Origin: Acidihalobacter ferrooxydans
GTDB taxonomy: Bacteria; Pseudomonadota; Gammaproteobacteria; DSM-5130; Acidihalobacteraceae
Assembly: GCF_001975725.1 (NCBI RefSeq)
Contig: NZ_CP019434.1
Span: forward strand, 2,191,486-2,255,485
DNA: 64,000 nt
Direction of reading: 5' to 3'
The notes beneath the pieces were generated by a model. It made no database searches. It was given only the letters and a program-made list of their open reading frames with translations, and had not been told where the DNA came from. This document shows positions 1 through 64,000 of the stretch, one piece after another; the first letter of the stretch is position 1; every line of letters begins with the position of its first letter. The position numbers and the translations under genes are program-made.

Positions 1-746
<746 letters not shown>

Positions 747-796
747 GACTCTATCCTCTCAAGAAATAGAGTCTCCGGGAAACCCGGGGCGGTTCA

Positions 797-811
797 GTTT
801 GGGGTGTTCAT
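797..811 (-). pseudogene. five-codon remnant of a gene interrupted by the IS
   Basis: An ATG at 811-809 overlaps the hsdS stop as ATGA and encodes Met-Asn-Thr-Pro-Asn. The IS terminus follows immediately, and its first triplet TGA ends the frame. Translational coupling to hsdS suggests this was the next gene of the restriction-modification operon, possibly hsdR, but five codons cannot identify it. Confidence 0.5.
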
Positions 812-2083
812 ATCTGCCTCTCTATGAACCGTTCGGCGTCGGCGATACGCAACTCGCCAGAAATCAGTTTGGGTAACAGGGTATCGCGGAGTCGGGCAAG
901 ATGTCTGGATTCGAGTTCATTGTGAATCGATTGATCGACAAGGGCCGCCATGACGACGCCGAGTTTCTCCAACACGTCGTCTGGTGGGCAAAGCGTAATA
1001 GCCGTCTTGAGATGACCTCGCAGAATATGTCCCATGGTTGTCGCCTTAGAGGCTGCGATGGCTTGGAAATTCTCAAGATGGTGATGCACCCAATGACTGA
1101 CAAACCACATTGGGTAGCTCTCGGAAGTGACTTTAAACAGGTGCTGGTTGAGTGCTCCTTCATCCCCGGTCCAGAACTTTGCCAACAGGCTGCCCGACCA
1201 CGAGAACAGGAAATCACCATCCTTGATGACGTACTTGGCTGGCACCTCACGCGATGCGCGAGCGCTTTTGGCGCTGACGCCGTTGCGAAGCTCCGCGATC
1301 TTGATCACCGGGAGGCAATCGTCAGGATCGGTCGCCGGAAATTTTTGCAACGCAAGGCCATTGAGAAAGTCGGCAATCTCATCGAGCGGACGTTCACTCC
1401 ACCCCTCCGGCTTGCCCTCGTCGTCGAGGCGGTCGGGGAAGAGTTGCCAGAGGTCGGCGGGGAGGCAAGGGCCGTAGGGGCAGGCCCCTGTGCCTGCCCA
1501 TCCCCAACCGCAACCCCCGCAGGGGCAGACCCTGTGCCTGCCCGGACTGGGGCGAACACGGGGGTTCGCCCCTACATTTGGCACGGACGGGGCCGAAATC
1601 GACGAATCAGTCCTTGAACAGGGCGCGGGCCACGGCCTCCAGGGTCTGGTTACGGCGGCGGTTGAGTTCAATCTTGTCGTCCAGCGAGCCGAGGATGTGA
1701 GCGATGGCGCGTTGTGCCGAGAAAGGAGGTAGCAATACCGGTGCCGTGTGGAGATCGTTTCGGTTGAGGCCGGGCACTGCCGCTTTGTCCGAGTACGCAC
1801 CAAAATCAAGCGAGCGTAAGAAATAGCTGACGAACTGCGGATCGTTGCCCTTAAAGTATCGGACGTAGAGCGCTGTATTCAACGGCCAATAGTCTTCGGT
1901 TATGTAGTGGACATCTCCCAAGGTTCCGTATCGACCGATCACCACTCCGGGTGCCTTCGCTTTAGCTTCAATGTGACGGCCACTAATGCCTGATGACGAC
2001 ACGATCGGAAACGGACCGTCTCGCCGGTCGCGGCTCGGCAGGTCATAACCACGCTTCAACTCGATCACACCACCGAGTGTCAT
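808..2083 (-). pseudogene. hsdS: type I restriction-modification specificity subunit HsdS, disrupted
   Basis: HsdS carries two target-recognition domains that set the DNA sequence used by a type I restriction-modification enzyme. The first domain and central conserved region are read from the ATG at 2083 ([12 protein letters not shown] ... [24 protein letters not shown]). They stop at a TGA at 1607-1609 where the family normally has tryptophan (KDWFVDFGP); the next codons still read FVDFGPVRAK. A 102-bp GTAGGGGC repeat at 1474-1575 follows. The second domain then resumes in another frame (DLWQLFPDRLDDEGKPEGW ... LLPKLISGELRI) and ends at 808. A nonsense codon, an insertion and a frame change make a full-length product very unlikely. 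A free N-terminal half of 158 residues could still be made. Confidence 0.85.
1474..1575. repeat. GTAGGGGC palindromic repeat inserted in hsdS
   Basis: The element starts GTAGGGGCAGGC and ends GCCCCTAC. Inside it are alternating inverted blocks of the type GGGCAGGCACAGGG / CCTGTGCCTGCCC and a second pair GGGCGAACACGGGGG / CCCGTGTTCGCCC. It replaces the short linker between the first half of HsdS and the second recognition domain. A related element lies in hsdM at 2329-2449. Palindromic repeats of this style occur in many bacterial genomes, but I cannot name the family. Confidence 0.75.
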
Positions 2084-2328
2084 TTCTCGTCACTCACCCC
2101 CCATACCCAAGCTCCCTCAGGTTGACCTCAATCACCGCATCCAGCCGCGCCGCCTCCACTTGCTGCTCACGCCACTGCGCGCTGAGGCGCCGCATCTTGT
2201 CTTCGAACGGTTCGCCGTCGTCCTCCTGCGCAGCCGCATCGACGTAGCGGCCCGGAGTGAGGACATATCCGTGTTTGCGGATATCTTCCAGGCTAGCGCT
2301 CTTGCAGAAGCAGGGGATGTCGCGGTAC

Positions 2329-2449
2329 GTCGGGGCCCCCCCCCCTGTGGTTGCCCCGATTGCGGGCGGGCGTCGGGTTCCGGGCAGGCACGGGGGCCTG
2401 TCGGGCAGGCACGGGGGCCTTCCGGGCAGGCACAGGGGCCTGCCCCTAC
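2329..2449. repeat. GTAGGGGC-type repeat with tandem 20-26 bp units in hsdM
   Basis: About 120 bp ends in GCCCCTAC at 2442-2449 and contains three tandem copies of a unit CGGGCAGGCACRGGGGCCT. It lies exactly where HsdM should read from TYHAWR into its C-terminal domain. Its far edge includes a run of ten C on the plus strand at 2336-2345. It is the same repeat type as in hsdS, but with a different number of units. Confidence 0.7.
2336..2345. repeat. G10/C10 homopolymer tract in hsdM
   Basis: Ten consecutive C on the plus strand (G on the coding strand) form the junction between the inserted repeat and the HsdM C-terminal domain. Adding one G, or removing two, would join the upstream hsdM frame to the C-terminal frame that ends at 2094. 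The tract is seen directly; any switching role is inference. Confidence 0.6.
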
Positions 2450-3401
2450 GGATCGCCAGGCGTGGTAGGTGTCGGCGATTTTCTGGATGTCGGCGTCGGT
2501 GAGTTCGCGCCGGGTGCGGTTCACCAGCGTGCCCATGTTGCGGGCGTCGATGAACAGCACTTCGCCGCGCCGGTCGCGCAGGGTTTCCGTACCACGTTTG
2601 CCGTTGCCAGGTTTTCCATTAGATCGGTCGCGGGCGAGGAACCACAGGCAGGCGGGAATCTGGGTGGAGTAGAACAACTGGCCCGGCAGGGCCACCATGC
2701 AGTCCACCGCGTCAGCCTCAACCATGGCCTTGCGGATATCGCCTTCGCCACTCTGGTTGGAACTCATGGAGCCATTGGCCAGCACTACGCCGGCAGTGCC
2801 GAAGGGCGCGAGGTGCCAGTGGATGTGTTGCAGCCAAGCGTAGTTGGCGTTGCCCACCGGCGGCACGCCGAACTGCCAGCGCGGGTCTTCGCGCAGGCGG
2901 TCGCCGCCCCAGTCGGAGATATTGAAGGGCGGGTTGGCGAGGACATGGTCGAAGCGCAGGTCGCGCAGCTCGTCCTTGTGGAAGCTGCCCTCGTTGTTCC
3001 AGCGGATGTCCGAGTCAATGCCACGCACGGCCAGGTTCATCTTGGCCAGGCGCCAGGTGGTGTAGTTGCTCTCCTGGCCGTAGATGGCGATGTCGCCGAT
3101 GCGCCCGCCGTGTTTCAGCACGAACTTCTCGCTCTGCACGAACATGCCGCCTGAGCCGCAGCAGGGGTCGTAGACGCGGCCCTGATAGGGTTCGAGCATA
3201 TGCACCAGCACCTGCACCACCGAGCGCGGCGTGTAGAACTCGCCGCCGCGCTTGCCCTCGCTGCCGGCGAACTGGGCGAGGAAGTATTCGTAGACGCGCC
3301 CCAGCACATCGCGGGACGGGCTGTCGCCCTCGCCCAGCGCGATGCCGGAGATCAGGTCGGTCAGCTCGCCCAGCATCACCTTGTAGAGCGCGGGGCGGGC
3401 A

Positions 3402-3436
<35 letters not shown>

Positions 3437-3967
3437 GCTCTTCTCGATGGCCGCATGGCGTCGTCGATGAGGGTGCCGATTTCAGGGCGCTTGGCGTTGA
3501 CCTTCAGATGCGACCAGCGCGCATCCCTGAGCACCCAGAAGATGTTGTCGGCCAGGTATTCGTCCCGGTCCTCGACCGCCTGCGGGTCTTCGGCCAGCAA
3601 TTCGGCATGGCGTGCCTCGAAGGCGTCGGAGATGTATTTGAGGAAGATCAGGCCCAGCGCGACGTGCTTGTAGTCGCTGGGTTCCATGTTGCCGCGCAGC
3701 TTATCGCGGCTTTGAACAACTCGGCCTCGAAGCCGAGTTGGGGCTGGGGCTTGGCGCGGTTGGTGTTGTCCTTGGCCATGGATGCGTCCTGCTTGTTCAG
3801 CGTGGCGGGAATCCGGTTGCCGACCCAGCAAGCCGTGTTGCCGGGCCCGGAAGCCGGTCGACCCCGGAGAGCATCGACTGCGGCGCTGGAATCCGGGAGG
3901 CACTTCCCGCCTCTTTTGTGTCCACCTGCATCCACATGCGCACGGCGCGCGTGAATGCAGCCGGCGG

Positions 3968-5278
3968 CTACTTGAGGTGTTCGACGCGAATCCGGGTCAG
4001 CGGCGTGGTGATGGCGTCCATGCGCTGGATGGCCGCGATGGCGTCGTTGATCCGGGCTTCCTGCACGACCGCCGTCAGAATGATGATCGATGCATCCTCG
4101 ACCTCTTCGTCCGGCTGCGGCTGCAACACGGCCTCGATGCTGATACCGCGTTCGCTGAGGATGCGCGTGATGTCGGCGAGCACGCCCGGACGATCGGCGG
4201 CGCGCAGATGCAGGTAATAGGCGCACACCGCATCGTCAATCGGCAGCACCGGCACATCGGCGAGCGCGTCGGGCTGAAACGCCAGATGCGGCACGCGATT
4301 GGTCGGATCGACCGTCAGCGCGCGGGTCACATCGACCAGATCGGCAACCACGGCCGAGGCGGTCGGCTCCGCGCCGGCACCCGGCCCGTAATACAGGGTC
4401 GGCCCGACGGCGTCGGCGCGCACCAGCACGGCATTCATCACGCCATCGACGTTGGCCAGCAGGCGCCGATGCGGCACCAGCGTGGGGTGCACGCGCAGCT
4501 CGATGCCTTCGGCGCGACGGCGCGCAATCCCCAGGTGTTTGATGCGGTAGCCCAGCTCGGCCGCATTGACCACATCTTCACGACTGATTCGGGCAATGCC
4601 TTCGGTGTAGACGCGTTCGAACTGCAACGGGATGCCGAATGCAATCGACGCCAGAATGGTGAGTTTGTGGGCCGCGTCGATGCCTTCGACATCGAAGGTT
4701 GGATCGGCTTCCGCGTAACCCAGACGCTGCGCTTCGGCGAGCACATCGGCAAAATCGCGGCCTTTGTCGCGCATCTCGGTGAGGATGAAGTTGCCGGTGC
4801 CGTTAATGATGCCGGCCAGCCATTCGATGGTGTTGCCCGCGAGCGCCTCGCGGATCGCCTTGATGATCGGGATGCCGCCGCCCACCGCTGCCTCGAACGC
4901 CACGGTGACGCCTCGCTTGCTGGCGTGCGCGAAAATTTCGTTGCCGTGCAGCGCGATCAAGGCCTTGTTGGCGGTCACGACATGCTTGCCGTTATCGATG
5001 GCGCGCAGCACCAGTTCGCGCGCGAGTTCAATGCCGCCGATCAGTTCGAGCACGATCTGTATTGCGGGATCATCGACTACAGCATAGGCATCGGCGGTCA
5101 GCGCGATGCCTTGCAGATCGCAGTCACGCGGGCGCGTCATGTCGCGCGCGGAGGCGCTCACAATGCGAATTCCCCGACCGGCGCGGCGCTGAATTTCATC
5201 GGCATTGCGCGCCAACACCCGTACCGTGCCGCAGCCGACCGTTCCAAGGCCCAGCAGGCCAACCTTGACTGGCTTCAA
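3968..5278 (-). CDS. hom: homoserine dehydrogenase
   Basis: It reduces L-aspartate 4-semialdehyde to homoserine with NAD(P)H, the branch point to threonine and methionine. The 436-residue length is typical of the monofunctional enzyme. The N-terminus has the Rossmann motif GLLGLGTVGCGTV, the substrate domain carries AGIINGTGNFIL, and the last ~80 residues form an ACT domain (DRPGVLADITRILSERGISI) for feedback control. The start codon is TTG at 5278 with AAGGGGA just upstream; no ATG is nearby. It lies 104 bp downstream of alaC on the same strand. In many proteobacteria thrC follows hom; here a broken restriction-modification operon follows instead. Confidence 0.95.
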   Translation of the reverse strand: MKPVKVGLLGLGTVGCGTVRVLARNADEIQRRAGRGIRIVSASARDMTRPRDCDLQGIALTADAYAVVDDPAIQIVLELIGGIELARELVLRAIDNGKHVVTANKALIALHGNEIFAHASKRGVTVAFEAAVGGGIPIIKAIREALAGNTIEWLAGIINGTGNFILTEMRDKGRDFADVLAEAQRLGYAEADPTFDVEGIDAAHKLTILASIAFGIPLQFERVYTEGIARISREDVVNAAELGYRIKHLGIARRRAEGIELRVHPTLVPHRRLLANVDGVMNAVLVRADAVGPTLYYGPGAGAEPTASAVVADLVDVTRALTVDPTNRVPHLAFQPDALADVPVLPIDDAVCAYYLHLRAADRPGVLADITRILSERGISIEAVLQPQPDEEVEDASIIILTAVVQEARINDAIAAIQRMDAITTPLTRIRVEHLK

Positions 5279-5382
5279 AAAAATCCCCTTCTTTCAAGAA
5301 ACAAAAACATATTTGTTATGGTGCAGGATACTGCATACGTCCGTCGCAACGCGCGTGACCGGTTTCCGCGCAGATCAAGCCC

Positions 5383-6564
5383 TCATGCCTGGTTACGCAG
5401 CATCTGGCGGATGCCGCGGATCGCCTGACGCGTGCGCTGCACATTTTCGATCAGCCCGAAGCGCACATGATCGTCGCCGTAGGAACCGAAGCCAATACCG
5501 GGCGCGACGGCAACCTTGGCCTCTTTCAACAAACGCTTGGAGAATTCGAGCGAACCGAGGTCCCGATACGGCTCGGGAATACGCGCCCAAACGAACATCG
5601 TGGCCTTGGGTTTTTCGACCGGCCAGCCGGCGGCTGTCAAGCCTTCGCACAACACATCGCGACGCACGCGATAGGTTTCCCTGATCTCCTCCACACAGTC
5701 TTGAGGCCCTTCGAGCGCCGTGATCGCAGCAACCTGAATGGGGGTGAACATGCCGTAGTCGAGGTAGGATTTCATCCGCGCCAGGGCGGCGACCAGTTTC
5801 GCATTGCCGCACATGAAACCGACGCGCCAACCGGGCATGTTGTACGTTTTCGACAAGGAGTAAAACTCGACCGCCACATCCCTGGCGTCAGGCACTTGCA
5901 GGATGGACGGCGCACGGTAGCCGTCGAAGACGATTTCGGCATAGGCGATGTCGTGTACCACCCAGATGCCATGCTCGCGCGCAATGGCGACGACCTTCTC
6001 GAAGAAATCCAGTTCGACGCACTGCCCGGTCGGGTTGCCGGGGAAGTTCAGGATCAGCATTTTCGGGCGCGGCCAACTGTCGACGATGGCCCGTTCGAGC
6101 TCATGGAAAAAGTCCACATCCGGCGTCATCGGCACATGGCGGATGTCGGCACCGGCAATCACGCAGCCATAGGGGTGAATGGGATACGCCGGATTCGGCA
6201 CCAACACGGCATCGCCCGGCCCCAGAGTCGCCAACGCGAGATGCGCAAGCCCCTCTTTCGAGCCGATCGTAACGATGGCTTCACTGTCCGGGTCGAGATC
6301 GACATCGAAGCGCGTCTTGTACCAATGGCAGATAGCACGCCGCAAACGCGGGATACCGCGCGACACGGAATAGCGATGCGTGTCGCCGCGCCGCGCCGCC
6401 TCAACGAGCTTTTCCACGATGTGTTCCGGCGTCGGCTGGTCCGGATTGCCCATGCCGAAATCGATAATGTCCTCGCCGCGCGCCCGGGCCTTGGCCTTGA
6501 GTTCGTTGACGATGTTGAATACGTAAGGGGGAAGGCGTTGAATTCGCGGGAAATCGTCTTTCAC
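5383..6564 (-). CDS. alaC: alanine/valine-type aminotransferase AlaC
   Basis: This class I PLP aminotransferase closely matches AlaC, which converts pyruvate and glutamate to alanine and 2-oxoglutarate. Visible motifs are [14 protein letters not shown] at the start, [12 protein letters not shown], the PLP lysine in [16 protein letters not shown] and [16 protein letters not shown] near the end. I chose the GTG at 6564 ([13 protein letters not shown]) because family members begin close to this sequence. An ATG at 6615 would add 17 residues without similarity to the family. It is upstream of hom in the same direction, a common pairing, so cotranscription is likely. Confidence 0.92.
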
Positions 6565-6701
6565 GATTGACTCTGCAAAAGTGGGAATGAGGCCGGCTCG
6601 AAAGACGCATGACATTACGCAGGAGTCTGAACAGTGTCAATCGACATCGACGTTGTAAACTGTGGCCACACATACCTGAGGACACAACGGATATTTCGAC
6701 C

Positions 6702-7076
6702 ATGAAACTGACCGAAGACAAGGCCGGCGCGCGCTATTTGATCAATGCGCACGAACCCGGTCGGGTGACGATCAACCACGTTGTCCACACCCGGAGTCTG
6801 ATTGTCGGCCCGGAGCGCCTGGTCGTCGAATGGCGGCCGCGCAATATGGCCGAGCTGCGCCTCGATGACATTGACGAAGTCCTGATCGACGCGCCGGAAA
6901 TCGTGCTGCTAGGCACGGGCAACCGGCAACAATTCCCCAATGCGGAGATACTGGGCCGCTTTGCCGCCGCCGGCATCGGCTGCGAAGTCATGGACAATGC
7001 GGCGGCCTGTCGGACCTATACCGTGCTGACATCCGAGCGCAGGCGTGTCATCGCCGCCTTGCTACTCGGCGACTGA
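6702..7076 (+). CDS. Mth938-like domain (DUF498) protein
   Basis: A 124-residue protein of the Mth938/NDUFAF3 superfamily (MKLTEDKAGARYLINA ... EIVLLGTGNRQQFP ... ERRRVIAALLLGD). The bacterial role is not established; the eukaryotic relative is a complex I assembly factor. The ATG at 6702 gives the family start; an upstream ATG at 6609 adds unrelated sequence overlapping the alaC 5' region. It is divergent from alaC and convergent with rpoS, with 3 bp between stops. No signal peptide or membrane segment is seen. Confidence 0.85.
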   Translation: MKLTEDKAGARYLINAHEPGRVTINHVVHTRSLIVGPERLVVEWRPRNMAELRLDDIDEVLIDAPEIVLLGTGNRQQFPNAEILGRFAAAGIGCEVMDNAAACRTYTVLTSERRRVIAALLLGD

Positions 7077-7079
7077 GCT

Positions 7080-8099
7080 TCACTCCTGCAACAGGGATTC
7101 CTCAGAGAAGCCGGTCGCCTCAAGCGTGCGCCGCAGATGCCGCAAGGCTTCCATCTGAATCTGGCGGGCCCGTTCGCGCGTGACGCCCAGGGCGCGACCG
7201 ACTTCCTCCAACGTCGCCTTCTCGTAGCCCAGCAGGCCGAAACGCCGCACGATGACCTCGCGCTGTTTCGCATCGAGCTCGTTCAGCCAGGCGGTGACGT
7301 GTTGCGCGATGCTCTCGTCCTGCAGTTGTTCCGAAGGCTCCTGCGACTGTTCATCCGGCACCATCTCCGCGAGTGACCGCCCGCCTTCCCTGCCGACCGG
7401 CACATCCATCGACGATGCCCGCTCACTCAGGCGCAGCAAGCGCTTGATGTCGTCCAGCGGGCGATCCAGAGCCTCCGCGATTTCGGGCAAGGTCGGATCG
7501 CGGCGGAGCTGTTGGGTCAGGGCGCGCACCGTGCGCAGGTAGGCATTGAGTTCCTTGACCACATGGATCGGCAGGCGAATCGTGCGCGATTGGTTCATGA
7601 TGCCGCGCTCGATGGTTTGGCGAATCCACCAGGTCGCGTAGGTCGAAAACCGGAATCCCCGCTCGGGGTCGAATTTCTCGACCGCGCGAATCAGACCCAG
7701 ATTCCCTTCCTCGATCAGATCCAGAAAGGCGAGACCGCGATTCATGTACCGCCGCGCGATCTTCACCACCAGACGCAGGTTGCACACGATCATTTTGTTG
7801 CGCCCGACCGGGTCGCCCTTGCGCGCCAGACGGGCGTAGTAGACCTCTTCTTCCGGCGTCAGCAGTTTCGAGTATTCGATTTCGCGCAGATAGAGCCGCG
7901 TGGCGTCGAGTTCCGCAGGCGGCGCTTCCAGCGTCGTCAACGGAGCGTCTTCCGGTTCCGCATCCGGCCCGTCTGCCTCTTCACCGGGCTCGGTTTCCTT
8001 CCCGCCAAGTTCTCCATCCATCAGGCCCGGCGCTGCCACGAACTCGGCATCATCCTGACGCAACAGCAGTTCCACTTCATCATCTCCGACCGCCGGCAT
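7080..8099 (-). CDS. rpoS: RNA polymerase sigma factor RpoS
   Basis: This is the stationary-phase/general stress sigma factor. In order it has region 1.2 ([21 protein letters not shown]), the region 2 core [16 protein letters not shown] with [10 protein letters not shown], region 3, and the region 4 helix-turn-helix ([21 protein letters not shown]). I place the start at the ATG at 8099 ([10 protein letters not shown]) because TTGGAGGAAT lies 8 bp upstream; this gives 339 residues. An ATG at 8138 has no ribosome-binding site. The nlpD-rpoS order is the classical gammaproteobacterial one, where the main rpoS promoter often lies inside nlpD. Here a family A repeat fills the gap, so it would be part of any transcript started in nlpD. 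Confidence 0.96.
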
Positions 8100-8148
8100 G
8101 GCGCATTCCTCCAATCGTCGAGCGTCTACCGCGCTCATTTATTTATTG

Positions 8149-8312
8149 ACCCGGATATTACAATAGGCGAGGTGATGATTGCGCAGAGATTTGGATTCAC
8201 GGGAAAATTTCTTCGGCGAGCAGTATCGTTGCGCTCCGCCCAAGTACAGAAGATTTTTTAAGTGAATTCAAAGTTCAGGCAAGAGCGCTCTCCTGATGGA
8301 TTATCCGGGTTT
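8149..8312. repeat. dispersed repeat family A, copy 1 (nlpD-rpoS gap)
   Basis: This is a MITE-like element of about 164 bp. The left end reads ACCCGGATATTA and the right end GGATTATCCGGGTT, which are imperfect inverted repeats. The core GATGATTGCGCAGAGATTTG and the following GGATTCAC are nearly identical in copy 2 at 15876-16036, and a more diverged version is at 35531-35681. The right end overlaps the nlpD stop codon, so the final nlpD codons and TAA lie within the element end. It has no coding capacity. Confidence 0.75.
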
Positions 8313-9062
8313 ATGCTGCTTCGGCAGATAACGCAGAGGATTGACCGGTTCGCCATCAACGCGAATTTCGAAGTGCAGCGTGGGCTTCGTAACATCCGTG
8401 CCGCTGCGCCCCATGGTGGCAATCTCCTGGCCCTGCTTGACCACATCTCCTTCGTGTACGAGCAGCTTCCGGTTGTGTGCATAAGCCGTCAAGTAACGGC
8501 TATTATGCTGGATAATGAGCAAATTACCATAGCTCGGCAGGCCATCTCCGCTGTAGACCACCTGCCCGCTCAATGCCGCGACAATCGGCTCGCCCAGCTT
8601 TCCCGAAATATCGATTCCCTGATTCCCGCCCGGCCCTTTGGAGAAACCGGCGCTAAGCACGCCTCTGGCCGGCCAGATCCAATGCATGCCGCTCGCGACA
8701 GGCGGCTGGCTCGTGGCCGCTGGCTTGCGCGGTGCCGTATGGCGCTGTGCGGTCTGCACGCGCGGCGCCGGCGCGCGGGGCTGGCTGTGCGGCGTGCGCA
8801 CGGCCGTCGCGGTGCGCCCGGAGGGCGGATTCATGCGCAGCCGCTGCCCTGGATAAATCGTATAGGGCGCGGAAATGTCATTCCAGCGCGCGAGACTGCG
8901 GTAATTCAGATCGAAGCGCCAGGCAATCGAATAGAGCGTTTCGCCCGGTTTCACTTCGTAGTAACCGGGATCGAAGCGCGCCCCGGTATAAGGCAGCGTT
9001 CCGCACCCCGCCAGACCGAGTGCACACAGGGCGCAGAGCAGGCTGTTGCGCCACGTTCTCAT
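8301..9062 (-). CDS. nlpD: NlpD-like lipoprotein, LysM and degenerate M23 domain
   Basis: It is an outer-membrane lipoprotein that in enterobacteria activates the amidase AmiC during cell separation. The signal peptide ends in the lipobox LAGC with Cys20. A LysM domain follows (about residues 34-79, YYEVKPGETLYSIAWRFDLN), then a Pro/Thr/Arg-rich linker, then an M23/LytM domain (about 128-245). The first metal-binding His of M23 is replaced (GGNQGIDISG), consistent with a non-catalytic activator. The 253-residue length is normal. The start overlaps the yqaA stop by one base (TGATG). The stop lies in the end of repeat A1. Confidence 0.92.
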   Translation of the reverse strand: MRTWRNSLLCALCALGLAGCGTLPYTGARFDPGYYEVKPGETLYSIAWRFDLNYRSLARWNDISAPYTIYPGQRLRMNPPSGRTATAVRTPHSQPRAPAPRVQTAQRHTAPRKPAATSQPPVASGMHWIWPARGVLSAGFSKGPGGNQGIDISGKLGEPIVAALSGQVVYSGDGLPSYGNLLIIQHNSRYLTAYAHNRKLLVHEGDVVKQGQEIATMGRSGTDVTKPTLHFEIRVDGEPVNPLRYLPKQHKPG

Positions 9063-9643
9063 CAGCCGCGCACGTTAATCCAGACCAGCAACGCGGCGAC
9101 CACGACCACGGTCAGCCAACCCAGCCACTCGACCCAGCGCCGCACCCAGGGCTCCACGCGCGGCCCGTAACGGGCAATCAGCCCCGCAACCAGCATGAAA
9201 CGCGCGCCACGACCGATGAGCGACGCCAGCAGGAACGGCAGCAACGGCATGCTCAGAGCGCCCGCAGTCAAGGTGAACACCTTGTAGGGCAACGGAGAGA
9301 ACCCTGCGATGAACACGATCCAGACGCCATATTGACTGAACCAGCCCTCGGCCTGGGCCACATACGGCCAGTAACCGGCATCTTTCAACAAGGGCGTGAG
9401 CGCGTCGAACGCCAGCCATCCGAGCAGATACCCGAACAGGCCGCCGAGGGCCGAAAACCCGGTCACCAGCAAACCCAGGCGCACCGCCGCACGCGGCCGC
9501 GCGATGCACATCGGAATCAACATGACATCGGGGGGAATCGGGAAAAACGCCGATTCGGAAAAACTCAGCGCCGCCAGGTATCGGGGCGCGTGAGGGTGTC
9601 TGGACCAGGCGAGCACTCGCTCATAAAGCGCGGCAAACAACAA
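9062..9643 (-). CDS. YqaA/DedA-family membrane protein
   Basis: A 193-residue protein with several hydrophobic segments and the DedA/VTT core (FSESAFFPIPPDVMLIPMC and GFSPLPYKVFTLTAGALSM). DedA-superfamily proteins are linked to lipid carrier recycling and membrane homeostasis; the exact role of the YqaA branch is not settled. It lies between pcm and nlpD, a conserved position in many beta- and gammaproteobacteria, and is translationally coupled to nlpD. Confidence 0.85.
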   Translation of the reverse strand: MLFAALYERVLAWSRHPHAPRYLAALSFSESAFFPIPPDVMLIPMCIARPRAAVRLGLLVTGFSALGGLFGYLLGWLAFDALTPLLKDAGYWPYVAQAEGWFSQYGVWIVFIAGFSPLPYKVFTLTAGALSMPLLPFLLASLIGRGARFMLVAGLIARYGPRVEPWVRRWVEWLGWLTVVVVAALLVWINVRG

Positions 9644-9644
9644 C

Positions 9645-10310
9645 TCAGGCCTCCAAACCCCGGCGTAGCGGCACGAAACTCACCGGTTCGATAATCTGAT
9701 GGACGAAACGGCGATTCTCGCGCCGCACGATGGTCAACTGCTGCGCGCCTTCGGGGCCGACGGGCCCGATCAGGAAGCCGGACGGGGCGAGTTGCGCCAG
9801 CAGTTCTTCAGGCACGGTAACAGGCGCGGCCGTCAGCACAATCACGTCGAACGGGGCTTTTTCGGGCCACCCCCAGCTGCCGTCGCTGAGGCGGAAATGG
9901 ATGTTCCCGAACCCCACGTCCAGCAGCAGCCGGCGCGAACGCTCCAACAGCGCCGAGATACGCTCAACGGTGTAGACCCGCGGCACCAGTTGCGCCAGCA
10001 CGGCCGCCTGATAGCCCGAACCGGTGCCTACCTCAAGCACGTGCTGGGGACGATGGGTTTGCAACACCAGCTCGGTCATCCGCGCCACGATATAGGGCTG
10101 TGAAATCGTCTGACCATAGCCGATCGGCAAAGCCGTATCTTCATAGGCGCGACTGGCCAGCGCCTCCTCGACAAACAGGTGTCGCGGGGTCGCGCGGATG
10201 ACGGCGAGCACGCGCTGATCCTTGATACCCAACTCCTCCAGGCGCCCGACCATCCGATCACGCGTGCGCTGCGAGGTCATACCGATACCGTGGCGACGGG
10301 TCGCCGTCAT
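9645..10310 (-). CDS. pcm: protein-L-isoaspartate O-methyltransferase
   Basis: It repairs age-damaged proteins by methylating L-isoaspartyl residues with SAM. Family features are [20 protein letters not shown], the SAM motif [19 protein letters not shown] and the C-terminal [10 protein letters not shown]. The ATG at 10310 overlaps the surE stop as ATGA, giving 221 residues; an in-frame ATG at 10331 is inside surE and less likely. surE and pcm form a conserved pair. No signal peptide is seen, so it is cytoplasmic. Confidence 0.94.
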
Positions 10311-11059
10311 TGCATCCCCCTTTCGGGCCATTGCGCGAGATCAGGCAAGGCATCCGCGCGGGTCAGATCGATTTTGAGCGGCGTGACCGAGACGTAACCC
10401 GCAGCGAGCGCATTGAAATCCGTACCGGGGCCAGCGTCCTGTTCCGGACCCGCCATGCCGATCCAGTAGACCGGCCGACCCCGCGGATCTTCCATGCGCA
10501 TGATTTTTTCCGCGCGATGTCTGTAGCCGAGACGCGTTGCCCGGATACCCCGAATCCCGCTCCACGGCAGATCGGGAACATTCACATTGAGAATCGAATC
10601 GGCCGGCAAGGGCTCGACGCCAAGGCGTCGGATCAAGGTCTGCACGGCAAGCACCGCACTGTCCAGATGCTGCGGATCGTGGCTATTGATCGACACCGCC
10701 ATTGCCGGCAGTCCCAGGAAACGGCCTTCGGTCGCGGCGGCGACCGTGCCTGAATACAGTACGTCATCACCCAGATTGGCTCCGTGATTGATCCCTGAGA
10801 CAACCATATCGGGTTCGGTGTCCAGCAGCCCCGTAATCGCCAAATGGACGCAATCGGTCGGGGTGCCGTCCACCCGGATAAAGCCGTTGGGCATCACCTC
10901 GGGACGCAATGGCCGATTCAGCGTCAGCGAATTGCTCGCCCCGCTCCGGTCGCGATCCGGTGCAACCACGACGACGTCACCCAACGGTGTCAGGCCTTGA
11001 GCCAATGCCGCCAATCCAGCCGAGAAGTAGCCATCGTCGTTACTGATCAGAAAATTCAT
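10307..11059 (-). CDS. surE: 5'/3'-nucleotidase SurE
   Basis: SurE is a metal-dependent nucleotidase/exopolyphosphatase of survival physiology. The diagnostic N-terminal NDDG motif ([12 protein letters not shown]), SGASNSLTL and [17 protein letters not shown] provide the metal-binding Asp and Asn residues. The ATG at 11059 gives the usual 250 residues; the longer frame from 11143 has no family support. It is the first gene of the surE-pcm-yqaA-nlpD-rpoS run. Upstream lies a 404-bp gap with repeat B1. Confidence 0.95.
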
Positions 11060-11463
11060 AGACTCCTCAGTATCTGGAGATTTTATCGAATACAGGGAAA
11101 ATCGACCGTGCGATGGACGACCAACCACGGATGATGGATCCATTGCACAGCGCTTCTTTTATATCGCTAATATCGCTTCGCTACGATTGTCCGAATCCGA
11201 CAAACTCCTGGCGGCGCTCACCTGGATGTTTCATAACTTAGTGCTGATATCGCGCCGGACAGGGTTTTCACAAGAGAACTCCGAAGGAGCTGCGTATCGG
11301 TGATTACGGACGACAGGTTCCTAATGAGATCGGCAGTGGTTGTGAAGCATCCGCACTAATATACTGTAAACACTCATTCATCGCCTTATCGTTCGATTGT
11401 CCACCGCAATTTGTCACGAGTCGCCCCACCCTTGATGCTAACAAACTTCAGGCGGCAAGCCCC
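11060..11463. other. surE-smr intergenic region with nested repeats
   Basis: This 404-bp divergent gap must hold the promoters of surE (minus) and smr (plus), but I cannot name convincing -35/-10 pairs. At about 11191-11212 lies a sequence (TCCGAATCCGACAAACTCCT) resembling the right end of family C. It is followed directly by repeat B1 at 11219-11352. No ORF or RNA gene is recognised. Confidence 0.6.
11219..11352. repeat. dispersed repeat family B, copy 1
   Basis: The left end TGGATGTTTCATAAC is followed by GTGCTGATATCGCGCCGGA and GGGTTTTCACAA; the right end TGAAGCATCCG is its imperfect inverse. Copy 2 at 40160-40324 shares the same left end, the GTGCTGATA-CGCGCCGGA block, TCACAA and GTATCG in the same order. 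The element is non-coding. Confidence 0.65.
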
Positions 11464-11997
11464 ATGCACGACATCGACCCAGAAGACAAGCAACTGTTTC
11501 GCGCGACCATCGGCGATGTCCGGCGCGTGCATCATGATCGTCATGAGCGAACCCAGGCGTGGCGTCCACCGGCGGTGTCCCAAAGCAAGCGCGACACCCT
11601 GGAAACACTGCGAGAACTCCGGGAAGACCCTTACGCACCCACCGATGTGCAACCCGGCGACCCAGTGTTCTACGCACAACACAGCATGTCGCGCGCGGTC
11701 GCGCGGCGCCTGCAGCGCGGACAGTATCGAATCGATGCCGAACTCGATCTGCACGGCATGCGGCTGGACGAAGCCAGACACGCGGTGCTGCACTTTCTCC
11801 GCGAGTGCTCCCGGCGCGACATGGGCTGCGTCCATATCATTCACGGCAAGGGTTGGCGCTCGGGCAACCAGGGCCCCGTACTCAAGCCGAACGTCAGTCA
11901 TTGGCTGCGCCAAATCGATGAAGTACTGGCGTTCTGCTCTTCCACTCCGGCGGACGGAGGAACTGGCGCTTTGTATGTGCTGCTGAAGCGCGGCTGA
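11464..11997 (+). CDS. Smr-domain protein (SmrA/B-like)
   Basis: A 177-residue protein with a C-terminal Smr (MutS2-related) domain: DLHGMRLDEARHAVLHFL and CVHIIHGKGWRSG are the LDLHG and HGKG signatures. Stand-alone Smr proteins can act as endonucleases; SmrB in E. coli cleaves mRNA at collided ribosomes. The N-terminal half (about 1-85) is charged and Arg-rich and could contact nucleic acid or ribosome. The start at 11464 has only a weak ribosome-binding site. It is monocistronic, with the cyd promoter starting just behind its stop. Confidence 0.85.
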   Translation: MHDIDPEDKQLFRATIGDVRRVHHDRHERTQAWRPPAVSQSKRDTLETLRELREDPYAPTDVQPGDPVFYAQHSMSRAVARRLQRGQYRIDAELDLHGMRLDEARHAVLHFLRECSRRDMGCVHIIHGKGWRSGNQGPVLKPNVSHWLRQIDEVLAFCSSTPADGGTGALYVLLKRG

Positions 11998-12016
11998 CGG
12001 AAAAATTCACGGAAAA

Positions 12017-12057
12017 TTGACATAGATCAATTTACTTGTTTTAACAATCGTTAATAC
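12017..12057 (+). promoter_or_regulatory. FNR/ANR-type box and -10 element of the cyd operon
   Basis: TTGACATAGATCAA at 12017-12030 matches the FNR consensus TTGAT-N4-ATCAA with one mismatch. TAATAC at 12052-12057 is a plausible -10 element. A start site about 7 bp downstream (near 12064-12065) would put the centre of the FNR box at about -41.5, the classical geometry for class II activation. cydA follows with a leader of about 75 nt. The match and spacing are seen; regulation is inferred. Confidence 0.75.
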
Positions 12058-12140
12058 TGCGACCGTCTAAAAATCAGCCGGCGGGTTCTGTCCGGCAACA
12101 AAGCGTTGCATCCGTGAAACACTCTTAAGGAGAGATGACT

Positions 12141-13787
12141 ATGGTCCCAAGCGATCTTGTCGTAGAGCTATCGCGCTGGCAATTTGCCGCCACCGCGCTG
12201 TATCACTTTTTGTTCGTCCCCTTGACGCTCGGGTTGAGCTTCATCCTGGTCACCATGGAAACGGTGTACGTCGTCACCGGGCGGCAGATTTACAAAGACA
12301 TGGTCATGTTCTGGGGCAAGCTGTTCGCGATCAACTTCGCGCTCGGCGTAGCCACCGGTCTGACCATGGAGTTTGAATTCGGCACCAACTGGTCGACCTA
12401 CTCCTACTATATGGGGGACATCTTTGGCGCGCCGCTGGCGATCGAAGGCCTGATGGCTTTCTTCATGGAGTCCACCTTCGTCGGCATGATGCTGCTCGGC
12501 TGGCATCGCCTGACCAAGGTGCAGCACCTCACGGTCACCTGGCTGGTTGCCCTCGGCTCCAACCTCTCCGCACTGTGGATTCTGGTCGCCAACGGCTTCA
12601 TGCAGGACCCTCGCGGAGGGACCTTCAACCCATTTACCCAGCGCATGGAGATGACCAACTTCATGCAGTTGATCATGAATCCGGATGCGCAGGCGAAGTT
12701 CGTGCACACCTCGCTGGCCGGTTATGTCACTGCCGCCATGTTCGTCATCGGCATCAGCGCCTGGTATCTGGCCCGGAAACGGCACGTGGAACTTGCCCGC
12801 CGTTCACTGCGCATGGCTTCGCTGTTCGGGGTTATCTCCGTCATCGGCGTCATCACCCTGGGCGATGCGCTGGGCTTCATCGATGGCGGTCATCAGCCGA
12901 CCAAGCTTGCCGCCATGGAAGGCCTTTGGCACACCGAAAAGGGGCCGGCCTCGTTCAACCTGATCGCCTTCCCCAACCAAGAGGCGCAGAAGAACGACTT
13001 CGCCATCAAAATCCCCGTCCTGCTCTCGATCCTGGTGAAGCACGATCTCACTTCGGGCGTGACCGGCATCAACCAGCTTGAGCAGGAAGCCGTCGCGCGC
13101 ATCAAAAATGGCATCCCCGCCCTGACCGCGCTCGAAAGCATCCAGAATCAGCTCAGCAAAAATCCTGCGCTCGCCAACCCCGCAAAACGGGCGAACGACC
13201 CCGCGTTGCAGCAGGCGCTGACCCAGTTCGATGCGCACAAGAAAGACCTGGGTTACGCCTTCCTGCTCAAGTACTACGCGCCGAACGTGAGCAAGGCAAC
13301 GCCCGCACAAATCGAGCTGGCCGCCAAGAAATCGATCCCCGAGGTGTGGATCATCTTCTGGGCCTTCCGCATCATGGTGGCGCTTGGTTTCCTGATGCTG
13401 TTCTTCCTGATCTGGGCCACGCTGTTGTCACTGCGCGGCAAGGAAATGACCAGTCCGATATTCCTCAAGCTGGCCCCGTGGATGATTCCGGCCGGATTCC
13501 TGGCCTGCGAAATGGGCTGGGTGACGGCCGAGATGGGCCGTCAGCCGTGGACGGTCTACGAGCAATTGCCGACCTGGATTTCCGCCTCTACACACAGCGT
13601 CGGCTACATGGTCTTCTCGCTGATCGGCTTCGTCACGCTGTACAGCATCTTCATCGCTGTCGAGATGTACCTGATGTTCAAGTTCGCCCGCAAGGGGCCT
13701 GACGAGCATGGCAGCACGGGTGGTGGCGGCAGTCTTGCCGGCGTACCGGCTTTTGCCCGCCCAATCCAGAACCTGAACCACGACTGA
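12141..13787 (+). CDS. cydA: cytochrome bd ubiquinol oxidase subunit I
   Basis: It is the haem- and quinol-binding subunit of a high-affinity terminal oxidase of the inner membrane. The protein is hydrophobic, with the haem-ligand region RWQFAATALYHFLFVP and the GRQPW motif (WVTAEMGRQPWTVYEQLPT). The long C-terminal part of the Q-loop is present (roughly residues 310-400, including KKDLGYAFLLKYYAPNV), so this is the E. coli-like CydA type and not the short-loop CioA type. I prefer the ATG at 12141 (MVPSDLVVEL) because AAGGAGAG at 12127-12134 is optimally spaced; the ATG at 12135 abuts that site. It is first of cydA-cydB-cydX-ybgE. Confidence 0.96.
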   Translation: MVPSDLVVELSRWQFAATALYHFLFVPLTLGLSFILVTMETVYVVTGRQIYKDMVMFWGKLFAINFALGVATGLTMEFEFGTNWSTYSYYMGDIFGAPLAIEGLMAFFMESTFVGMMLLGWHRLTKVQHLTVTWLVALGSNLSALWILVANGFMQDPRGGTFNPFTQRMEMTNFMQLIMNPDAQAKFVHTSLAGYVTAAMFVIGISAWYLARKRHVELARRSLRMASLFGVISVIGVITLGDALGFIDGGHQPTKLAAMEGLWHTEKGPASFNLIAFPNQEAQKNDFAIKIPVLLSILVKHDLTSGVTGINQLEQEAVARIKNGIPALTALESIQNQLSKNPALANPAKRANDPALQQALTQFDAHKKDLGYAFLLKYYAPNVSKATPAQIELAAKKSIPEVWIIFWAFRIMVALGFLMLFFLIWATLLSLRGKEMTSPIFLKLAPWMIPAGFLACEMGWVTAEMGRQPWTVYEQLPTWISASTHSVGYMVFSLIGFVTLYSIFIAVEMYLMFKFARKGPDEHGSTGGGGSLAGVPAFARPIQNLNHD

Positions 13788-13808
13788 TACCCGGACGGAG
13801 CATTCATC

Positions 13809-14960
13809 ATGGAAGTCTTAACTGCATACGCAATACTTAAAATCGTCTGGTGGATTCTGCTGGGCGTACTCTTCGCCGGGTTGGCCATCATGGTCGGCAT
13901 GGACATGGGCGTAGGCACCATATTGCGCTTCATCGGCCGCACGGACGACGAACGCCGCGTGGCGCTCAACATCATCGGCCCGCACTGGGACGGCAACCAG
14001 GTCTGGTTCATCCTTGGCGGCGGCGCGATCTTCGCCGCGTGGCCGACCATTTACGGCACGGCCTTTTCCGGGCTGTACGTGGTCATGCTGCTGCTGTTGT
14101 GGTCGATGATCGTGCGCCCGTTGGGCTTCGAGTACCGCAGCAAGCTGCCTTCGGCCAAATGGCGCAATATCTGGGACTGGACGCTGTTCATCAGCGGCTT
14201 CGTACCCATGCTGGTCTATGGCGCCGCCTTCGGCAACGTGATGGTGGGTTTCCCCTTCCATTTCAGTCTGCAGGGCACGGCCATCTCGGTGTACACAGGC
14301 AGCTTCATCACCCTGTTCAACCCCTTCGCGGTGTTGATGGGCCTGCTGTCGGTCTCGCTATCGGTCTACATGGGCGCAGCGATGGTCATGGGGCGTGCGG
14401 AGGGTGCCATGAAGGAACGTGCGCGCACTCTGGTCACGGTTGCCGGTCCTGTCGCGCTGGTGCTGTTCACCATTGGCGGTGTCTGGGTCGCGATGATGAA
14501 GGGCTTCACTTTCTCCGGCCCGGTCGACCCGGGCATGCCGGCAAACCCGACCATCGGTCTGCCAGTAGTGCAGGAAAGCGGTGCATGGCTGAGCAACTTC
14601 AAGCATGTGCCGATTCTGTGGGTGCTGCCCTTGTTGACCTATCTGGCCGTCATCACCGGCTTCATAGGCGCGCGTGCCGACCGCTTCCAGCTTACCTGGT
14701 GGGCCGGCGCGGTGGCCTGGATCGGCGTACTGGGCACCGTGGCGGCCGCCACCTTCCCCTTCATGATGCCCTCCTACGCCGATCCGGCGCATAGCCTGAC
14801 CATCTGGAACTCCGGCTCCAGTGAACTCACGCTGTGGTGGATGCTGGGATGGACGCTCGTCTTCGTACCCGCCATCCTCATCTACACGAGCTGGTGCTTC
14901 TGGATCATGCGCGGCAAAGTGAGCGCGGAACACGTCCAGGCCGACGATCACGCCTATTGA
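13809..14960 (+). CDS. cydB: cytochrome bd ubiquinol oxidase subunit II
   Basis: The 383-residue membrane partner of CydA matches the usual length. Signatures are GMDMGVGTILRFIGRTDDERR near the N-terminus, IGPHWDGNQVWFILGGGAIFAAWP, and the conserved FPFMMPS late in the protein. It follows cydA after 21 bp with a GGAG-like site and is followed by cydX after 41 bp. No anomalies are seen. Confidence 0.96.
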   Translation: MEVLTAYAILKIVWWILLGVLFAGLAIMVGMDMGVGTILRFIGRTDDERRVALNIIGPHWDGNQVWFILGGGAIFAAWPTIYGTAFSGLYVVMLLLLWSMIVRPLGFEYRSKLPSAKWRNIWDWTLFISGFVPMLVYGAAFGNVMVGFPFHFSLQGTAISVYTGSFITLFNPFAVLMGLLSVSLSVYMGAAMVMGRAEGAMKERARTLVTVAGPVALVLFTIGGVWVAMMKGFTFSGPVDPGMPANPTIGLPVVQESGAWLSNFKHVPILWVLPLLTYLAVITGFIGARADRFQLTWWAGAVAWIGVLGTVAAATFPFMMPSYADPAHSLTIWNSGSSELTLWWMLGWTLVFVPAILIYTSWCFWIMRGKVSAEHVQADDHAY

Positions 14961-15001
14961 CACCGCCGACTACGCTCAAACGGTTACTAAGGAGACATCC
15001 C

Positions 15002-15181
15002 ATGTTCATAAGGTTTATCGTTTACTCGATCATCGCCATGGTGGTATTGCTGCTGACCATCATTCTCGGCGATTACGGCCCCTGGTACTTCGCCTGGATC
15101 GTCGGCACTGTCATGATCGTACTGATCTCGGCGGCCGGCGGCGCGCTGTACGACGCCCAGCAGGAAAGCGCCAGCAAATAG
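15002..15181 (+). CDS. cydX: CydX-like small subunit with an extra N-terminal helix
   Basis: This small protein has 59 residues. Its second half (GPWYFAWIVGTVMIVLISAA) matches CydX, the ~37-residue accessory subunit that stabilises the bd oxidase haems and begins MWYFAWILGT in E. coli. Here the CydX part is preceded by about 24 residues forming a separate hydrophobic helix (RFIVYSIIAMVVLLLTIIL). AAGGAG lies 8 bp before the ATG. The position after cydB supports the call. The extended form is unusual compared with E. coli CydX. Confidence 0.82.
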   Translation: MFIRFIVYSIIAMVVLLLTIILGDYGPWYFAWIVGTVMIVLISAAGGALYDAQQESASK

Positions 15182-15194
15182 CGCCGGACTGTTC

Positions 15195-15226
15195 GATCGC
15201 ACGCCGGGCATGCCCGGCGTGCGATC
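15195..15226. terminator. perfect 16-bp palindrome between cydX and ybgE
   Basis: GATCGCACGCCGGGCA is followed directly by its exact reverse complement, giving a 32-bp perfect palindrome. No T-run follows on the plus strand, so it is not a standard intrinsic terminator. It could attenuate transcription, stabilise the cydABX 3' end, or bind a protein. It starts 13 bp after the cydX stop. Confidence 0.5.
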
Positions 15227-15322
15227 CTTAATCGTCCAGGTCACGCTGCGCAGGGCCTTCGTACTGCTCTCTCGCATGCTCCTGTCCCCCACTCTGCGCA
15301 CGCTCTTCGGTCAGTCACTATC

Positions 15323-15691
15323 ATGCAAACCGGCAACGCGGTCAGGCAACTCGTCAATATGCTCGCCCTGTGTGGCGGCATAGCCATTTTTGCGCTCGTC
15401 CTAATGAACCCCTGGACCGTGGCCACAGCGCCGCCCGGAGTTCGAGAAACCCTCTTCGCTCTCATGGTCGTCGGCAGCGCCCTCGGGTTTGCCTATGGCC
15501 TGGGCTTTCGGGCCGAAACCGGGCTATTCAAGTGGATTTTCACGCCCATCACGGTCTTCACCACAATACTGCTGGCGTTGGCCTGGATCAGCTACGCGCT
15601 GTCGGCGGGTTACGGCCACATGGTGACGGGCGCGGGCGGCACTATACTGACTGCGAATATGCATTTGTGGCGAATGGCGCTCTCAAGTTGA
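15323..15691 (+). CDS. ybgE: YbgE-like cyd operon protein
   Basis: A 122-residue hydrophobic protein with about three membrane segments. GSALGFAYGLGFRAETGLFK and WIFTPI resemble the GxxxGxGFRP...W...F.P pattern of YbgE, a small inner-membrane protein encoded downstream of cydABX whose function is unresolved. Its position, 141 bp after cydX on the same strand, supports the call. The palindrome at 15195-15226 separates it from cydX and may lower its expression. Confidence 0.7.
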   Translation: MQTGNAVRQLVNMLALCGGIAIFALVLMNPWTVATAPPGVRETLFALMVVGSALGFAYGLGFRAETGLFKWIFTPITVFTTILLALAWISYALSAGYGHMVTGAGGTILTANMHLWRMALSS

Positions 15692-17340
<1,649 letters not shown>

Positions 17341-17343
<3 letters not shown>

Positions 17344-17398
17344 GCCGAATGTTTCACCCGGGGACGCGATGACGCGTCCAGCGTTCGCCCGGTAACCG
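17341..17398. repeat. family B-related repeat end after sqr
   Basis: TAAGCCGAATGTTTCACCCG begins with the sqr stop codon and continues into GGACGCGATGACGCGTCC. A near-identical block follows ydgA at 32670, with one mismatch over 23 bp across TGTTTCACCCG-GGACGCGATGA. The first 16 bp match the inverted-repeat end of repeat B2. Confidence 0.6.
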
Positions 17399-17508
17399 TT
17401 CGTCACATGCTGATATATGAACAATTCTTATTTTTATCAGTAATTTATCAGAACTTTAAGCGACCGGGTGAAAAATTCGGGTTAAGCTAAAGCGTTCAAA
17501 CCGTCGCG

Positions 17509-17547
17509 CACGGGGCCACCGGGAAGCCGGTCGGCCCCGTGTTTTTT
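17509..17547 (+). terminator. intrinsic terminator downstream of sqr
   Basis: CACGGGGCC (17509-17517) pairs with GGCCCCGTG (17533-17541), with an inner ACCGG/CCGGT stem, followed by six T at 17542-17547. This is a strong rho-independent terminator on the plus strand, about 165 bp after the sqr stop. The sequence between sqr and the stem is AT-rich and could be a long 3' UTR. Confidence 0.88.
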
Positions 17548-17610
17548 CAGCCCGGAAGATCCGTTTGGCGGCAAGAAAATTGCGCCACGCTCAAGCAAGC
17601 GCATACCGCC

Positions 17611-18684
17611 TCAGCGCTGCGCCCCATCCCGATAGTGCAGGAGGTCGTGCAAAACGGCTGTCGCAAATGCGCCGGCGGGCAGTGTGAACTCAAGTATCAG
17701 AGCACGCGCACCCTCATCCACGCGCCAGACCATGTCCTTGGGCAACAGGCGTAACGGGCGTCGTTCGTGTTTGAGCCCGGCAGCCATCAGCCCCGTACTC
17801 AGCGCCGCCGCCTGCCCGGCGACTGCCAGTTCCAATGCGGACACAGCCGCGCGCGGCGGCAACTCACCACTGCCCCACAATGCGCCGGAAGGATGGATAT
17901 CACCCTCGCGCAGACGCCGCTGAAGTACATCGTCAATTTCATCGGCAACAAAAAAACTGTTCGAGCCGTCCAGCATGACCGCCTCACCGGGACACAGCAC
18001 ATTCCAGGTGCCGGCTCTGATTCGCTCCGCGAGAATCCCATTGAAGAGGGCGCTGCGCGCCGCAGACAGATACAGTCCGCGCCGCTTCCGGTCGCGCTCC
18101 ACATGGCCCGCGAACAGACGTAAGGCAGCGTCGACATTGCCACCAGATCGCCCGAAACGCTGTTCACCGAAATAATTCGGCACGCCCTGTTCGCGAACGG
18201 CCTGCAAACGGCGCTCAAGCAAGACCGGGTCAGCTTCCAGTTCGGTGATCCGCAGCACAAACCGGTTGCCACGCAAGGCGCCGACGCGCAGCTTGCGCGT
18301 ATGCCTGACCGTGCGCAGCACACGAATGTTCTCGCTCGCGAGGCGTCCAGCCGGCCACGCCTGACCGCGCGGCAACGGCACGCTGAACCACTGCCGGGTC
18401 AGTGCATGCCGGTCCTTGCGGCCGGCATAACCCACCGCCAAGGGCTTGACGCCAGCCGCACGGGCCAGTCGCCTGGCAACCGCCTCGGTATTCTCACCCT
18501 GCTTTTCCACCCAGAGCCACAGGTGCTCGCCCTCCCCGCTCGGTTCCTGAACGGGTAATTCCTCGACGATAAAATCCGTCCGCTGCGCGCGAATCACACC
18601 ATGGCCGGCTGACGCCCCGGAACGCGGCAACGCATCGACATTCACCCACTCGCGCCACGCCGCAGGCGCACACGAAACGCTCAT
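17611..18684 (-). CDS. truD: tRNA pseudouridine(13) synthase TruD
   Basis: It converts U13 of tRNA-Glu to pseudouridine. The TruD signature GYAGRKDRHALTRQWFSV contains the catalytic aspartate, and RNYF-type family blocks (VPNYFGEQRFGR) follow. The ATG at 18684 overlaps the tsaB stop as ATGA and gives 357 residues; the longer frame from 18762 would run into tsaB. It is last in the coupled mrcB-lipoprotein-yoaA-tsaB-truD run. In enterobacteria truD sits next to surE; here the two are separated by about 6.5 kb. Confidence 0.94.
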   Translation of the reverse strand: MSVSCAPAAWREWVNVDALPRSGASAGHGVIRAQRTDFIVEELPVQEPSGEGEHLWLWVEKQGENTEAVARRLARAAGVKPLAVGYAGRKDRHALTRQWFSVPLPRGQAWPAGRLASENIRVLRTVRHTRKLRVGALRGNRFVLRITELEADPVLLERRLQAVREQGVPNYFGEQRFGRSGGNVDAALRLFAGHVERDRKRRGLYLSAARSALFNGILAERIRAGTWNVLCPGEAVMLDGSNSFFVADEIDDVLQRRLREGDIHPSGALWGSGELPPRAAVSALELAVAGQAAALSTGLMAAGLKHERRPLRLLPKDMVWRVDEGARALILEFTLPAGAFATAVLHDLLHYRDGAQR

Positions 18685-19364
18685 GATCGGTTCTGCACAA
18701 CGCGATCGCGTATATACACCGGCTGCGCCTGCGCCGCGTCCACGGCCGCACCCGCCCGCCATGCCCGCCGCCCCAATACCAGGGCATCCCGGGCCCGCGG
18801 CAGGCGCTGCGCATACCCCTCGCGCAAACCAAGCCTGCCTGACAAGCGCTCGGAGTACGCCGCAAAGCCGCTACCCGCGCCGACCCATGGTCCGGGCTGC
18901 GGCAGGCTCACGGCATCGGGCGGCAACACGGCTTCAGGCCCGACCAGGTCGGCCACGCCCGCGGCATCGCGCACGAAAGCACCCCAATAGACCTCATCCA
19001 TGCGCGCATCGAACGCGACCGCCACATGCGTCGCTCCCGCCTCCATCACACCCTGAGCCACCGTGGCCAGACTGGACACCGGCACCACCGGACGGTCGAC
19101 CGAGAAGGCCAGACCCTGCACCACACCCACCGCAATTCGAACCCCGGTGAACGCCCCAGGACCGCGCCCCATCACGAAAGCGTCGATATCCGCCAACGCC
19201 AGCCCCGCTTCGGCCAGCACCGACTGCACCATCGGCAACACCAGGCGCGTGTGTTCGCGCGGTGCAATTTCATGGCGTTCAAACACCGCGCCGCCCACGG
19301 CCAAAGCCACCGAACAGGCCTCCGTGCTCGTCTCGATTGCCAGCAAGCTTGCAGCAGCATTCAC
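18681..19364 (-). CDS. tsaB: tRNA threonylcarbamoyladenosine biosynthesis protein TsaB
   Basis: TsaB is the scaffold partner of TsaD in t6A37 tRNA modification. Hallmarks are LLAIETSTEACSVAL, the conserved GRGPGAFTGVRIAVGVVQGL and FDARMDEVYWG. The 227-residue length is normal. The start overlaps the yoaA stop by 4 bp and the stop overlaps the truD start by 4 bp, so the three are probably translated in series. Two tRNA-modification genes sit side by side here. Confidence 0.94.
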   Translation of the reverse strand: MNAAASLLAIETSTEACSVALAVGGAVFERHEIAPREHTRLVLPMVQSVLAEAGLALADIDAFVMGRGPGAFTGVRIAVGVVQGLAFSVDRPVVPVSSLATVAQGVMEAGATHVAVAFDARMDEVYWGAFVRDAAGVADLVGPEAVLPPDAVSLPQPGPWVGAGSGFAAYSERLSGRLGLREGYAQRLPRARDALVLGRRAWRAGAAVDAAQAQPVYIRDRVVQNRS

Positions 19365-21325
19365 ATAACACCTCCAGCACTGCGCTCATCCGCCGCCACC
19401 CCGGCAAAAAACGCCACGGCCTCCGCCTCGTCCCGCGTGACCGGCGCCGCCGCTGGCAGGCTGTTGCGGAACACGCTGCCATAACTGCCCTGATCCAAAC
19501 GCGGGTCGCAGACGATCAACACCCCGCGGTCGTGAATATCACGAATCAGACGCCCCACACCCTGCTTGAAGGCGATCACCGCGCGCGGCAGTTGAACGTC
19601 ACGAAACGGATTTCCACCCTTGGCCCGCAATGCATCCGAACGCGCCTTGAGCAAAGGATCGTCCGGCGCTGCAAACGGCAGCTTGTCCATCACCACACAG
19701 GCGAGCGCGTCGCCCTGCACATCCACCCCTTCCCAGAAACTCTGCGCACCCAGCAGCACCGCATTGCCCGCCTCGCGGAACTGCTCCAGCAATTCACGCC
19801 GCGATGCGCCGCCCTGTACGAGCAGCAAGCGTTCGGTTTTGTGCGCCAGCAAGCCCGCCGCCGCCTGTAGCGCCCGATGGCTGGTAAACAGCAGGAAAGT
19901 CCCGCCCGAATTCGCCTCGATGATCGGCAATGCGGCCGCGACGACCGCCTGCGTGTAGCCTGGCGTATTCGGCTGTGGCAAACCCTGCGGCCGGTAAATC
20001 AGAGCTTGCCGCGCATAATCGAACGGACTGCCGAGCAGCAAGCTGCGCGGCGAGGCCAGGCCCAGCTGTGCATTGAAATGCGTGAAATCATCGCCCACTG
20101 CAAGCGTCGCCGAAGTAAATACCCACGCCGCCGGATAACGCGCCTTGTGCTTGGCGAAGGTTCCCGCGATGTCCAGCGGGGTCAGGTTCAGAGAAAAGCT
20201 GCGCGTATGCGTCTCGCACCAGCGCACCGCCTCCACGTCCGGCTCAAGAAAGCGCGCCAGACGCTCCTGTGCCGCCCGCGCCCGTCGCTCGACAGCCTGC
20301 AACGCGCGCCCGCGCTCGGCCACGGCGGCCAATGCAGCCTGCAAGCCCTGTAACGCCGTGCCCAGCTCGTCGAGCGCGGCAGTCACCTCCTCGCGCGCGG
20401 CCAGTGCATCCCAGGCCTGGCGGCTTGCGCCGTGAGCCAGTACGGACCGGATACCGCGCACCGCGAATTCCAGATCGCGGGCCAGATCGCGCAACTCCGG
20501 CTGATCGGGCGCCTCGTTGATACTCGCGGCAACCGTATCCCGCGCCAATTCGCTCAACACCCGCGAACTGACCTTCATGCCGAAGAAATTCGAGGCGACC
20601 TCGGGCAGCTGATGCGCTTCGTCGAGGATAAAGGCATTCGCGCTGGGCAGGATTTCGCCGAAGCCCTCTTCCTTGAGCGCCAGATCGGCGAAAAACAGAT
20701 GATGGTTGATGACCACCACATCGGCTTCCTGCGCCGCCCGCCGCGCCTGCAGCACATGACAGTCGCCAATATCCGGGCATTCCTGACCCAGGCAATTTTC
20801 GGCGGTCGAGGTCACTTTCGGCCAGATCGAGGCCTGTTCCGGCACGCTCGCCAGACCGGCGGTATCGCCATCGGGCGTGCGGCGTGACCAGGCATCGACC
20901 AGACGCAACTGCGCGGCATCCTCGACCTCCCGCCCCGCGCTGAACTCGACGTACTGGCGCAGCCGATAGCGGCACAGATAATTGCTGCGCCCCTTGAGCA
21001 GGGTGCAGCGTGCCTCGCGCCGCAAGGCCCGCCGCACCACGGGGAGGTCCTTGCGAAACAACTGATCCTGAAGGTTTTTGGTGCCGGTCGACACGATGAC
21101 CTTGCCGCCGCTCGCCAGCGCCGGGAGCAGATAGGCAAAGGTCTTGCCCACGCCAGTACCGGCCTCGACCACCAGCGTCTCGTTATCGGTCAACGCCTCG
21201 GCCACCGCCGCCGCCATTTCGACCTGCTGCACGCGCGGCACGAAGCCGGAAAGCGTTTCGGTCAGTGGGCCGTCTGCGGCAAAAACGCCGCGCACGCGCT
21301 CGACCAGCGGTGTCGCCTGACTCAT
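19361..21325 (-). CDS. yoaA: DinG/YoaA-family Fe-S helicase
   Basis: A 654-residue XPD-like superfamily 2 helicase. Walker A is EAGTGVGKTFAYL and the DEAH box is FILDEAHQLPEV. Cysteines of the 4Fe-4S domain appear as GRSNYLC and then ENC, QEC and GDC about 60-90 residues later. C-terminal helicase motifs include GVGRLIRD. YoaA acts with the polymerase subunit HolC in E. coli damage tolerance. The start is 31 bp after the lipoprotein stop, and the stop overlaps tsaB. DinG is the other possibility, but length and sequence fit YoaA better. Confidence 0.9.
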   Translation of the reverse strand: MSQATPLVERVRGVFAADGPLTETLSGFVPRVQQVEMAAAVAEALTDNETLVVEAGTGVGKTFAYLLPALASGGKVIVSTGTKNLQDQLFRKDLPVVRRALRREARCTLLKGRSNYLCRYRLRQYVEFSAGREVEDAAQLRLVDAWSRRTPDGDTAGLASVPEQASIWPKVTSTAENCLGQECPDIGDCHVLQARRAAQEADVVVINHHLFFADLALKEEGFGEILPSANAFILDEAHQLPEVASNFFGMKVSSRVLSELARDTVAASINEAPDQPELRDLARDLEFAVRGIRSVLAHGASRQAWDALAAREEVTAALDELGTALQGLQAALAAVAERGRALQAVERRARAAQERLARFLEPDVEAVRWCETHTRSFSLNLTPLDIAGTFAKHKARYPAAWVFTSATLAVGDDFTHFNAQLGLASPRSLLLGSPFDYARQALIYRPQGLPQPNTPGYTQAVVAAALPIIEANSGGTFLLFTSHRALQAAAGLLAHKTERLLLVQGGASRRELLEQFREAGNAVLLGAQSFWEGVDVQGDALACVVMDKLPFAAPDDPLLKARSDALRAKGGNPFRDVQLPRAVIAFKQGVGRLIRDIHDRGVLIVCDPRLDQGSYGSVFRNSLPAAAPVTRDEAEAVAFFAGVAADERSAGGVM

Positions 21326-21356
21326 GAAATACTCACTCTATTGTGCTCGTAAAGCC

Positions 21357-21848
21357 TCACTGCGCCTGCGCCCGTCGCGTGGCTGCCGCCGCCCCGCTGG
21401 CATCGCCCAGCGCCCGCCGGGATGCCGCGATGATGCGCCAGTTGATCTGCCGCACCGCACGCTCGCCCGCGGCAAAGGAATTGGACTTGAGCGCCAGGGT
21501 CTGTGCCTGACGGTACTCGCCCTGGCTGTAGCGCACCGCAGCAAGGCGCTGCCACAGCAGGGGATTGCGGGGGGCAATGCTCAGGGCCCGTTCGAGCTGA
21601 CGCGACGCCTGCGACCAGTCCTGCCGCCGCGCCGCGGCATCGGCTGCTGTAGCCAGCGCCAGCGCCGCCGCCGGCATGCTGCGCGGATTCCGCTCCGGCG
21701 TGCCCTGCAACCCACTCGGCGGCGCCACGGCTGGCGTGGCCTGCTTCGAAGGCGGCGCGAGCGGCCGGGGCGCGGTCGCGCAACCGGCCAGCCACACGGC
21801 TCCGAGCACCATCAGCAAGCGCAGATACGTGTTGTGTCTGATAGTCAT
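21357..21848 (-). CDS. TPR-type lipoprotein in the mrcB operon
   Basis: The predicted product has 163 residues. The signal peptide MTIRHNTYLRLLMVLGAVWL ends at a lipobox LAGC. A Pro/Ala-rich linker follows, then a short TPR-like region (WSQASRQLERALSIAPRNPL and GEYRQAQTLALKSNSF). The ATG at 21848 overlaps the mrcB stop as ATGA; the longer frame from 22007 is inside mrcB. Small TPR lipoproteins beside PBP1b often assist peptidoglycan synthesis, but a specific role here is inference. I do not recognise a named family beyond the TPR. Confidence 0.8.
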   Translation of the reverse strand: MTIRHNTYLRLLMVLGAVWLAGCATAPRPLAPPSKQATPAVAPPSGLQGTPERNPRSMPAAALALATAADAAARRQDWSQASRQLERALSIAPRNPLLWQRLAAVRYSQGEYRQAQTLALKSNSFAAGERAVRQINWRIIAASRRALGDASGAAAATRRAQAQ

Positions 21849-24202
21849 TTCAGCAATCCCTTGAACCATTCGAGCGCCCGGCGCGTCGCACTGACCTGAC
21901 AGGATGACGTGCCGCTCGGCTCGCTGCCCTTGATAAATGCCATCCACTGCGCACCGGGACAATAATCCTGTGTGCGCAGGCCGGTTTGCGGATCGATGGT
22001 TGTCCATGTCACATCGGCGGGCTGCGTGATGTGCAGCGATTGCGCATTGATGCCGCGCATGATCGCCGCCCAGATCGGCAGTGCGCCGGTCGCACCGGTC
22101 AGACCGGCCGGGCGGTTGTCATCCCGGCCGACCCAGACCACCGCGACGGCATTGCCGCCAAAACCGGCGAACCAGCTATCGCGCAAGTCGTTGGTCGTGC
22201 CCGTTTTCCCGGCCACTTCCAGCCCCGCCGGCAATAGCGTCTTGAGCGACCTGGCCGTACCCCGCCGGGTCACGTCATGCAGCGCCGCATCGAGCAGATA
22301 TACCGCGCTTTCAGGCGCGGCGCGTTCAATCTTGAGCGGGTACCGCTGCAGCGAGTTGCCGCGCGGATCGACCACCGTCTGGATCGCCCGCAACGGCGCC
22401 CGATAACCGCCCGCCGCCAGCGTCTGGTACATCTGCGCAACCTCCAGCGGCGGCACCGGCACCGCGCCGAGCAGAATCGCCGGATACTCGGCTATCGGCT
22501 GCTTGATCCCCAGCGCGTGCGCCGTCCTGATGACTGCCGGCAGCCCGAGATCGAGCCCCAGGCGTGCGCTGGATACGTTATAGGAGTGCACGAGCGCATC
22601 CATCAGCGGGACCTTGCCGTGATTGCGGCGATCATAATTCAGCGGCGACCACACCTGCTGCCCCTGCCCCGTGCGCACGTGCAGCGGCGAATCGTCCAGC
22701 AGCGTCGCCAGCGTATAGCGCTGCGGCTGCTCCAGCGCGGTCAGATAGGTCGCCGCCTTGAACAGCGAGCCGATCGAGCGCCGCGCATCGAGCGCCCGGT
22801 TGTAACCGTCGAAATTCGCCCGCCGCCCGCCAACCACGGCATACACCTCGCCGTTCTCGACCGAGGTCACCACCGCGGCCGCCTCCAGGGTGTCGCGCTT
22901 GATGTCGCGCCGCGCTTCCAGACGCCGCAGACCCTGATCGACCGCCCGCTGCGCGGCGACCTGCACCAGGGGTCGCAGCGTCGTGTAAATCACCAGCCCC
23001 TGCGTGCGCAGATCCTGCGCGCGGTAGTCGCGCCCCAACTGCCTGCGCACCAGATCGAGGAAATCCGGAAATGGCGTGACGCTGGACGGCGGCTTCGCAA
23101 TCACGCCGAGCGGCGCGGCTTGCGCGCGGCGCAGGCTGGCCGCGTCAAGCTCTCCGGCCGCGTGCAATTCGCGCAGCACCCGATTGCGACGCGCCAGCGC
23201 ACGCGCGGGATGGCGGCGCGGGTCGTAATACGTCGGCCCGCGCACCAGCGCGACCAGCAGGGCGATCTGCGCCGTATCGAGCTGCTGCACCGGCTTGCCG
23301 AAATAAAACTCGCTGGCCAGCCCCACCCCGTGGATCGCGCGCTGCCCGTCCTGCCCGAGATAGACCTCGTTGAGATACGTTTCGAGAATCGTGCGCTTGT
23401 CGTAATGCAGCTCAAGCAGCACCGCCATGATGGCCTCGTTGAACTTGCGCCACAGGCTGCGGCGATTGCTCAGGTAGAAATTCTTGACCAGCTGCTGAGT
23501 CAGCGTGCTGCCGCCCTGCACGAAACGCCGCGCGCGCAGATCGACAACCAGCGCACGGCCGATGGCGACCGGATCGACGCCGTGATGCAGGTAAAAGCGC
23601 CGATCCTCGACCGCTACCAGCGCCTTGGGCAACAGCGGCGGCAGTGCGTCCAGGCGCACCAGAATCCGGTCTTCGTGCGACAGCGGGTAGATTTTCGCGA
23701 TCAGTAACGGGCTGAGCCGGGCAAGCGCGACTGTCCGACCGGATACCGTCGACACACTGGCAACACGCCCCTGCGCAAACCGCACGGCCAGCGTGCGCGA
23801 AGGCTCGTTTCCGTCCGGTGAGGTGAAACCGCGGGTATGAATCAGATAACCGTCGCCCTGCACGGCGTAGGTGCCGGGCTGCGCCGCGCCCTTGCCGGTG
23901 CGCTCGAATTTGAGCAGCCGCAGCGCACGGCCGACGGCAGCCGCGTCGAGCCGCGCACCGGCGTACAACTCAAGCGGCGCAGCGTACACCCGCGCCGGCA
24001 GCGCATAACGCTTGGCCTCGAACTGACTGGTAATCAGATGATTAAGGTAGGCGACATAACCCCCGACACCGGCAGCCATGACGGCCAGGACCGCCAGCGC
24101 CCACCACAGCCTGCGGCGCGGGCGGCCGGAATGGCGACGTTGAGCTGCAGTACGGGCGGGCTTGCGCGAGGATCGCTTGCGCGAACGGGCGGATTTTGCC
24201 AT
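21845..24202 (-). CDS. mrcB: penicillin-binding protein 1B
   Basis: A bifunctional peptidoglycan glycosyltransferase and DD-transpeptidase of 785 residues. It has a basic cytoplasmic tail, one membrane helix (about 33-53), the UB2H-like region typical of PBP1b, the GT51 domain (VEDRRFYLHHGVDP, GGSTLTQQLVKNFYLS) and the transpeptidase domain with SIGSLFK, SYNVS and KTGTTND as the SxxK, SxN and KTG motifs. It is the first gene of the run ending in truD. The kinase fusion gene starts 73 bp away on the other strand, so the promoters are divergent. Confidence 0.95.
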   Translation of the reverse strand: MAKSARSRKRSSRKPARTAAQRRHSGRPRRRLWWALAVLAVMAAGVGGYVAYLNHLITSQFEAKRYALPARVYAAPLELYAGARLDAAAVGRALRLLKFERTGKGAAQPGTYAVQGDGYLIHTRGFTSPDGNEPSRTLAVRFAQGRVASVSTVSGRTVALARLSPLLIAKIYPLSHEDRILVRLDALPPLLPKALVAVEDRRFYLHHGVDPVAIGRALVVDLRARRFVQGGSTLTQQLVKNFYLSNRRSLWRKFNEAIMAVLLELHYDKRTILETYLNEVYLGQDGQRAIHGVGLASEFYFGKPVQQLDTAQIALLVALVRGPTYYDPRRHPARALARRNRVLRELHAAGELDAASLRRAQAAPLGVIAKPPSSVTPFPDFLDLVRRQLGRDYRAQDLRTQGLVIYTTLRPLVQVAAQRAVDQGLRRLEARRDIKRDTLEAAAVVTSVENGEVYAVVGGRRANFDGYNRALDARRSIGSLFKAATYLTALEQPQRYTLATLLDDSPLHVRTGQGQQVWSPLNYDRRNHGKVPLMDALVHSYNVSSARLGLDLGLPAVIRTAHALGIKQPIAEYPAILLGAVPVPPLEVAQMYQTLAAGGYRAPLRAIQTVVDPRGNSLQRYPLKIERAAPESAVYLLDAALHDVTRRGTARSLKTLLPAGLEVAGKTGTTNDLRDSWFAGFGGNAVAVVWVGRDDNRPAGLTGATGALPIWAAIMRGINAQSLHITQPADVTWTTIDPQTGLRTQDYCPGAQWMAFIKGSEPSGTSSCQVSATRRALEWFKGLLK

Positions 24203-24275
24203 GCGGCGGTTTGTCAGCGGAGAAAGGTGCGATTATCCTTGTCGCCCTCCCTCATCACAAGGATCAGGAGTACGC

Positions 24276-25820
24276 GTGCCGGACCTCTCGCTATTACTCG
24301 CCGGCCTGAGCCGGCCCGAAGCCTACCCGCATCCCGTCGACGAACTGCGCCTCATCCAGACGCACATCTCGGCGGTGTTGCTGACCGGCCCGTACGCCTA
24401 CAAGCTCAAAAAGCCGCTCGACCTCGGGTTTCTGGACTTTTCCACCCCCGAACGCCGCCGCCATTTTTGCGCGGAAGAACTGCGCCTGAACCGGCGCCTC
24501 GCGCCGCAACTCTATATCGACGTCCTGCCCGTCACCGGCAGCGCCGAAGCGCCCCGGATCGGCGGCTCGGGCGAACCCATCGACTACGTGCTGCGCATGC
24601 GGCAATTCGACCCCGAACAGCAACTCGACCGGATGCTTGAGCGCGGCGAACTCGACACCTCGTTCATCGACCGGCTGATCCCCAGGATAGCGGAGTTCCA
24701 CGCGGCGGCGGCCGTCGCGCCCGAAGACAGCGACTACGGCAGCCCCGAAACGGTGTTCGCCCCGATGCAGCAAAACTTCGATCAACTCCGCCCCCTGATC
24801 GACGACCCGGCGCAACAGGCGCAACTCGCGCGTCTCGAAGCCTGGACGCAGAGCCAATACGCCGCACTCAAGCCCCTGCTCGCCCAACGCCATGCCGCAG
24901 GGCATGTGCGCGAATGTCACGGCGACATGCACCTGGGCAACATCACACTGATCGACGGCGAAATCGCCATCTTCGACGGGATCGAATTCAATGCCGATTT
25001 CCGCTGGATCGACGTCGCCAACGAAATCGCTTTCCTGGTCATGGACCTGGCCAGCCGCGGCGCGCACGAACTGGCTCGGCACACGCTCAGCGCGTGGCTG
25101 GCAACCACGGGCGACTACGCCGCCCTGCCACTGATGCGCTTCTATCTCGCCTACCGCGCAATGGTGCGCGCCAAGGTCGCCAGCATCCGCCTCGGCCAGC
25201 CCGGACTCGACACCGCCGAACGCGACGATATCCTCGCGGCCTACCAGCGCTATGCCGATCTGGCCGAACGCTACACCGCAGCGGGCGAACCGGCGCTGAT
25301 CATCACGCACGGCTTTTCCGGCTCCGGCAAAACGACGGTCAGCGGCCACGTCGTCGACGCCCTGGGCGCGGTGCGCGTGCGTTCCGACATCGAACGCAAG
25401 CGCCTGCACGGCATGAATCCCGCAGCCGACTCGCACTCCGACCTCGGCAGCGGACTCTATGCCGCCGCCGCCACCGAAAAGACCTACGCCCACCTGCTCG
25501 ATCTGGCCGACACCATCATGCGCGCAGGCTATGCCGCCATCGTCGATGCCACCTTCCTCGACCGCGACCAGCGCGAGCGCTTCGCGGCACTGGCCGCCGA
25601 ACGCGCATGCCCGTTCCTGATTCTCGCCGTGGCAGCGGACGAGGCAACCGTGCGACAACGCCTCCAACTGCGCCACGGCGATGCCTCGGAAGCGAACGCC
25701 GCGGTCGTGGCGCACCAGCGTCACCATGCAGACCCGCTGGGCGACGACGAACCTGTGATCACCGTAGACAGCGCGGCACCGCTACCGCTGGCGACAATTG
25801 AAGCGCACCTGAAACGCTAG
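24276..25820 (+). CDS. APH-like kinase fused to a P-loop AAA_33 kinase
   Basis: A 514-residue two-domain protein. The N-terminal part (about 1-330) is an aminoglycoside-phosphotransferase-like fold with the Brenner-type motif ECHGDMHLGNITL and IAIFDGIEFN. The C-terminal part (about 345-510) has a Walker A motif GFSGSGKTTVSG and resembles small-molecule P-loop kinases (RVRSDIERKRLHGM, VDATFLDRDQRERF). The fusion is a known family (COG2187 plus COG0645) without a settled substrate. I chose the GTG at 24276, 5 bp after AGGAG; an upstream ATG at 24162 overlaps mrcB. Confidence 0.85.
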   Translation: MPDLSLLLAGLSRPEAYPHPVDELRLIQTHISAVLLTGPYAYKLKKPLDLGFLDFSTPERRRHFCAEELRLNRRLAPQLYIDVLPVTGSAEAPRIGGSGEPIDYVLRMRQFDPEQQLDRMLERGELDTSFIDRLIPRIAEFHAAAAVAPEDSDYGSPETVFAPMQQNFDQLRPLIDDPAQQAQLARLEAWTQSQYAALKPLLAQRHAAGHVRECHGDMHLGNITLIDGEIAIFDGIEFNADFRWIDVANEIAFLVMDLASRGAHELARHTLSAWLATTGDYAALPLMRFYLAYRAMVRAKVASIRLGQPGLDTAERDDILAAYQRYADLAERYTAAGEPALIITHGFSGSGKTTVSGHVVDALGAVRVRSDIERKRLHGMNPAADSHSDLGSGLYAAAATEKTYAHLLDLADTIMRAGYAAIVDATFLDRDQRERFAALAAERACPFLILAVAADEATVRQRLQLRHGDASEANAAVVAHQRHHADPLGDDEPVITVDSAAPLPLATIEAHLKR

Positions 25821-26145
25821 GCAGTGTCTCATCGTGTCACCCGGACAATCCACTGGATGAGGCAGGCTTGCGTGTTTGGCGGGTATTATTCGACTTTCAG
25901 TCGGGTGATTATGCGTTCTGAGAGGATGTTGGTTTGCGAGATCCGAACCCGATTTGCGTGGCGGCAATAACCCCCTAATGAGGTTGGGTTTTTGCCCGAT
26001 AACCAAGACAATATCAGCTTATCAGAGCCTCACAGGCATTGATAAGTTGATATTGACCGGCAAATCAGGCATTTTTTCCTGAAAATCCGGTGAATATGCA
26101 CTTATCAAGGCATAATTGCCTGATAATAAATGGTTAGCGGTGAAA
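25821..26145. other. intergenic boundary of the AT-rich island, with palindromes
   Basis: This 325-bp gap marks the change from GC-rich host DNA to an AT-rich island. At 25839-25852 is ACCCGGACAATCCA, the end sequence of family A, without a recognisable rest of the element. At 26009-26024 and 26040-26055 is a 16-bp inverted repeat (CAATATCAGCTTATCA, 15 of 16 matching). At 26102-26126 is a second, bulged one (TTATCAAGGCA/TTGCCTGATAA). The motif TTATCA/TGATAA occurs four times. No complete attC could be built here. Confidence 0.55.
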
Positions 26146-26571
26146 ATGAACGAAGCAAAACCAAAGAAAAAGAGAGTTGATGGTCAAGTAACAGGGCTGG
26201 CGGGAGAATTTTTTGTCGCTGGTGAGCTGCTAAAAAGAAATCTGCAAACATCCATCACTTTCGGCAATGCGAAAGCAATAGATATTTTTGCGCACAGCGA
26301 AGAATCAGGAATCACATACACGGTTCAAGTGAAATCACTACGGTCAAAAAATTACTTTCCGCTCAAAAGATCAGCGATAGTTGAAAGCCAAATATATGTC
26401 TTTGTCATCTTGAACAAGCCTGGAGTTCAAACACAATATTTCGTAGTAGAAGGTTCTGTTTTGGCTTCTGCTACCGAGGAGTTGGGCAAATACCTCGATG
26501 ATCCCAAGTTTCCTGGTATTGGTTGGAGGGCTTTGGAGCCTTTTCAAGATAATTGGCAGGTATTTAAATGA
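26146..26571 (+). CDS. cassette gene: PD-(D/E)XK nuclease-fold-like protein
   Basis: A 141-residue protein of unknown function. The N-terminus is Lys-rich (MNEAKPKKKRVDGQ). Then come AGEFFVAGELLKRNLQTSI, AIDIFAH and YTVQVKSL, which have the order Glu ... Asp ... Gln-X-Lys expected of a PD-(D/E)XK fold. Similar short proteins are annotated as group I intron endonuclease-like or hypothetical. A catalytic role is inferred from these residues only. The ATG at 26146 is chosen; an in-frame TTG at 26116 is less likely. The gene is much more AT-rich than mrcB or sqr, and its stop is 5 bp before attC site 1, as in an integron cassette. Confidence 0.7.
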   Translation: MNEAKPKKKRVDGQVTGLAGEFFVAGELLKRNLQTSITFGNAKAIDIFAHSEESGITYTVQVKSLRSKNYFPLKRSAIVESQIYVFVILNKPGVQTQYFVVEGSVLASATEELGKYLDDPKFPGIGWRALEPFQDNWQVFK

Positions 26572-26576
26572 ATTCC

Positions 26577-26691
26577 GCTAACAAGTACATCCAGCCGACC
26601 CACAACTCCGCGCGGCTTATTGCGCATGGCTGCGCCATTGTTGCGCAAACGCCGCACTCCGTTGCGGTCGGTTGATGTTGAGCGTTAGGGC
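26577..26691 (+). other. attC: attC-like recombination site 1 of a gene cassette
   Basis: A 115-bp imperfect palindrome runs from GCTAAC to GTTAGGGC. The outer arms GCTAACAAGTACATCCAG + CCGACC and GGTCGGTTGATGT + TGAGCGTTAGG pair when folded (TAAC/GTTA, ACATC/GATGT, CCGACC/GGTCGG) with unpaired bases between boxes, as in attC R''/L'' and L'/R'. The 3' core G^TTAGG fits the crossover consensus except for its last position. It lies right behind a cassette-sized ORF. Confidence 0.78.
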
Positions 26692-26712
26692 TAAAAAGGA
26701 GACATACAGTCA

Positions 26713-27498
26713 GTGACAAAACATACAGCATATGATTTTCCAGACCTCTTTCGTGACTTTGCTTTAATGCCGAAGTTTGATGAGAACATGGAAACACTGA
26801 AGGAAATGGCTGAGCCAGAGGATTGGGATTATAAAAACACTGAGCAACACCATGATCACCCAGTTCTTAGAAATTACATCACCTACACATACAGGCGTGT
26901 TGCAGAAGAGAAAAAGATCGCCGTAACTACTGATGAAGAATATTGCTGTTGGAATTGCGGTTTAATTACTAAAAGCCAAGAGCCCATATTTCTATTATTT
27001 AGCAAAAACAAACTAGATCACTCAGACCCGTATTGGCACTTCTGGAAATTTGTTCGCAAAGGCGAATGGGATCTAAATAGATTCTCTTCTCTCCCCGAGA
27101 TGCCTCACTATTTTGAAGATCCATCAGTATTGGTGTTTGACACAAGAAAAGATTTGAGAATCAATGTAGAGCATGTTGTAGCCGACAATCTAAAACGCTT
27201 CCCGACTGCCTTGCAAAGCATGAATCCATACGGCTTGCAAAATATCGTAAAGGGGTCAATTGATTCTGCCATAGAGCGGGTTAAGCGCAACTACAAAACA
27301 GCCATACCACAGTATTATCAAGGCAGCATTCAGTTGCTTCTTCCTCTTAGCCTTACCGATCCTGGGAAAGCTGATTTGGCGCTAGTGGTAGAAAGGTTTT
27401 CTGACTTCTACAGGGCATCAACATGCTTAACATTGGATATGGCGTACAACAATGCAAGGCAATTGGCTAGGCCCGATCGTGATTGGCTTGCACCATAG
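26713..27498 (+). CDS. cassette gene: DUF3825-domain protein
   Basis: The 261-residue protein has a GTG start at 26713 and AAGGAG about 11 bp upstream. The central and C-terminal parts match the DUF3825 pattern: HPVLRNYITYTYRRVAEEKK, CWNCGLITKSQEPIFLLF, YFEDPSVLVFDTRKDLRIN and HVVADNLKRFP. The last ~70 residues (QGSIQLLLPLSLTDPGKADL and LDMAYNNARQLARP) are also typical. The biochemical function of DUF3825 is not known. The gene is AT-rich and lies between two attC-like sites, so it is a complete cassette. Confidence 0.78.
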   Translation: MTKHTAYDFPDLFRDFALMPKFDENMETLKEMAEPEDWDYKNTEQHHDHPVLRNYITYTYRRVAEEKKIAVTTDEEYCCWNCGLITKSQEPIFLLFSKNKLDHSDPYWHFWKFVRKGEWDLNRFSSLPEMPHYFEDPSVLVFDTRKDLRINVEHVVADNLKRFPTALQSMNPYGLQNIVKGSIDSAIERVKRNYKTAIPQYYQGSIQLLLPLSLTDPGKADLALVVERFSDFYRASTCLTLDMAYNNARQLARPDRDWLAP

Positions 27499-27509
27499 TG
27501 GCATATATA

Positions 27510-27580
27510 GCCCTAACCAGGCGCTCCACCCGACCAAAAACCGCTTTGCGGTTTTCGTCGGGTGAGCTAGGTCGTTGGGC
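27510..27580 (+). other. attC: attC-like recombination site 2 of a gene cassette
   Basis: A 71-bp site running from GCCCTAAC to GTTGGGC. GCTCCACCCGAC near the 5' side pairs with GTCGGGTGAGC near the 3' side, and the outer R boxes GCCCTAAC and GTTGGGC pair with each other. The loop is a short AAAACCGC/GCGGTTTT hairpin. GTTGGGC fits the crossover consensus GTTRRRY exactly. It starts 11 bp after the DUF3825 stop codon. Confidence 0.85.
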
Positions 27581-27635
27581 GTAATAATAAATGAAGCAAC
27601 TTTGGTTTACGTCAGGAAAGTTTAAGCCACTTCCC

Positions 27636-27677
27636 AAAATTGGGGTCAGGTCTTGCAATCAAGCATTATTGTTTAGA
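27636..27677 (+). repeat. 42-bp direct repeat, copy 1
   Basis: The 42 bases starting AAAATTGGGGTCAGGTCTTG and ending TTATTGTTTAGA recur without mismatch at 28351-28392. The two copies flank the parDE genes. After copy 1 a half-site (GTACAACATTAGGC, around 27702-27715) looks like the 3' arm of an attC whose 5' arm is missing. Confidence 0.85.
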
Positions 27678-27711
27678 ATACGCACCTGCACGACCCGAAT
27701 TGCGTACAACA

Positions 27712-28017
27712 TTAGGCGGGAAAAGCTGCCTGATTAACATCCATGCTTTTGTGAAGGACACGGATCACTTGAATTTCGGTGTCTGCAAGATAAACAAGAT
27801 AAAAAACCACATGGCTTTGAAAGGGATACTTGCGCAAGCCTGGTTCAATGTAATCACAGACACTTCCCAGTTTTGGAGAGGCAGCCAGCATCCGGAAGGT
27901 TTCGTCCAGTCCTTTCAGGTAATGCATCCGTTGTGCTCGGCCCCAACGTTCCTCGGTGAATTTGGCAATTCCACGCAAATCATTCCTGGCTGCTTGGGTA
28001 AGAGAGAATGCCCTCAT
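27712..28017 (-). CDS. parE: ParE/RelE-type toxin
   Basis: A 101-residue toxin of the RelE/ParE superfamily (FSLTQAARNDLRGIAKFTEE, GLDETFRMLAASPKLG, RKYPFQSHVVFYLV, IQVIRVLHKSMD). ParE toxins inhibit DNA gyrase. The ATG at 28017 follows the parD stop by 10 bp. It is transcribed against the cassette orientation, which is common for toxin-antitoxin cassettes because they carry their own promoter. It is intact. Confidence 0.9.
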   Translation of the reverse strand: MRAFSLTQAARNDLRGIAKFTEERWGRAQRMHYLKGLDETFRMLAASPKLGSVCDYIEPGLRKYPFQSHVVFYLVYLADTEIQVIRVLHKSMDVNQAAFPA

Positions 28018-28027
28018 CAACTGCCTG

Positions 28028-28267
28028 TTATTTCAATTCGTTATCAAGTTCGGCCATAAACGATTCGTAGCTGTATTCAGCTATTCCGCTGGCTCGGCCC
28101 TCAGCAATCAGCTGACGCAATGTTTCCAGTTTCTGCTCTTCATTCTCAAGAAGGCGCAAGCCCGCCCGCACTACCTCGGTCGCTGAGCCATAGCGCCCCG
28201 TCGAAAGTTGAGAGGCAATGAACTGGTCGAAATGGTCTCCCAAACTAACACTGGTGTTTTTCGCCAT
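28028..28267 (-). CDS. parD: ParD-type antitoxin
   Basis: A 79-residue antitoxin with an N-terminal ribbon-helix-helix (KNTSVSLGDHFDQFIASQLS and SATEVVRAGLRLLE) and a C-terminal toxin-binding tail. The ATG at 28267 (MAKNTSV) is the family start. It is upstream of parE, the usual order, and the palindrome at 28286-28302 just upstream is a likely operator for autorepression. Confidence 0.92.
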   Translation of the reverse strand: MAKNTSVSLGDHFDQFIASQLSTGRYGSATEVVRAGLRLLENEEQKLETLRQLIAEGRASGIAEYSYESFMAELDNELK

Positions 28268-28285
28268 TGGGGCAATCCTCAAGAA

Positions 28286-28302
28286 ATACCAATATTTGGT
28301 AT
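28286..28302 (-). promoter_or_regulatory. putative parDE operator palindrome
   Basis: ATACCAATATTTGGTAT contains the inverted repeat ACCAA-TAT-TTGGT about 20 bp upstream of the parD start. The site is AT-rich and overlaps where a promoter would lie. Autoregulation by ParD is known for the family; this site is an inference from symmetry and position. Confidence 0.5.
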
Positions 28303-28316
28303 ATATTGCGGAAAAC

Positions 28317-28342
28317 GCCTAACAAGTCAATCCATCCGGCAC
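28317..28342 (+). other. truncated attC 5' arm beside parDE
   Basis: GCCTAACAAGTCAATCCATC followed by CGG has the form of an attC R''-L'' arm (GCCTAAC core). No matching 3' arm with GTTAGGC follows; eight bases later the second 42-bp repeat begins. This looks like a cassette recombination site cut by the repeat. Confidence 0.5.
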
Positions 28343-28350
28343 CTTATGCA

Positions 28351-28392
28351 AAAATTGGGGTCAGGTCTTGCAATCAAGCATTATTGTTTAGA
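28351..28392 (+). repeat. 42-bp direct repeat, copy 2
   Basis: Identical to the 42 bases at 27636-27677, in the same orientation, 715 bp apart. It marks the right edge of the AT-rich cassette island; GC-rich host sequence resumes about 50 bp further on. Confidence 0.85.
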
Positions 28393-28474
28393 CCACCCAA
28401 CCTCATTACTCGCGCATTGATTACTGGCTCACCGGGCGCCGCAGCGCATGCCTCAATCACGCGCAGAGGTTCTT

Positions 28475-30436
28475 CTAGCCCGCCTCCAGCGTCTCGCGCA
28501 GCGCCGCGAATTCGCCCAGGGCATCGGGATTAGCCAGCGCGTCGATGTTGCCCACCGGGCGTCCGTGGATCATGTCGCGCACTGCGATCTCGGTGATCTT
28601 GCCGGAAATCGTGCGCGGGATATCCGTGACCTGTTCGATGCGGGCCGGGACATGGCGCGCTGTCGTATTGGTCCGGATTAGCTGCCTGATACGCTCGCGC
28701 AGGGCGTCGTCCAGCTCCAGCCCGTCGCGCAGGCAAACGAACAGCACGATGCGCACGTCGCCCTTCCACTGCTGCCCGACCGCGACGGATTCGAGCACCT
28801 CGTCGAGCTGCTCGACCTGACGATAGATTTCGGCGGTGCCGATGCGCACGCCGCCAGGGTTCAAGGTCGCATCCGCGCGTCCGTAGATGATCACGCCGCC
28901 GCGCGGCGTGATCTCTATGAAATCGCCGTGCGCCCACACGCCAGGAAAACGCTGGAAATACGCCGCGCGGTATTTCACCCCGTCCGGATCGTTCCAGAAC
29001 CCCACTGGCATGGCCGGAAACGGCGCCTCGCAGACCAGTTCGCCCGGTGCGCCGCGCACGGGCTGCCCGCGTTCGTTATAGGCCTCGACCTTGAGCCCCA
29101 GGCCGCGACATTGCAGCTCACCGCGGTACACCGGCAACAACGGATTGCCCAGCGCGAAGCAGGACACGATGTCCGTGCCGCCCGAAATCGACGCCAGCAG
29201 CACATCGCGCTTCACGTCGCGGTAGACGTAGTCATAACTTTCCGGCGCCAGCGGGGAGCCGGTCGACAGTACCGTCCTGAGCGACGACAGCCGGTGAGAC
29301 TCGCGCGGCCGGACACCCATTTTCTCCACTGCCGCCAGCCATTTCGCACTGGCCCCGAATATGCTGACGCCGGTTGCGTCAATCAGATTCCACAACACGC
29401 TGCCTTTCTGCCGCAGCGGCGATCCGTCGTAGAGTACGATGCACGCGCCGGTGGCCAGCCCCGACACGAGCCAGTTCCACATCATCCAGCCGCAGGTCGT
29501 GTAATAGAAAATCCGGTCATCGTGCTTGAGATCGGTATGCAGCACCAGTTCCTTGAGATGCTGGAGCAGCGTGCCGCCCGCGCCGTGCACGATGCACTTC
29601 GGCACTCCGGTCGTACCCGATGAATACAGGATGTACAGCGGATGCGCGAACGGCATCTGGGCGAACTCGATACGTCCGGCGTCGTGCGCACCGACGAACG
29701 CATCCCAGGCTACCGCGCGCGGCCAATCCGACAATGCAACCGGCGCGCCCGAATAGGCCACGACCACGATCCGTTCAAGCGTGGGAAGCGCTGCCGAGAC
29801 TTCGCGCACCCTGTCCAGATAAGCATGCGTTTTCCCGCCGTAGGGATACGCGTCCGCAGCGAACAACACCTTGGGCTGAATCTGGCCGAAACGATCCACC
29901 ACGCTCTGCGCGCCGAAATCCGGCGATGTCGACGACCAGATCGCCCCCAGCGACACCGTCGCCAGCATTGCGATCACCGTCTCCGGCAGATTCGGCAAAT
30001 AACCGGCGACGCGGTCGCCAGGGCTGACACCCGCCTGCCGCAATGCCGCGACAAGACGCGCCACTTGCGCATACAGCTGGGCATGGCTGAACTCGCGCGC
30101 ATGCCCCCACTCGTTGCGGAACACGATTGCCGGCGCATCGCTGCGGTGGCGCAGCAGGTTCTCCGCGAAATTCAGCCGCACGTTCGGATACCAGTGCGCG
30201 CCGGGCATGGCGTCGCCGTTGACCAGCACCGGCGTTGGCTCACCGACCGCCCGCACGCCGCAGAATTCCCACACCAGCGGCCAGAACTGCTCAGGCTCGC
30301 GGACGGAAAATTTCCACAACGGCGCATAGCGGACCATATCCACATTGCCCGTGCGCTCGCGCACGAAGCGCACAAACCGCGCCATATTCGAGTTTTCACT
30401 GCGCCGCGCATCCGGCCGCCAGACGGGTTCTTCCAT
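28475..30436 (-). CDS. acetoacetate-CoA ligase (acetoacetyl-CoA synthetase)
   Basis: A 653-residue ANL-superfamily enzyme that activates acetoacetate with ATP and CoA. N-terminal MEEPVWRPDARRSENSNMAR and WKFSVREPEQFW are typical of acetoacetyl-CoA synthetase. The adenylation motif is YSSGTTGVPKCIVHG, followed by TTCGWMMWNWLVSGL, the ATP-site SISGGTDIVSCF and the C-terminal lysine motif ISGKITEIAVRD. It suggests use of ketone bodies or polyhydroxybutyrate breakdown products. It is monocistronic here, with long gaps on both sides. Confidence 0.92.
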   Translation of the reverse strand: MEEPVWRPDARRSENSNMARFVRFVRERTGNVDMVRYAPLWKFSVREPEQFWPLVWEFCGVRAVGEPTPVLVNGDAMPGAHWYPNVRLNFAENLLRHRSDAPAIVFRNEWGHAREFSHAQLYAQVARLVAALRQAGVSPGDRVAGYLPNLPETVIAMLATVSLGAIWSSTSPDFGAQSVVDRFGQIQPKVLFAADAYPYGGKTHAYLDRVREVSAALPTLERIVVVAYSGAPVALSDWPRAVAWDAFVGAHDAGRIEFAQMPFAHPLYILYSSGTTGVPKCIVHGAGGTLLQHLKELVLHTDLKHDDRIFYYTTCGWMMWNWLVSGLATGACIVLYDGSPLRQKGSVLWNLIDATGVSIFGASAKWLAAVEKMGVRPRESHRLSSLRTVLSTGSPLAPESYDYVYRDVKRDVLLASISGGTDIVSCFALGNPLLPVYRGELQCRGLGLKVEAYNERGQPVRGAPGELVCEAPFPAMPVGFWNDPDGVKYRAAYFQRFPGVWAHGDFIEITPRGGVIIYGRADATLNPGGVRIGTAEIYRQVEQLDEVLESVAVGQQWKGDVRIVLFVCLRDGLELDDALRERIRQLIRTNTTARHVPARIEQVTDIPRTISGKITEIAVRDMIHGRPVGNIDALANPDALGEFAALRETLEAG

Positions 30437-31157
30437 GTTCGACCACCCCCCACACCGGATCGCCCGGATTGACTGCTTATTCTGGCACAGGAAATCCCTT
30501 GTTACAGAAAATCAGTGCTGGGGCGGGCACGTCTCGTCCAGGCGCGTTGTGCCGCCCTCGCGCAGGGCCTACCGGTACCCCGGACGAGCCCTGTTCGCTG
30601 CGAACCTCGCCTGCCTTCGACGCAAGCGGGCGTGGCGCAAGGTCTAGGAGCCTGTCGGACTTGGAGGATCGTAGCGAGGCGAGTGGGGAATGGAGACCAG
30701 TTTCTCGCTCTTTTGAGGACAATAGTGGTTCTATTCGACGAAAAAGAGCGGGGAAATGGGCCCATTATCCCATCGCCGCAGCCGATTCTTTCCAAGTCCG
30801 ACAGGCTCCTAGCCAACACGTCGTTGCAGCCTGCCACAAGCGCGGCCTGACGCACCGCAATACATCGTCATCGACGCCGTCATTACCGCCGCCCGGCGCA
30901 CTCACATCGGCGTATTGTCCAGCAGTCTTCGCAGCGCCCCGCGGCGGCGGGCGCGAAGCTGCCTGCCGCTTTCACCGTGGGCCGTATCGCCAGTCAATAA
31001 ATCTCCCCGACAAATAATCTGCCCCCAATCAATCACTCCGCTTGCATATCACCCTACAATCGGGTGGAATTAACACGAGCGGCGCAACGCCTATATGGCC
31101 CGGCAGCGCGCTACACACAACAACAGCACATAATCAGCGCTACCAGGAGCCTCGCTC
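30437..31157. other. intergenic region with repeat C copy 1
   Basis: This 721-bp gap separates the divergent acetoacetate-CoA ligase and YdgA-like genes. The sharp repeat at 30644-30812 is the only structured element. The sequence 30813-31157 shows no ORF with family support, no RNA gene and no terminator. Short frames here have no recognisable similarity. Confidence 0.6.
30644..30812. repeat. dispersed repeat family C, copy 1, with perfect 22-bp inverted ends
   Basis: Bases 30644-30665 (CTAGGAGCCTGTCGGACTTG plus GA) are the exact reverse complement of 30791-30812, giving a 169-bp MITE-like element. The interior contains ATTCGACGAAAAAGAGCG and CATCGCCGCAGCCGATTC, which recur in diverged form at 34370-34536 and 63050-63370. 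It has no coding capacity. The perfect ends suggest it is the youngest copy. Confidence 0.85.
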
Positions 31158-32672
31158 ATGAAACTCGGTCGCATTCTGATCGGCCTGATCATCCTCGCCC
31201 TGATCCTCGTCATCGGCGGCAGCCCCTGGTACATGCAGCGCATCGTCGACCGCGAACTGGTCAGCGGCGTGCAGACGATCAACCAGCAAGGGCAATTTAC
31301 GGCGCGTTACCAGCGCACCGCGGACAACTGGTTCGGGCAGCGCGGCACGCTTACGCTGGTCCCGCTCAGGCCCAATCTGCGTAAGCTGTACGACACTGAC
31401 CCACGGCCTTTCACGCTGCATCTGAACATCGCCTACGGCCTCATCCCGTTTGCCGCCTGGGGCCGCGATGGCGTCAGTTTCATGCCGGTCGGCGCGGTGA
31501 TCGATGCCCGCATTCCAGGGCTCGCAGCGCAACTGCGCAAGGCCGGCAGCAGTTATCGCCTGCGCGACGTGGTCGGTCTGAGCGGCAACAGCCGCGTGGC
31601 GTTCCATCTTGCTCCGGGCAAAATGGTGAGTACCGACGGTACCCGGCTGAGCTGGGGTGCCAGCGAGCTGCACTTTGAACAACACGGCGACCGTATCGAC
31701 GGCGCGGGCAAGACCGGCGCCTTCGACGCCATGCGCAACACCGGCGGCAAACCGCTGCTGCACATCGCGCCGTCCACCCTCAGCGTGCATGACCTGCGCT
31801 CAGTCGACGGCCAGAGCGCCGGGCGTATCGCGTTCGACTGGGGCGGACTGCAACTGGCCTTGCCGGCCAAAGCCCGCCGCCCAAGCACGGCATTCGAAAT
31901 GGGCGCGCTGCATTTCGGCACCGACACCCGTTTCGCTGACGGCATCGCTATCGGCAAAGTCACGCTGACACTCGCCAGTATCCGCTTGCGCCAGCCCGCC
32001 GATGCCACCACGGTCAAATTCGCGCTCAAGGACATGCGCCTGCAAAGCAAGATGAACCCGCCGCAGGCCGACTACGTCGATTCTTCACTGGATTGGACCA
32101 TCGCCGGCATTCAGGCCGAAGGCCGCCACTACTCGCCGCTGCAACTGAGCCTGCACCTTGACCATCAGTACGTACCCGCATTACTGGAAGCCGCAAAGGC
32201 CATGCGGACGCTGCAACAGCAGCTGAACAAGCAACCCAACCTGCCGCCGCAACTTCTCCTGCCGAGCATGCTGAGCGTGCTCATGCCGTCGCTGCAGCAA
32301 TACATCGCGCATCGCCCCGTGTTGCGCATCACGCGTCTGCGCCTGGGCATGCCGGGCGGCGTACTGGACGGCTCCGGCGAGGCGCGCATCGTCCCCGCGG
32401 ACGGCGTCACGCCATCGCTCGTCACCGTGGCGCAGGACATCGATGCCCAGGTTGCATTGCAACTGCCCGCGCCGCTCGCACATCAGATCGCGGTCCAGAT
32501 ACTCAAGCGCCGCGGCGTACCCGCCGACAAACTGCAACAGGATGCCACGCTGATGCTCGACAACCTGAAGCAGCAAGGCCTTCTGCGCAGCCACAGCAAG
32601 GGCTACGCGCTCGACGTGGCATACAAGAACGGCGCGATCGAGATCAATGGCCAGGTCATCCGCCGGCGCTAA
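31158..32672 (+). CDS. YdgA-family (DUF945) protein
   Basis: The 504-residue protein has one N-terminal membrane helix (RILIGLIILALILVIGGSPW) and a large, probably periplasmic, domain. YMQRIVDRELVSGVQTINQQ and YQRTADNWFGQRGTLTL match the DUF945/YdgA pattern. Function is unknown; family members are envelope proteins. AGGAG-like bases precede the ATG. The stop TAA is the first triplet of a family B-type repeat end. No operon partner is seen. Confidence 0.8.
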   Translation: MKLGRILIGLIILALILVIGGSPWYMQRIVDRELVSGVQTINQQGQFTARYQRTADNWFGQRGTLTLVPLRPNLRKLYDTDPRPFTLHLNIAYGLIPFAAWGRDGVSFMPVGAVIDARIPGLAAQLRKAGSSYRLRDVVGLSGNSRVAFHLAPGKMVSTDGTRLSWGASELHFEQHGDRIDGAGKTGAFDAMRNTGGKPLLHIAPSTLSVHDLRSVDGQSAGRIAFDWGGLQLALPAKARRPSTAFEMGALHFGTDTRFADGIAIGKVTLTLASIRLRQPADATTVKFALKDMRLQSKMNPPQADYVDSSLDWTIAGIQAEGRHYSPLQLSLHLDHQYVPALLEAAKAMRTLQQQLNKQPNLPPQLLLPSMLSVLMPSLQQYIAHRPVLRITRLRLGMPGGVLDGSGEARIVPADGVTPSLVTVAQDIDAQVALQLPAPLAHQIAVQILKRRGVPADKLQQDATLMLDNLKQQGLLRSHSKGYALDVAYKNGAIEINGQVIRRR

Positions 32673-32727
32673 CCCGACTGTTTCACCCGCGGACGCGATG
32701 ATCGCACCCGACGCTTGCCGGGTGTGT
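32670..32727. repeat. family B-related repeat end after ydgA-like gene
   Basis: TAACCCGACTGTTTCACCCG starts with the stop codon of the YdgA-like gene and continues GGACGCGATGATCGCACC and ACGCTTGCCGGGTG. The first 23 bp after the stop match the block following sqr at 17341 with one mismatch. Confidence 0.6.
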
Positions 32728-32732
32728 GCGCC

Positions 32733-33449
32733 TCACAGCGCGTATTCGCGCAGACGCCGGTAATACGGCAACGCTTGTTCCGCCAGCCGTGCGTAAGCGC
32801 CGGTCAACGCCGGCAGCGCGTCGTCCTCGGCGGCAAATCCGGTCGAACGATGCACCGCGCCATACCAGTGCGCCGCCCATACGCCGTCGTCCGCATGTCC
32901 GCCGGCCGGCCAGCGCAACATCCGGTCGGTAAATCCAATGCCCAGTGCGGCGCAGAGCGTGGCCAGGGTCGCGCGCGGCGCGGCGCGGATGTCGGCACTG
33001 TCCACCACCAGCGGCGCATGGCCCAGCCAGTCGGCCACCTCATCGAACAACTGCGCCTGCTGCACAAAGCCGATGTCGTCCAGCGTCGGCCCTTCGCGCT
33101 TGTGCGCATAGCTGGCGATCACCCGTGCCGGGTGGCGGATCAGAAACACGTTCACACAGGCGCGCATGAAGTCGCGCGGGAAGCCGGGAAGCATGTGCAG
33201 GGTCATGTGTTTCTGGTAGTAGAGCGGTTTAGCCTGCGCCATTGCGCCCGCACAGGCCGCCGCAACCCTCGCCGGATCGGTCTCGCCAGCGGCGATGACC
33301 TCATCGCGCATTGGATGGTCGATGCCGGTGGCATGCAGGTAGGCCGCGTAGAACGGCTCGTCCCACACTGCGCAATCACCGCGCGCGGCGAAGGCATACA
33401 TCAGCGCGGTCGACAGATTACGCGGACCGGACCACATGGCGATACGCAT
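32733..33449 (-). CDS. sulfotransferase-like protein linked to an aminotransferase
   Basis: The product has 238 residues, start ATG at 33449 overlapping the aminotransferase stop as TGATG. The N-terminal MRIAMWSGPRNLSTALMYAF is a P-loop-like phosphosulfate-binding motif, and VFLIRHPARVIASYAHKREG resembles the 3'-phosphate site of sulfotransferases. Proteins of this type (Sulfotransfer_5-like) are often next to branched-chain aminotransferases; their substrate is not known. The pair is translationally coupled, so a joint pathway is likely. Confidence 0.75.
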   Translation of the reverse strand: MRIAMWSGPRNLSTALMYAFAARGDCAVWDEPFYAAYLHATGIDHPMRDEVIAAGETDPARVAAACAGAMAQAKPLYYQKHMTLHMLPGFPRDFMRACVNVFLIRHPARVIASYAHKREGPTLDDIGFVQQAQLFDEVADWLGHAPLVVDSADIRAAPRATLATLCAALGIGFTDRMLRWPAGGHADDGVWAAHWYGAVHRSTGFAAEDDALPALTGAYARLAEQALPYYRRLREYAL

Positions 33450-34357
33450 CAGCGGCACGCCTGCGCGACCAGGTCCTGATAGAGCCGGCGCAACCGGGCC
33501 GTCATTGGCCCCATTTGTCCGCTGCCAATGACCCGGCCGTCAATCTCGCTGACCGGCGTCTGTGCACCAAAGGTGCCGGTGATGAAGGCTTCGTCCGCGC
33601 CGTAGGCGTCCACCAGCGAAAAATTACGCTCGAACACCGGAATGTCGTTGGCGCGGCACAGTTCGATGACCTTGGCGCGCGTGATGCCATTCATGCAGTA
33701 ATCGCCGGTCGAGGTCCATACCTCGCCCTTGCGCACGATGAAGAAATTGCAGCCGTTGGTGGTATTGACGAAGCCGTGTACGTCAAGCATCAGCGCCTCG
33801 TCCGCGCCGGCCTTGTCGGCAGCGATGCCGGCGAGAATACAGTTAAGCTTGGAATGCGAATTCAGCTTCGGGTCCTGCGTCATCGGCAGGCCGCGCAGAT
33901 GCGGCACAGTGGCCAGGCGTACCGGGCGTGGAATATTCGGCTTCGAATGCTCCATGATGATCACGATGGTCGGCCCGGAGCGAGATAGCGACGGACTCTG
34001 GAACGGCCTCACCTTCACGCCGCGCGTCACCATCAGCCGGGCGTGCGCGTTGGACTCCATACCGTTGGCCGCACGCAGGGTCTCCAGCGCAGCCAGCAGC
34101 CCGGCGCGATCCAGGCCAATGTCGAGGTCGATGGCCTTGATGCCCTCGAACAGGCGGTCAAGATGCGCGTCGAGAAAAGCCCAGTGGCCATTGTAGAGTC
34201 GCAATCCCTCCCACACCCCATCGCCCAGCAGAAAGCCGCTGTCGTACACGCTGACCATCGCCTCGGCGCGGGGCACGATGCGGCCATTGACGTGGATCAG
34301 GATAGTGTCGTTGCGCGGATCATCTTCGGCCTGATGCGTGCTGACGCGTTCATGCAT
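33449..34357 (-). CDS. class IV aminotransferase, branched-chain type
   Basis: This 302-residue fold-type IV PLP enzyme resembles IlvE and D-amino-acid aminotransferases. VSVYDSGFLLGDGVWEGLRL is the family signature, LNSHSKLNCILAG contains the PLP lysine, and GFVNTTNGCNFFIV and FITGTFGAQTPVSEIDGR are conserved. The ATG at 34357 is used; the longer frame to 34414 runs into repeat C2. The substrate could be branched-chain or other hydrophobic amino acids. It is the first gene of the pair with the sulfotransferase-like protein. Confidence 0.85.
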   Translation of the reverse strand: MHERVSTHQAEDDPRNDTILIHVNGRIVPRAEAMVSVYDSGFLLGDGVWEGLRLYNGHWAFLDAHLDRLFEGIKAIDLDIGLDRAGLLAALETLRAANGMESNAHARLMVTRGVKVRPFQSPSLSRSGPTIVIIMEHSKPNIPRPVRLATVPHLRGLPMTQDPKLNSHSKLNCILAGIAADKAGADEALMLDVHGFVNTTNGCNFFIVRKGEVWTSTGDYCMNGITRAKVIELCRANDIPVFERNFSLVDAYGADEAFITGTFGAQTPVSEIDGRVIGSGQMGPMTARLRRLYQDLVAQACR

Positions 34358-34369
34358 GGGCAATTTCCT

Positions 34370-34536
34370 GGGCAGATGTCGGACCCGGAGGATCGTGGCA
34401 AGGCTGTGGGGCATGACGACCGGTTTCCCGGTCGTTTGAGGATAATAGGCGTTTTATGCGACGAATAAAGAGCGCAGTGCGAACCCATGAGCCCAGCGCC
34501 GCAGCCGCTTCTTCCCCGCTCCGACAGGCGCCTGGC
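34370..34536. repeat. dispersed repeat family C, copy 2
   Basis: About 167 bp, filling the gap between the aminotransferase start and the dsbG stop. The left end GCAGATGTCGGACCCGGAGG and right end TCCGACAGGCGCCTGG are imperfect inverted repeats. The interior GCGACGAATAAAGAGCG and CAGCGCCGCAGCCGCTTCTT parallels copy 1 at 30644-30812. It is more diverged than copy 1. Confidence 0.7.
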
Positions 34537-34548
34537 GTTATGCTCAGC

Positions 34549-35331
34549 TCAATGCGCCGCCTTGAGCAGTTCATCCACACTGACAAGTCCGGGGAAAACA
34601 TGCCACTGCCCGTTGCCTGCCTGGTAGACGATACTCGGCGTACCCTCCATGCCATAGTTCTGGAACAAGGCGGTATTGGCCACGACTTGTTGATGGTATT
34701 TGGCGGGTACGTTTTTCATCGGCTTGATCCCGCCCTCTTCCGTGCGCACTATGAATTTATTTTCATCGAGCTGCATGGCTTTGATCGGTGAAGCTGCGGC
34801 AAGAATGGCCGCGGCCTTGGCCGGGCTGGACTTCTTGATGACGCCGACCGGCACCCAGTCCACCTGAATTTTACCGGCCTTGATTGCCGGCTGAATTTCA
34901 TCCCACAGCTTGTGGCAGAAGATGCAATTCGGATCCCAGAACGCATAGATCAGCGGGCCGGCGCTGCCTTGATGAATCACGGCGGCTTTCTTCAGCGCCG
35001 CGACCAGCGGTTTGAAATCGTGCGTCTGGTAGTACTTCGTCATTAATGCCTGCGCCACATTCGAGGGGCCGCTTTCGGTCAGTATCTGTCCGCCGGCGAC
35101 CAGATACTGGCCGTTCGAACCGGTATAGACCACGCCCATGCGCGAACCTGCCTTGAGCAGCCAGGCCGTCAGATTCGTCCCCTTGACCGGCTCGCTCGAC
35201 AAGACTTCCGGATGGCCCGGCAGCTTGGCCAGTATCGGAGGGGAACTGGTCGACTCCGCCGCGAAGGACGGTGCGGAAATCAGCAAGGATGCGGCGAGGA
35301 TGCAAAATCTGAATGTCCGATTGAGTTTCAA
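34549..35331 (-). CDS. dsbG: thiol:disulfide interchange protein DsbG
   Basis: A periplasmic disulfide isomerase/reductase. Starting at the TTG at 35331 (GGAGA about 8 bp upstream) the 260-residue product begins with a signal peptide (FRFCILAASLLISAPSFAAE). The DsbC/G dimerisation domain follows, then the thioredoxin fold with CxxC as DPNCIFCHKLW and the cis-proline segment GTPSIVYQ. The active-site pair is CIFC, not the CPYC of E. coli. A longer frame to 35517 lacks family support. Repeats C2 and A3 lie on either side. Confidence 0.88.
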   Translation of the reverse strand: MKLNRTFRFCILAASLLISAPSFAAESTSSPPILAKLPGHPEVLSSEPVKGTNLTAWLLKAGSRMGVVYTGSNGQYLVAGGQILTESGPSNVAQALMTKYYQTHDFKPLVAALKKAAVIHQGSAGPLIYAFWDPNCIFCHKLWDEIQPAIKAGKIQVDWVPVGVIKKSSPAKAAAILAAASPIKAMQLDENKFIVRTEEGGIKPMKNVPAKYHQQVVANTALFQNYGMEGTPSIVYQAGNGQWHVFPGLVSVDELLKAAH

Positions 35332-35681
35332 GAGGTGTCTCCGGGATGAGTTATCGACGCGGGGTACGGGTGCGGCGCGGTCGGGCTGACAGGCATCGAC
35401 TATCCAGTTTTTATGTATCTGCACGATTTCGCAAGAGACTTTACCGAATTTTCCGTTTGAGTGGGATGCCGTGTCCGCGCAGGTGCCTGCGATTTTTGGG
35501 ATTCGAAAGCCTACCATTTCCGCCCATTCAAGCCGGACAATCCATCCGGGAAATGATACTTGCGCAGTAGAGTCGGATTCACAGGCTTTTTTCAGCGAGC
35601 GGCAGCGTTGCGCGATGCACAGGCGAAGAAACGATCTGCGGATGCCAAGATCAAGCCAGGGCGCCCTCGCCTTTTCCGGGC
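35332..35681. other. recJ-dsbG intergenic region
   Basis: A 350-bp gap between the recJ stop and the dsbG start on the same strand. Bases 35531-35681 are repeat A copy 3; the remaining 35332-35530 must carry the dsbG promoter, but I see no clear -35/-10 pair. Confidence 0.55.
35531..35681. repeat. dispersed repeat family A, copy 3 (downstream of recJ)
   Basis: AGCCGGACAATCCATCCGGG at the left and TTTTCCGGGCT at the right are degenerate forms of the family A ends. The interior TTGCGCAGTAGAGTCGGATT followed by CACAGG, GCGTTGCGCGATG and GGCGAAGAAA parallels copies 1 and 2. It stops directly at the recJ stop codon. This copy is clearly more diverged. Confidence 0.6.
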
Positions 35682-37424
35682 TCAGGCTAACGCGAGATCA
35701 TAGCCCTGCACCAGCAGTTGCGCGCGCCGCTCGCCGCGATAATCGTTGACGTCGAGCCGGAACGCGAATCGCGCTTCGCCGGCATCCGGCGCAAGTCCCA
35801 GTTCGGCGTAGTTGAAGGCGATGGCGTCGTGTAGCGTGCCGACGCGCGGGTCGCGCAGCACCAGTTTGAGATGACCCTGCCCGACCTCCCGGGCGCTGTG
35901 CACGGCGAACACGCCATCGAACAGCGGTTCGGGAAACCCCTGCCCCCACGGCCCGCCGGCGCGCAGCATCTCGGCGCTGTTCAGGTCGAGCTCGTCCGGC
36001 GCCAGTTCGCCATCGCTCCACAACACCGGCTGCAACGCCTCGGCATCGGCATAGCGCGTCACGGTGGCTGCGAACTCGTCGGCAAACGCGTCCAGGCGCG
36101 CCGGATCGAGCGTCAGCCCGGCAGCCATCGCATGCCCGCCAAAGCGTCGCACGAGGTCCGGCTGACGCGCCGCGATGTCGGCCAGCACGTCGCGCACGTG
36201 TACGCCCGGCACCGACCGCACCGAGCCCTTGAGCTGACCGTCTTCGCCCGGTGCAAACACGGCCGCCGGACGATGAAAACGCTCCTTGAGCCGCCCCGCC
36301 ACCAGCCCGACCACGCCCTCATGCCACTGCGGGTCGAACAGGCACAGGCCGTCCGGTAGCGCCGTGCCACCGAGCCGCGCTAACGCGGCTTCAACGCTCG
36401 CCATGGCCTGCTCGCGCATGCCCTGCTCCAGCTCGCGCCGCTCGCGGTTGAGGGCGTCGAGACGCTGCGCCAGTTCCAGCGCGCGGGCTTCGTCGCGCGC
36501 GAGGAGGCATTCGATGCCGAGCGCCATGTCATCGAGCCGGCCGGCGGCGTTCAGGCGCGGGCCGATGGCGAAACCCAGATCGGTGGCCACCAGCCGCGCG
36601 GGATCGCGTCCGGCCACGCGCAGCAGCGCGCGCAGTCCGGGCCGGGCGCGTCCGGCACGGATGCGCCGCAGGCCCTGCTCGACCAGAATGCGGTTGTTGC
36701 CGTCGAGCGCGACCACGTCGGCCACCGTTCCGACCGCCACCAGATCGAGCAGCTCAGCAAGTTTCGGCTCGGCCAGTCCGCGCTCGGCAAACCAGCCTGC
36801 CACGCGCAACCGGGCGCGCAAGGCCGACAGGACATAAAAAATGACGCCGACGCCGGCCAGCGCCTTGCTCGGGAAACCGTCGGTGGCGAGGTTGGGGTTG
36901 ACCATCGCATCGGCCGGCGGCAGCGTTGCGCCGGGCAGGTGGTGGTCGGTAACCAGCACGGCCATGCCCGCCGCCTGTGCAGCCCGCACGCCCGCATGCG
37001 CGGCAACGCCATTGTCCACCGTGATCAGCAGTTGCGCGCCGCGTGCCCTGGCCTGCCCGACAAGCTCCGCTGAGAGTCCATAGCCCTGCGTGAAACGGTT
37101 CGGCACCAGATAGTCGACCGTCGCCGCCCCGCAGGCGCGCAGCACCTCGACCGCGAGCGCCGTGCTGGTCGCGCCATCCGCATCGTAGTCGCCAACGAGG
37201 GTGATGTGCCAGCGCTCGCGCAAGGCGCGCTCCAACAGTTCGACGGCCGCCTCGATACCGCCCAGCGGACGGTAGTCCGCCAACGCTCCCAGATCACGCG
37301 CCAGTCCGTCCGCCGAGGTCACGCCACGTGCCGCGTAGATGCGCTGCAGCAATGGCGGCACGCTGTCCGGCAGGTGTGCGGCGCGTATCGGGCGACGGCG
37401 TAACAACGGGCGGGCGGCGTTCAT
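35682..37424 (-). CDS. recJ: single-stranded-DNA-specific exonuclease RecJ
   Basis: A 5'-3' exonuclease of recombination and mismatch repair. It has the DHH-family motifs VGDYDADGATSTA, ITVDNGVAAH and VTDHHLPGATLPPA, the DHHA1 glycine motif FGGHAMAAGLTL and a C-terminal OB-like region. The ATG at 37424 overlaps the stop of the upstream RpfE-like gene (ATGA), giving 580 residues; the frame continues upstream to 37616 without family similarity. The rpfE-recJ pair is conserved in some gammaproteobacteria. Confidence 0.95.
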   Translation of the reverse strand: MNAARPLLRRRPIRAAHLPDSVPPLLQRIYAARGVTSADGLARDLGALADYRPLGGIEAAVELLERALRERWHITLVGDYDADGATSTALAVEVLRACGAATVDYLVPNRFTQGYGLSAELVGQARARGAQLLITVDNGVAAHAGVRAAQAAGMAVLVTDHHLPGATLPPADAMVNPNLATDGFPSKALAGVGVIFYVLSALRARLRVAGWFAERGLAEPKLAELLDLVAVGTVADVVALDGNNRILVEQGLRRIRAGRARPGLRALLRVAGRDPARLVATDLGFAIGPRLNAAGRLDDMALGIECLLARDEARALELAQRLDALNRERRELEQGMREQAMASVEAALARLGGTALPDGLCLFDPQWHEGVVGLVAGRLKERFHRPAAVFAPGEDGQLKGSVRSVPGVHVRDVLADIAARQPDLVRRFGGHAMAAGLTLDPARLDAFADEFAATVTRYADAEALQPVLWSDGELAPDELDLNSAEMLRAGGPWGQGFPEPLFDGVFAVHSAREVGQGHLKLVLRDPRVGTLHDAIAFNYAELGLAPDAGEARFAFRLDVNDYRGERRAQLLVQGYDLALA

Positions 37425-38425
37425 CGCACCGCCTCCAGACCGAGCGACTGCGTCAATGGCTGCTCGCGCCGCCAGCGCGCAAGACCGCGCCGTCGCCCCG
37501 CCTGCCAGCGCGTACCGTCCGCGTATAGCGCGATGGCATCCACCTGCCGGTGTTCCAGCGCCTGCACGAGGGGCGCAAACCAACGCGCATCGAGTTCGGC
37601 CAGCGCCTGCTCCCACGCCTCGATGTCGTCATAGGCCGCCGCGCCGCGCAGCGTGTCCAGGTAGACCAATGCGTCGCCGGCGGCGGACAGCGCCGCCTGA
37701 GGTTCAGGCATCGCCACCGGCACACCGGCAGCATGGGCCATGCCGACCTGCACCGGCTCGCCGGTCAGCACGGAGGCGACCGTCGCGCGGCCCACTCGCG
37801 GCTGCTCGCCGGCGCCCCAGAACCACAGTGCGTTGATGGCGCTCTGCCCGCGTGCCTCACGTTCGAGATTGATTGTCGATTGCGTGAGCAGCATTTGAAG
37901 TTCGGCATAAAATTGTTTCCAGGCAGTCGATTGCGACGCTGTTCTGATGCTGTTTCCCACATCTTCACCCGCCATGAGCGCCACCGCCGGCAGCGGAGGG
38001 GGAAGCAGCCCGGCCGGCGGCAGGGCGTACCAGTATGTTGCATCGCCCACTTCCAGACACCAGCCATCGGCAGCGAACAGGCTCAGGAGTTCGTCACGCA
38101 ATTGCCGGGCTTCACCCAGCGCCAGCCCCAGGTGTTCGGCTTCGATCAGCACGGCCGAATCGACATCCGTACGCAAATGCACGGGATCGGCGCAGAACCA
38201 GCCGGGCTGCGCAGTGTCGCCCTGCCCCAGCCGACGGAACGCCGCCGCGCTGCCGCGTACGCCAAGCAACCCGGCCACGCCGGTGGCCGGGTCGGGGTCC
38301 GCCGATGCCCTGCTGGCGCCACTCAGCAATGCCTGCAGCGCGGGTGCGTGCGGCGTCCAGCCATAATCGCGCTGCCACTCGGGCAGTCGGGCAAGTAAAC
38401 CGGGAATGAAAAGATGCAGGGTCAT
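37421..38425 (-). CDS. RpfE-like protein upstream of recJ
   Basis: A 334-residue protein of the family annotated as RpfE or phosphoglycerate-mutase-like regulatory protein in Xanthomonas-type genomes. Conserved segments are MTLHLFIPGLLARLPEWQRD, YWYALPPAG and INALWFWGAGEQPRV. No catalytic residues of a known enzyme are obvious, and the function is unproven. The ATG at 38425 is used; a start at 38485 overlaps the divergent gene's promoter region. It is translationally coupled to recJ. Confidence 0.72.
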   Translation of the reverse strand: MTLHLFIPGLLARLPEWQRDYGWTPHAPALQALLSGASRASADPDPATGVAGLLGVRGSAAAFRRLGQGDTAQPGWFCADPVHLRTDVDSAVLIEAEHLGLALGEARQLRDELLSLFAADGWCLEVGDATYWYALPPAGLLPPPLPAVALMAGEDVGNSIRTASQSTAWKQFYAELQMLLTQSTINLEREARGQSAINALWFWGAGEQPRVGRATVASVLTGEPVQVGMAHAAGVPVAMPEPQAALSAAGDALVYLDTLRGAAAYDDIEAWEQALAELDARWFAPLVQALEHRQVDAIALYADGTRWQAGRRRGLARWRREQPLTQSLGLEAVR

Positions 38426-38527
38426 CGGGCGCCAATGCAGCGTGAAAAGGATGCGATTGTCCGGTGACGGTTCCATCAGCGTCAACGCTCGCTACACTAC
38501 ACCAACCACTGACCCGGAGCGCAGAAC

Positions 38528-39484
38528 ATGCATGCCGTCTTTCTCGATCTCGATACCGTCGACCGCGGCGACCTCGACCTGGCGTCGCTGCGCGCGCAGA
38601 TACCCGACGCGGTGTTTCATCCGTACACCGACGATGCCGACGCTCTGGCACGCATCGGCCATGCCGAAATCGTGTTGCTGAACAAGGTCCGGATCGACGC
38701 CGCGGTATTTGACCACGCGCCGTCGCTGCGCTGCATCTGCATGGCCGCTACAGGCACCGACAACGTCGACCTGGCCGCCGCCGAGGCGCACGGCGTCGCC
38801 GTGTATAACGTGCGCGATTACGGCTCGCAATCTGTCGGCGAACACGTCTTCGCCCTGCTGTTGGGGCTGGTCCGCAAGCTCCCCGACTACCACCACGCCG
38901 TACAGGCCGGACACTGGAGCGAATCGCGCCTGCCCTTTCTGCTCGACTTTCCCATCGGCGAGCTGTACGGCAAGCGGCTGGCCATCGTCGGGCACGGCGT
39001 GCTGGGCACCACGGTGGCGCGCATGGCGGACTGTTTCGGCATGGAAGTGATCGTCGCCGAGCGGCGCGGCGTGGCGCCGCGAGCCGGTCGGGTGTCGTTC
39101 GAGGCCGCGCTGGAGGCCGCCGATGTGCTCAGCCTGCATTGCCCGCTGACACCGCAAACGCGCAATCTGATTGGCACTGCGGAACTCGATCTGCTCGGCC
39201 CGGACGGACTCCTGATCAACACCGCGCGCGGTGGGCTGGTCGACGCCCAGGCTCTGGCCGATGCGCTGCGCAGCGGCCGCCTGGGCGGCGCCGGGCTGGA
39301 TGTACTCGACGCCGAACCCCCGCCGGCGAATAACCCGCTGCTTGCCGGCGACATCCCCAACCTGATCATCACCCCGCATGTGGCCTGGGCCAGCCGCCGC
39401 GCACGGCAGACCGTGATCGAACAAATGGCCGCCGCGCTCAAGGCGTTCCTGCACGGCGCGGAACACCCCAACCGCGTGGTGTAA
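38528..39484 (+). CDS. D-2-hydroxyacid dehydrogenase, glycerate dehydrogenase-like
   Basis: This 318-residue NAD(P)-dependent dehydrogenase resembles HprA/hydroxypyruvate reductase. The nucleotide-binding motif is AIVGHGVLGTTVARMA. The catalytic Arg, Glu and His are in NTARGGLVDAQALADAL, GLDVLDAEPPP and ITPHVAWAS. It would reduce hydroxypyruvate or a similar 2-oxoacid. It is divergent from the RpfE-like gene and convergent with marC, with one base between stops. Confidence 0.88.
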   Translation: MHAVFLDLDTVDRGDLDLASLRAQIPDAVFHPYTDDADALARIGHAEIVLLNKVRIDAAVFDHAPSLRCICMAATGTDNVDLAAAEAHGVAVYNVRDYGSQSVGEHVFALLLGLVRKLPDYHHAVQAGHWSESRLPFLLDFPIGELYGKRLAIVGHGVLGTTVARMADCFGMEVIVAERRGVAPRAGRVSFEAALEAADVLSLHCPLTPQTRNLIGTAELDLLGPDGLLINTARGGLVDAQALADALRSGRLGGAGLDVLDAEPPPANNPLLAGDIPNLIITPHVAWASRRARQTVIEQMAAALKAFLHGAEHPNRVV

Positions 39485-39485
39485 C

Positions 39486-40115
39486 TCAGGCGCCCAGCGT
39501 CGTGCGAATCCCGTCCAGCACGAACTGCACTGACAGCGCGGCCAGCACCAGTCCGAGCAGTCGGCTGAGCAGGTTCGCGCCGGTCTCGCCCATGAAGGCT
39601 GTGATCTTGCCCGACACCAGCAACGATATCAGCGTAATCAGGAGCACCCCGAGAATCACCGCGCCAACGAAGACGTAGTGCAGCGGATCGCCTTGATCCT
39701 GTGCCGGCAGCATCAGCATCAGCGTGGTGAGTGCGCCGGGGCCAGCGAGCAACGGGAAAGCCAGCGGGAACACGGAAATATCCTCACGCTCCTCAGCCTC
39801 CTTGCGCTCGTCCTTGCTGGGCTCGCGCATGTGAAAATTCTTCGGAAACACCATGTCCAGCGCAACCAGAAACATCAGCAGGCCACCGGCAATCCGAAAA
39901 GCCCCCAGACTGACGCCGAGCACCTTGAGCAACGTGTCCCCGACCAGCAGAAAGAAAAACAGAATGCCGCCGGCAACCAGCACGCCCTTGATGGCCATAC
40001 GCCGGCGATAGGCCACCGTCGCGCCATGCGTCATCACCATGAAAATCGGGGCCATGCTCACCGGATCGACCACGACGAACAGCACCATGAATGCCTTGAT
40101 GTATGCGTCGAACAT
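39486..40115 (-). CDS. MarC-family membrane protein
   Basis: A 209-residue integral membrane protein with about six hydrophobic segments. MVLFVVVDPVSMAPIFMVMT, FRIAGGLLMFLVALDMVF and FPLAFPLLAGPGALTTLMLM are MarC/NAAT-family signatures. Despite the name, MarC is not shown to be a drug pump, and small neutral amino acid transport is a proposed role for some members. It is monocistronic. Confidence 0.9.
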   Translation of the reverse strand: MFDAYIKAFMVLFVVVDPVSMAPIFMVMTHGATVAYRRRMAIKGVLVAGGILFFFLLVGDTLLKVLGVSLGAFRIAGGLLMFLVALDMVFPKNFHMREPSKDERKEAEEREDISVFPLAFPLLAGPGALTTLMLMLPAQDQGDPLHYVFVGAVILGVLLITLISLLVSGKITAFMGETGANLLSRLLGLVLAALSVQFVLDGIRTTLGA

Positions 40116-40498
40116 GACGCCTCCTTGATAACGTTGGACACCGGACGCGGAACGGGGGCTTAGCCCGGATGTTTCATAACGCGTGCTGATAGCGCGCCGG
40201 ATAGAGTTTCACAAAGGGATTTCCGTAGGAGCGGCGTATCGTTGATGACGGCCGACTGAGGAAAGACCCCTTGTGGAATCAAGAGACCCGCGAGACCGGC
40301 GGCAGTCGTGAAACAGCCGGGTTAGAACAAGCCCCCGCGCGATCGTCCGGGAATAACGGCGGGGCGCGGAGTATAGCGCCGCCACTGCCCGTAACCCACC
40401 CCCGCGCATGAACTTCACTGTGGCGGCATTGTCCGACCGGCTATCCGGTCTGTATTCTTCGGTCGATCACGACCGCACGATCACCAGAGGTAGCACAC
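40116..40498. other. marC-aldo/keto reductase intergenic region
   Basis: The 383-bp divergent gap is dominated by repeat B2 (40160-40324). The stretch 40325-40498 would hold the aldo/keto reductase promoter; no clear elements are seen. A purine-rich AGAGG precedes the ATG at 40499. Confidence 0.55.
40160..40324. repeat. dispersed repeat family B, copy 2
   Basis: The left end TTAGCCCGGATGTTTCATAA and the right end GTGAAACAGCCGGGTTA are inverted repeats (about 14 of 16 matching). The interior GCTGATAGCGCGCCGGATAG and TCACAAAGGGATTTCC parallels copy 1 at 11219-11352. It is about 165 bp long and non-coding. Single ends of the same type are found directly at the stop codons of sqr, the ydgA-like gene and putA. 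Confidence 0.72.
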
Positions 40499-41503
40499 AT
40501 GGACTCTATCAAGTTGGACCACGCCGACATCACCGTGCCACGCATCGGCCTGGGCACATGGGCAATCGGCGGCTGGATGTGGGGCGGCACGGACGACGCG
40601 CAGGCGGTCGACACCATCGTCAGCGCGCTGGAACGCGGCATTGGCCTCATCGACACTGCGCCGGTATACGGCTTCGGCCACTCCGAGGAAATCGTCGGCA
40701 AGGCGCTGGCGCAATTCGGCCGGCGCGACGAGATCATACTCGCCACCAAACTCGGCCTGGCCTGGGACGATCAGGGTCGGGTGCGGCGCGACAGCTCACC
40801 GGCACGCATACGTCAGGAAATCGAGGACTCGCTGCGCCGGCTGCGCACGGATTACATTGACATCTATCAGGTGCACTGGCCTGATGCGGCTGTGCCCTAC
40901 GAGGAAACGGCGCAGACGCTCGACGACTTGCGCCGCGCGGGCAAGATTCGCGCAATCGGCGTCAGCAACTACAGACCCGAGCAAATGGAAGCCTTTCGGG
41001 CCGCCGCACCGCTCGCCACCGACCAACCGCCCTACAATCTGTTTGAACGCGAAATCGAGGCCGACGTGCAGCCCTACTGCACCGAGCGCGGCATCGGCCT
41101 GATCGCCTACGGCGCACTGTGCCGCGGCCTGCTTTCCGGGCGCATGCGGGCGGACCGCGCCTTCCAGGGAGACGATCTGCGCCAGCACGATCCGAAGTTC
41201 CAGCAGCCGCGTTTCGGCCAATACCTCAATGCCGTGGAGCGGCTCGATGCCTATGCCCGCGAACACTATGGCAAACGTGTAATCCATCTGGCTCTGCGCT
41301 GGCTGATCGATCAGCCCGGCGTCGCGACAGCACTGTGGGGCGCACGCCACCCCGAACAACTCGATCCGGTCGAGGATGTGCTGGGCTGGTCGCTGGATGC
41401 CGATGCGTTGAAAGCCATCGACGCCATTCTCGACGCGTGCATAACCGACCCGGTCGGCCCGGAATTCATGGCGCCGCCCGAGAATAGCGCTGCGCCTGCA
41501 TAA
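40499..41503 (+). CDS. aldo/keto reductase
   Basis: A 334-residue TIM-barrel NADPH-dependent oxidoreductase. The AKR tetrad is visible: Asp and Tyr in LIDTAPVYGFGHSEE, Lys in ILATKLGLAW and His in DIYQVHWPDA. IGVSNYRPEQMEAF and ALRWLIDQPGVATALWGAR are family blocks. The physiological substrate cannot be read from sequence. It is monocistronic, with a weak terminator-like hairpin downstream. Confidence 0.9.
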   Translation: MDSIKLDHADITVPRIGLGTWAIGGWMWGGTDDAQAVDTIVSALERGIGLIDTAPVYGFGHSEEIVGKALAQFGRRDEIILATKLGLAWDDQGRVRRDSSPARIRQEIEDSLRRLRTDYIDIYQVHWPDAAVPYEETAQTLDDLRRAGKIRAIGVSNYRPEQMEAFRAAAPLATDQPPYNLFEREIEADVQPYCTERGIGLIAYGALCRGLLSGRMRADRAFQGDDLRQHDPKFQQPRFGQYLNAVERLDAYAREHYGKRVIHLALRWLIDQPGVATALWGARHPEQLDPVEDVLGWSLDADALKAIDAILDACITDPVGPEFMAPPENSAAPA

Positions 41504-41531
41504 GGCGGGCAATTCGGCCAGGCGTCTGTAC

Positions 41532-41581
41532 CCGGCCGCCGCAAACAGTCGATCACGGGCGGCTGGCCGATGAGGTTTTTT
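41532..41581 (+). terminator. weak intrinsic terminator after the aldo/keto reductase
   Basis: CCGGCCGCC (41532-41540) can pair with GGCGGCTGG (41559-41567), followed after 8 bases by six T. The gap between stem and T-run makes this a weak candidate. Confidence 0.35.
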
Positions 41582-41716
41582 GTGCATCAGCGGATCACGA
41601 AATGTCACCGGGGCTGTGCGCCGGGCGCGCCCCGCTCCCGGATGAATAATTCGGGCTATATACTACTTCGAACCATCCGGCACTAAACCGTCCGACATTC
41701 CATCAGAGAAGCCCTC

Positions 41717-44700
41717 ATGCCCGAAGCCCAGCCACGCAAAACCCTCACCGCAGCCAACGCCCGTCGACGTATTCGCGAAGCGTACCGCGAAGATGAAAAC
41801 GCCGTTTTGCAGCGCGTGTTACCGCGCGCCCGTCTGGCCGAGCCTGCCACGGTGTCCGCGCACGCGCGCCAACTGGCCGCCGGGATCGTGACCGGCAAGG
41901 CGCGCGAAAGCGGTATTCAGGCGCTGATGCAGGAATACGACCTGTCCACGCAAGAGGGCATCGCGCTGATGTGCCTGGCCGAAGCATTGCTGCGCGTGCC
42001 GGACGGCGACACCGCGGACCGGCTGATCCGCGACAAGCTCGGCGCGGCGAACTGGGAACGCCATCTCGGCCCCGGCAAGCGCCTGTTCGTCAACGCCTCG
42101 ACCTGGGGGCTGCTGCTCGGCGAACGCATGGCCGACCGCGGGGAAGGCCAGCAGCGCCGGCTCGCCAACAGCCTGCGCCGCATGGTTTCACGGCTTGGCG
42201 AACCGCTGCTGCGCACCGCCGTGACCCGCGCCATCCGCCTGCTCGGCGGCACCTTCGTGCTCGGGCGCAGCATCCACGAAGCGCTGCGCACCGCGCGCGA
42301 GGCACAGCGCGAGGGCTATCGTCACTCCTATGACATGCTCGGCGAAGCGGCGCGCACACAGGCCGATGCCGATGCGTACTTTGCCGCGTACCGCACCGCC
42401 ATCGCCGCCATCGGCAAGGCCGCCGGCGCGGCGGTGCACATCGATGCCCGCCCCGGCATCTCGGTCAAGCTCTCCGCGCTGCATCCGCGTTACGAGTTTG
42501 CCAAGACCGCGCGCATCCAGGCCCAACTGCTGCCACGGATTCGCCAATTATGCCTCGACGCCAAAGACCACAACATCGGCCTGTGCATCGATGCCGAGGA
42601 AGCGGACCGTCTGGAGCCCTCGCTGGATATCGTCGACGCCCTGGCCGGTGATCCGGCGCTGCACGACTGGCAGGGCCTCGGCATCGTCGTGCAGGCATAC
42701 CAGAAGCGTGCCCTGCCCCTGCTCGACTGGCTGATCGACCTCGCCACCCACCACCAACGCCGGCTCATGATCCGGCTGGTCAAGGGCGCGTACTGGGACA
42801 CCGAAATCAAGGACACTCAGGTACGCGGGCTGGACGACTATCCGGTGTTCACCCGCAAGAGCGCCACCGACGCCTCCTATCTGGCCTGCGCACGGCGCCT
42901 GCTCGAAGCGCGCGCAACGGTCTACCCGATGTTCGCCACGCACAATGCGCACAGTGTCGCCGCCGTGCTCGCCCTCGCCGGCGACACGCGCGACGGCTTC
43001 GAGTTTCAGCGTCTGCACGGCATGGGTGAAACGCTGTACGACCAGATCGTCGGCCCGATGAATCTCAACATTCCCTGCCGCATCTACGCACCCGTCGGCA
43101 CCCACGAGGACCTGCTCGCCTATCTGGTGCGCCGTTTGCTGGAAAATGGCGCGAATTCATCCTTCGTCAACCGCATCGCCCATGGCGGCAATGCGCTCGA
43201 CGAACTCGTCGCCGATCCGGTCGAGGCGCTTGAGCGGGCTGCCGGGCTGCGCAACCAGCGCATTGCGCTGCCGGCCGGCCTGTATGCGCCCATGCGGCGC
43301 AACTCCCGTGGACTCGATCTCAGCGACCCGCTGTGTCTCGAAGAACTGAACCGCGGCCTGCAAGCGGCGCTGAGGCGCGACTGGTCAGCGCATCCGCTGA
43401 TCGGCGGGCGCGCCATCGACGGCGAGGCCCGGACGGTCACCGACCCGGCGGACCGGCGCCGCCGCGTCGGCCAGAGCGTCTGGGCGCGACCGGAGCAGGC
43501 CGAAGCCGCGCTCGCCACGGCTCACGCGGCCTTCCCCGGCTGGGCAGCCACACCGGCCGAACAGCGCGCTGCCTGCCTGGAGCGCATCGCGGATGCCTAC
43601 GAAGCCCACACCCACGACTTCATGGCGTTGTGTACGCGCGAAGCGGGCAAGACCCTCGCCGACGGCATCGCCGAAGTCCGCGAAGCCGTGGATTTCTGCC
43701 GCTATTACGCGGCCCAGGCGCGGCGCCTGTTTGCCGAGCCCGAGACCATGCCCGGCCCGACCGGTGAGCACAACGCCTTGAGCCTGCACGGGCGTGGTGT
43801 TTTCGTGTGCATCAGCCCCTGGAACTTCCCGCTCGCCATCTTCACCGGCCAAGTCGTCGCCGCGCTGGCTGCCGGCAATGCCGTCATCGCCAAACCCGCC
43901 GAACAAACCACCCTGATCGCCGCATTGGCCGTGCGTCTCATGCACGAGGCCGGCATCCCGCCCGGCGTGCTCAACCTGCTGCCCGGCGACGGCGCCACCC
44001 TCGGCCCGACGCTGGTCTCCGACAGGCGCACCGCCGGCATCGCCTTCACCGGCTCGACCGAAACCGCGTGGCTGATCAATCGCGGACTGGCCGAACGCCG
44101 TGGCCCCATCGTGCCATTGATCGCCGAAACCGGCGGACAGAACGCCATGATCGTCGATTCCACCGCCCTGCCCGAACAGGTCGTGCGCGACGCGGTGCAA
44201 TCGGCGTTCTACAGCGCCGGGCAACGCTGCTCGGCGCTGCGCGTGATCTACCTGCAGCAGGACATCGCCGAGCGCGTCACCACCATGCTGCGTGGCGCGC
44301 TCGCGGAACTCGACATCGGCGATCCGGCCCTGCTCGCCACCGACGTCGGCCCCGTCATCGACACGGACGCCCGCGACACCCTCGAAGCGCATGCCAGTAA
44401 AATGACCGCCGCGGGCCGGCTCATCGCCCGCGCGCAATTGCCGGGCGACACCGCGCACGGCACGTTCGTCGCCCCGGCACTCTTTCGCATCGATTCCATC
44501 AAAGAGCTGGAACGCGAAGTATTCGGTCCCATGCTGCACATCGCGCATTGGCGAGCCGGCGAGTTGGATCGCGTAGTCGACGATATCAATGCCACCGGCT
44601 ATGGCCTCACCCTGGGCGTCCATAGTCGCATCGACGAAACCGTGGAACGCGTCGTCAAGCGCGCACGCGCGGGGAACATCTACGTCAACCGCAACATGAT

Positions 44701-44863
44701 CGGCGCTGTCGTCGGCACCCAACCCTTCGGCGGCGAAGGGCTTTCAGGCACCGGCTTCAAAGCCGGCGGCCCTCATTATCTGCTGCGCTTCTCGACCGAG
44801 CGGGTCGTTGCGGTCGACACCACTGCCGCAGGTGGCAACGCCAGCCTGTTCGCACTCGACTGA
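41717..44863 (+). CDS. putA: bifunctional proline dehydrogenase / P5C dehydrogenase PutA
   Basis: The product oxidises proline to glutamate in two steps. It has 1048 residues: an alpha-helical N-terminal domain, the FAD proline dehydrogenase barrel (about 190-470, IHIDARPGISVKLSALHPRY-like segment, RLMIRLVKGAYWDTEIK), and an aldehyde dehydrogenase domain (about 540-1010) with VFVCISPWNFPLAIFTGQ, the general base in LIAETGGQNAMIVD and the catalytic Cys in YSAGQRCSALRVIY. The N-terminal ribbon-helix-helix repressor domain of enteric PutA is absent, so this is the enzyme-only form. It ends 11 bp before the convergent glycosyltransferase gene. Confidence 0.95.
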   Translation: MPEAQPRKTLTAANARRRIREAYREDENAVLQRVLPRARLAEPATVSAHARQLAAGIVTGKARESGIQALMQEYDLSTQEGIALMCLAEALLRVPDGDTADRLIRDKLGAANWERHLGPGKRLFVNASTWGLLLGERMADRGEGQQRRLANSLRRMVSRLGEPLLRTAVTRAIRLLGGTFVLGRSIHEALRTAREAQREGYRHSYDMLGEAARTQADADAYFAAYRTAIAAIGKAAGAAVHIDARPGISVKLSALHPRYEFAKTARIQAQLLPRIRQLCLDAKDHNIGLCIDAEEADRLEPSLDIVDALAGDPALHDWQGLGIVVQAYQKRALPLLDWLIDLATHHQRRLMIRLVKGAYWDTEIKDTQVRGLDDYPVFTRKSATDASYLACARRLLEARATVYPMFATHNAHSVAAVLALAGDTRDGFEFQRLHGMGETLYDQIVGPMNLNIPCRIYAPVGTHEDLLAYLVRRLLENGANSSFVNRIAHGGNALDELVADPVEALERAAGLRNQRIALPAGLYAPMRRNSRGLDLSDPLCLEELNRGLQAALRRDWSAHPLIGGRAIDGEARTVTDPADRRRRVGQSVWARPEQAEAALATAHAAFPGWAATPAEQRAACLERIADAYEAHTHDFMALCTREAGKTLADGIAEVREAVDFCRYYAAQARRLFAEPETMPGPTGEHNALSLHGRGVFVCISPWNFPLAIFTGQVVAALAAGNAVIAKPAEQTTLIAALAVRLMHEAGIPPGVLNLLPGDGATLGPTLVSDRRTAGIAFTGSTETAWLINRGLAERRGPIVPLIAETGGQNAMIVDSTALPEQVVRDAVQSAFYSAGQRCSALRVIYLQQDIAERVTTMLRGALAELDIGDPALLATDVGPVIDTDARDTLEAHASKMTAAGRLIARAQLPGDTAHGTFVAPALFRIDSIKELEREVFGPMLHIAHWRAGELDRVVDDINATGYGLTLGVHSRIDETVERVVKRARAGNIYVNRNMIGAVVGTQPFGGEGLSGTGFKAGGPHYLLRFSTERVVAVDTTAAGGNASLFALD

Positions 44864-44877
44864 ATCCGGATGTTTCA
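44861..44877. repeat. family B repeat end at the putA stop codon
   Basis: TGAATCCGGATGTTTCA begins with the putA stop and matches the left end of repeat B2 (CCGGATGTTTCA exact). The convergent glycosyltransferase stop codon lies at its other edge, so this end fills the whole 11-bp gap. Confidence 0.55.
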
Positions 44878-46113
44878 TGTCAAAGCCTGTTCATAAAGCT
44901 CGATATAACGTCTGGCTTCGACAGATTTGTCATACTCTTCGACAGCAATCGCCCGGCAATTTTTCGCCATTCCGGCTCGCAGTGAGTCGTCCTCGAGCAA
45001 ATGGAGAATCTTCTCGGAAAGATCTTTCGGATCATTCGGCTTGGCCAATATCCCCGACACGCCCGGCCGAACCACATCGGACACGCCACCCACATCGAAA
45101 GCCACCACCGGCGTCCCGCATGCCAGACTTTCCATATTCACTCTCCCAAAGCTTTCAGAGCGACTGGGCAAGACGAAAACATCGGCGGCGCTGTAACAGA
45201 TCGCCTTCAGCCGCTCGTTGGATACAACTCCAAGAGAAAGCACGTCCATCTCGCAGGCTTCCGCCAGATTCTCGCCCCCATTGCCAATACACAGCAATGT
45301 CGCAGCCGATCTCACATCCGGCGGAAGCGCATTCAAGGACTGCACCAAAAGGTCCATGCCTTTTTGTTGACGGCGAAAATCGCTGGCCATCGCCATAATG
45401 ACCTTGCGCTCAAAATCGATACCCAATAATTCACGCGCCTGCTTGCGTGGATAAGGCTTGTATGCATTCACGTCCAGACTGCGTGGGATATGGTGAATGA
45501 TGTGTTCTCGCAACATGCTGCGCTGAGCCTGTTTTTGCATCCATACGCTGGGGGCGATGAATTGAATATCGGAGCGATCCCACACTCTTTTTTTCAGTCG
45601 CCAATCGAGCCAGGTACCGTCTCTCCAGACGGGCACATGAATCGAAAGGTCGGGGCATGAACCGCAACCGGTTTCCCATTTCCGACATTCCCCGAGCTTG
45701 CTGTCGCCCGGGAATGTACAGTGCCCCGTCATAGACCACATGTCTGGCAATGCGAAGAAAGCTGGTTTACTGCGTGTTAGTTTGGGTAGCGCTAAATAGG
45801 ACAAGGTGCCACTGTGGATTCCATAAAAGTGGGCGATGTCCGCTTCTCGATAGGCTGCCAGGCGCTCGACATGAAAAGAGCTCAAATGATGAATGTCGTT
45901 CAGCCCCATACGCCGAGTGAAAAAACGCAGGATATGCTCTGTATTGCTCAAAGGGGGCAAGCTGAACACATTGTCTTCATGACTGCTTTTATTCAGGCAT
46001 AAGATATTGACGCCCACCCCCTGGGCCTGCAATGAATCGGTCAACGTCATCATCGATGCAGTGGTGCCATCCCCATGACGATTGTCACTGAAATTGAAAA
46101 AACAGACTTTCAT
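44875..46113 (-). CDS. glycosyltransferase, GT4-like
   Basis: A 412-residue GT-B-fold glycosyltransferase. MKVCFFNFSDNRHGDGTTAS is the donor-independent N-terminus; a Cys-rich stretch (GECRKWETGCGSCPDL) is typical of a GT4 subgroup. The C-terminal nucleotide-sugar site is FVLPSRSESFGRVNMESLAC followed by GTPVVAFDVGG. It is the last gene of the polysaccharide locus in transcription order, 71 bp downstream of the preceding glycosyltransferase. Sugar specificity is unknown. Confidence 0.85.
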   Translation of the reverse strand: MKVCFFNFSDNRHGDGTTASMMTLTDSLQAQGVGVNILCLNKSSHEDNVFSLPPLSNTEHILRFFTRRMGLNDIHHLSSFHVERLAAYREADIAHFYGIHSGTLSYLALPKLTRSKPAFFALPDMWSMTGHCTFPGDSKLGECRKWETGCGSCPDLSIHVPVWRDGTWLDWRLKKRVWDRSDIQFIAPSVWMQKQAQRSMLREHIIHHIPRSLDVNAYKPYPRKQARELLGIDFERKVIMAMASDFRRQQKGMDLLVQSLNALPPDVRSAATLLCIGNGGENLAEACEMDVLSLGVVSNERLKAICYSAADVFVLPSRSESFGRVNMESLACGTPVVAFDVGGVSDVVRPGVSGILAKPNDPKDLSEKILHLLEDDSLRAGMAKNCRAIAVEEYDKSVEARRYIELYEQALT

Positions 46114-46184
46114 GACGCTCTCTCCGATATGTCATCCCGAGTCGGCCAGACCTTCAAGATGCGCGAACAGGGGAGATGATTTTT

Positions 46185-47126
46185 TCAAACTCCTTCCTCA
46201 AGCGGCGGGTCGCCGGCCCACTCCGCCTTGAGCTGGTTGATCAAGCTCCGCGACAGATCCCGATACGCCCCGTCGCGGTAGCGGCAGTAGCCGGCGAAAT
46301 GCACGAAGGCGTGCTCGGGCCCGACCCGTTCCGGACAGGTGGGATACCGGGCATAGGGCAGCACTTCGGCGCTTTCGAGATTGGCGATGAGGAAATTGAC
46401 CATGAACTGCTCGGTGCCCCACTCCGACCAGCGATCCCCCAGCGCCTGTTGAAAACGCTCCGACCACGCATAGAGGCTCTCCAGCGATACCCGCCCCGGC
46501 GGCAGGCCGGAGAATCCGGCGCAACCGCGCACATAACGTAAATTCCCGTCCTCATCCATGCGGGTCAACGCCGATTCGGCGAGCATCTGGACATGCGTCA
46601 CCCCGGCCTCCATTTGCCGTTGCGCCCACTGGGCCGCTTCCCGGGCCGCGCCGATGGCGCGGCCTTTTTCGGTGCCGAGGATGAACGGTTTGTTCGAGCG
46701 GTGCGCCGCCTCGACTTCGTCCAGCGCGGAAAGCGTGAGGGTGTCGGCGTCGAGCTGTACGACATAGCTGTGCCGTGCCAGTTCGACCTGCGCATGCAGG
46801 CGTTCCCAGCAGCCCCCCCTGGGCAAACGATTATGGCGGTAGTCCTCGATGTTGAGCCATTCGATGGCGGGTATACGCTTGTCCAGCGCCTGCCTGTGCC
46901 TTGCTTCCAGGCTGCCATCATTCAGAATGCATACCCGCGAGACAGTGCAATGGCGGGCGAATGAGGCCAGCGCCACGGCGAACATTTCCACGTCGCGCGC
47001 GCACAGCATCGAGAGCACGGTGACGCCATCGGCACGCGGCGTCAGGAGTTGCGGCAGCTCGAACGCCTTGCGCTGGATGCGGCGCAGGCGACGCGCAGGA
47101 AGGGTTTTTTTGAGTCGGTAAAACAA
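46185..47126 (-). CDS. glycosyltransferase-like protein with DxD motif
   Basis: This 313-residue protein is of the nucleotide-diphospho-sugar transferase type (GT-A-like). VLSMLCARDVEMFAVALASF, CILNDGSLEARHRQAL and VVQLDADTLTLSALDEVEA with a DxD metal motif are visible. The C-terminal WSEWGTEQFMVNFLIANLE and HFAGYCRYRDGAYRDLSR resemble GT8-type acceptor regions. The family assignment is approximate. It is 18 bp downstream of rfbG. Confidence 0.7.
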   Translation of the reverse strand: MFYRLKKTLPARRLRRIQRKAFELPQLLTPRADGVTVLSMLCARDVEMFAVALASFARHCTVSRVCILNDGSLEARHRQALDKRIPAIEWLNIEDYRHNRLPRGGCWERLHAQVELARHSYVVQLDADTLTLSALDEVEAAHRSNKPFILGTEKGRAIGAAREAAQWAQRQMEAGVTHVQMLAESALTRMDEDGNLRYVRGCAGFSGLPPGRVSLESLYAWSERFQQALGDRWSEWGTEQFMVNFLIANLESAEVLPYARYPTCPERVGPEHAFVHFAGYCRYRDGAYRDLSRSLINQLKAEWAGDPPLEEGV

Positions 47127-47144
47127 GCGGGTTCTCCAGACGTA

Positions 47145-48332
47145 TCATCCGCCGCCGACGGTTGCGGCCGGTGCATCGTAGCGCATGCCGGCAGTAAATC
47201 GCTCGATCTGCTCTTGCGTCAGCGCCTGCACGGCGCTGGGGTCGCCGCGCGCGTGCGTATAAAAGGCCCGATACCAGGCCACGGTCTCGCGCACCGTCTG
47301 ATGAAACTCCCACTGCGGCCGCCAGCCCAGCACATGCCAGGCCTGGTCAATGGAAAGATTCAGTTTCCCGGCTTCTTTGGGCGCCCCGCAGACTGAGGCG
47401 TCCCGAATCTCGCCGGGCCAGTGGCGCATGATTTCCTCGACCAATTCGCCCACGCTTCGGTTTGAATCGAGCGCCGGCCCGAAATTGAAAGGCGAACATA
47501 ACTCTTCCAGGCGACGCCGACCGGCTTCATCCCCGGCGCGCGCTGCCTCGATGGACAGAGCGATACTTCGGGCGAGATGGAGGTAGCCGCCCAGCAGTTC
47601 GAGCACATGCTGCCAGGGCCGTGTGGCGCCCGGGTTGCGAAGCGGGACCGGCCGGCCTTCGGCCAGATGACGCAGGGTATCAGGCACGATGCGGTCCGCG
47701 GCCCAGTCACCGCCGCCGATGACATTGCCTCCGCGCGCCGCGGCCACTCCGATCCCGAGTTCCTGCACCGCCGGGGCGAAGAACGAAGCCCAGTAAGACG
47801 CGATCACATGCTCCGCAGCCGCCTTGCTGGCGCTGTAGGGGTCGTGTCCGCCCAGGGGATCTGTTTCGCGGTAGGCACAGTCCCAATTCCGGTTGGCGTA
47901 CACCTTGTCCGTGGTGATGGCGATCACGACACAGGGCGCCGCGGCCTGACGCACCGCTTCGAGCACGTTCAGCGTGCCGATGACGTTGGTTTCCACCGTC
48001 CAGCGCGGTTCGCGGTAGCCGCGCAGCACCAGTGGCTGGGCGGCCAGATGAAAGACGAAGTCAGGCCGGTGGCAGCGCACGGCTTCATGCAGCGCCGCCC
48101 CATCGCGCACGTCGGCTTCGATATGCGCCGTCAGGCGACGGGACAGGTCGAGTTGATCGAAATGCGCGTAGGGCGTTGTGTAGCAGGGGTCGATATCCGG
48201 ATCGGCCGGCAGCGACACCCCGACCACCCGCGCTCCGAGCAGCAGCAGCCATTCGCACAGCCAGGAACCCTTGAAACCCGTGTGGCCGGTGACCAGCACC
48301 GTGCGCCCGCGGAAGCAGGACGTCAGATCCAT
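47145..48332 (-). CDS. rfbG: CDP-glucose 4,6-dehydratase
   Basis: It converts CDP-glucose to CDP-4-keto-6-deoxyglucose, the entry to CDP-3,6-dideoxysugars such as abequose, tyvelose and paratose. This short-chain dehydrogenase-fold enzyme has VLVTGHTGFKGSWLCEWLL, the catalytic Thr region AITTDKVYANRNW, YxxxK in HDPYSASKAAAEH and RGGNVIGGGDWA. The ATG at 48332 (MDLTSCFRG) fits the family start and gives 395 residues; an ATG at 48353 is also possible. It works with rfbF encoded about 1.9 kb upstream. Confidence 0.92.
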   Translation of the reverse strand: MDLTSCFRGRTVLVTGHTGFKGSWLCEWLLLLGARVVGVSLPADPDIDPCYTTPYAHFDQLDLSRRLTAHIEADVRDGAALHEAVRCHRPDFVFHLAAQPLVLRGYREPRWTVETNVIGTLNVLEAVRQAAAPCVVIAITTDKVYANRNWDCAYRETDPLGGHDPYSASKAAAEHVIASYWASFFAPAVQELGIGVAAARGGNVIGGGDWAADRIVPDTLRHLAEGRPVPLRNPGATRPWQHVLELLGGYLHLARSIALSIEAARAGDEAGRRRLEELCSPFNFGPALDSNRSVGELVEEIMRHWPGEIRDASVCGAPKEAGKLNLSIDQAWHVLGWRPQWEFHQTVRETVAWYRAFYTHARGDPSAVQALTQEQIERFTAGMRYDAPAATVGGG

Positions 48333-48360
48333 GCGCGCCCCGCCTTTGCGCATGGGCCCC

Positions 48361-49680
48361 TCATACGCCCTGCCCGGAAGGGGCCAAACCGAAATGGACG
48401 TTTTGCTCCTCGCGCAATCTGTCGCGCAGGCGCCCCTCCGGGAGGGCCACATCGGCGTAGCTCAGCACCGTGTCTTTGGGCACGTCGCGGATCACGCGGC
48501 ATCCTTCGGCGATACCCATGGGCAGCAGGCGTTCGCGCGCGACCGTGGCTGCATTTTCGGTCAGGCCGTAGGTCATGAATCCGCCGAAACCGTCGATGAG
48601 ATCGCCAGGGCGCAGATCGCGCTTGGTGGTGGCGACCACGTCCACCCGCGGACCGGCCTCCGGAGCGAGCGTGGCATCCTGAAACAGGGCGGCGCGGGCG
48701 ATGCTGTGGTGGGCCTCGAAATGGCACAAGTGATAGGGGTGATAGAACACGTAATAGGGCCCGTCGCCGAGCTTGTAATACTTGAGGTATTCCTGCTGGA
48801 TCGGATCGTCGTAACGGGCGATGACGAACACGCCCGGTCCCGGCTCGGCCTGCACCACGTAATCGACCACGCCGCCCGGCGTTTCCAGTGCTTCCGGCGG
48901 GTACCATTCGGGCGCATGGCTGACATGCGTGCCCGGCGCCACGGTGGGCCCCAGCATGCCGCGGCGGGCCACGCTCAAACCGAAGGCATTGGCGGACACC
49001 GCCATCTCGAAGGAAATCTTGGTGCCGTCGGCGAAGGAAGTGACCATGGCGGCGTTCTGGTGCGTCCGGCGCGCGAACTCCGCCTGGGTCTCCGGTGTCC
49101 GGTAGGGGTCATGCAGTCCCTTGATGTTGCCGACCAGTACCGGCTGCGCGCCGATGGAGATCACATGCCGGTACAGATTGCCGATCACACCCGGCTGATC
49201 GCCGTCGGACTGGGTCAGACAGACGCCGGCCCGATCCGCATAGGTCTTGAGAATGGGGCCCACCGTGCCGTCGAGTTCGGCGTTCATCATCACCACGTGC
49301 TTGCCCGCCCCGATGGCGCGCAGCACGAGGTCGGCCGCATAGTCGATGCTGCCGGTGATCTCCAGAATCACGTCGATCTGCGGGCAATCGAGAACGACCC
49401 CCGGATCCTGGGTGATCGCAGGCCGGTCATCCGCTATCGCGCGCGCCAGCTGGGCCGAGGTTTCGACCGTTTCCGGCTGCTCGATGCCGGCCTGCGTGCA
49501 GGCCCGGCGCGCGCCTTCCAGATGGCGGTTGACGATGGCGGCCAGGCGCAGGCCAGGCGCCCGACCGGCGAGCAGCCGCAGGGCCACGCCACGCGCCTGG
49601 TAGCCGGCGCCGATCATGCCGACGCGGATCGGCCGGCCTGCGGTTTCGCGCTGTTGCAAAAATTTGTCGATGACCATCAT
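48361..49680 (-). CDS. SAF-domain NAD(P)-dependent dehydrogenase in the CDP-sugar module
   Basis: A 439-residue protein. The N-terminal Rossmann domain (IRVGMIGAGYQARGVALRLL) resembles homoserine-dehydrogenase-like and Gfo/Idh enzymes, with ILEITGSIDYAADLVLRAIG and GKHVVMMNAELDGTVGP. The C-terminal region (DLRPGDLIDGFGGFMTYGLT through DTVLSYADVAL) is SAF-like, as in FlgA/antifreeze-type domains. Proteins of this layout occur next to rfbF/rfbG in several surface-glycan loci; the reaction is not one I can name. ATGATG at the start overlaps the rfbC-like stop, so it is translationally coupled to the epimerase. Confidence 0.75.
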   Translation of the reverse strand: MMVIDKFLQQRETAGRPIRVGMIGAGYQARGVALRLLAGRAPGLRLAAIVNRHLEGARRACTQAGIEQPETVETSAQLARAIADDRPAITQDPGVVLDCPQIDVILEITGSIDYAADLVLRAIGAGKHVVMMNAELDGTVGPILKTYADRAGVCLTQSDGDQPGVIGNLYRHVISIGAQPVLVGNIKGLHDPYRTPETQAEFARRTHQNAAMVTSFADGTKISFEMAVSANAFGLSVARRGMLGPTVAPGTHVSHAPEWYPPEALETPGGVVDYVVQAEPGPGVFVIARYDDPIQQEYLKYYKLGDGPYYVFYHPYHLCHFEAHHSIARAALFQDATLAPEAGPRVDVVATTKRDLRPGDLIDGFGGFMTYGLTENAATVARERLLPMGIAEGCRVIRDVPKDTVLSYADVALPEGRLRDRLREEQNVHFGLAPSGQGV

Positions 49681-50216
49681 AGCTTGATGTCCTGCAACGG
49701 CGGCCAGGCCGCATCCTTGGGCGAGATCACGGTGGGTGGCAGCGGCCAGTCGATGCCCACTTCAGGATCGCGCCATGAAAGGCCGCCTTCGGCTTCCGGC
49801 GCATAGAAGGCGCTCACCAGATAGAACGCTTCGGTATCCTCGACCAGCGTCTGGAAACCATGGGCGCAGCCTTGCGGCACATACAGGGCGCGGTGGTTGT
49901 CGGCGCTCAGTTCCACCCCGGCCCAGCGGCCATAGCTCGGAGACTCTCGGCGCACATCCACCACCACGTCGAACAGCGCGCCGCGGGTGCAGCGCACGAG
50001 CTTGACCTCGGCATGCGGCGGGTGCTGGAAATGCAGGCCGCGCAAGGTGCCGGCGCGTGCGTTGCGGCTGATGTTGGCCTGCACAAAGCTGCTGCACAGC
50101 CCCTGTTCGGCGAATTCCCGCGCACAAAAAGCGCGCGCGAAAAAGCCGCGCTCGTCGGCATGGGGCTCGATGTCGACCCGATACGCCCCTGCGACTGCCA
50201 CTGGAGTGAAGTTCAT
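49677..50216 (-). CDS. dTDP-4-dehydrorhamnose 3,5-epimerase-family protein
   Basis: A 179-residue cupin-fold epimerase of the RmlC type. FVQANISRNARAGTLRGLHF, VKLVRCTRGALFDVVVDVRR and YVPQGCAHGFQTL are family blocks with the catalytic His. The ATG at 50216 gives the usual length. Because the neighbours are CDP-sugar enzymes and no rmlA/rmlB is present, its substrate is probably a CDP-4-keto-6-deoxysugar, which is inference. It lies 26 bp after rfbF. Confidence 0.85.
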   Translation of the reverse strand: MNFTPVAVAGAYRVDIEPHADERGFFARAFCAREFAEQGLCSSFVQANISRNARAGTLRGLHFQHPPHAEVKLVRCTRGALFDVVVDVRRESPSYGRWAGVELSADNHRALYVPQGCAHGFQTLVEDTEAFYLVSAFYAPEAEGGLSWRDPEVGIDWPLPPTVISPKDAAWPPLQDIKL

Positions 50217-50241
50217 ACCGCCCCCCCGGCCACCGACTTCA

Positions 50242-51087
50242 TCACTTGGAGCGACGGGTAGCGTTAGCGGGTGGTGAATCTGCGCGCCGATCAGCCGGCA
50301 CCGGCCCATCGGACCATTTGCACCAGGGCGCTCGGCCGCTGGCCCACAAGGACTCCAGATATTCCTTGTCGCGCAAGGTATCCATCGGCTGCCAGAAACC
50401 CTGATGCCGATAGGCCATCAGCCTGCCTTCCGCTGACAGCCGTTCCATGGGTTCGCGTTCCCAGACGGTTTCATCGCCCTCGATGTGGTCGAGCACGCCC
50501 GGCTCCAGAATGAAATATCCGCCGCTGATCCAGGCGCCGTCGCCATCAGGTTTTTCACGAAACGAAGGCAGGCGATCGTCACCCGCCCGCAGCTCGAAGG
50601 CGCCGAAACGACCAGGCGGCTGCACTGCCAACACGGTCGCCTCGCCCGGCTTGCTGCGGTGAAACCGAAGCTCATCGCTCAGATCGGCATCGGTCAGGCC
50701 ATCGCCGTAGGTCATGAAAAACGGTTCGCCGTCGTCCAGCAGATGCCTGACCCGGCGCAGCCGCCCACCGGTCATGGTCTTTTCGCCGGTGTCGATCAGA
50801 TGAATGCGCCAGGGCTCGATGGAATTCGAGGCGATGGAAACCTCGTCGGCGCTCAGATCGATGGAAATATCGGCGGACTTGTAACGGTAATTGAGAAAGT
50901 ATTCCTTGATCTGCTCGCCCTTGTAGCCCAGGCAGATGACGAATTCATCGACGCCGTGGACCCAATAATATTTCATGATGTGCCACAAGATCGGGCGCCC
51001 GCCGATCTCGACCATGGGCTTCGGCTTGACCACGGTTTCCTCAGAAAGCCGCGTGCCATACCCCCCCGCGAGAATCACCGCTTTCAT
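50242..51087 (-). CDS. rfbF: glucose-1-phosphate cytidylyltransferase
   Basis: It makes CDP-glucose from CTP and glucose-1-phosphate. The nucleotidyltransferase signature is ILAGGYGTRLSEETVVKPKP, followed by MVEIGGRPILWHIMKYYWVH, the metal-binding YGDGLTDADL and FWQPMDTLRDKEYLESLW. Its 281 residues include a ~25-residue non-conserved tail. It is the first gene of the CDP-sugar module and starts 9 bp after the acyltransferase stop. Confidence 0.94.
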   Translation of the reverse strand: MKAVILAGGYGTRLSEETVVKPKPMVEIGGRPILWHIMKYYWVHGVDEFVICLGYKGEQIKEYFLNYRYKSADISIDLSADEVSIASNSIEPWRIHLIDTGEKTMTGGRLRRVRHLLDDGEPFFMTYGDGLTDADLSDELRFHRSKPGEATVLAVQPPGRFGAFELRAGDDRLPSFREKPDGDGAWISGGYFILEPGVLDHIEGDETVWEREPMERLSAEGRLMAYRHQGFWQPMDTLRDKEYLESLWASGRAPWCKWSDGPVPADRRADSPPANATRRSK

Positions 51088-51096
51088 ATACCCCCC

Positions 51097-52221
51097 TCAT
51101 CGTCGCCGCCTTGCCTCCGCCGGCTTCCCCCAAGCCAGTTTCTTCAGTTGCAGTGCTCTTTTCTCGACCAGATGCCAGGAAGCATAGGCCATGATGAACG
51201 ATAGGAACAGGCCAACCACTAAAACAGTGAGCCAATTGACGCCCTCGACCCCTTGCACGAGGGTCTGCATGATCGGCCAATGATAGATATACAGGCCATA
51301 GGAGTAATCCGCCGGCAGGGCCACCGCGGCGCGGCCGGCGATGGGCAGGTAGGCAACGCACAGCACCCAATAGGGCAAGGCCAGCGCATACGCCGAATGC
51401 GCGACGCGTTGATCCAGCCACAGCAAGCCGCCGAACAGAACGATGGAAATGAAAAAAACGAGCCATGACAGACGGATTCGATTCCGCCACAGATAGAAGG
51501 CGGCGCCGGCGGAAAACAGGCTCGTGAACCGGATCGCAGCATCACCACTGTGCTTGATGTCGTAGTCGAATGAAACAAACGCCATTCCGATCACGCCTGC
51601 CACGGCCAGCAGCGTCACCGCCACGCGCATCGCAAGTTCCAGCCGCTTCCTGTAAAGAGTCAGGCCGACGAGGCCCAGCAGTGCCAGCCCCAGATACAGC
51701 CTCACTTCATACGGCAGCGTCCATAGGGATCCGTTGGCATAACCCACGTTATCCGACACCGAACCAAAGGGCACAGCAGCGAAAACCCCTGGCAAACCTT
51801 GCCTTTCGCCGCCGAGCAAGGTCATGTTTGAAAACAAATAGTGCCTGGTATGCCAGTTACTCAGGTACTGATCGGCAGGCAAACTTGTCAAGACCAGGCC
51901 CAGGAGAATGGTCAACGACACGGCCACGACCAGCGCCGGATAGATGCGCACGAAACGGGCCCAAATAAAACGGCTCAGATGGGGTTTGTTCATGAAACTC
52001 GCCGTCACCAGAAAACCACTGGTCACGAAAAACAGATCCACGCCGATATCGCCCGGCGTCTTCCCCAGCAAAAGCCTGATCGGTTCAGCGTCCAGATTTC
52101 CGATCGCCAAGGCCCAGGCGTGGGTGTAGAGCACCGCCACCGCCGCCAGCAGCCGCATCAGGTCGAACTTGTTGCGTCGGCCGTCCAGCATGGCAAGCGG
52201 CGAACGCCTCGGCCCGTTCAT
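51097..52221 (-). CDS. acyltransferase family 3 (OafA-like) membrane protein
   Basis: A 374-residue integral membrane O-acyltransferase with about ten hydrophobic segments. NKFDLMRLLAAVAVLYTHAW provides the conserved His, and DLFFVTSGFLVTASFM and SLWTLPYEVRLYLGL are acyltransferase_3 signatures. YSYGLYIYHWPIMQTLV occurs near the C-terminus. It probably acetylates sugar residues of the glycan. It overlaps the sulfotransferase stop by 4 bp. Confidence 0.9.
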   Translation of the reverse strand: MNGPRRSPLAMLDGRRNKFDLMRLLAAVAVLYTHAWALAIGNLDAEPIRLLLGKTPGDIGVDLFFVTSGFLVTASFMNKPHLSRFIWARFVRIYPALVVAVSLTILLGLVLTSLPADQYLSNWHTRHYLFSNMTLLGGERQGLPGVFAAVPFGSVSDNVGYANGSLWTLPYEVRLYLGLALLGLVGLTLYRKRLELAMRVAVTLLAVAGVIGMAFVSFDYDIKHSGDAAIRFTSLFSAGAAFYLWRNRIRLSWLVFFISIVLFGGLLWLDQRVAHSAYALALPYWVLCVAYLPIAGRAAVALPADYSYGLYIYHWPIMQTLVQGVEGVNWLTVLVVGLFLSFIMAYASWHLVEKRALQLKKLAWGKPAEARRRR

Positions 52222-53162
52222 CGATACAGGCGTTTGAGCGTCGCCCTGTATGCACCCAATGCCGATTTGTTAATCCGCTTCATGATGTATTCCTTGAGCA
52301 TCGGAACCCCATCGTACCTGAACCCGCTGTAGCGCCGGATCGAGAGCCTGCTGTCTATCTCTGACTGATCATAGCCCATACGAGCCAATCGATCCTGACC
52401 GAGCCAGTCGAGATATTTTTTCGCCCAGAAGTAACGCAGTGGGGTGGAAAAGAACTCCTCCCACGTCGACAGGCTGGCGTTGGTGACCGATTGATATTTT
52501 TTATCCCTGAGCGGGTCACCGAACTCACCTTTGAGCTGAATGTTTTTATAATTCGTGCTGACTTCATCATCATGATCAAGATCAAGAAATTCGAAAATTC
52601 TGTTCACTTCTTCACTGATGTTTTCGACCAGATCCTCGTAGCGTACCTCGATTTTTTTGATGGCCTCGTTTTCCGCCACAGAAAGAAGCCCCAGCAAACC
52701 CTCGTGGTAATCATTCATCATGTTGCCCAGATAGAACTGCCCCTGCTTCCAGGTATTGGACTGGGAGGTCAGGCACGCAAAGGGATTTCGCCATAGCACG
52801 ATATACCGGGCATCCGGATACAGTTTCATCAGGCATTCGGTCGCAAAAATATAGCGCGGAGTTTTGTCGAGAAAATACCGTGCAGAGCCGGTGGCATAGC
52901 GGGCATAAATAGAATCCAGGCAGCCGCGCATGAGTTGTATGCGGTTCATACCCTGCTCGGACAGAAATTCATCGATGGCCGCGTGGCTCAGATCCTGCTG
53001 ATAGGCTGTGATCGCCTCCTCCTCGTAAAAACCCTGACAAAACGGCAGCACGATCCAGGGTTCCGATCGGGTGACGATTGCGCCATCCTGGCGCGCGGCG
53101 AGCAATCGTTGCAGCAGCGTGGATCCGGATCGGGGTAGCGAAAGAAGAAATACCGGTTGCAT
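52218..53162 (-). CDS. sulfotransferase family protein
   Basis: A 314-residue PAPS-dependent sulfotransferase-like protein. The 5'-phosphosulfate loop is FLLSLPRSGSTLLQRLLAA, the 3'-phosphate region is ARYIVLWRNPFACLTSQSNT, and KIEVRYEDLVEN follows. It could sulfate a sugar hydroxyl of the polysaccharide. Base composition is more AT-rich than the CDP-sugar module. The start overlaps the upstream glycosyltransferase stop by one base (TGATG). Confidence 0.85.
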   Translation of the reverse strand: MQPVFLLSLPRSGSTLLQRLLAARQDGAIVTRSEPWIVLPFCQGFYEEEAITAYQQDLSHAAIDEFLSEQGMNRIQLMRGCLDSIYARYATGSARYFLDKTPRYIFATECLMKLYPDARYIVLWRNPFACLTSQSNTWKQGQFYLGNMMNDYHEGLLGLLSVAENEAIKKIEVRYEDLVENISEEVNRIFEFLDLDHDDEVSTNYKNIQLKGEFGDPLRDKKYQSVTNASLSTWEEFFSTPLRYFWAKKYLDWLGQDRLARMGYDQSEIDSRLSIRRYSGFRYDGVPMLKEYIMKRINKSALGAYRATLKRLYR

Positions 53163-54421
53163 CAGCGGATCTCCGTGGATCGTTCCGGGGCCAGGAGCGT
53201 CTGCATGCGGCCGATGATCTTCGCTTCGTCATACAACTGCTCCGTGACCCGGCGCGCTGCGATCCGCATCCGTTCATGGCGGCTTGCGTCGCGCAGCAGT
53301 TCGATACAGGCGGCCGCCAGCGATTCGTCCTCGTCGCGAATCACGATGGCCTCACCCTCCTTGAAGTCGAGCCCTTCGGCGCCTATGCGGGTCGTCACGA
53401 CGGGTACCCCGTAGCCCGCGGCCTCGATGATCTTCAGCCGCGTGCCGCCGCCATTGCTTAAGGGGCACACGAACAGTCTGGCCTGGGCGTAGAGCGCGTC
53501 GAGGTCCGGCACGAAGCCCATGAATTCAACATCGGTGGATTGCGTCCACTTGCCTTTCAGCAGATCGGAAGACTCTCCGGCAACAAGCAGGCGGGCCTCG
53601 GGAATAGCGGCCTTGATCATCGGGAAAATACGCGTCACCAGACGTTCGATCGCGCGCGCATTGGGCTCGTAATGGGCCAAGCCGAGAAACAGGCAATTCG
53701 GTTCCTTCGCGGGATGCTCGATATAAGCGGGCAGGCGCACTGCGTTGGGAATCGCGTACACCCGTGAAAAACCCTTCCGCTCCAGCCAACGCTGATCATC
53801 CGGCGAGCAAATGACCGTGGCGTCGGCAACGGCGGCACAGCGTCTTTCCGCCATGAACAGCGCCGGAATCTGCATCAGCTTGAGTCCCTTGCCGGGATAC
53901 CAGGGCGCCACGGTGTTCTCGCGCCACTTGACGCGGTGCTGAATGTCGTCGAGATCGAATACGATTCGCGTCCGCGTGCGAGCAATGCCGACCTTCGACA
54001 AGGCAAGCATCGGTGCCAGGCTGCGCACCAGAATCACATCGTATTCCCCGGCGCGGATGATTTCGGACAGTCGGTCCGTGACATTTTTAGATGCGCGCGC
54101 GAAATACTCGGGCTGAGCGGATGCCACCACAGCGCCCGCCAGGTACTCGTTGGCAAACGACTTGCTCCTCCTGTCGATGCGGATGAAATGGCGAGTAGCG
54201 ATCTCCACGCCCCAATAGGCCGCATCGAATCCGGAGCGAACCGATTCGCTCACGCTGGAATCGAGCGCGTCGGGATCGGTCACGAAATAGGCGATGTCGA
54301 TCCGGGCATCCAGATTCTGCAGCGCCCGCAGATACAAGCGGGTGCGCAACTGAGTGCCGTGCTGGCCACCTCTGGCGTGGGGCGGCTCGGAGGCGGAAAC
54401 AACCAGTGCTTTCATCGTCAT
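53162..54421 (-). CDS. glycosyltransferase, GT4-like
   Basis: A 419-residue GT-B glycosyltransferase: MTMKALVVSASEPPHARGGQ at the start, ATVICSPDDQRWLERKGFSR, and the C-terminal LFVCPLSNGGGTRLKIIEAA plus YGVPVVTTRIGAEGLDF. The ATG at 54421 overlaps the preceding stop as ATGA; frames extending further upstream enter the neighbouring gene. Donor and acceptor are unknown. Confidence 0.85.
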   Translation of the reverse strand: MTMKALVVSASEPPHARGGQHGTQLRTRLYLRALQNLDARIDIAYFVTDPDALDSSVSESVRSGFDAAYWGVEIATRHFIRIDRRSKSFANEYLAGAVVASAQPEYFARASKNVTDRLSEIIRAGEYDVILVRSLAPMLALSKVGIARTRTRIVFDLDDIQHRVKWRENTVAPWYPGKGLKLMQIPALFMAERRCAAVADATVICSPDDQRWLERKGFSRVYAIPNAVRLPAYIEHPAKEPNCLFLGLAHYEPNARAIERLVTRIFPMIKAAIPEARLLVAGESSDLLKGKWTQSTDVEFMGFVPDLDALYAQARLFVCPLSNGGGTRLKIIEAAGYGVPVVTTRIGAEGLDFKEGEAIVIRDEDESLAAACIELLRDASRHERMRIAARRVTEQLYDEAKIIGRMQTLLAPERSTEIR

Positions 54422-55404
54422 CCCTGCCTCCTGACGCGCTGCCTCGCTCCATACCACGACAACAGTCTGCCGAGCATCTTCACTATCCGTGGCGGGGCGC
54501 TGAAGTCCTCCGCTTTACCTGTTTTCCCAATAAGGCCGTCCCAAATACCCCGATAAACCGCATCTGCCCGATCATAAAAACCATGCCTGAGCAATTGATC
54601 GAGATTATCGTTCAACCTTCTTTCAACTGCCCACATAATGGTTTTCCATGATGCGTGACATCGATTGCGCATAAATAATAATTCGTTTCTTGCATTGTAA
54701 TAATGCCAGTATATAGGTCTCTCGCTCCATTGAGGACTGCAATGATAAACGCCCACATTCGCTACAACTTTCGCGGTATAACCGGAAAGGTTGACTCTAT
54801 AGCTGAAATCAATATCCTCCCAGTACATGAAATATGTTTCATCCAATAGGCCGATATGCTCGATCAACTCTCTCTTAATAACAAGTGCCGTGCCATCCAG
54901 CCATATCCGATTTGGATGTGTTTTTTCCATTTCCTTGAATTGAGCATAATCATAAGCACTATGCATCCACCCATTGTTATCTATATATCCGCCAGAAAAG
55001 CTAACCTCATCAGAATCAGGCTCATACAATAAGGGCGTAGCCATTGCAATATCCGGATGCTCTTCTAAATAGCTGACCACTTCTTCAAGCACATCATCCC
55101 CAGGTATCTTCAGGTCGTTATTCAAAATCCACACATAATCGCATTGGTTTTCACGGAGGCAGCTACTGATTCCAAGGTTCATTCCATAAGAAAACCCCCC
55201 GTTTATCTTCGATTTAATGATTTTGTTTTCTGGCAGGAATGCCAACAATTTTTCCTGTTGATCTATGTCTGAACAATTGTCTACAACAAGTATTTCATGG
55301 GATGGGCAGGTCTGTGCCGCGAGTTGCCGGTACAGTTTTATCGTTTCCTCGGATTTGTTGTAGTTCAATATGATTGATGTCACCATTTTCTGTTTTGAAA
55401 TCAT
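54418..55404 (-). CDS. glycosyltransferase, GT2 rhamnosyltransferase-like
   Basis: A 328-residue GT2-family protein with TSIILNYNKSEETIKLYRQL, EILVVDNCSDIDQQEKLL, GGFSYGMNLGIS and the DxD-containing YVWILNNDLKIPGDD. The acceptor-side ED motif is YFMYWEDIDFSYRVNLSG. ATG at 55404 overlaps the preceding stop as ATGA. The gene is markedly AT-rich compared with its neighbours, suggesting separate acquisition. Confidence 0.87.
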   Translation of the reverse strand: MISKQKMVTSIILNYNKSEETIKLYRQLAAQTCPSHEILVVDNCSDIDQQEKLLAFLPENKIIKSKINGGFSYGMNLGISSCLRENQCDYVWILNNDLKIPGDDVLEEVVSYLEEHPDIAMATPLLYEPDSDEVSFSGGYIDNNGWMHSAYDYAQFKEMEKTHPNRIWLDGTALVIKRELIEHIGLLDETYFMYWEDIDFSYRVNLSGYTAKVVANVGVYHCSPQWSERPIYWHYYNARNELLFMRNRCHASWKTIMWAVERRLNDNLDQLLRHGFYDRADAVYRGIWDGLIGKTGKAEDFSAPPRIVKMLGRLLSWYGARQRVRRQG

Positions 55405-56465
55405 TTCACAGCCTTTGTCATTGCATCGACCAGAATCATCGTAAGCCTGATCAACCATTCCTGATGCTTCGCGATGTTGAATTCTGCCCGGGCGGCTCGG
55501 CGCCCGATCATTCCGTCGTAGAGCCCCAACATGAGTGCCTTGTTTGCGGGCGCCCGGCCCCCTTCTTCATGCCACTTCATGATTTCCCTGATTCTGAACA
55601 GCCCCCAGAACAGGCTTTTATAGAGATCCCATCCGCAAAGGTGCTTCTTGCGCAGCAGGATCTGATTCCTGGCATCGTAATAATGGTAAGCAAGGCCGCG
55701 ATGCTCGGCGGGCACGAATCCGTGATTGATTTCGATCGATGTAACGCTTGCCGACGGGACATGCGCCTTATGTGCCCGCAGGCCAAAATCCATGTCCTCC
55801 CACTGAATAAAGTAATCTTCATCCAGCGATCCGAGTTGCCGCAGTACATCGGCCTTGATCAAGAGTGCCGTTCCCGGAAGGCAGACGACCTGGCCCTTTA
55901 CTCGCCTCGTTTCGTAATCGTCCGCATCGTTCAGCGGGGTCGCCCATAAATGCTCGTCGAAACTATAGCCATACAAGCGGCGAACCCGTTTCGGGTCGTA
56001 GTCATCCACGATGGTCGGCGTGCAAAGACCCAGATCACTGTCGATCATGGTTTTTATCAATGCCCGCAACGTATGTCCGTCTGGAACCAGCACATCGTTA
56101 TTCAGTATCCAGATGTACTCGCACGCCGTTTCCAGTGCCCGCTGGATACCCACGTTCATGCCGCCGGTAAACCCTTTGTTCGCCTCGATGCGGACAAGGC
56201 TTTCTGCGGGAATCGATCGTTCGAGCGCCTCGTACACCGGCGCTTCCGATCCGTTGTCCACCACGATCACTCGATGCTTCGCATAGTCCTGCCTGCGGAT
56301 CGTCCGAAAACATTCGAGCGGCGCATCCACTTCGTTGTACGTGAGGATGACCGAACAGACTTCGGGCTCACTCGCCGCTCCGACGGACTGGGATTTCGCC
56401 GCTGAGTCAATCCGATTGGCCTGATGCACCGCGCATGCTCTCCAGTGATTTTGGGCCGCGGCCAA
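55401..56465 (-). CDS. glycosyltransferase, GT2 family
   Basis: The product has 354 residues as drawn. SVILTYNEVDAPLECFRTIR, RVIVVDNGSEAPV, NKGFTGGMNVGIQ and YIWILNNDVLVPDGHT form the GT-A core, and YFIQWEDMDFGLRAHKAHVP is the catalytic-base segment. The ATG at 56465 overlaps the upstream gene by 59 bp; a GTG at 56429 would shorten the overlap and may be the real start. It is a paralogue of the two flanking GT2 genes. Confidence 0.85.
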   Translation of the reverse strand: MAAAQNHWRACAVHQANRIDSAAKSQSVGAASEPEVCSVILTYNEVDAPLECFRTIRRQDYAKHRVIVVDNGSEAPVYEALERSIPAESLVRIEANKGFTGGMNVGIQRALETACEYIWILNNDVLVPDGHTLRALIKTMIDSDLGLCTPTIVDDYDPKRVRRLYGYSFDEHLWATPLNDADDYETRRVKGQVVCLPGTALLIKADVLRQLGSLDEDYFIQWEDMDFGLRAHKAHVPSASVTSIEINHGFVPAEHRGLAYHYYDARNQILLRKKHLCGWDLYKSLFWGLFRIREIMKWHEEGGRAPANKALMLGLYDGMIGRRAARAEFNIAKHQEWLIRLTMILVDAMTKAVK

Positions 56466-57396
56466 AGCGACGTAAAAAATAGTCCTTGAGTCCCGCCCTG
56501 AAACCTGCGGCTCCTCCTCTGCCGAGCATGGCCCATTTGAGAAAACCGGTCATTTTCTTGTCGGCAACTGCTCCGGGCTGTTCGCTCCAGAGCAGCCAGA
56601 AAAGCCCTTTCAGCCGGTGCAGGCCCGCTTTCCCGACCATGCGATGCTTCTCCAGCAACAGCAATGTGTTCCGGGTGATGTAGTAACACTTCAAGGGCGT
56701 CATGTGATGTCCGAATCCCGCGGATTCGACATGCCGGATCAGCACAGAGGTATCGCAGTAGGACTTGTAGCCCTGTTTCACCGCCCGTTGGTAAAAATCT
56801 GTCTCTTCCAGTTGCAGAAAAAAACGCTCGTCGAAAAGTCCGATACGGGTGAATATCTCGGCATGCACCAACAGGCAAGCGCCATAGGCGAAATTCAGTT
56901 CGTAGAAGCCCTCTGACACGACTTTCGCCCAGGGCCAGGAGGCGGGATCGATCTGTTCGCCTTTCACCTCATCCATATAGCTGATCCTGGGTTGCAGCAA
57001 ACAGGGGCCTGTTTCCAAAAACCTCGCGCCCAGCCCGGCCAAGGCATCGGCACCTCCGGGCACAACGGTATCGTTGTTCAGCAAACACACCGCCTGCGAG
57101 CCATCGGCCAGCGCGACGCGCACGCCAGCGTTGCACCCTCCTGCCCAACCCCGGTTCTCCGGCAGGTGGATCATTCGCAACGCGGGGTAGCACGTTTCCA
57201 GCCCGGACAACTCCGAGTCGCGCGTACCGTTGTCCACCAGGATGATCGCCGCATGGGAAGTGTTCGTGGCATACAGGGATTCGATGCAGCGGCGCGTATG
57301 CGCGACATCGCCGTAATGCAGCACGACGACTGCCAGACGGGCACCCGGCATCGCCTCCGGCATGGCGGATTCAGTGGGTTTTGGCGAGGCGTTCAT
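56407..57396 (-). CDS. glycosyltransferase, GT2 family
   Basis: A 329-residue GT2 protein from the ATG at 57396 (MNASPKPTES). LAVVVLHYGDVAHTRRCIES, IILVDNGTRDSEL, NRGWAGGCNAGVRVAL and VCLLNNDTVVPGGADAL are the conserved blocks, with RFFLQLEETDFYQRAVKQGY later. It overlaps the preceding sulfotransferase gene by 26 bp. Specificity is unknown. Confidence 0.87.
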   Translation of the reverse strand: MNASPKPTESAMPEAMPGARLAVVVLHYGDVAHTRRCIESLYATNTSHAAIILVDNGTRDSELSGLETCYPALRMIHLPENRGWAGGCNAGVRVALADGSQAVCLLNNDTVVPGGADALAGLGARFLETGPCLLQPRISYMDEVKGEQIDPASWPWAKVVSEGFYELNFAYGACLLVHAEIFTRIGLFDERFFLQLEETDFYQRAVKQGYKSYCDTSVLIRHVESAGFGHHMTPLKCYYITRNTLLLLEKHRMVGKAGLHRLKGLFWLLWSEQPGAVADKKMTGFLKWAMLGRGGAAGFRAGLKDYFLRRFGRGPKSLESMRGASGQSD

Positions 57397-58288
57397 AGCG
57401 TTCCAGAGTGTTCGCAAAGGCTTGCGCAGGCTTTATCGCATCGCCGTCGACCCGATTGATGCGCTGCCATAAACGCGCATCCAGGCGCGTACGCCGCTCC
57501 AAGAGGGATTCAGCCTGGGCGATTTGGCGGCCAAGATCGCCGCAATCGGCCAGCGCTTCGGGAGATGCGGTGTTGTTTTTCTTGCCTGATTTCGCCTGCA
57601 ATGTTTCAATCCGGCGCAAGACGAAATGGCTGGCGGGCAAGGGGTATTCGTGCGACAGCCAGCTTTCCAGGGCGGTCAGCATCCGTGGGTTCTCCACCAC
57701 ATCCGCATGAGCGAAACCATCGAGCCTGCTCTCGGCTTCGGCGAGCAGTCTCGGATCGTCGGTTTCTGCGATGAAACCGCGGTCAGGAATCGCAGGATGC
57801 GGCCACAGCAGCATGCGCAGAAAAATATTGTCGGTCTGACAGGCGATTTCATCCCGCGCCAGAAAATCAGCCAACTCGAGCCCCGCCAGGGCGATGCGAT
57901 CGCCCCATGCGCCGTAAGCGGCGCGCGTGCGGGCATCGTAGGTTTTCCAGTACAGCCAGTGGGAGAGGATGCGGCTACGCGGCTCGCGGGCAATCACGAG
58001 CAGATTGCCCTGGCGTGATCCGCAGAGCGCGAGCAGAGTCTGCCGGGACACATGCCCGGCGATGAGGTCGGCGGAAACGTTTTCAATACGCTCATCGGTC
58101 AAAACCGTCGCGCGAATGTCGGGCGCAAGGCTCGTGAAATCATCGAAGCTACAAAATTGTGTGCGGTCGAGGTAATACGACGTGCGCCGCGGACGCAATA
58201 CCTCCTGCAACAACGAGAACACGCGCGTGCCCGCTGCCTTGGGCAGATGCAGAAACAACAAGGGATGGTCCAGCGAACGCCGGGTCAT
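57371..58288 (-). CDS. sulfotransferase-like protein (Sulfotransfer_2 type)
   Basis: The protein has 305 residues from the ATG at 58288. The phosphosulfate-binding motif is LLFLHLPKAAGTRVFSLLQE and the 3'-phosphate region is LLVIAREPRSRILSHWLYWK, as in carbohydrate 2-O-sulfotransferases. LIAGHVSRQTLLALCGSRQG is also typical. Two different sulfotransferase types in the same locus point to a sulfated glycan. A TTG at 58306, overlapping the preceding stop, is an alternative start. Confidence 0.82.
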   Translation of the reverse strand: MTRRSLDHPLLFLHLPKAAGTRVFSLLQEVLRPRRTSYYLDRTQFCSFDDFTSLAPDIRATVLTDERIENVSADLIAGHVSRQTLLALCGSRQGNLLVIAREPRSRILSHWLYWKTYDARTRAAYGAWGDRIALAGLELADFLARDEIACQTDNIFLRMLLWPHPAIPDRGFIAETDDPRLLAEAESRLDGFAHADVVENPRMLTALESWLSHEYPLPASHFVLRRIETLQAKSGKKNNTASPEALADCGDLGRQIAQAESLLERRTRLDARLWQRINRVDGDAIKPAQAFANTLERYERLAKTH

Positions 58289-58302
58289 GCGATGACGCCA
58301 TT

Positions 58303-59319
58303 TCAATGTGCCGTCCTCTTTTTGCCCCGCCAGCGGCCTTTGGCCGTGCCTGCCAGCACGGTCGAACGCCAAAGCGGATCACGCAGAGAGCTTGGCAAAC
58401 GGGCAATGGTGTATTTCAGCCAGTGCGTCCGACCCAATACACTTTCATCGATCTTCCCGCGCAGTTCTCGCACCAGATCCAGATCGCCCCGCGCGTAAGC
58501 AATCTCGAAGGCAGCGAGGAGGCGGGACTGTATCGACCGCTGAATTTCACTTTCAAACCGCGCAAGTCCATCGCGTCTGTCAAGGATCGTTTGCAGAACG
58601 TACGCATCGCCCAACTCCATACGCAAATTATCGCCGGAGAAATTTTGCGCATGCTTACGGATGCCGACCAATGGACGCCGCAGAACGCCTATCGGCGGAT
58701 CATCGACCCGTTGCAAATGGGTAGCGAAGTCGCAACCGACGACTCTTCCCACGCTCTCGTCCCAGCCGCCTGCGGCCAGGAAACGTTTCCGGTCGACCAT
58801 CATGCATGAGGGAAAAAACGGCTGATACTGAAGCAGGCTGCTGACGAAAGACCGTTCAAGACAACCGTGCTCGCCTTCTAGCGTACGCAAGTCATCCCAG
58901 AAGCCTTCGGGTGCTTGCTGGAATTTTGATTCTGATTGCCACACGCCATCGTGTACTTCGCAAAAATCTGCATAGGCGACCGTAATGCCTGACCACAACG
59001 ACCAGAATCGTGTCATTTCCTGCAAATATTCCGGCATCCAGAGATCGTCACTATCGCAAAATGCAACCAAATCGCCATTAGCGTGCTTAAGGCCGACGTT
59101 TTTCGCCACCATATCACCGGAATTGGCGATATCGATGACTCTGATGCGACTCGAAAAAGAGGTCAATACCTGTGATGTGGTGTCGGTGGAGCCATCGTTG
59201 ACAACGATAATCTCATCGGCCGGATGCGTTTGCCCGAAAATACATTCCAGCGTTTCGGGCAGCAACCCGGCACGATTGAATACCGGAACCACCACACTAA
59301 CGCGATGGGATTCACGCAT
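58303..59319 (-). CDS. glycosyltransferase, GT2 family
   Basis: A 338-residue GT2 protein. VSVVVPVFNRAGLLPETLEC, IIVVNDGSTDTTSQVL, NVGLKHANGDLVAFCDSDDL with the DxD-type SDD motif are clear. I use the ATG at 59319 because CCGGAGG lies 6 bp upstream. A 499-bp gap precedes it, so it may start its own transcript covering the coupled genes down to 44875. Confidence 0.88.
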   Translation of the reverse strand: MRESHRVSVVVPVFNRAGLLPETLECIFGQTHPADEIIVVNDGSTDTTSQVLTSFSSRIRVIDIANSGDMVAKNVGLKHANGDLVAFCDSDDLWMPEYLQEMTRFWSLWSGITVAYADFCEVHDGVWQSESKFQQAPEGFWDDLRTLEGEHGCLERSFVSSLLQYQPFFPSCMMVDRKRFLAAGGWDESVGRVVGCDFATHLQRVDDPPIGVLRRPLVGIRKHAQNFSGDNLRMELGDAYVLQTILDRRDGLARFESEIQRSIQSRLLAAFEIAYARGDLDLVRELRGKIDESVLGRTHWLKYTIARLPSSLRDPLWRSTVLAGTAKGRWRGKKRTAH

Positions 59320-59818
59320 GTGAATCCTCCGGCGCATTCTTGCCGCGCGGCATTGCCCCATGTGCCCATGAGCGTGTTATTTTGATTTTCTTCATTCGAT
59401 GCATACCTTGCCAATTCTGTTCATATGCATATCTCAACAACCGCTCAGGCCCTGTGCTGACCGCCGTGTTGGTTTTGGCTGTACATGCACACCGTTTCAC
59501 TCGTCCGCCTTGCACCAGTATTTCTGCCGACGTAGCACAGAGCGTATGTTCACTGCTAACAGCGCAGGTACGCGGCAATCTGGTAACAGCCACGGCGGCC
59601 AGGCGATGGTTCGTCCGTGTAATAAACCCGCGGTAGTTGACTCGGCGGAATACGCAACGGGGAAAAGGGAAAGTCATTCGTGGAACTGCTTTTAAGCACG
59701 CATCACCGACGAAGAATTGGCCATATCAATTGGTCTGCCAAGCCCAAAAAGGCGAGAGAATTTCTTGCATTATCCGGGCAAGTGGAATGCTCATATTTCA
59801 CAATAAATACCCTCCCTG
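59320..59818. other. gene-free gap between two glycosyltransferase genes
   Basis: The longest frame here, minus strand 59312-59677, starts without a ribosome-binding site, ends inside the next gene and has no family similarity. The piece reading GPERLLRYAYEQNWQGMHR might be a remnant of a coding region. A promoter for the downstream glycosyltransferase operon is expected but not identified. Confidence 0.5.
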
Positions 59819-60892
59819 TTAAGCCGGCACAATTGGCGTCAATTCTGAAACAAGCTTGTTCAGTTGAGCCTCTACATTATGATTCGTATCGTAAGTTTCG
59901 CTTGCCCTCTGACCGAGATCATCCCTGAGTTTGCCGTCTGACATCAAGGTTAGGATAGCGTTCCCCAAATCGTCGGCATCGTAAGGTTTGACCAGCCAGG
60001 CATCGTGACGGTGTGTCACATAATCCCGGATTGTGGGGACATCGGTAACAATGATTGCTTTGGCGAGGGCCATGGATTGTATAAGAACCATCTGACCAGC
60101 CGATATGTCGCTGACACCCAGCGGTATGATCACGATATCGGCCTTGGTGATTTCTCTCAAATAATTCATGCCGTAATGATTCTGCAGAACTGTTATCCTG
60201 GATCTGAATAACCCTTCCGACGTAAATGATGATGCCAGATGATCGCAAACTATTTTTATTTCAACATCAATATTCAGCATCGGATCGATTTTTTTAATTG
60301 ATGCATACAGGGTCGCATAGTCGCGTCCGGATCTACCAGCGCTGATAATAGTGAAAGATTTGTTTTTGTTGTTTTTGGCTATCTCGATCAAATTGGAACG
60401 CTGCTCCAGGTAACCAGACCAGGGAATAAATCGAAATTTTTTCTGTGCTTTCGGGAATAGTTTGGAATATCGCTCCAACTCAAGTGTAGAGTGGACGACA
60501 ACGACCGCTGCCCGATCAAGAAGAATGCTATAGTACAGTCTTCTTATAAAATTAAGGAATCGTGAATTTCTTTGCGTGAAAATAAAGCTTGAGAAAGCTA
60601 TTTGTGTTTTTTTCCGCTTTATTGAGCGCATAACCACATACGCCATGATTTCAATATCACTACCCAGAACTGCATATTCCGGCGTTGTTTTGCAAGAGAG
60701 TGAAATTGAGGCCATTTTTGCAGCACAGATAGCGAGGCGAGGGAGATTCACCAGGAGATGCTTGAGTCGACTCTGATATGACATGTCGACCCAGCATGAG
60801 AAAATCTCATGTTCGACTGAGATGCGCTTAAGCGCTCGCCCGAATTCTGTATCCCCCGCATCATTTGAGAAAAAAACCAGAAAATGAATCAT
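59819..60892 (-). CDS. glycosyltransferase, GT4-like, AT-rich
   Basis: A 357-residue GT-B-like protein. The N-terminus is MIHFLVFFSNDAGDTEFGRA; FTIISAGRSGRDYATLYASI marks the start of the C-terminal domain; IVIIPLGVSDISAGQMVLIQ and AKAIIVTDVPTIRDYV form the donor-binding region. Similarity to GT4 is weak at the N-terminus. The gene is one of the most AT-rich in the window, indicating a recent foreign origin. Confidence 0.75.
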   Translation of the reverse strand: MIHFLVFFSNDAGDTEFGRALKRISVEHEIFSCWVDMSYQSRLKHLLVNLPRLAICAAKMASISLSCKTTPEYAVLGSDIEIMAYVVMRSIKRKKTQIAFSSFIFTQRNSRFLNFIRRLYYSILLDRAAVVVVHSTLELERYSKLFPKAQKKFRFIPWSGYLEQRSNLIEIAKNNKNKSFTIISAGRSGRDYATLYASIKKIDPMLNIDVEIKIVCDHLASSFTSEGLFRSRITVLQNHYGMNYLREITKADIVIIPLGVSDISAGQMVLIQSMALAKAIIVTDVPTIRDYVTHRHDAWLVKPYDADDLGNAILTLMSDGKLRDDLGQRASETYDTNHNVEAQLNKLVSELTPIVPA

Positions 60893-60952
60893 GCATAAAA
60901 CCTGATGAATTATGAAGCCGCTGATTTCAGACCAGACTGTTCTTGACTGATT

Positions 60953-63001
60953 TCATTCGCCCATAGGCACGATCCAGTATTGCGGAGTCCCCGCACGACT
61001 GGTTTTTGAGATAAAAGGCGCGCCACTCTTAGCGAGCCATTGATACGCTGAAAGAGCTTCCCTGGAACCATCCACATTGTAAATTGATGCCAAGGCAGCA
61101 AGTCGCACCATACCGTAATAACCGCGACTGTGCTTCCAGCCGTTGCCATTGGCTTGTCCCATGGCCTCGGTAACTTTGCGAATCTTTGCCCATGTTTTGT
61201 ATTGTTGCTTGGTTTTTGGGTTGTAGACGAACAGGTTGTAGGCGATACCGTCGCGGGGGTTCCAGCCCTTTTGCGGCTGCAGGCTACCGGCCAGAAAGTG
61301 CGTTTGCCATTGCAGCACGCGCTTCGCTCCGGGAATTCCAAGGCGCGCGATGGTTGCCATGGTGGTAGCGAAAAAATCCTGCTGCCAGGGCGCCATCGCT
61401 CCCGAGTGCCCATAGGTGCCCGGCACATAGCCATACGCTTCGCCCTCCGCGCGAGTCCATTCGGGGATGCGCTGCTCCATGTAATGCACGTTATTGAGCA
61501 AAATTTTGCGAAAATATCGGCCGAAATATGAGTCCGCCGGATTAGCCCAGGCGGCGTAGGCCACCTCCCTCAGGCTCCAGGCCGCGCCCCTGACTTGTGC
61601 GCCGGTACCGACCAGAATGCCTTTGCCGTTTTGGCGCGGCGAAGGCCACTGCCCCAGAATTGCGTACAAAGCCTCGGCATTGAGTTGATCAAGGTAATAA
61701 CGTCGGCCGGTGAGCAGATAAGGGATGTAGGCCAGACTGGGCATGTGCGCCTTGCCGGGATGCCAGCCGTCCGAGTAACGATAGGGTTGCGTCAGCCCCG
61801 TAGTATATGAATAAGGTCCTCCGCGGGGGTCGGCCCACATATCGGGATAATCCAAAGTGGTGAGATAGTGCCCCTTGGACGGCAGGTAAAAATGCCAGGG
61901 CACCGCGCCTGCCGCGTCGGCCTGTCCCAGCGCGAAGGCCGCAGCCACGGGATTCTGGGTGATCAGCCAGATCGCGTTGCCTCCCGTCACCGGTCCGATA
62001 TCGGGGCGTCCTCCGGTCATCGGCATGTATTGCGTCACACCGTTGTTGGCCAAAGGCTTGCCCCAGCCCTTGCCGCGCAACGATTTCAATTCACCACGTA
62101 ATCCTTCGGCCGGGAGGCCATAGAGCGTTTGGTAATTGGGAATCGCCTCCAGGGCAGCCAGCCGAGGCACGTCATGCACTACATTGATCGGCGGCCACCC
62201 GGCGGAGTGCCACACTGAATGCCAGGTCTGATACTGGTATTGGGTCACTCGGCCGCTGTCATACACAGTCTTGCCATTGACCAGCAGGCGGGCCGAATAC
62301 ACGAGCGTGCCCCCCTTCGGCGACATGGCGATGTCATTGCAAAACTGGATGTCCGCCGACAACGCGCCGTTGGCATAGGCGGTCACATCCGCCACCAGCC
62401 GGAGCGAGGAAAGAACATGATGCTGGAGACGGATTTCTGTCGCCAAGGGGCCACGTCTCCAGTCATCCGCTTTGGCGCGTGCATGCTGGTACAGGGAAAG
62501 CAGATCGATCCGCATGCGTTTCGGTGAAGCCAGCTTTTTCCCGTTAACCGAATAGAAGGTTAAAACGACCCTGGGATCGTAGTTGCGCAAAACCGGACCA
62601 ACGGAAACCGCAGACGCCTCACGCACCGGGCTTGCGGGTTTACGGATAAGCTCAAGCGTCTTAATCGCTTGTGGCGCTAACGGTGCAGCTTGCACCGTCA
62701 CCACTGAGAAACGGATCGAACCGTCCGGATAATGGGTTTTTGGATCAATCTGAACCGGCACGACACCGGTACCCAGGCGAGCGGTCACATCCATCGGCTT
62801 GCGCAGGGCATTCGGCGCGAAAACGGTTCCGAACGTCAGGTAGGCGGTTCGGGTACGGTGTTTGGACGTATTTTGTAAAGCAAAAACCGCGAGATCGTTC
62901 GGTTTCGTCAGGGCGGGCAGCGGCGGCGCCTGGACCCAGTTTCCGGCCGCGGCGGCCACGGATGACAAACTCAGCAGCAAGATCGCCCATACCCAGAGCA
63001 T
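60953..63001 (-). CDS. secreted polysaccharide-lyase-like protein
   Basis: The product has 682 residues from the ATG at 63001, with a signal peptide (MLWVWAILLLSLSSVAAAAG). The N-terminal beta-rich region (FALQNTSKHRTRTAYLTFGT and VQIDPKTHYPDGSIRFSVVT) resembles exo-rhamnogalacturonan-lyase-like proteins. The C-terminal half is helical with Trp- and Tyr-rich segments (WHFYLPSKGHYLTTLDYPDM, WTRAEGEAYGYVPGTYGHSG) suggesting an alpha/alpha toroid. It may trim or release the glycan made by this locus. The open frame continues to 63394 only because it crosses repeat C3; that extension has no support. Confidence 0.65.
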   Translation of the reverse strand: MLWVWAILLLSLSSVAAAAGNWVQAPPLPALTKPNDLAVFALQNTSKHRTRTAYLTFGTVFAPNALRKPMDVTARLGTGVVPVQIDPKTHYPDGSIRFSVVTVQAAPLAPQAIKTLELIRKPASPVREASAVSVGPVLRNYDPRVVLTFYSVNGKKLASPKRMRIDLLSLYQHARAKADDWRRGPLATEIRLQHHVLSSLRLVADVTAYANGALSADIQFCNDIAMSPKGGTLVYSARLLVNGKTVYDSGRVTQYQYQTWHSVWHSAGWPPINVVHDVPRLAALEAIPNYQTLYGLPAEGLRGELKSLRGKGWGKPLANNGVTQYMPMTGGRPDIGPVTGGNAIWLITQNPVAAAFALGQADAAGAVPWHFYLPSKGHYLTTLDYPDMWADPRGGPYSYTTGLTQPYRYSDGWHPGKAHMPSLAYIPYLLTGRRYYLDQLNAEALYAILGQWPSPRQNGKGILVGTGAQVRGAAWSLREVAYAAWANPADSYFGRYFRKILLNNVHYMEQRIPEWTRAEGEAYGYVPGTYGHSGAMAPWQQDFFATTMATIARLGIPGAKRVLQWQTHFLAGSLQPQKGWNPRDGIAYNLFVYNPKTKQQYKTWAKIRKVTEAMGQANGNGWKHSRGYYGMVRLAALASIYNVDGSREALSAYQWLAKSGAPFISKTSRAGTPQYWIVPMGE

Positions 63002-63449
63002 GGCCCTCCATGCCGAACCCGTATGAAGCGAACGCGCCCGCCCGCAGTCAGGAGCTTGTCGAATAGTGAGGGGAGTAGCAGGTGTAGCGAGTCGGAAGGG
63101 GGTTGAAGGCAGATTTTTCGTCAGCTGCGAGGGACTCTCAAGACTGTTGTTGTCGCTCAGACGAGTGCGAGAAGGATTGTCGGTCGAAAAAGCGCAGTTT
63201 ACAGAGCGTGAATGGGCATTTTGAGGCCAATTTTGACGCCCTGGCGTGACGCATGAGCAGAATGTCAACAACCTGCTACTAACGGCGTTATTCGACGAAA
63301 AAGACCGAATACATTGGCCTGGCTCACCATCACCGCAGGGGATTTTCACACAATCCGGCAGACGCCCAGGTGGCCCGCCAACACTATTGGTCATCTCTCC
63401 CTCCCGCCACCATTACCCGGACTGAATTTTGATGGGGTCCAGATCGGGT
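63002..63449. other. intergenic region with repeat C copy 3
   Basis: A 448-bp gap between the flippase stop and the lyase-like start. Repeat C3 covers 63050-63370. The remaining flanks are short. The repeat keeps an open frame that artificially lengthens the downstream ORF by 131 codons. Confidence 0.55.
63050..63370. repeat. dispersed repeat family C, copy 3 (long, diverged)
   Basis: The left end AGGAGCTTGTCGAATAG and right end ACAATCCGGCAGACGCC resemble the family C ends, and TTATTCGACGAAAAAGACCG plus CATCACCGCAGGGGATTTTC match the interior of copy 1. At about 320 bp it is nearly twice as long as copies 1 and 2, so it may contain extra inserted sequence. Confidence 0.55.
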
Positions 63450-64000
63450 TCATGCGTGGCCACCCTTGCGCGCGATCATGACCCGGCGCAGATAGTCGAG
63501 CAGATCACGCTCCGGCCCATCCGGGCGGCCCGAAATCCACCATAGCACAAGTATACTTGACACATAGGAAATCGCACCGATTGCAACCATTTCCGTGAGT
63601 TGCAAGGCGAGGCCAAGATTGCTGAAACCCGGATGCGAGTCAAACCAGCCGAAACCCAGAAGATTCAGCAGACCTGCCATCACCACCGTGCCGACGAAAC
63701 TCCGCCACAGACCCGCCCCGAGGCGTTTCCAGGAAATATCCAGCCGCCGCATGGCAACGATGAAATAAATCATCCCGCCGAGAATGCCGTTGAGCACCAA
63801 GCCCACGGCGATGCCGGGAAAGCCGAACAGGTGGATGAACACCACGATACTGGCAATGCTGGAAAGGCCGAACACGACGCTCATTTTGAGCATCGCTTTC
63901 ATCCAGCCATGCACCGCGAATGCCTGCCGGCTCATCTCACCGAAAATTGAGACCGCGCCCCCAGCGCCAAGACCTGCAGCAAGGGCACCGCGCCCAGCCA
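63450..64000 (-). CDS. polysaccharide flippase (Wzx/MATE-like), C-terminal part
   Basis: The open frame runs from the window edge to a TGA at 63450, covering about 183 codons of the C-terminal part of a membrane transporter. ISFGEMSRQAF-type segment (VSIFGEMSRQAFAVHGWMKA), SVVFGLSSIASIVVFIHLFG, GIAVGLVLNGILGGMIYFIV and the final hydrophobic helices fit the polysaccharide biosynthesis/oligosaccharide flippase C-terminal domain. It would move lipid-linked glycan units across the inner membrane. It is the most upstream gene of the locus in this window; the N-terminus lies beyond base 64000. Confidence 0.75.
   Translation of the reverse strand, partial: AGRGALAAGLGAGGAVSIFGEMSRQAFAVHGWMKAMLKMSVVFGLSSIASIVVFIHLFGFPGIAVGLVLNGILGGMIYFIVAMRRLDISWKRLGAGLWRSFVGTVVMAGLLNLLGFGWFDSHPGFSNLGLALQLTEMVAIGAISYVSSILVLWWISGRPDGPERDLLDYLRRVMIARKGGHA

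Follow-up and report, generated by a model that had tools for sequence, protein, structure and literature searches.

Clusters of attC sites lacking an integrase (CALINs) are a standard category of integron-related elements, about as common as complete integrons and proposed to be degraded integrons (PMC9024848). Their origin is debated, with integron degradation, insertion at attG sites, and transposition all put forward. IntegronFinder seeks no attI outside class 1 (PMC9024848), so attI sites that are retained or copied at CALINs go unseen, and a CALIN form that keeps its attI would escape notice. The nearest described case is in Shewanella prophage M16-3, where a CALIN has its own attI, the same one as in a complete integron that the genome also carries (PMC9892861). 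In Xanthomonas, CALINs outside the ilvD locus occupy several fixed chromosomal places and have often lost the integrase, as described in the available sections of PMC12444791. Displaced pieces of attI that are still usable by IntI are known as the delta-attI cassettes of class 1 and class 2 integrons (PMC12901181), and the sedentary chromosomal integrons carry toxin-antitoxin cassettes with their own promoters among other cassettes (PMC11023631).

The locus described here is an AT-rich island in Acidihalobacter ferrooxydans, within a 64,000-nucleotide stretch (the window; G000:C1:2191486-2255485) of the chromosome of a complete 3.45 Mb genome. It resembles other CALINs in having two attC sites, single-gene cassettes that point the same way, no neighboring intI, and AT-rich lineage-specific cargo, but unlike the usual CALIN it keeps at the 5' end what is very probably an attI, a second copy of which is found at another locus. 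Like the array of Shewanella prophage M16-3, it is integrase-less and led by a very probable attI that is also found elsewhere in the genome; however, the Shewanella case is one CALIN in one prophage, whereas here four genomes together have 17 orphan leaders belonging to three families, among them orthologous sites with different cassettes. Arrays at several fixed places from which the integrase has been lost recall the Xanthomonas CALINs, although the shared attI leader seen here is not reported in those sections of PMC12444791. The delta-attI cassettes are mostly short attI ends that replace an attC downstream of a gene, in contrast to the 120- to 240-bp probable attI sites upstream of arrays and without intI in the present genomes. 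As in sedentary chromosomal integrons there is a toxin-antitoxin cassette among others, but with only two or three cassettes and no integrase. We consider it highly likely that the island is what is left of an integron platform, comprising an attI, cassettes, and a damaged parDE cassette, and is now a CALIN that has kept its attI. Table 1 lists the features.

Table 1. Features of the integron-like island and its edges, in window coordinates
Feature	Position	Strand	Details
RAYT (REP-associated Y1 transposase) C-terminal fossil	25866..25928	+	left edge of island; 21-residue local alignment to the RAYT at L044, score 47
Leader C, very probable orphan attI (type C)	25959..26136	+	ends in GTTA crossover core, GTTAGC at 26133-26138
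Cassette 1 gene	26146..26571	+	141 aa; PD-(D/E)XK-like; E21, D46, and Q61-V-K63 invariant in an alignment of six relatives
attC1	26576..26690	+	115 nt; R'' GCTAAC, R' GTTAGGG; model R1 37.0 bits, E 6e-7
Cassette 2 gene	26713..27498	+	261 aa; DUF3825, Pfam E 1.8e-77
attC2	27511..27580	+	70 nt; R'' CCCTAAC, R' GTTGGGC; model R1 36.8 bits, E 6.5e-7
42-bp repeat, copy 1	27636..27677	+	RAYT gene upstream region; left of parDE
R'-like remnant ATTAGGC, doubtful half-site	27711..27717	+	left edge of parDE; 7-base resemblance, too short for significance
ParE toxin	27712..28020	-	Pfam ParE_toxin 5.4e-19
ParD antitoxin	28028..28282	-	Pfam ParD_antitoxin 1.5e-30; NCBIfam TIGR02606; translation may begin at ATG 28267
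Truncated attC 5' half (R''-L''), putative	28317..28343	+	right edge of parDE; GCCTAACAAGTCAATCCATCCGGCACC; 85% over 20 nt to the attC1 5' arm
42-bp repeat, copy 2	28351..28392	+	RAYT upstream region; 100% identical to 27636-27677 over 42 nt

The original prediction, made from the letters of the window, had placed two attC-like sites at 26577-26691 and 27510-27580, each a few bases behind the stop codon of an AT-rich single gene. Both sites are real and lie within 1 base of these positions, 0.8 kb apart, with attC1 beginning 5 bases past the stop of the open reading frame at 26146-26571 and attC2 beginning 13 bases past that at 26713-27498. They were scored with a self-built attC covariance model (R1), distinct from that of IntegronFinder and trained without any window sequence on attC sites that neighbor genuine intI genes in other genomes. 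A TIGR02249 search recovered intact intI in 136 of the 369 genomes of the class, and the array-side DNA of 20 intI genomes was mined for attC candidates, 26 of which were chosen and aligned (A1). The alignment has the classical structure, with 7-bp R''/R' arms and L''/L' arms with an unpaired base; 82% of cells are paired, against 65% in shuffles, and there are 93 double changes against 42. Both window sites stand well above background, the next best R1 match in the window reaching 11.8 bits, and in both the 5' (L'') arm has a base left unpaired, as is typical of attC. When folded as bottom-strand single-stranded DNA they have z scores of -3.9 (attC1) and -4.6 (attC2), and none of 200 dinucleotide shuffles does as well. 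A strict pattern scan (RYYYAAC/GTTRRRY) missed both sites, and a loosened scan recovered attC2 and still missed attC1.

It is exceedingly improbable that these sites are chance palindromes near ordinary acquired AT-rich genes. Palindromes are common, and some outer pairs of the 70-nt site (the outermost R''/R' pairs) are not formed in its minimum free energy structure, but each of the two sites has an E value near 6e-7 under an independently trained model, a counterpart of attC2 with 89% identity sits inside the array of another genome (G003), and the DUF3825 gene of cassette 2 is elsewhere found as a cassette bounded by attC sites. The absence of any R1 match at E values up to 0.1 in a genome of the same genus (G001) also argues against a chance origin. 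Across the whole A. ferrooxydans genome there are three confident attC sites, attC1, attC2, and one at G000:C1:259581-259661 (37.0 bits), together with a doubtful fourth of 23.1 bits.

No tyrosine recombinase or intI is present within the window, as had been predicted, and this holds genome-wide, with the TIGR02249 cut-off unmet anywhere in the 3.45 Mb. The one trace is a 47-residue C-terminal intI fossil at about G000:C1:1010462-1010602, 1.2 Mb away, which is detected with an HMM of 30 IntI proteins (E 5.7e-19) and resembles the IntI C terminus of the sister genus. With two strong attC sites in a genome without an intact intI, the island is a CALIN, the category to which the original prediction had matched it; it does not have the functional intI beside attI of a complete integron. 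The builder integrase would have been lost except for the distant fossil, and because the integrase has gone from the genome, the island would now be frozen.

The island (25959-28392) has a GC content of 42 to 46%, against about 65% in its flanks, which carry a kinase-like gene on the left (24162-25820) and an acetoacetyl-CoA-synthetase-like gene on the right (28475-30436, minus strand), both named by eye. These flanking genes are all that relatives have in common with this stretch, and the cassette genes are not syntenic, so conserved synteny without attC sites is not seen. The two flanking genes are about 65 kb apart in the sister genus, and there is thus no simple empty site for comparison. 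An Rfam scan at gathering thresholds gave no match within the island, and permissive E values gave only weak matches, inside cassette 1 (a Na+ riboswitch at 23 bits, below its gathering score). A consensus scan found no sigma-70-like promoter in the island, which gives no support to a Pc promoter in the leader, and expression of the cassettes from the leader is presumptive.

Cassette 2 is a genuine integron gene cassette, with an attC directly 3' of the open reading frame and an attC-bounded equivalent in another genome. DUF3825 is rare, present in 3 of 369 genomes of the class, and in one of these (G126, from another genus) the gene has an attC on each side (34.2 and 51.4 bits), with unit boundaries similar to those in the window. 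The cassette 1 protein looks like a PD-(D/E)XK nuclease in its predicted structure, and the D...(E/Q)xK motif is invariant among six relatives. A single-sequence model was not usable (pLDDT 41), but the model built from the alignment of six relatives has a pLDDT of 72, and its Foldseek/VIA matches, of moderate strength, are nearly all PD-(D/E)XK nucleases. The best scores are to a SPARDA nuclease chain (Foldseek E 5e-4) and Hjc (Z 7.9), and other structural matches include I-Ssp6803I, NhoI, and PvuII. At the sequence level the match to Pfam PDDEXK_5 is weak and below cut-off (E 0.05), and a sequence search found no solved structures. Cassette 1 had no match in the phages or plasmids searched; relatives with 59 to 76% identity occur in five viral contigs, where they lack attC sites.

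The original prediction regarded the cassette genes as candidates for defense functions stabilized by parDE. A defense role of the cargo is plausible, given the predicted nuclease-like fold of cassette 1 and the OLD/AriA/GajA-like cassette at a second locus described below, although cassette 1, cassette 2, and ParE were all unmatched by PADLOC models at E values up to 0.01. The ParE and ParD genes are adjacent, belong to the right Pfam families, and are indeed in reverse orientation, and they may stabilize the cassettes. Half-sites had been proposed at both edges of this unit, and the two edges fare differently: neither has a complete attC, the right one carries a stretch that is a convincing half-site by its resemblance to attC1, and the left one has only the doubtful remnant. 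The right half-site ends a few bases before the second of two identical 42-bp repeats, which are partly identical to the stretch preceding the RAYT open reading frame at L044. The parDE unit would then be a reversed cassette whose own attC was cut in half beside a RAYT-associated repeat, a later damage to the platform.

Upstream of cassette 1 is leader C, which, together with its copies, the original prediction had overlooked. Within it a TTGATAAGTTGATATTGACCGG-like motif occurs three times, in a palindromic arrangement. A second copy lies 1.96 Mb away, with 25959-26146 being 89% identical to G000:C1:261354-261541 (188 bp), and there are no further copies in this genome. The homology of the two copies stops at the GGTTAGC crossover core, and the cassettes beyond differ. 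Leader C thus behaves as expected of an attI, being constant up to the GTT core with different cassettes beyond. At the second locus (locus 2) the cassette codes for an OLD/Gabija-like ATPase of 561 aa (best PADLOC models Old, AriA, and GajA) that matches TOPRIM weakly; the third confident attC and then an EamA transporter follow it. R1 gives no match in leader C, ruling it out as an attC or as a cassette without an open reading frame. Neither leader C nor leader B (below) had a plasmid match, and a metagenome-assembled genome with the leader C motif (L173) was set aside, as umuDC-like genes adjoin the motif, there is no attC, and the likeness is to the repeat motif only, with no cassette junction.

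A further indication of what leader C represents comes from another family (G252), in which a distant homologue keeps the same right end, GCCTGATAATCAATAGTTA, and adjoins a divergent stub of the IntI N terminus, MSSSKSPTLLEDVRRVMRLKHYSLLT, in the place and orientation typical of attI. This intI 5' stub scores 15.9 bits, whereas the best score from 20 shuffled sets is 12.8. The G252 homologue beside the stub is very probably an attI by its sequence context, and, taken with the leaders of the sister genus, this makes it very probable that leader C is an attI that has lost its intI. No intI remnant turned up next to the window leader, at locus 2, or next to the type B leaders, so their identity as attI sites rests on homology, position, and the junction. 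The absence of a neighboring intI remnant at the window leader would also suit an IntI from elsewhere having inserted the cassettes at a non-attI site (attG), with the leader being mere flanking DNA; cassette insertion at attG is established (Loot et al. 2024, as cited in the available sections of PMC12444791). We find this improbable, however, because the 188-bp leader has two copies in the genome, both of which end at a GTTA core before different cassettes, because its homologue adjoins an intI stub, and because no unoccupied leader copy was found in this genome or the sister genomes. Under the remnant-platform reading, an attI at 25959-26136 would have received, through an integron integrase, two single-gene cassettes with an attC at the end of each.

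Many orphan leaders also occur in the sister genus. Two genomes (G002 and G004) have an intact intI (473 bits) with an attI of about 120 bp, leader A, which is also present without intI at five other places. Leader B is about 240 bp long with a sharp left end and the right end TTTACTGTTA, and is conserved to TTTA(C/T)TGTTA. Complete or in part, it occurs 10 times across G002, G003, and G004, each time with a different sequence after it; the downstream cargo includes a TIR-like gene and a DNA methyltransferase (by eye), and an attC of at least 28 bits is downstream of 6 of the 10 copies, with no confident attC within the stretch read for the other 4. A leader lies no more than 5 kb upstream, and on the same strand, for 12 of 16 integrase-less attC clusters in the four genomes, a count that is descriptive only because most leaders were first noticed beside attC clusters. 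Some of the orphan platforms in the sister species appear, from their sequences, to be copies of the attI of the resident intact integron. At an orthologous orphan site in G003 and G002, a 1.7-kb stretch that takes in the leader is 96% identical between the two genomes and the cassettes beyond it differ; at an orphan leader A site common to three species, the first cassette is a different one in each. Cassette deletion could also produce such differences between orthologous sites.

These platforms most likely arose by copying of intI-attI units to several sites followed by loss of intI from most of them, and duplication of whole integrons with later intI loss is the simplest route; the RAYT sequences at both A. 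ferrooxydans loci are a lead. RAYT sequences flank the island in the form of the left-edge fossil and the two 42-bp repeats, RAYT-like repeats also flank locus 2, and a perfect 14-nt inverted repeat brackets the island (25976-25989 and 28395-28408). These same features would fit each locus having been copied whole, leader and cassettes together, by a transposon, RAYT, or homologous recombination, with no trans-acting IntI ever using the orphan leaders. We regard such whole-locus copying as rather unlikely, since the two loci have the leader in common but not the cassettes, the orthologous orphan leaders of the sister species hold different cassettes, no target-site duplication is seen, and RAYT-like repeats also occur in the genome away from integron loci (L044 and L045). 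Under copying of the platforms with loss of intI, an orphan attI could still have been served in trans while some IntI remained in the cell. This leads to a broader proposal, which we advance tentatively and at somewhat below even likelihood, that the bacterial family has "satellite integrons," in which one IntI fills and refills dispersed orphan attI platforms in trans, so that a single integrase would serve several sites in one chromosome; several of the cassettes would be defense-like, and the system would be frozen in A. ferrooxydans.

CALINs themselves are well known, but beyond the Shewanella case our literature search found no other reports of duplicated or orphan attI sites. With that one attI-bearing CALIN reported, the island belongs to a known kind of element, and dispersed orphan attI platforms without an integrase are a variant of it that has hardly been described. 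The sister genus, where one genome combines an intact IntI with the attI belonging to it and several orphan copies of that attI, offers a directly testable setting. If attI-bearing CALINs are common, many CALINs would be integron platforms, either old or satellite, and a single integrase could serve several of them, which would alter how cassette capture and expression are counted.

Elsewhere in the same genome there is a second integrase-less array, in which a leader C copy is followed by a cassette encoding a 561-aa ATPase-TOPRIM protein (OLD/AriA/GajA-like), an attC site scoring 37 bits, and a His-rich EamA transporter. The genome also carries an integron integrase fossil immediately 3' of a TPR-protein-like gene. 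Three consecutive tyrosine recombinase genes (G000:C1:2586034-2588449) resemble a recombinase-in-trio element.

Integron and mobile-element features in the A. ferrooxydans genome (G000), with positions in the individual loci examined (L-numbers)
Feature	Location	Strand	Remark
Second integrase-less array	G000:C1:259581-261541 = L043 4582-6542	minus	
Integron integrase fossil	G000:C1:1010462-1010602 = L019 4463-4603		final 47 codons
ALIL pseudoknot	window 352-468	minus	IS3-family element frameshift signal; Rfam, 99.6 bits

A DUF3825 gene with 68% identity in viral contig L182 (1600-2790) has no attC and adjoins an apparent tmRNA 3' end, a common site of prophage integration. Leader-C-like repeats form an array in MAG JAHZJL010000249.1 (L173 110-260), adjoining umuDC-like genes, with neither attC nor a cassette junction. 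Within the window there are two more AT-rich dips (42-47% GC; ~54500-55500 and 59500-61000), neither with attC matches.

The entire island is enclosed by a perfect 14-nt inverted repeat (TAATGAGGTTGGGT; window 25976-25989 and 28395-28408), which may have arisen by chance or been left behind by a mobile element. The region upstream of a REP-associated Y1 transposase (RAYT) gene, around CTTGCAATCAAGCA, recurs as repeats at window 27636-27677 and 28351-28392, and in loci L043, L044, and L045; in L045, two RAYT-type repeats lie on either side of ∼72-nt tandem repeats (5348-5557). Repeats of the CTTGCAATCAAGCA type are present in multiple copies in the genome and border both integron loci.
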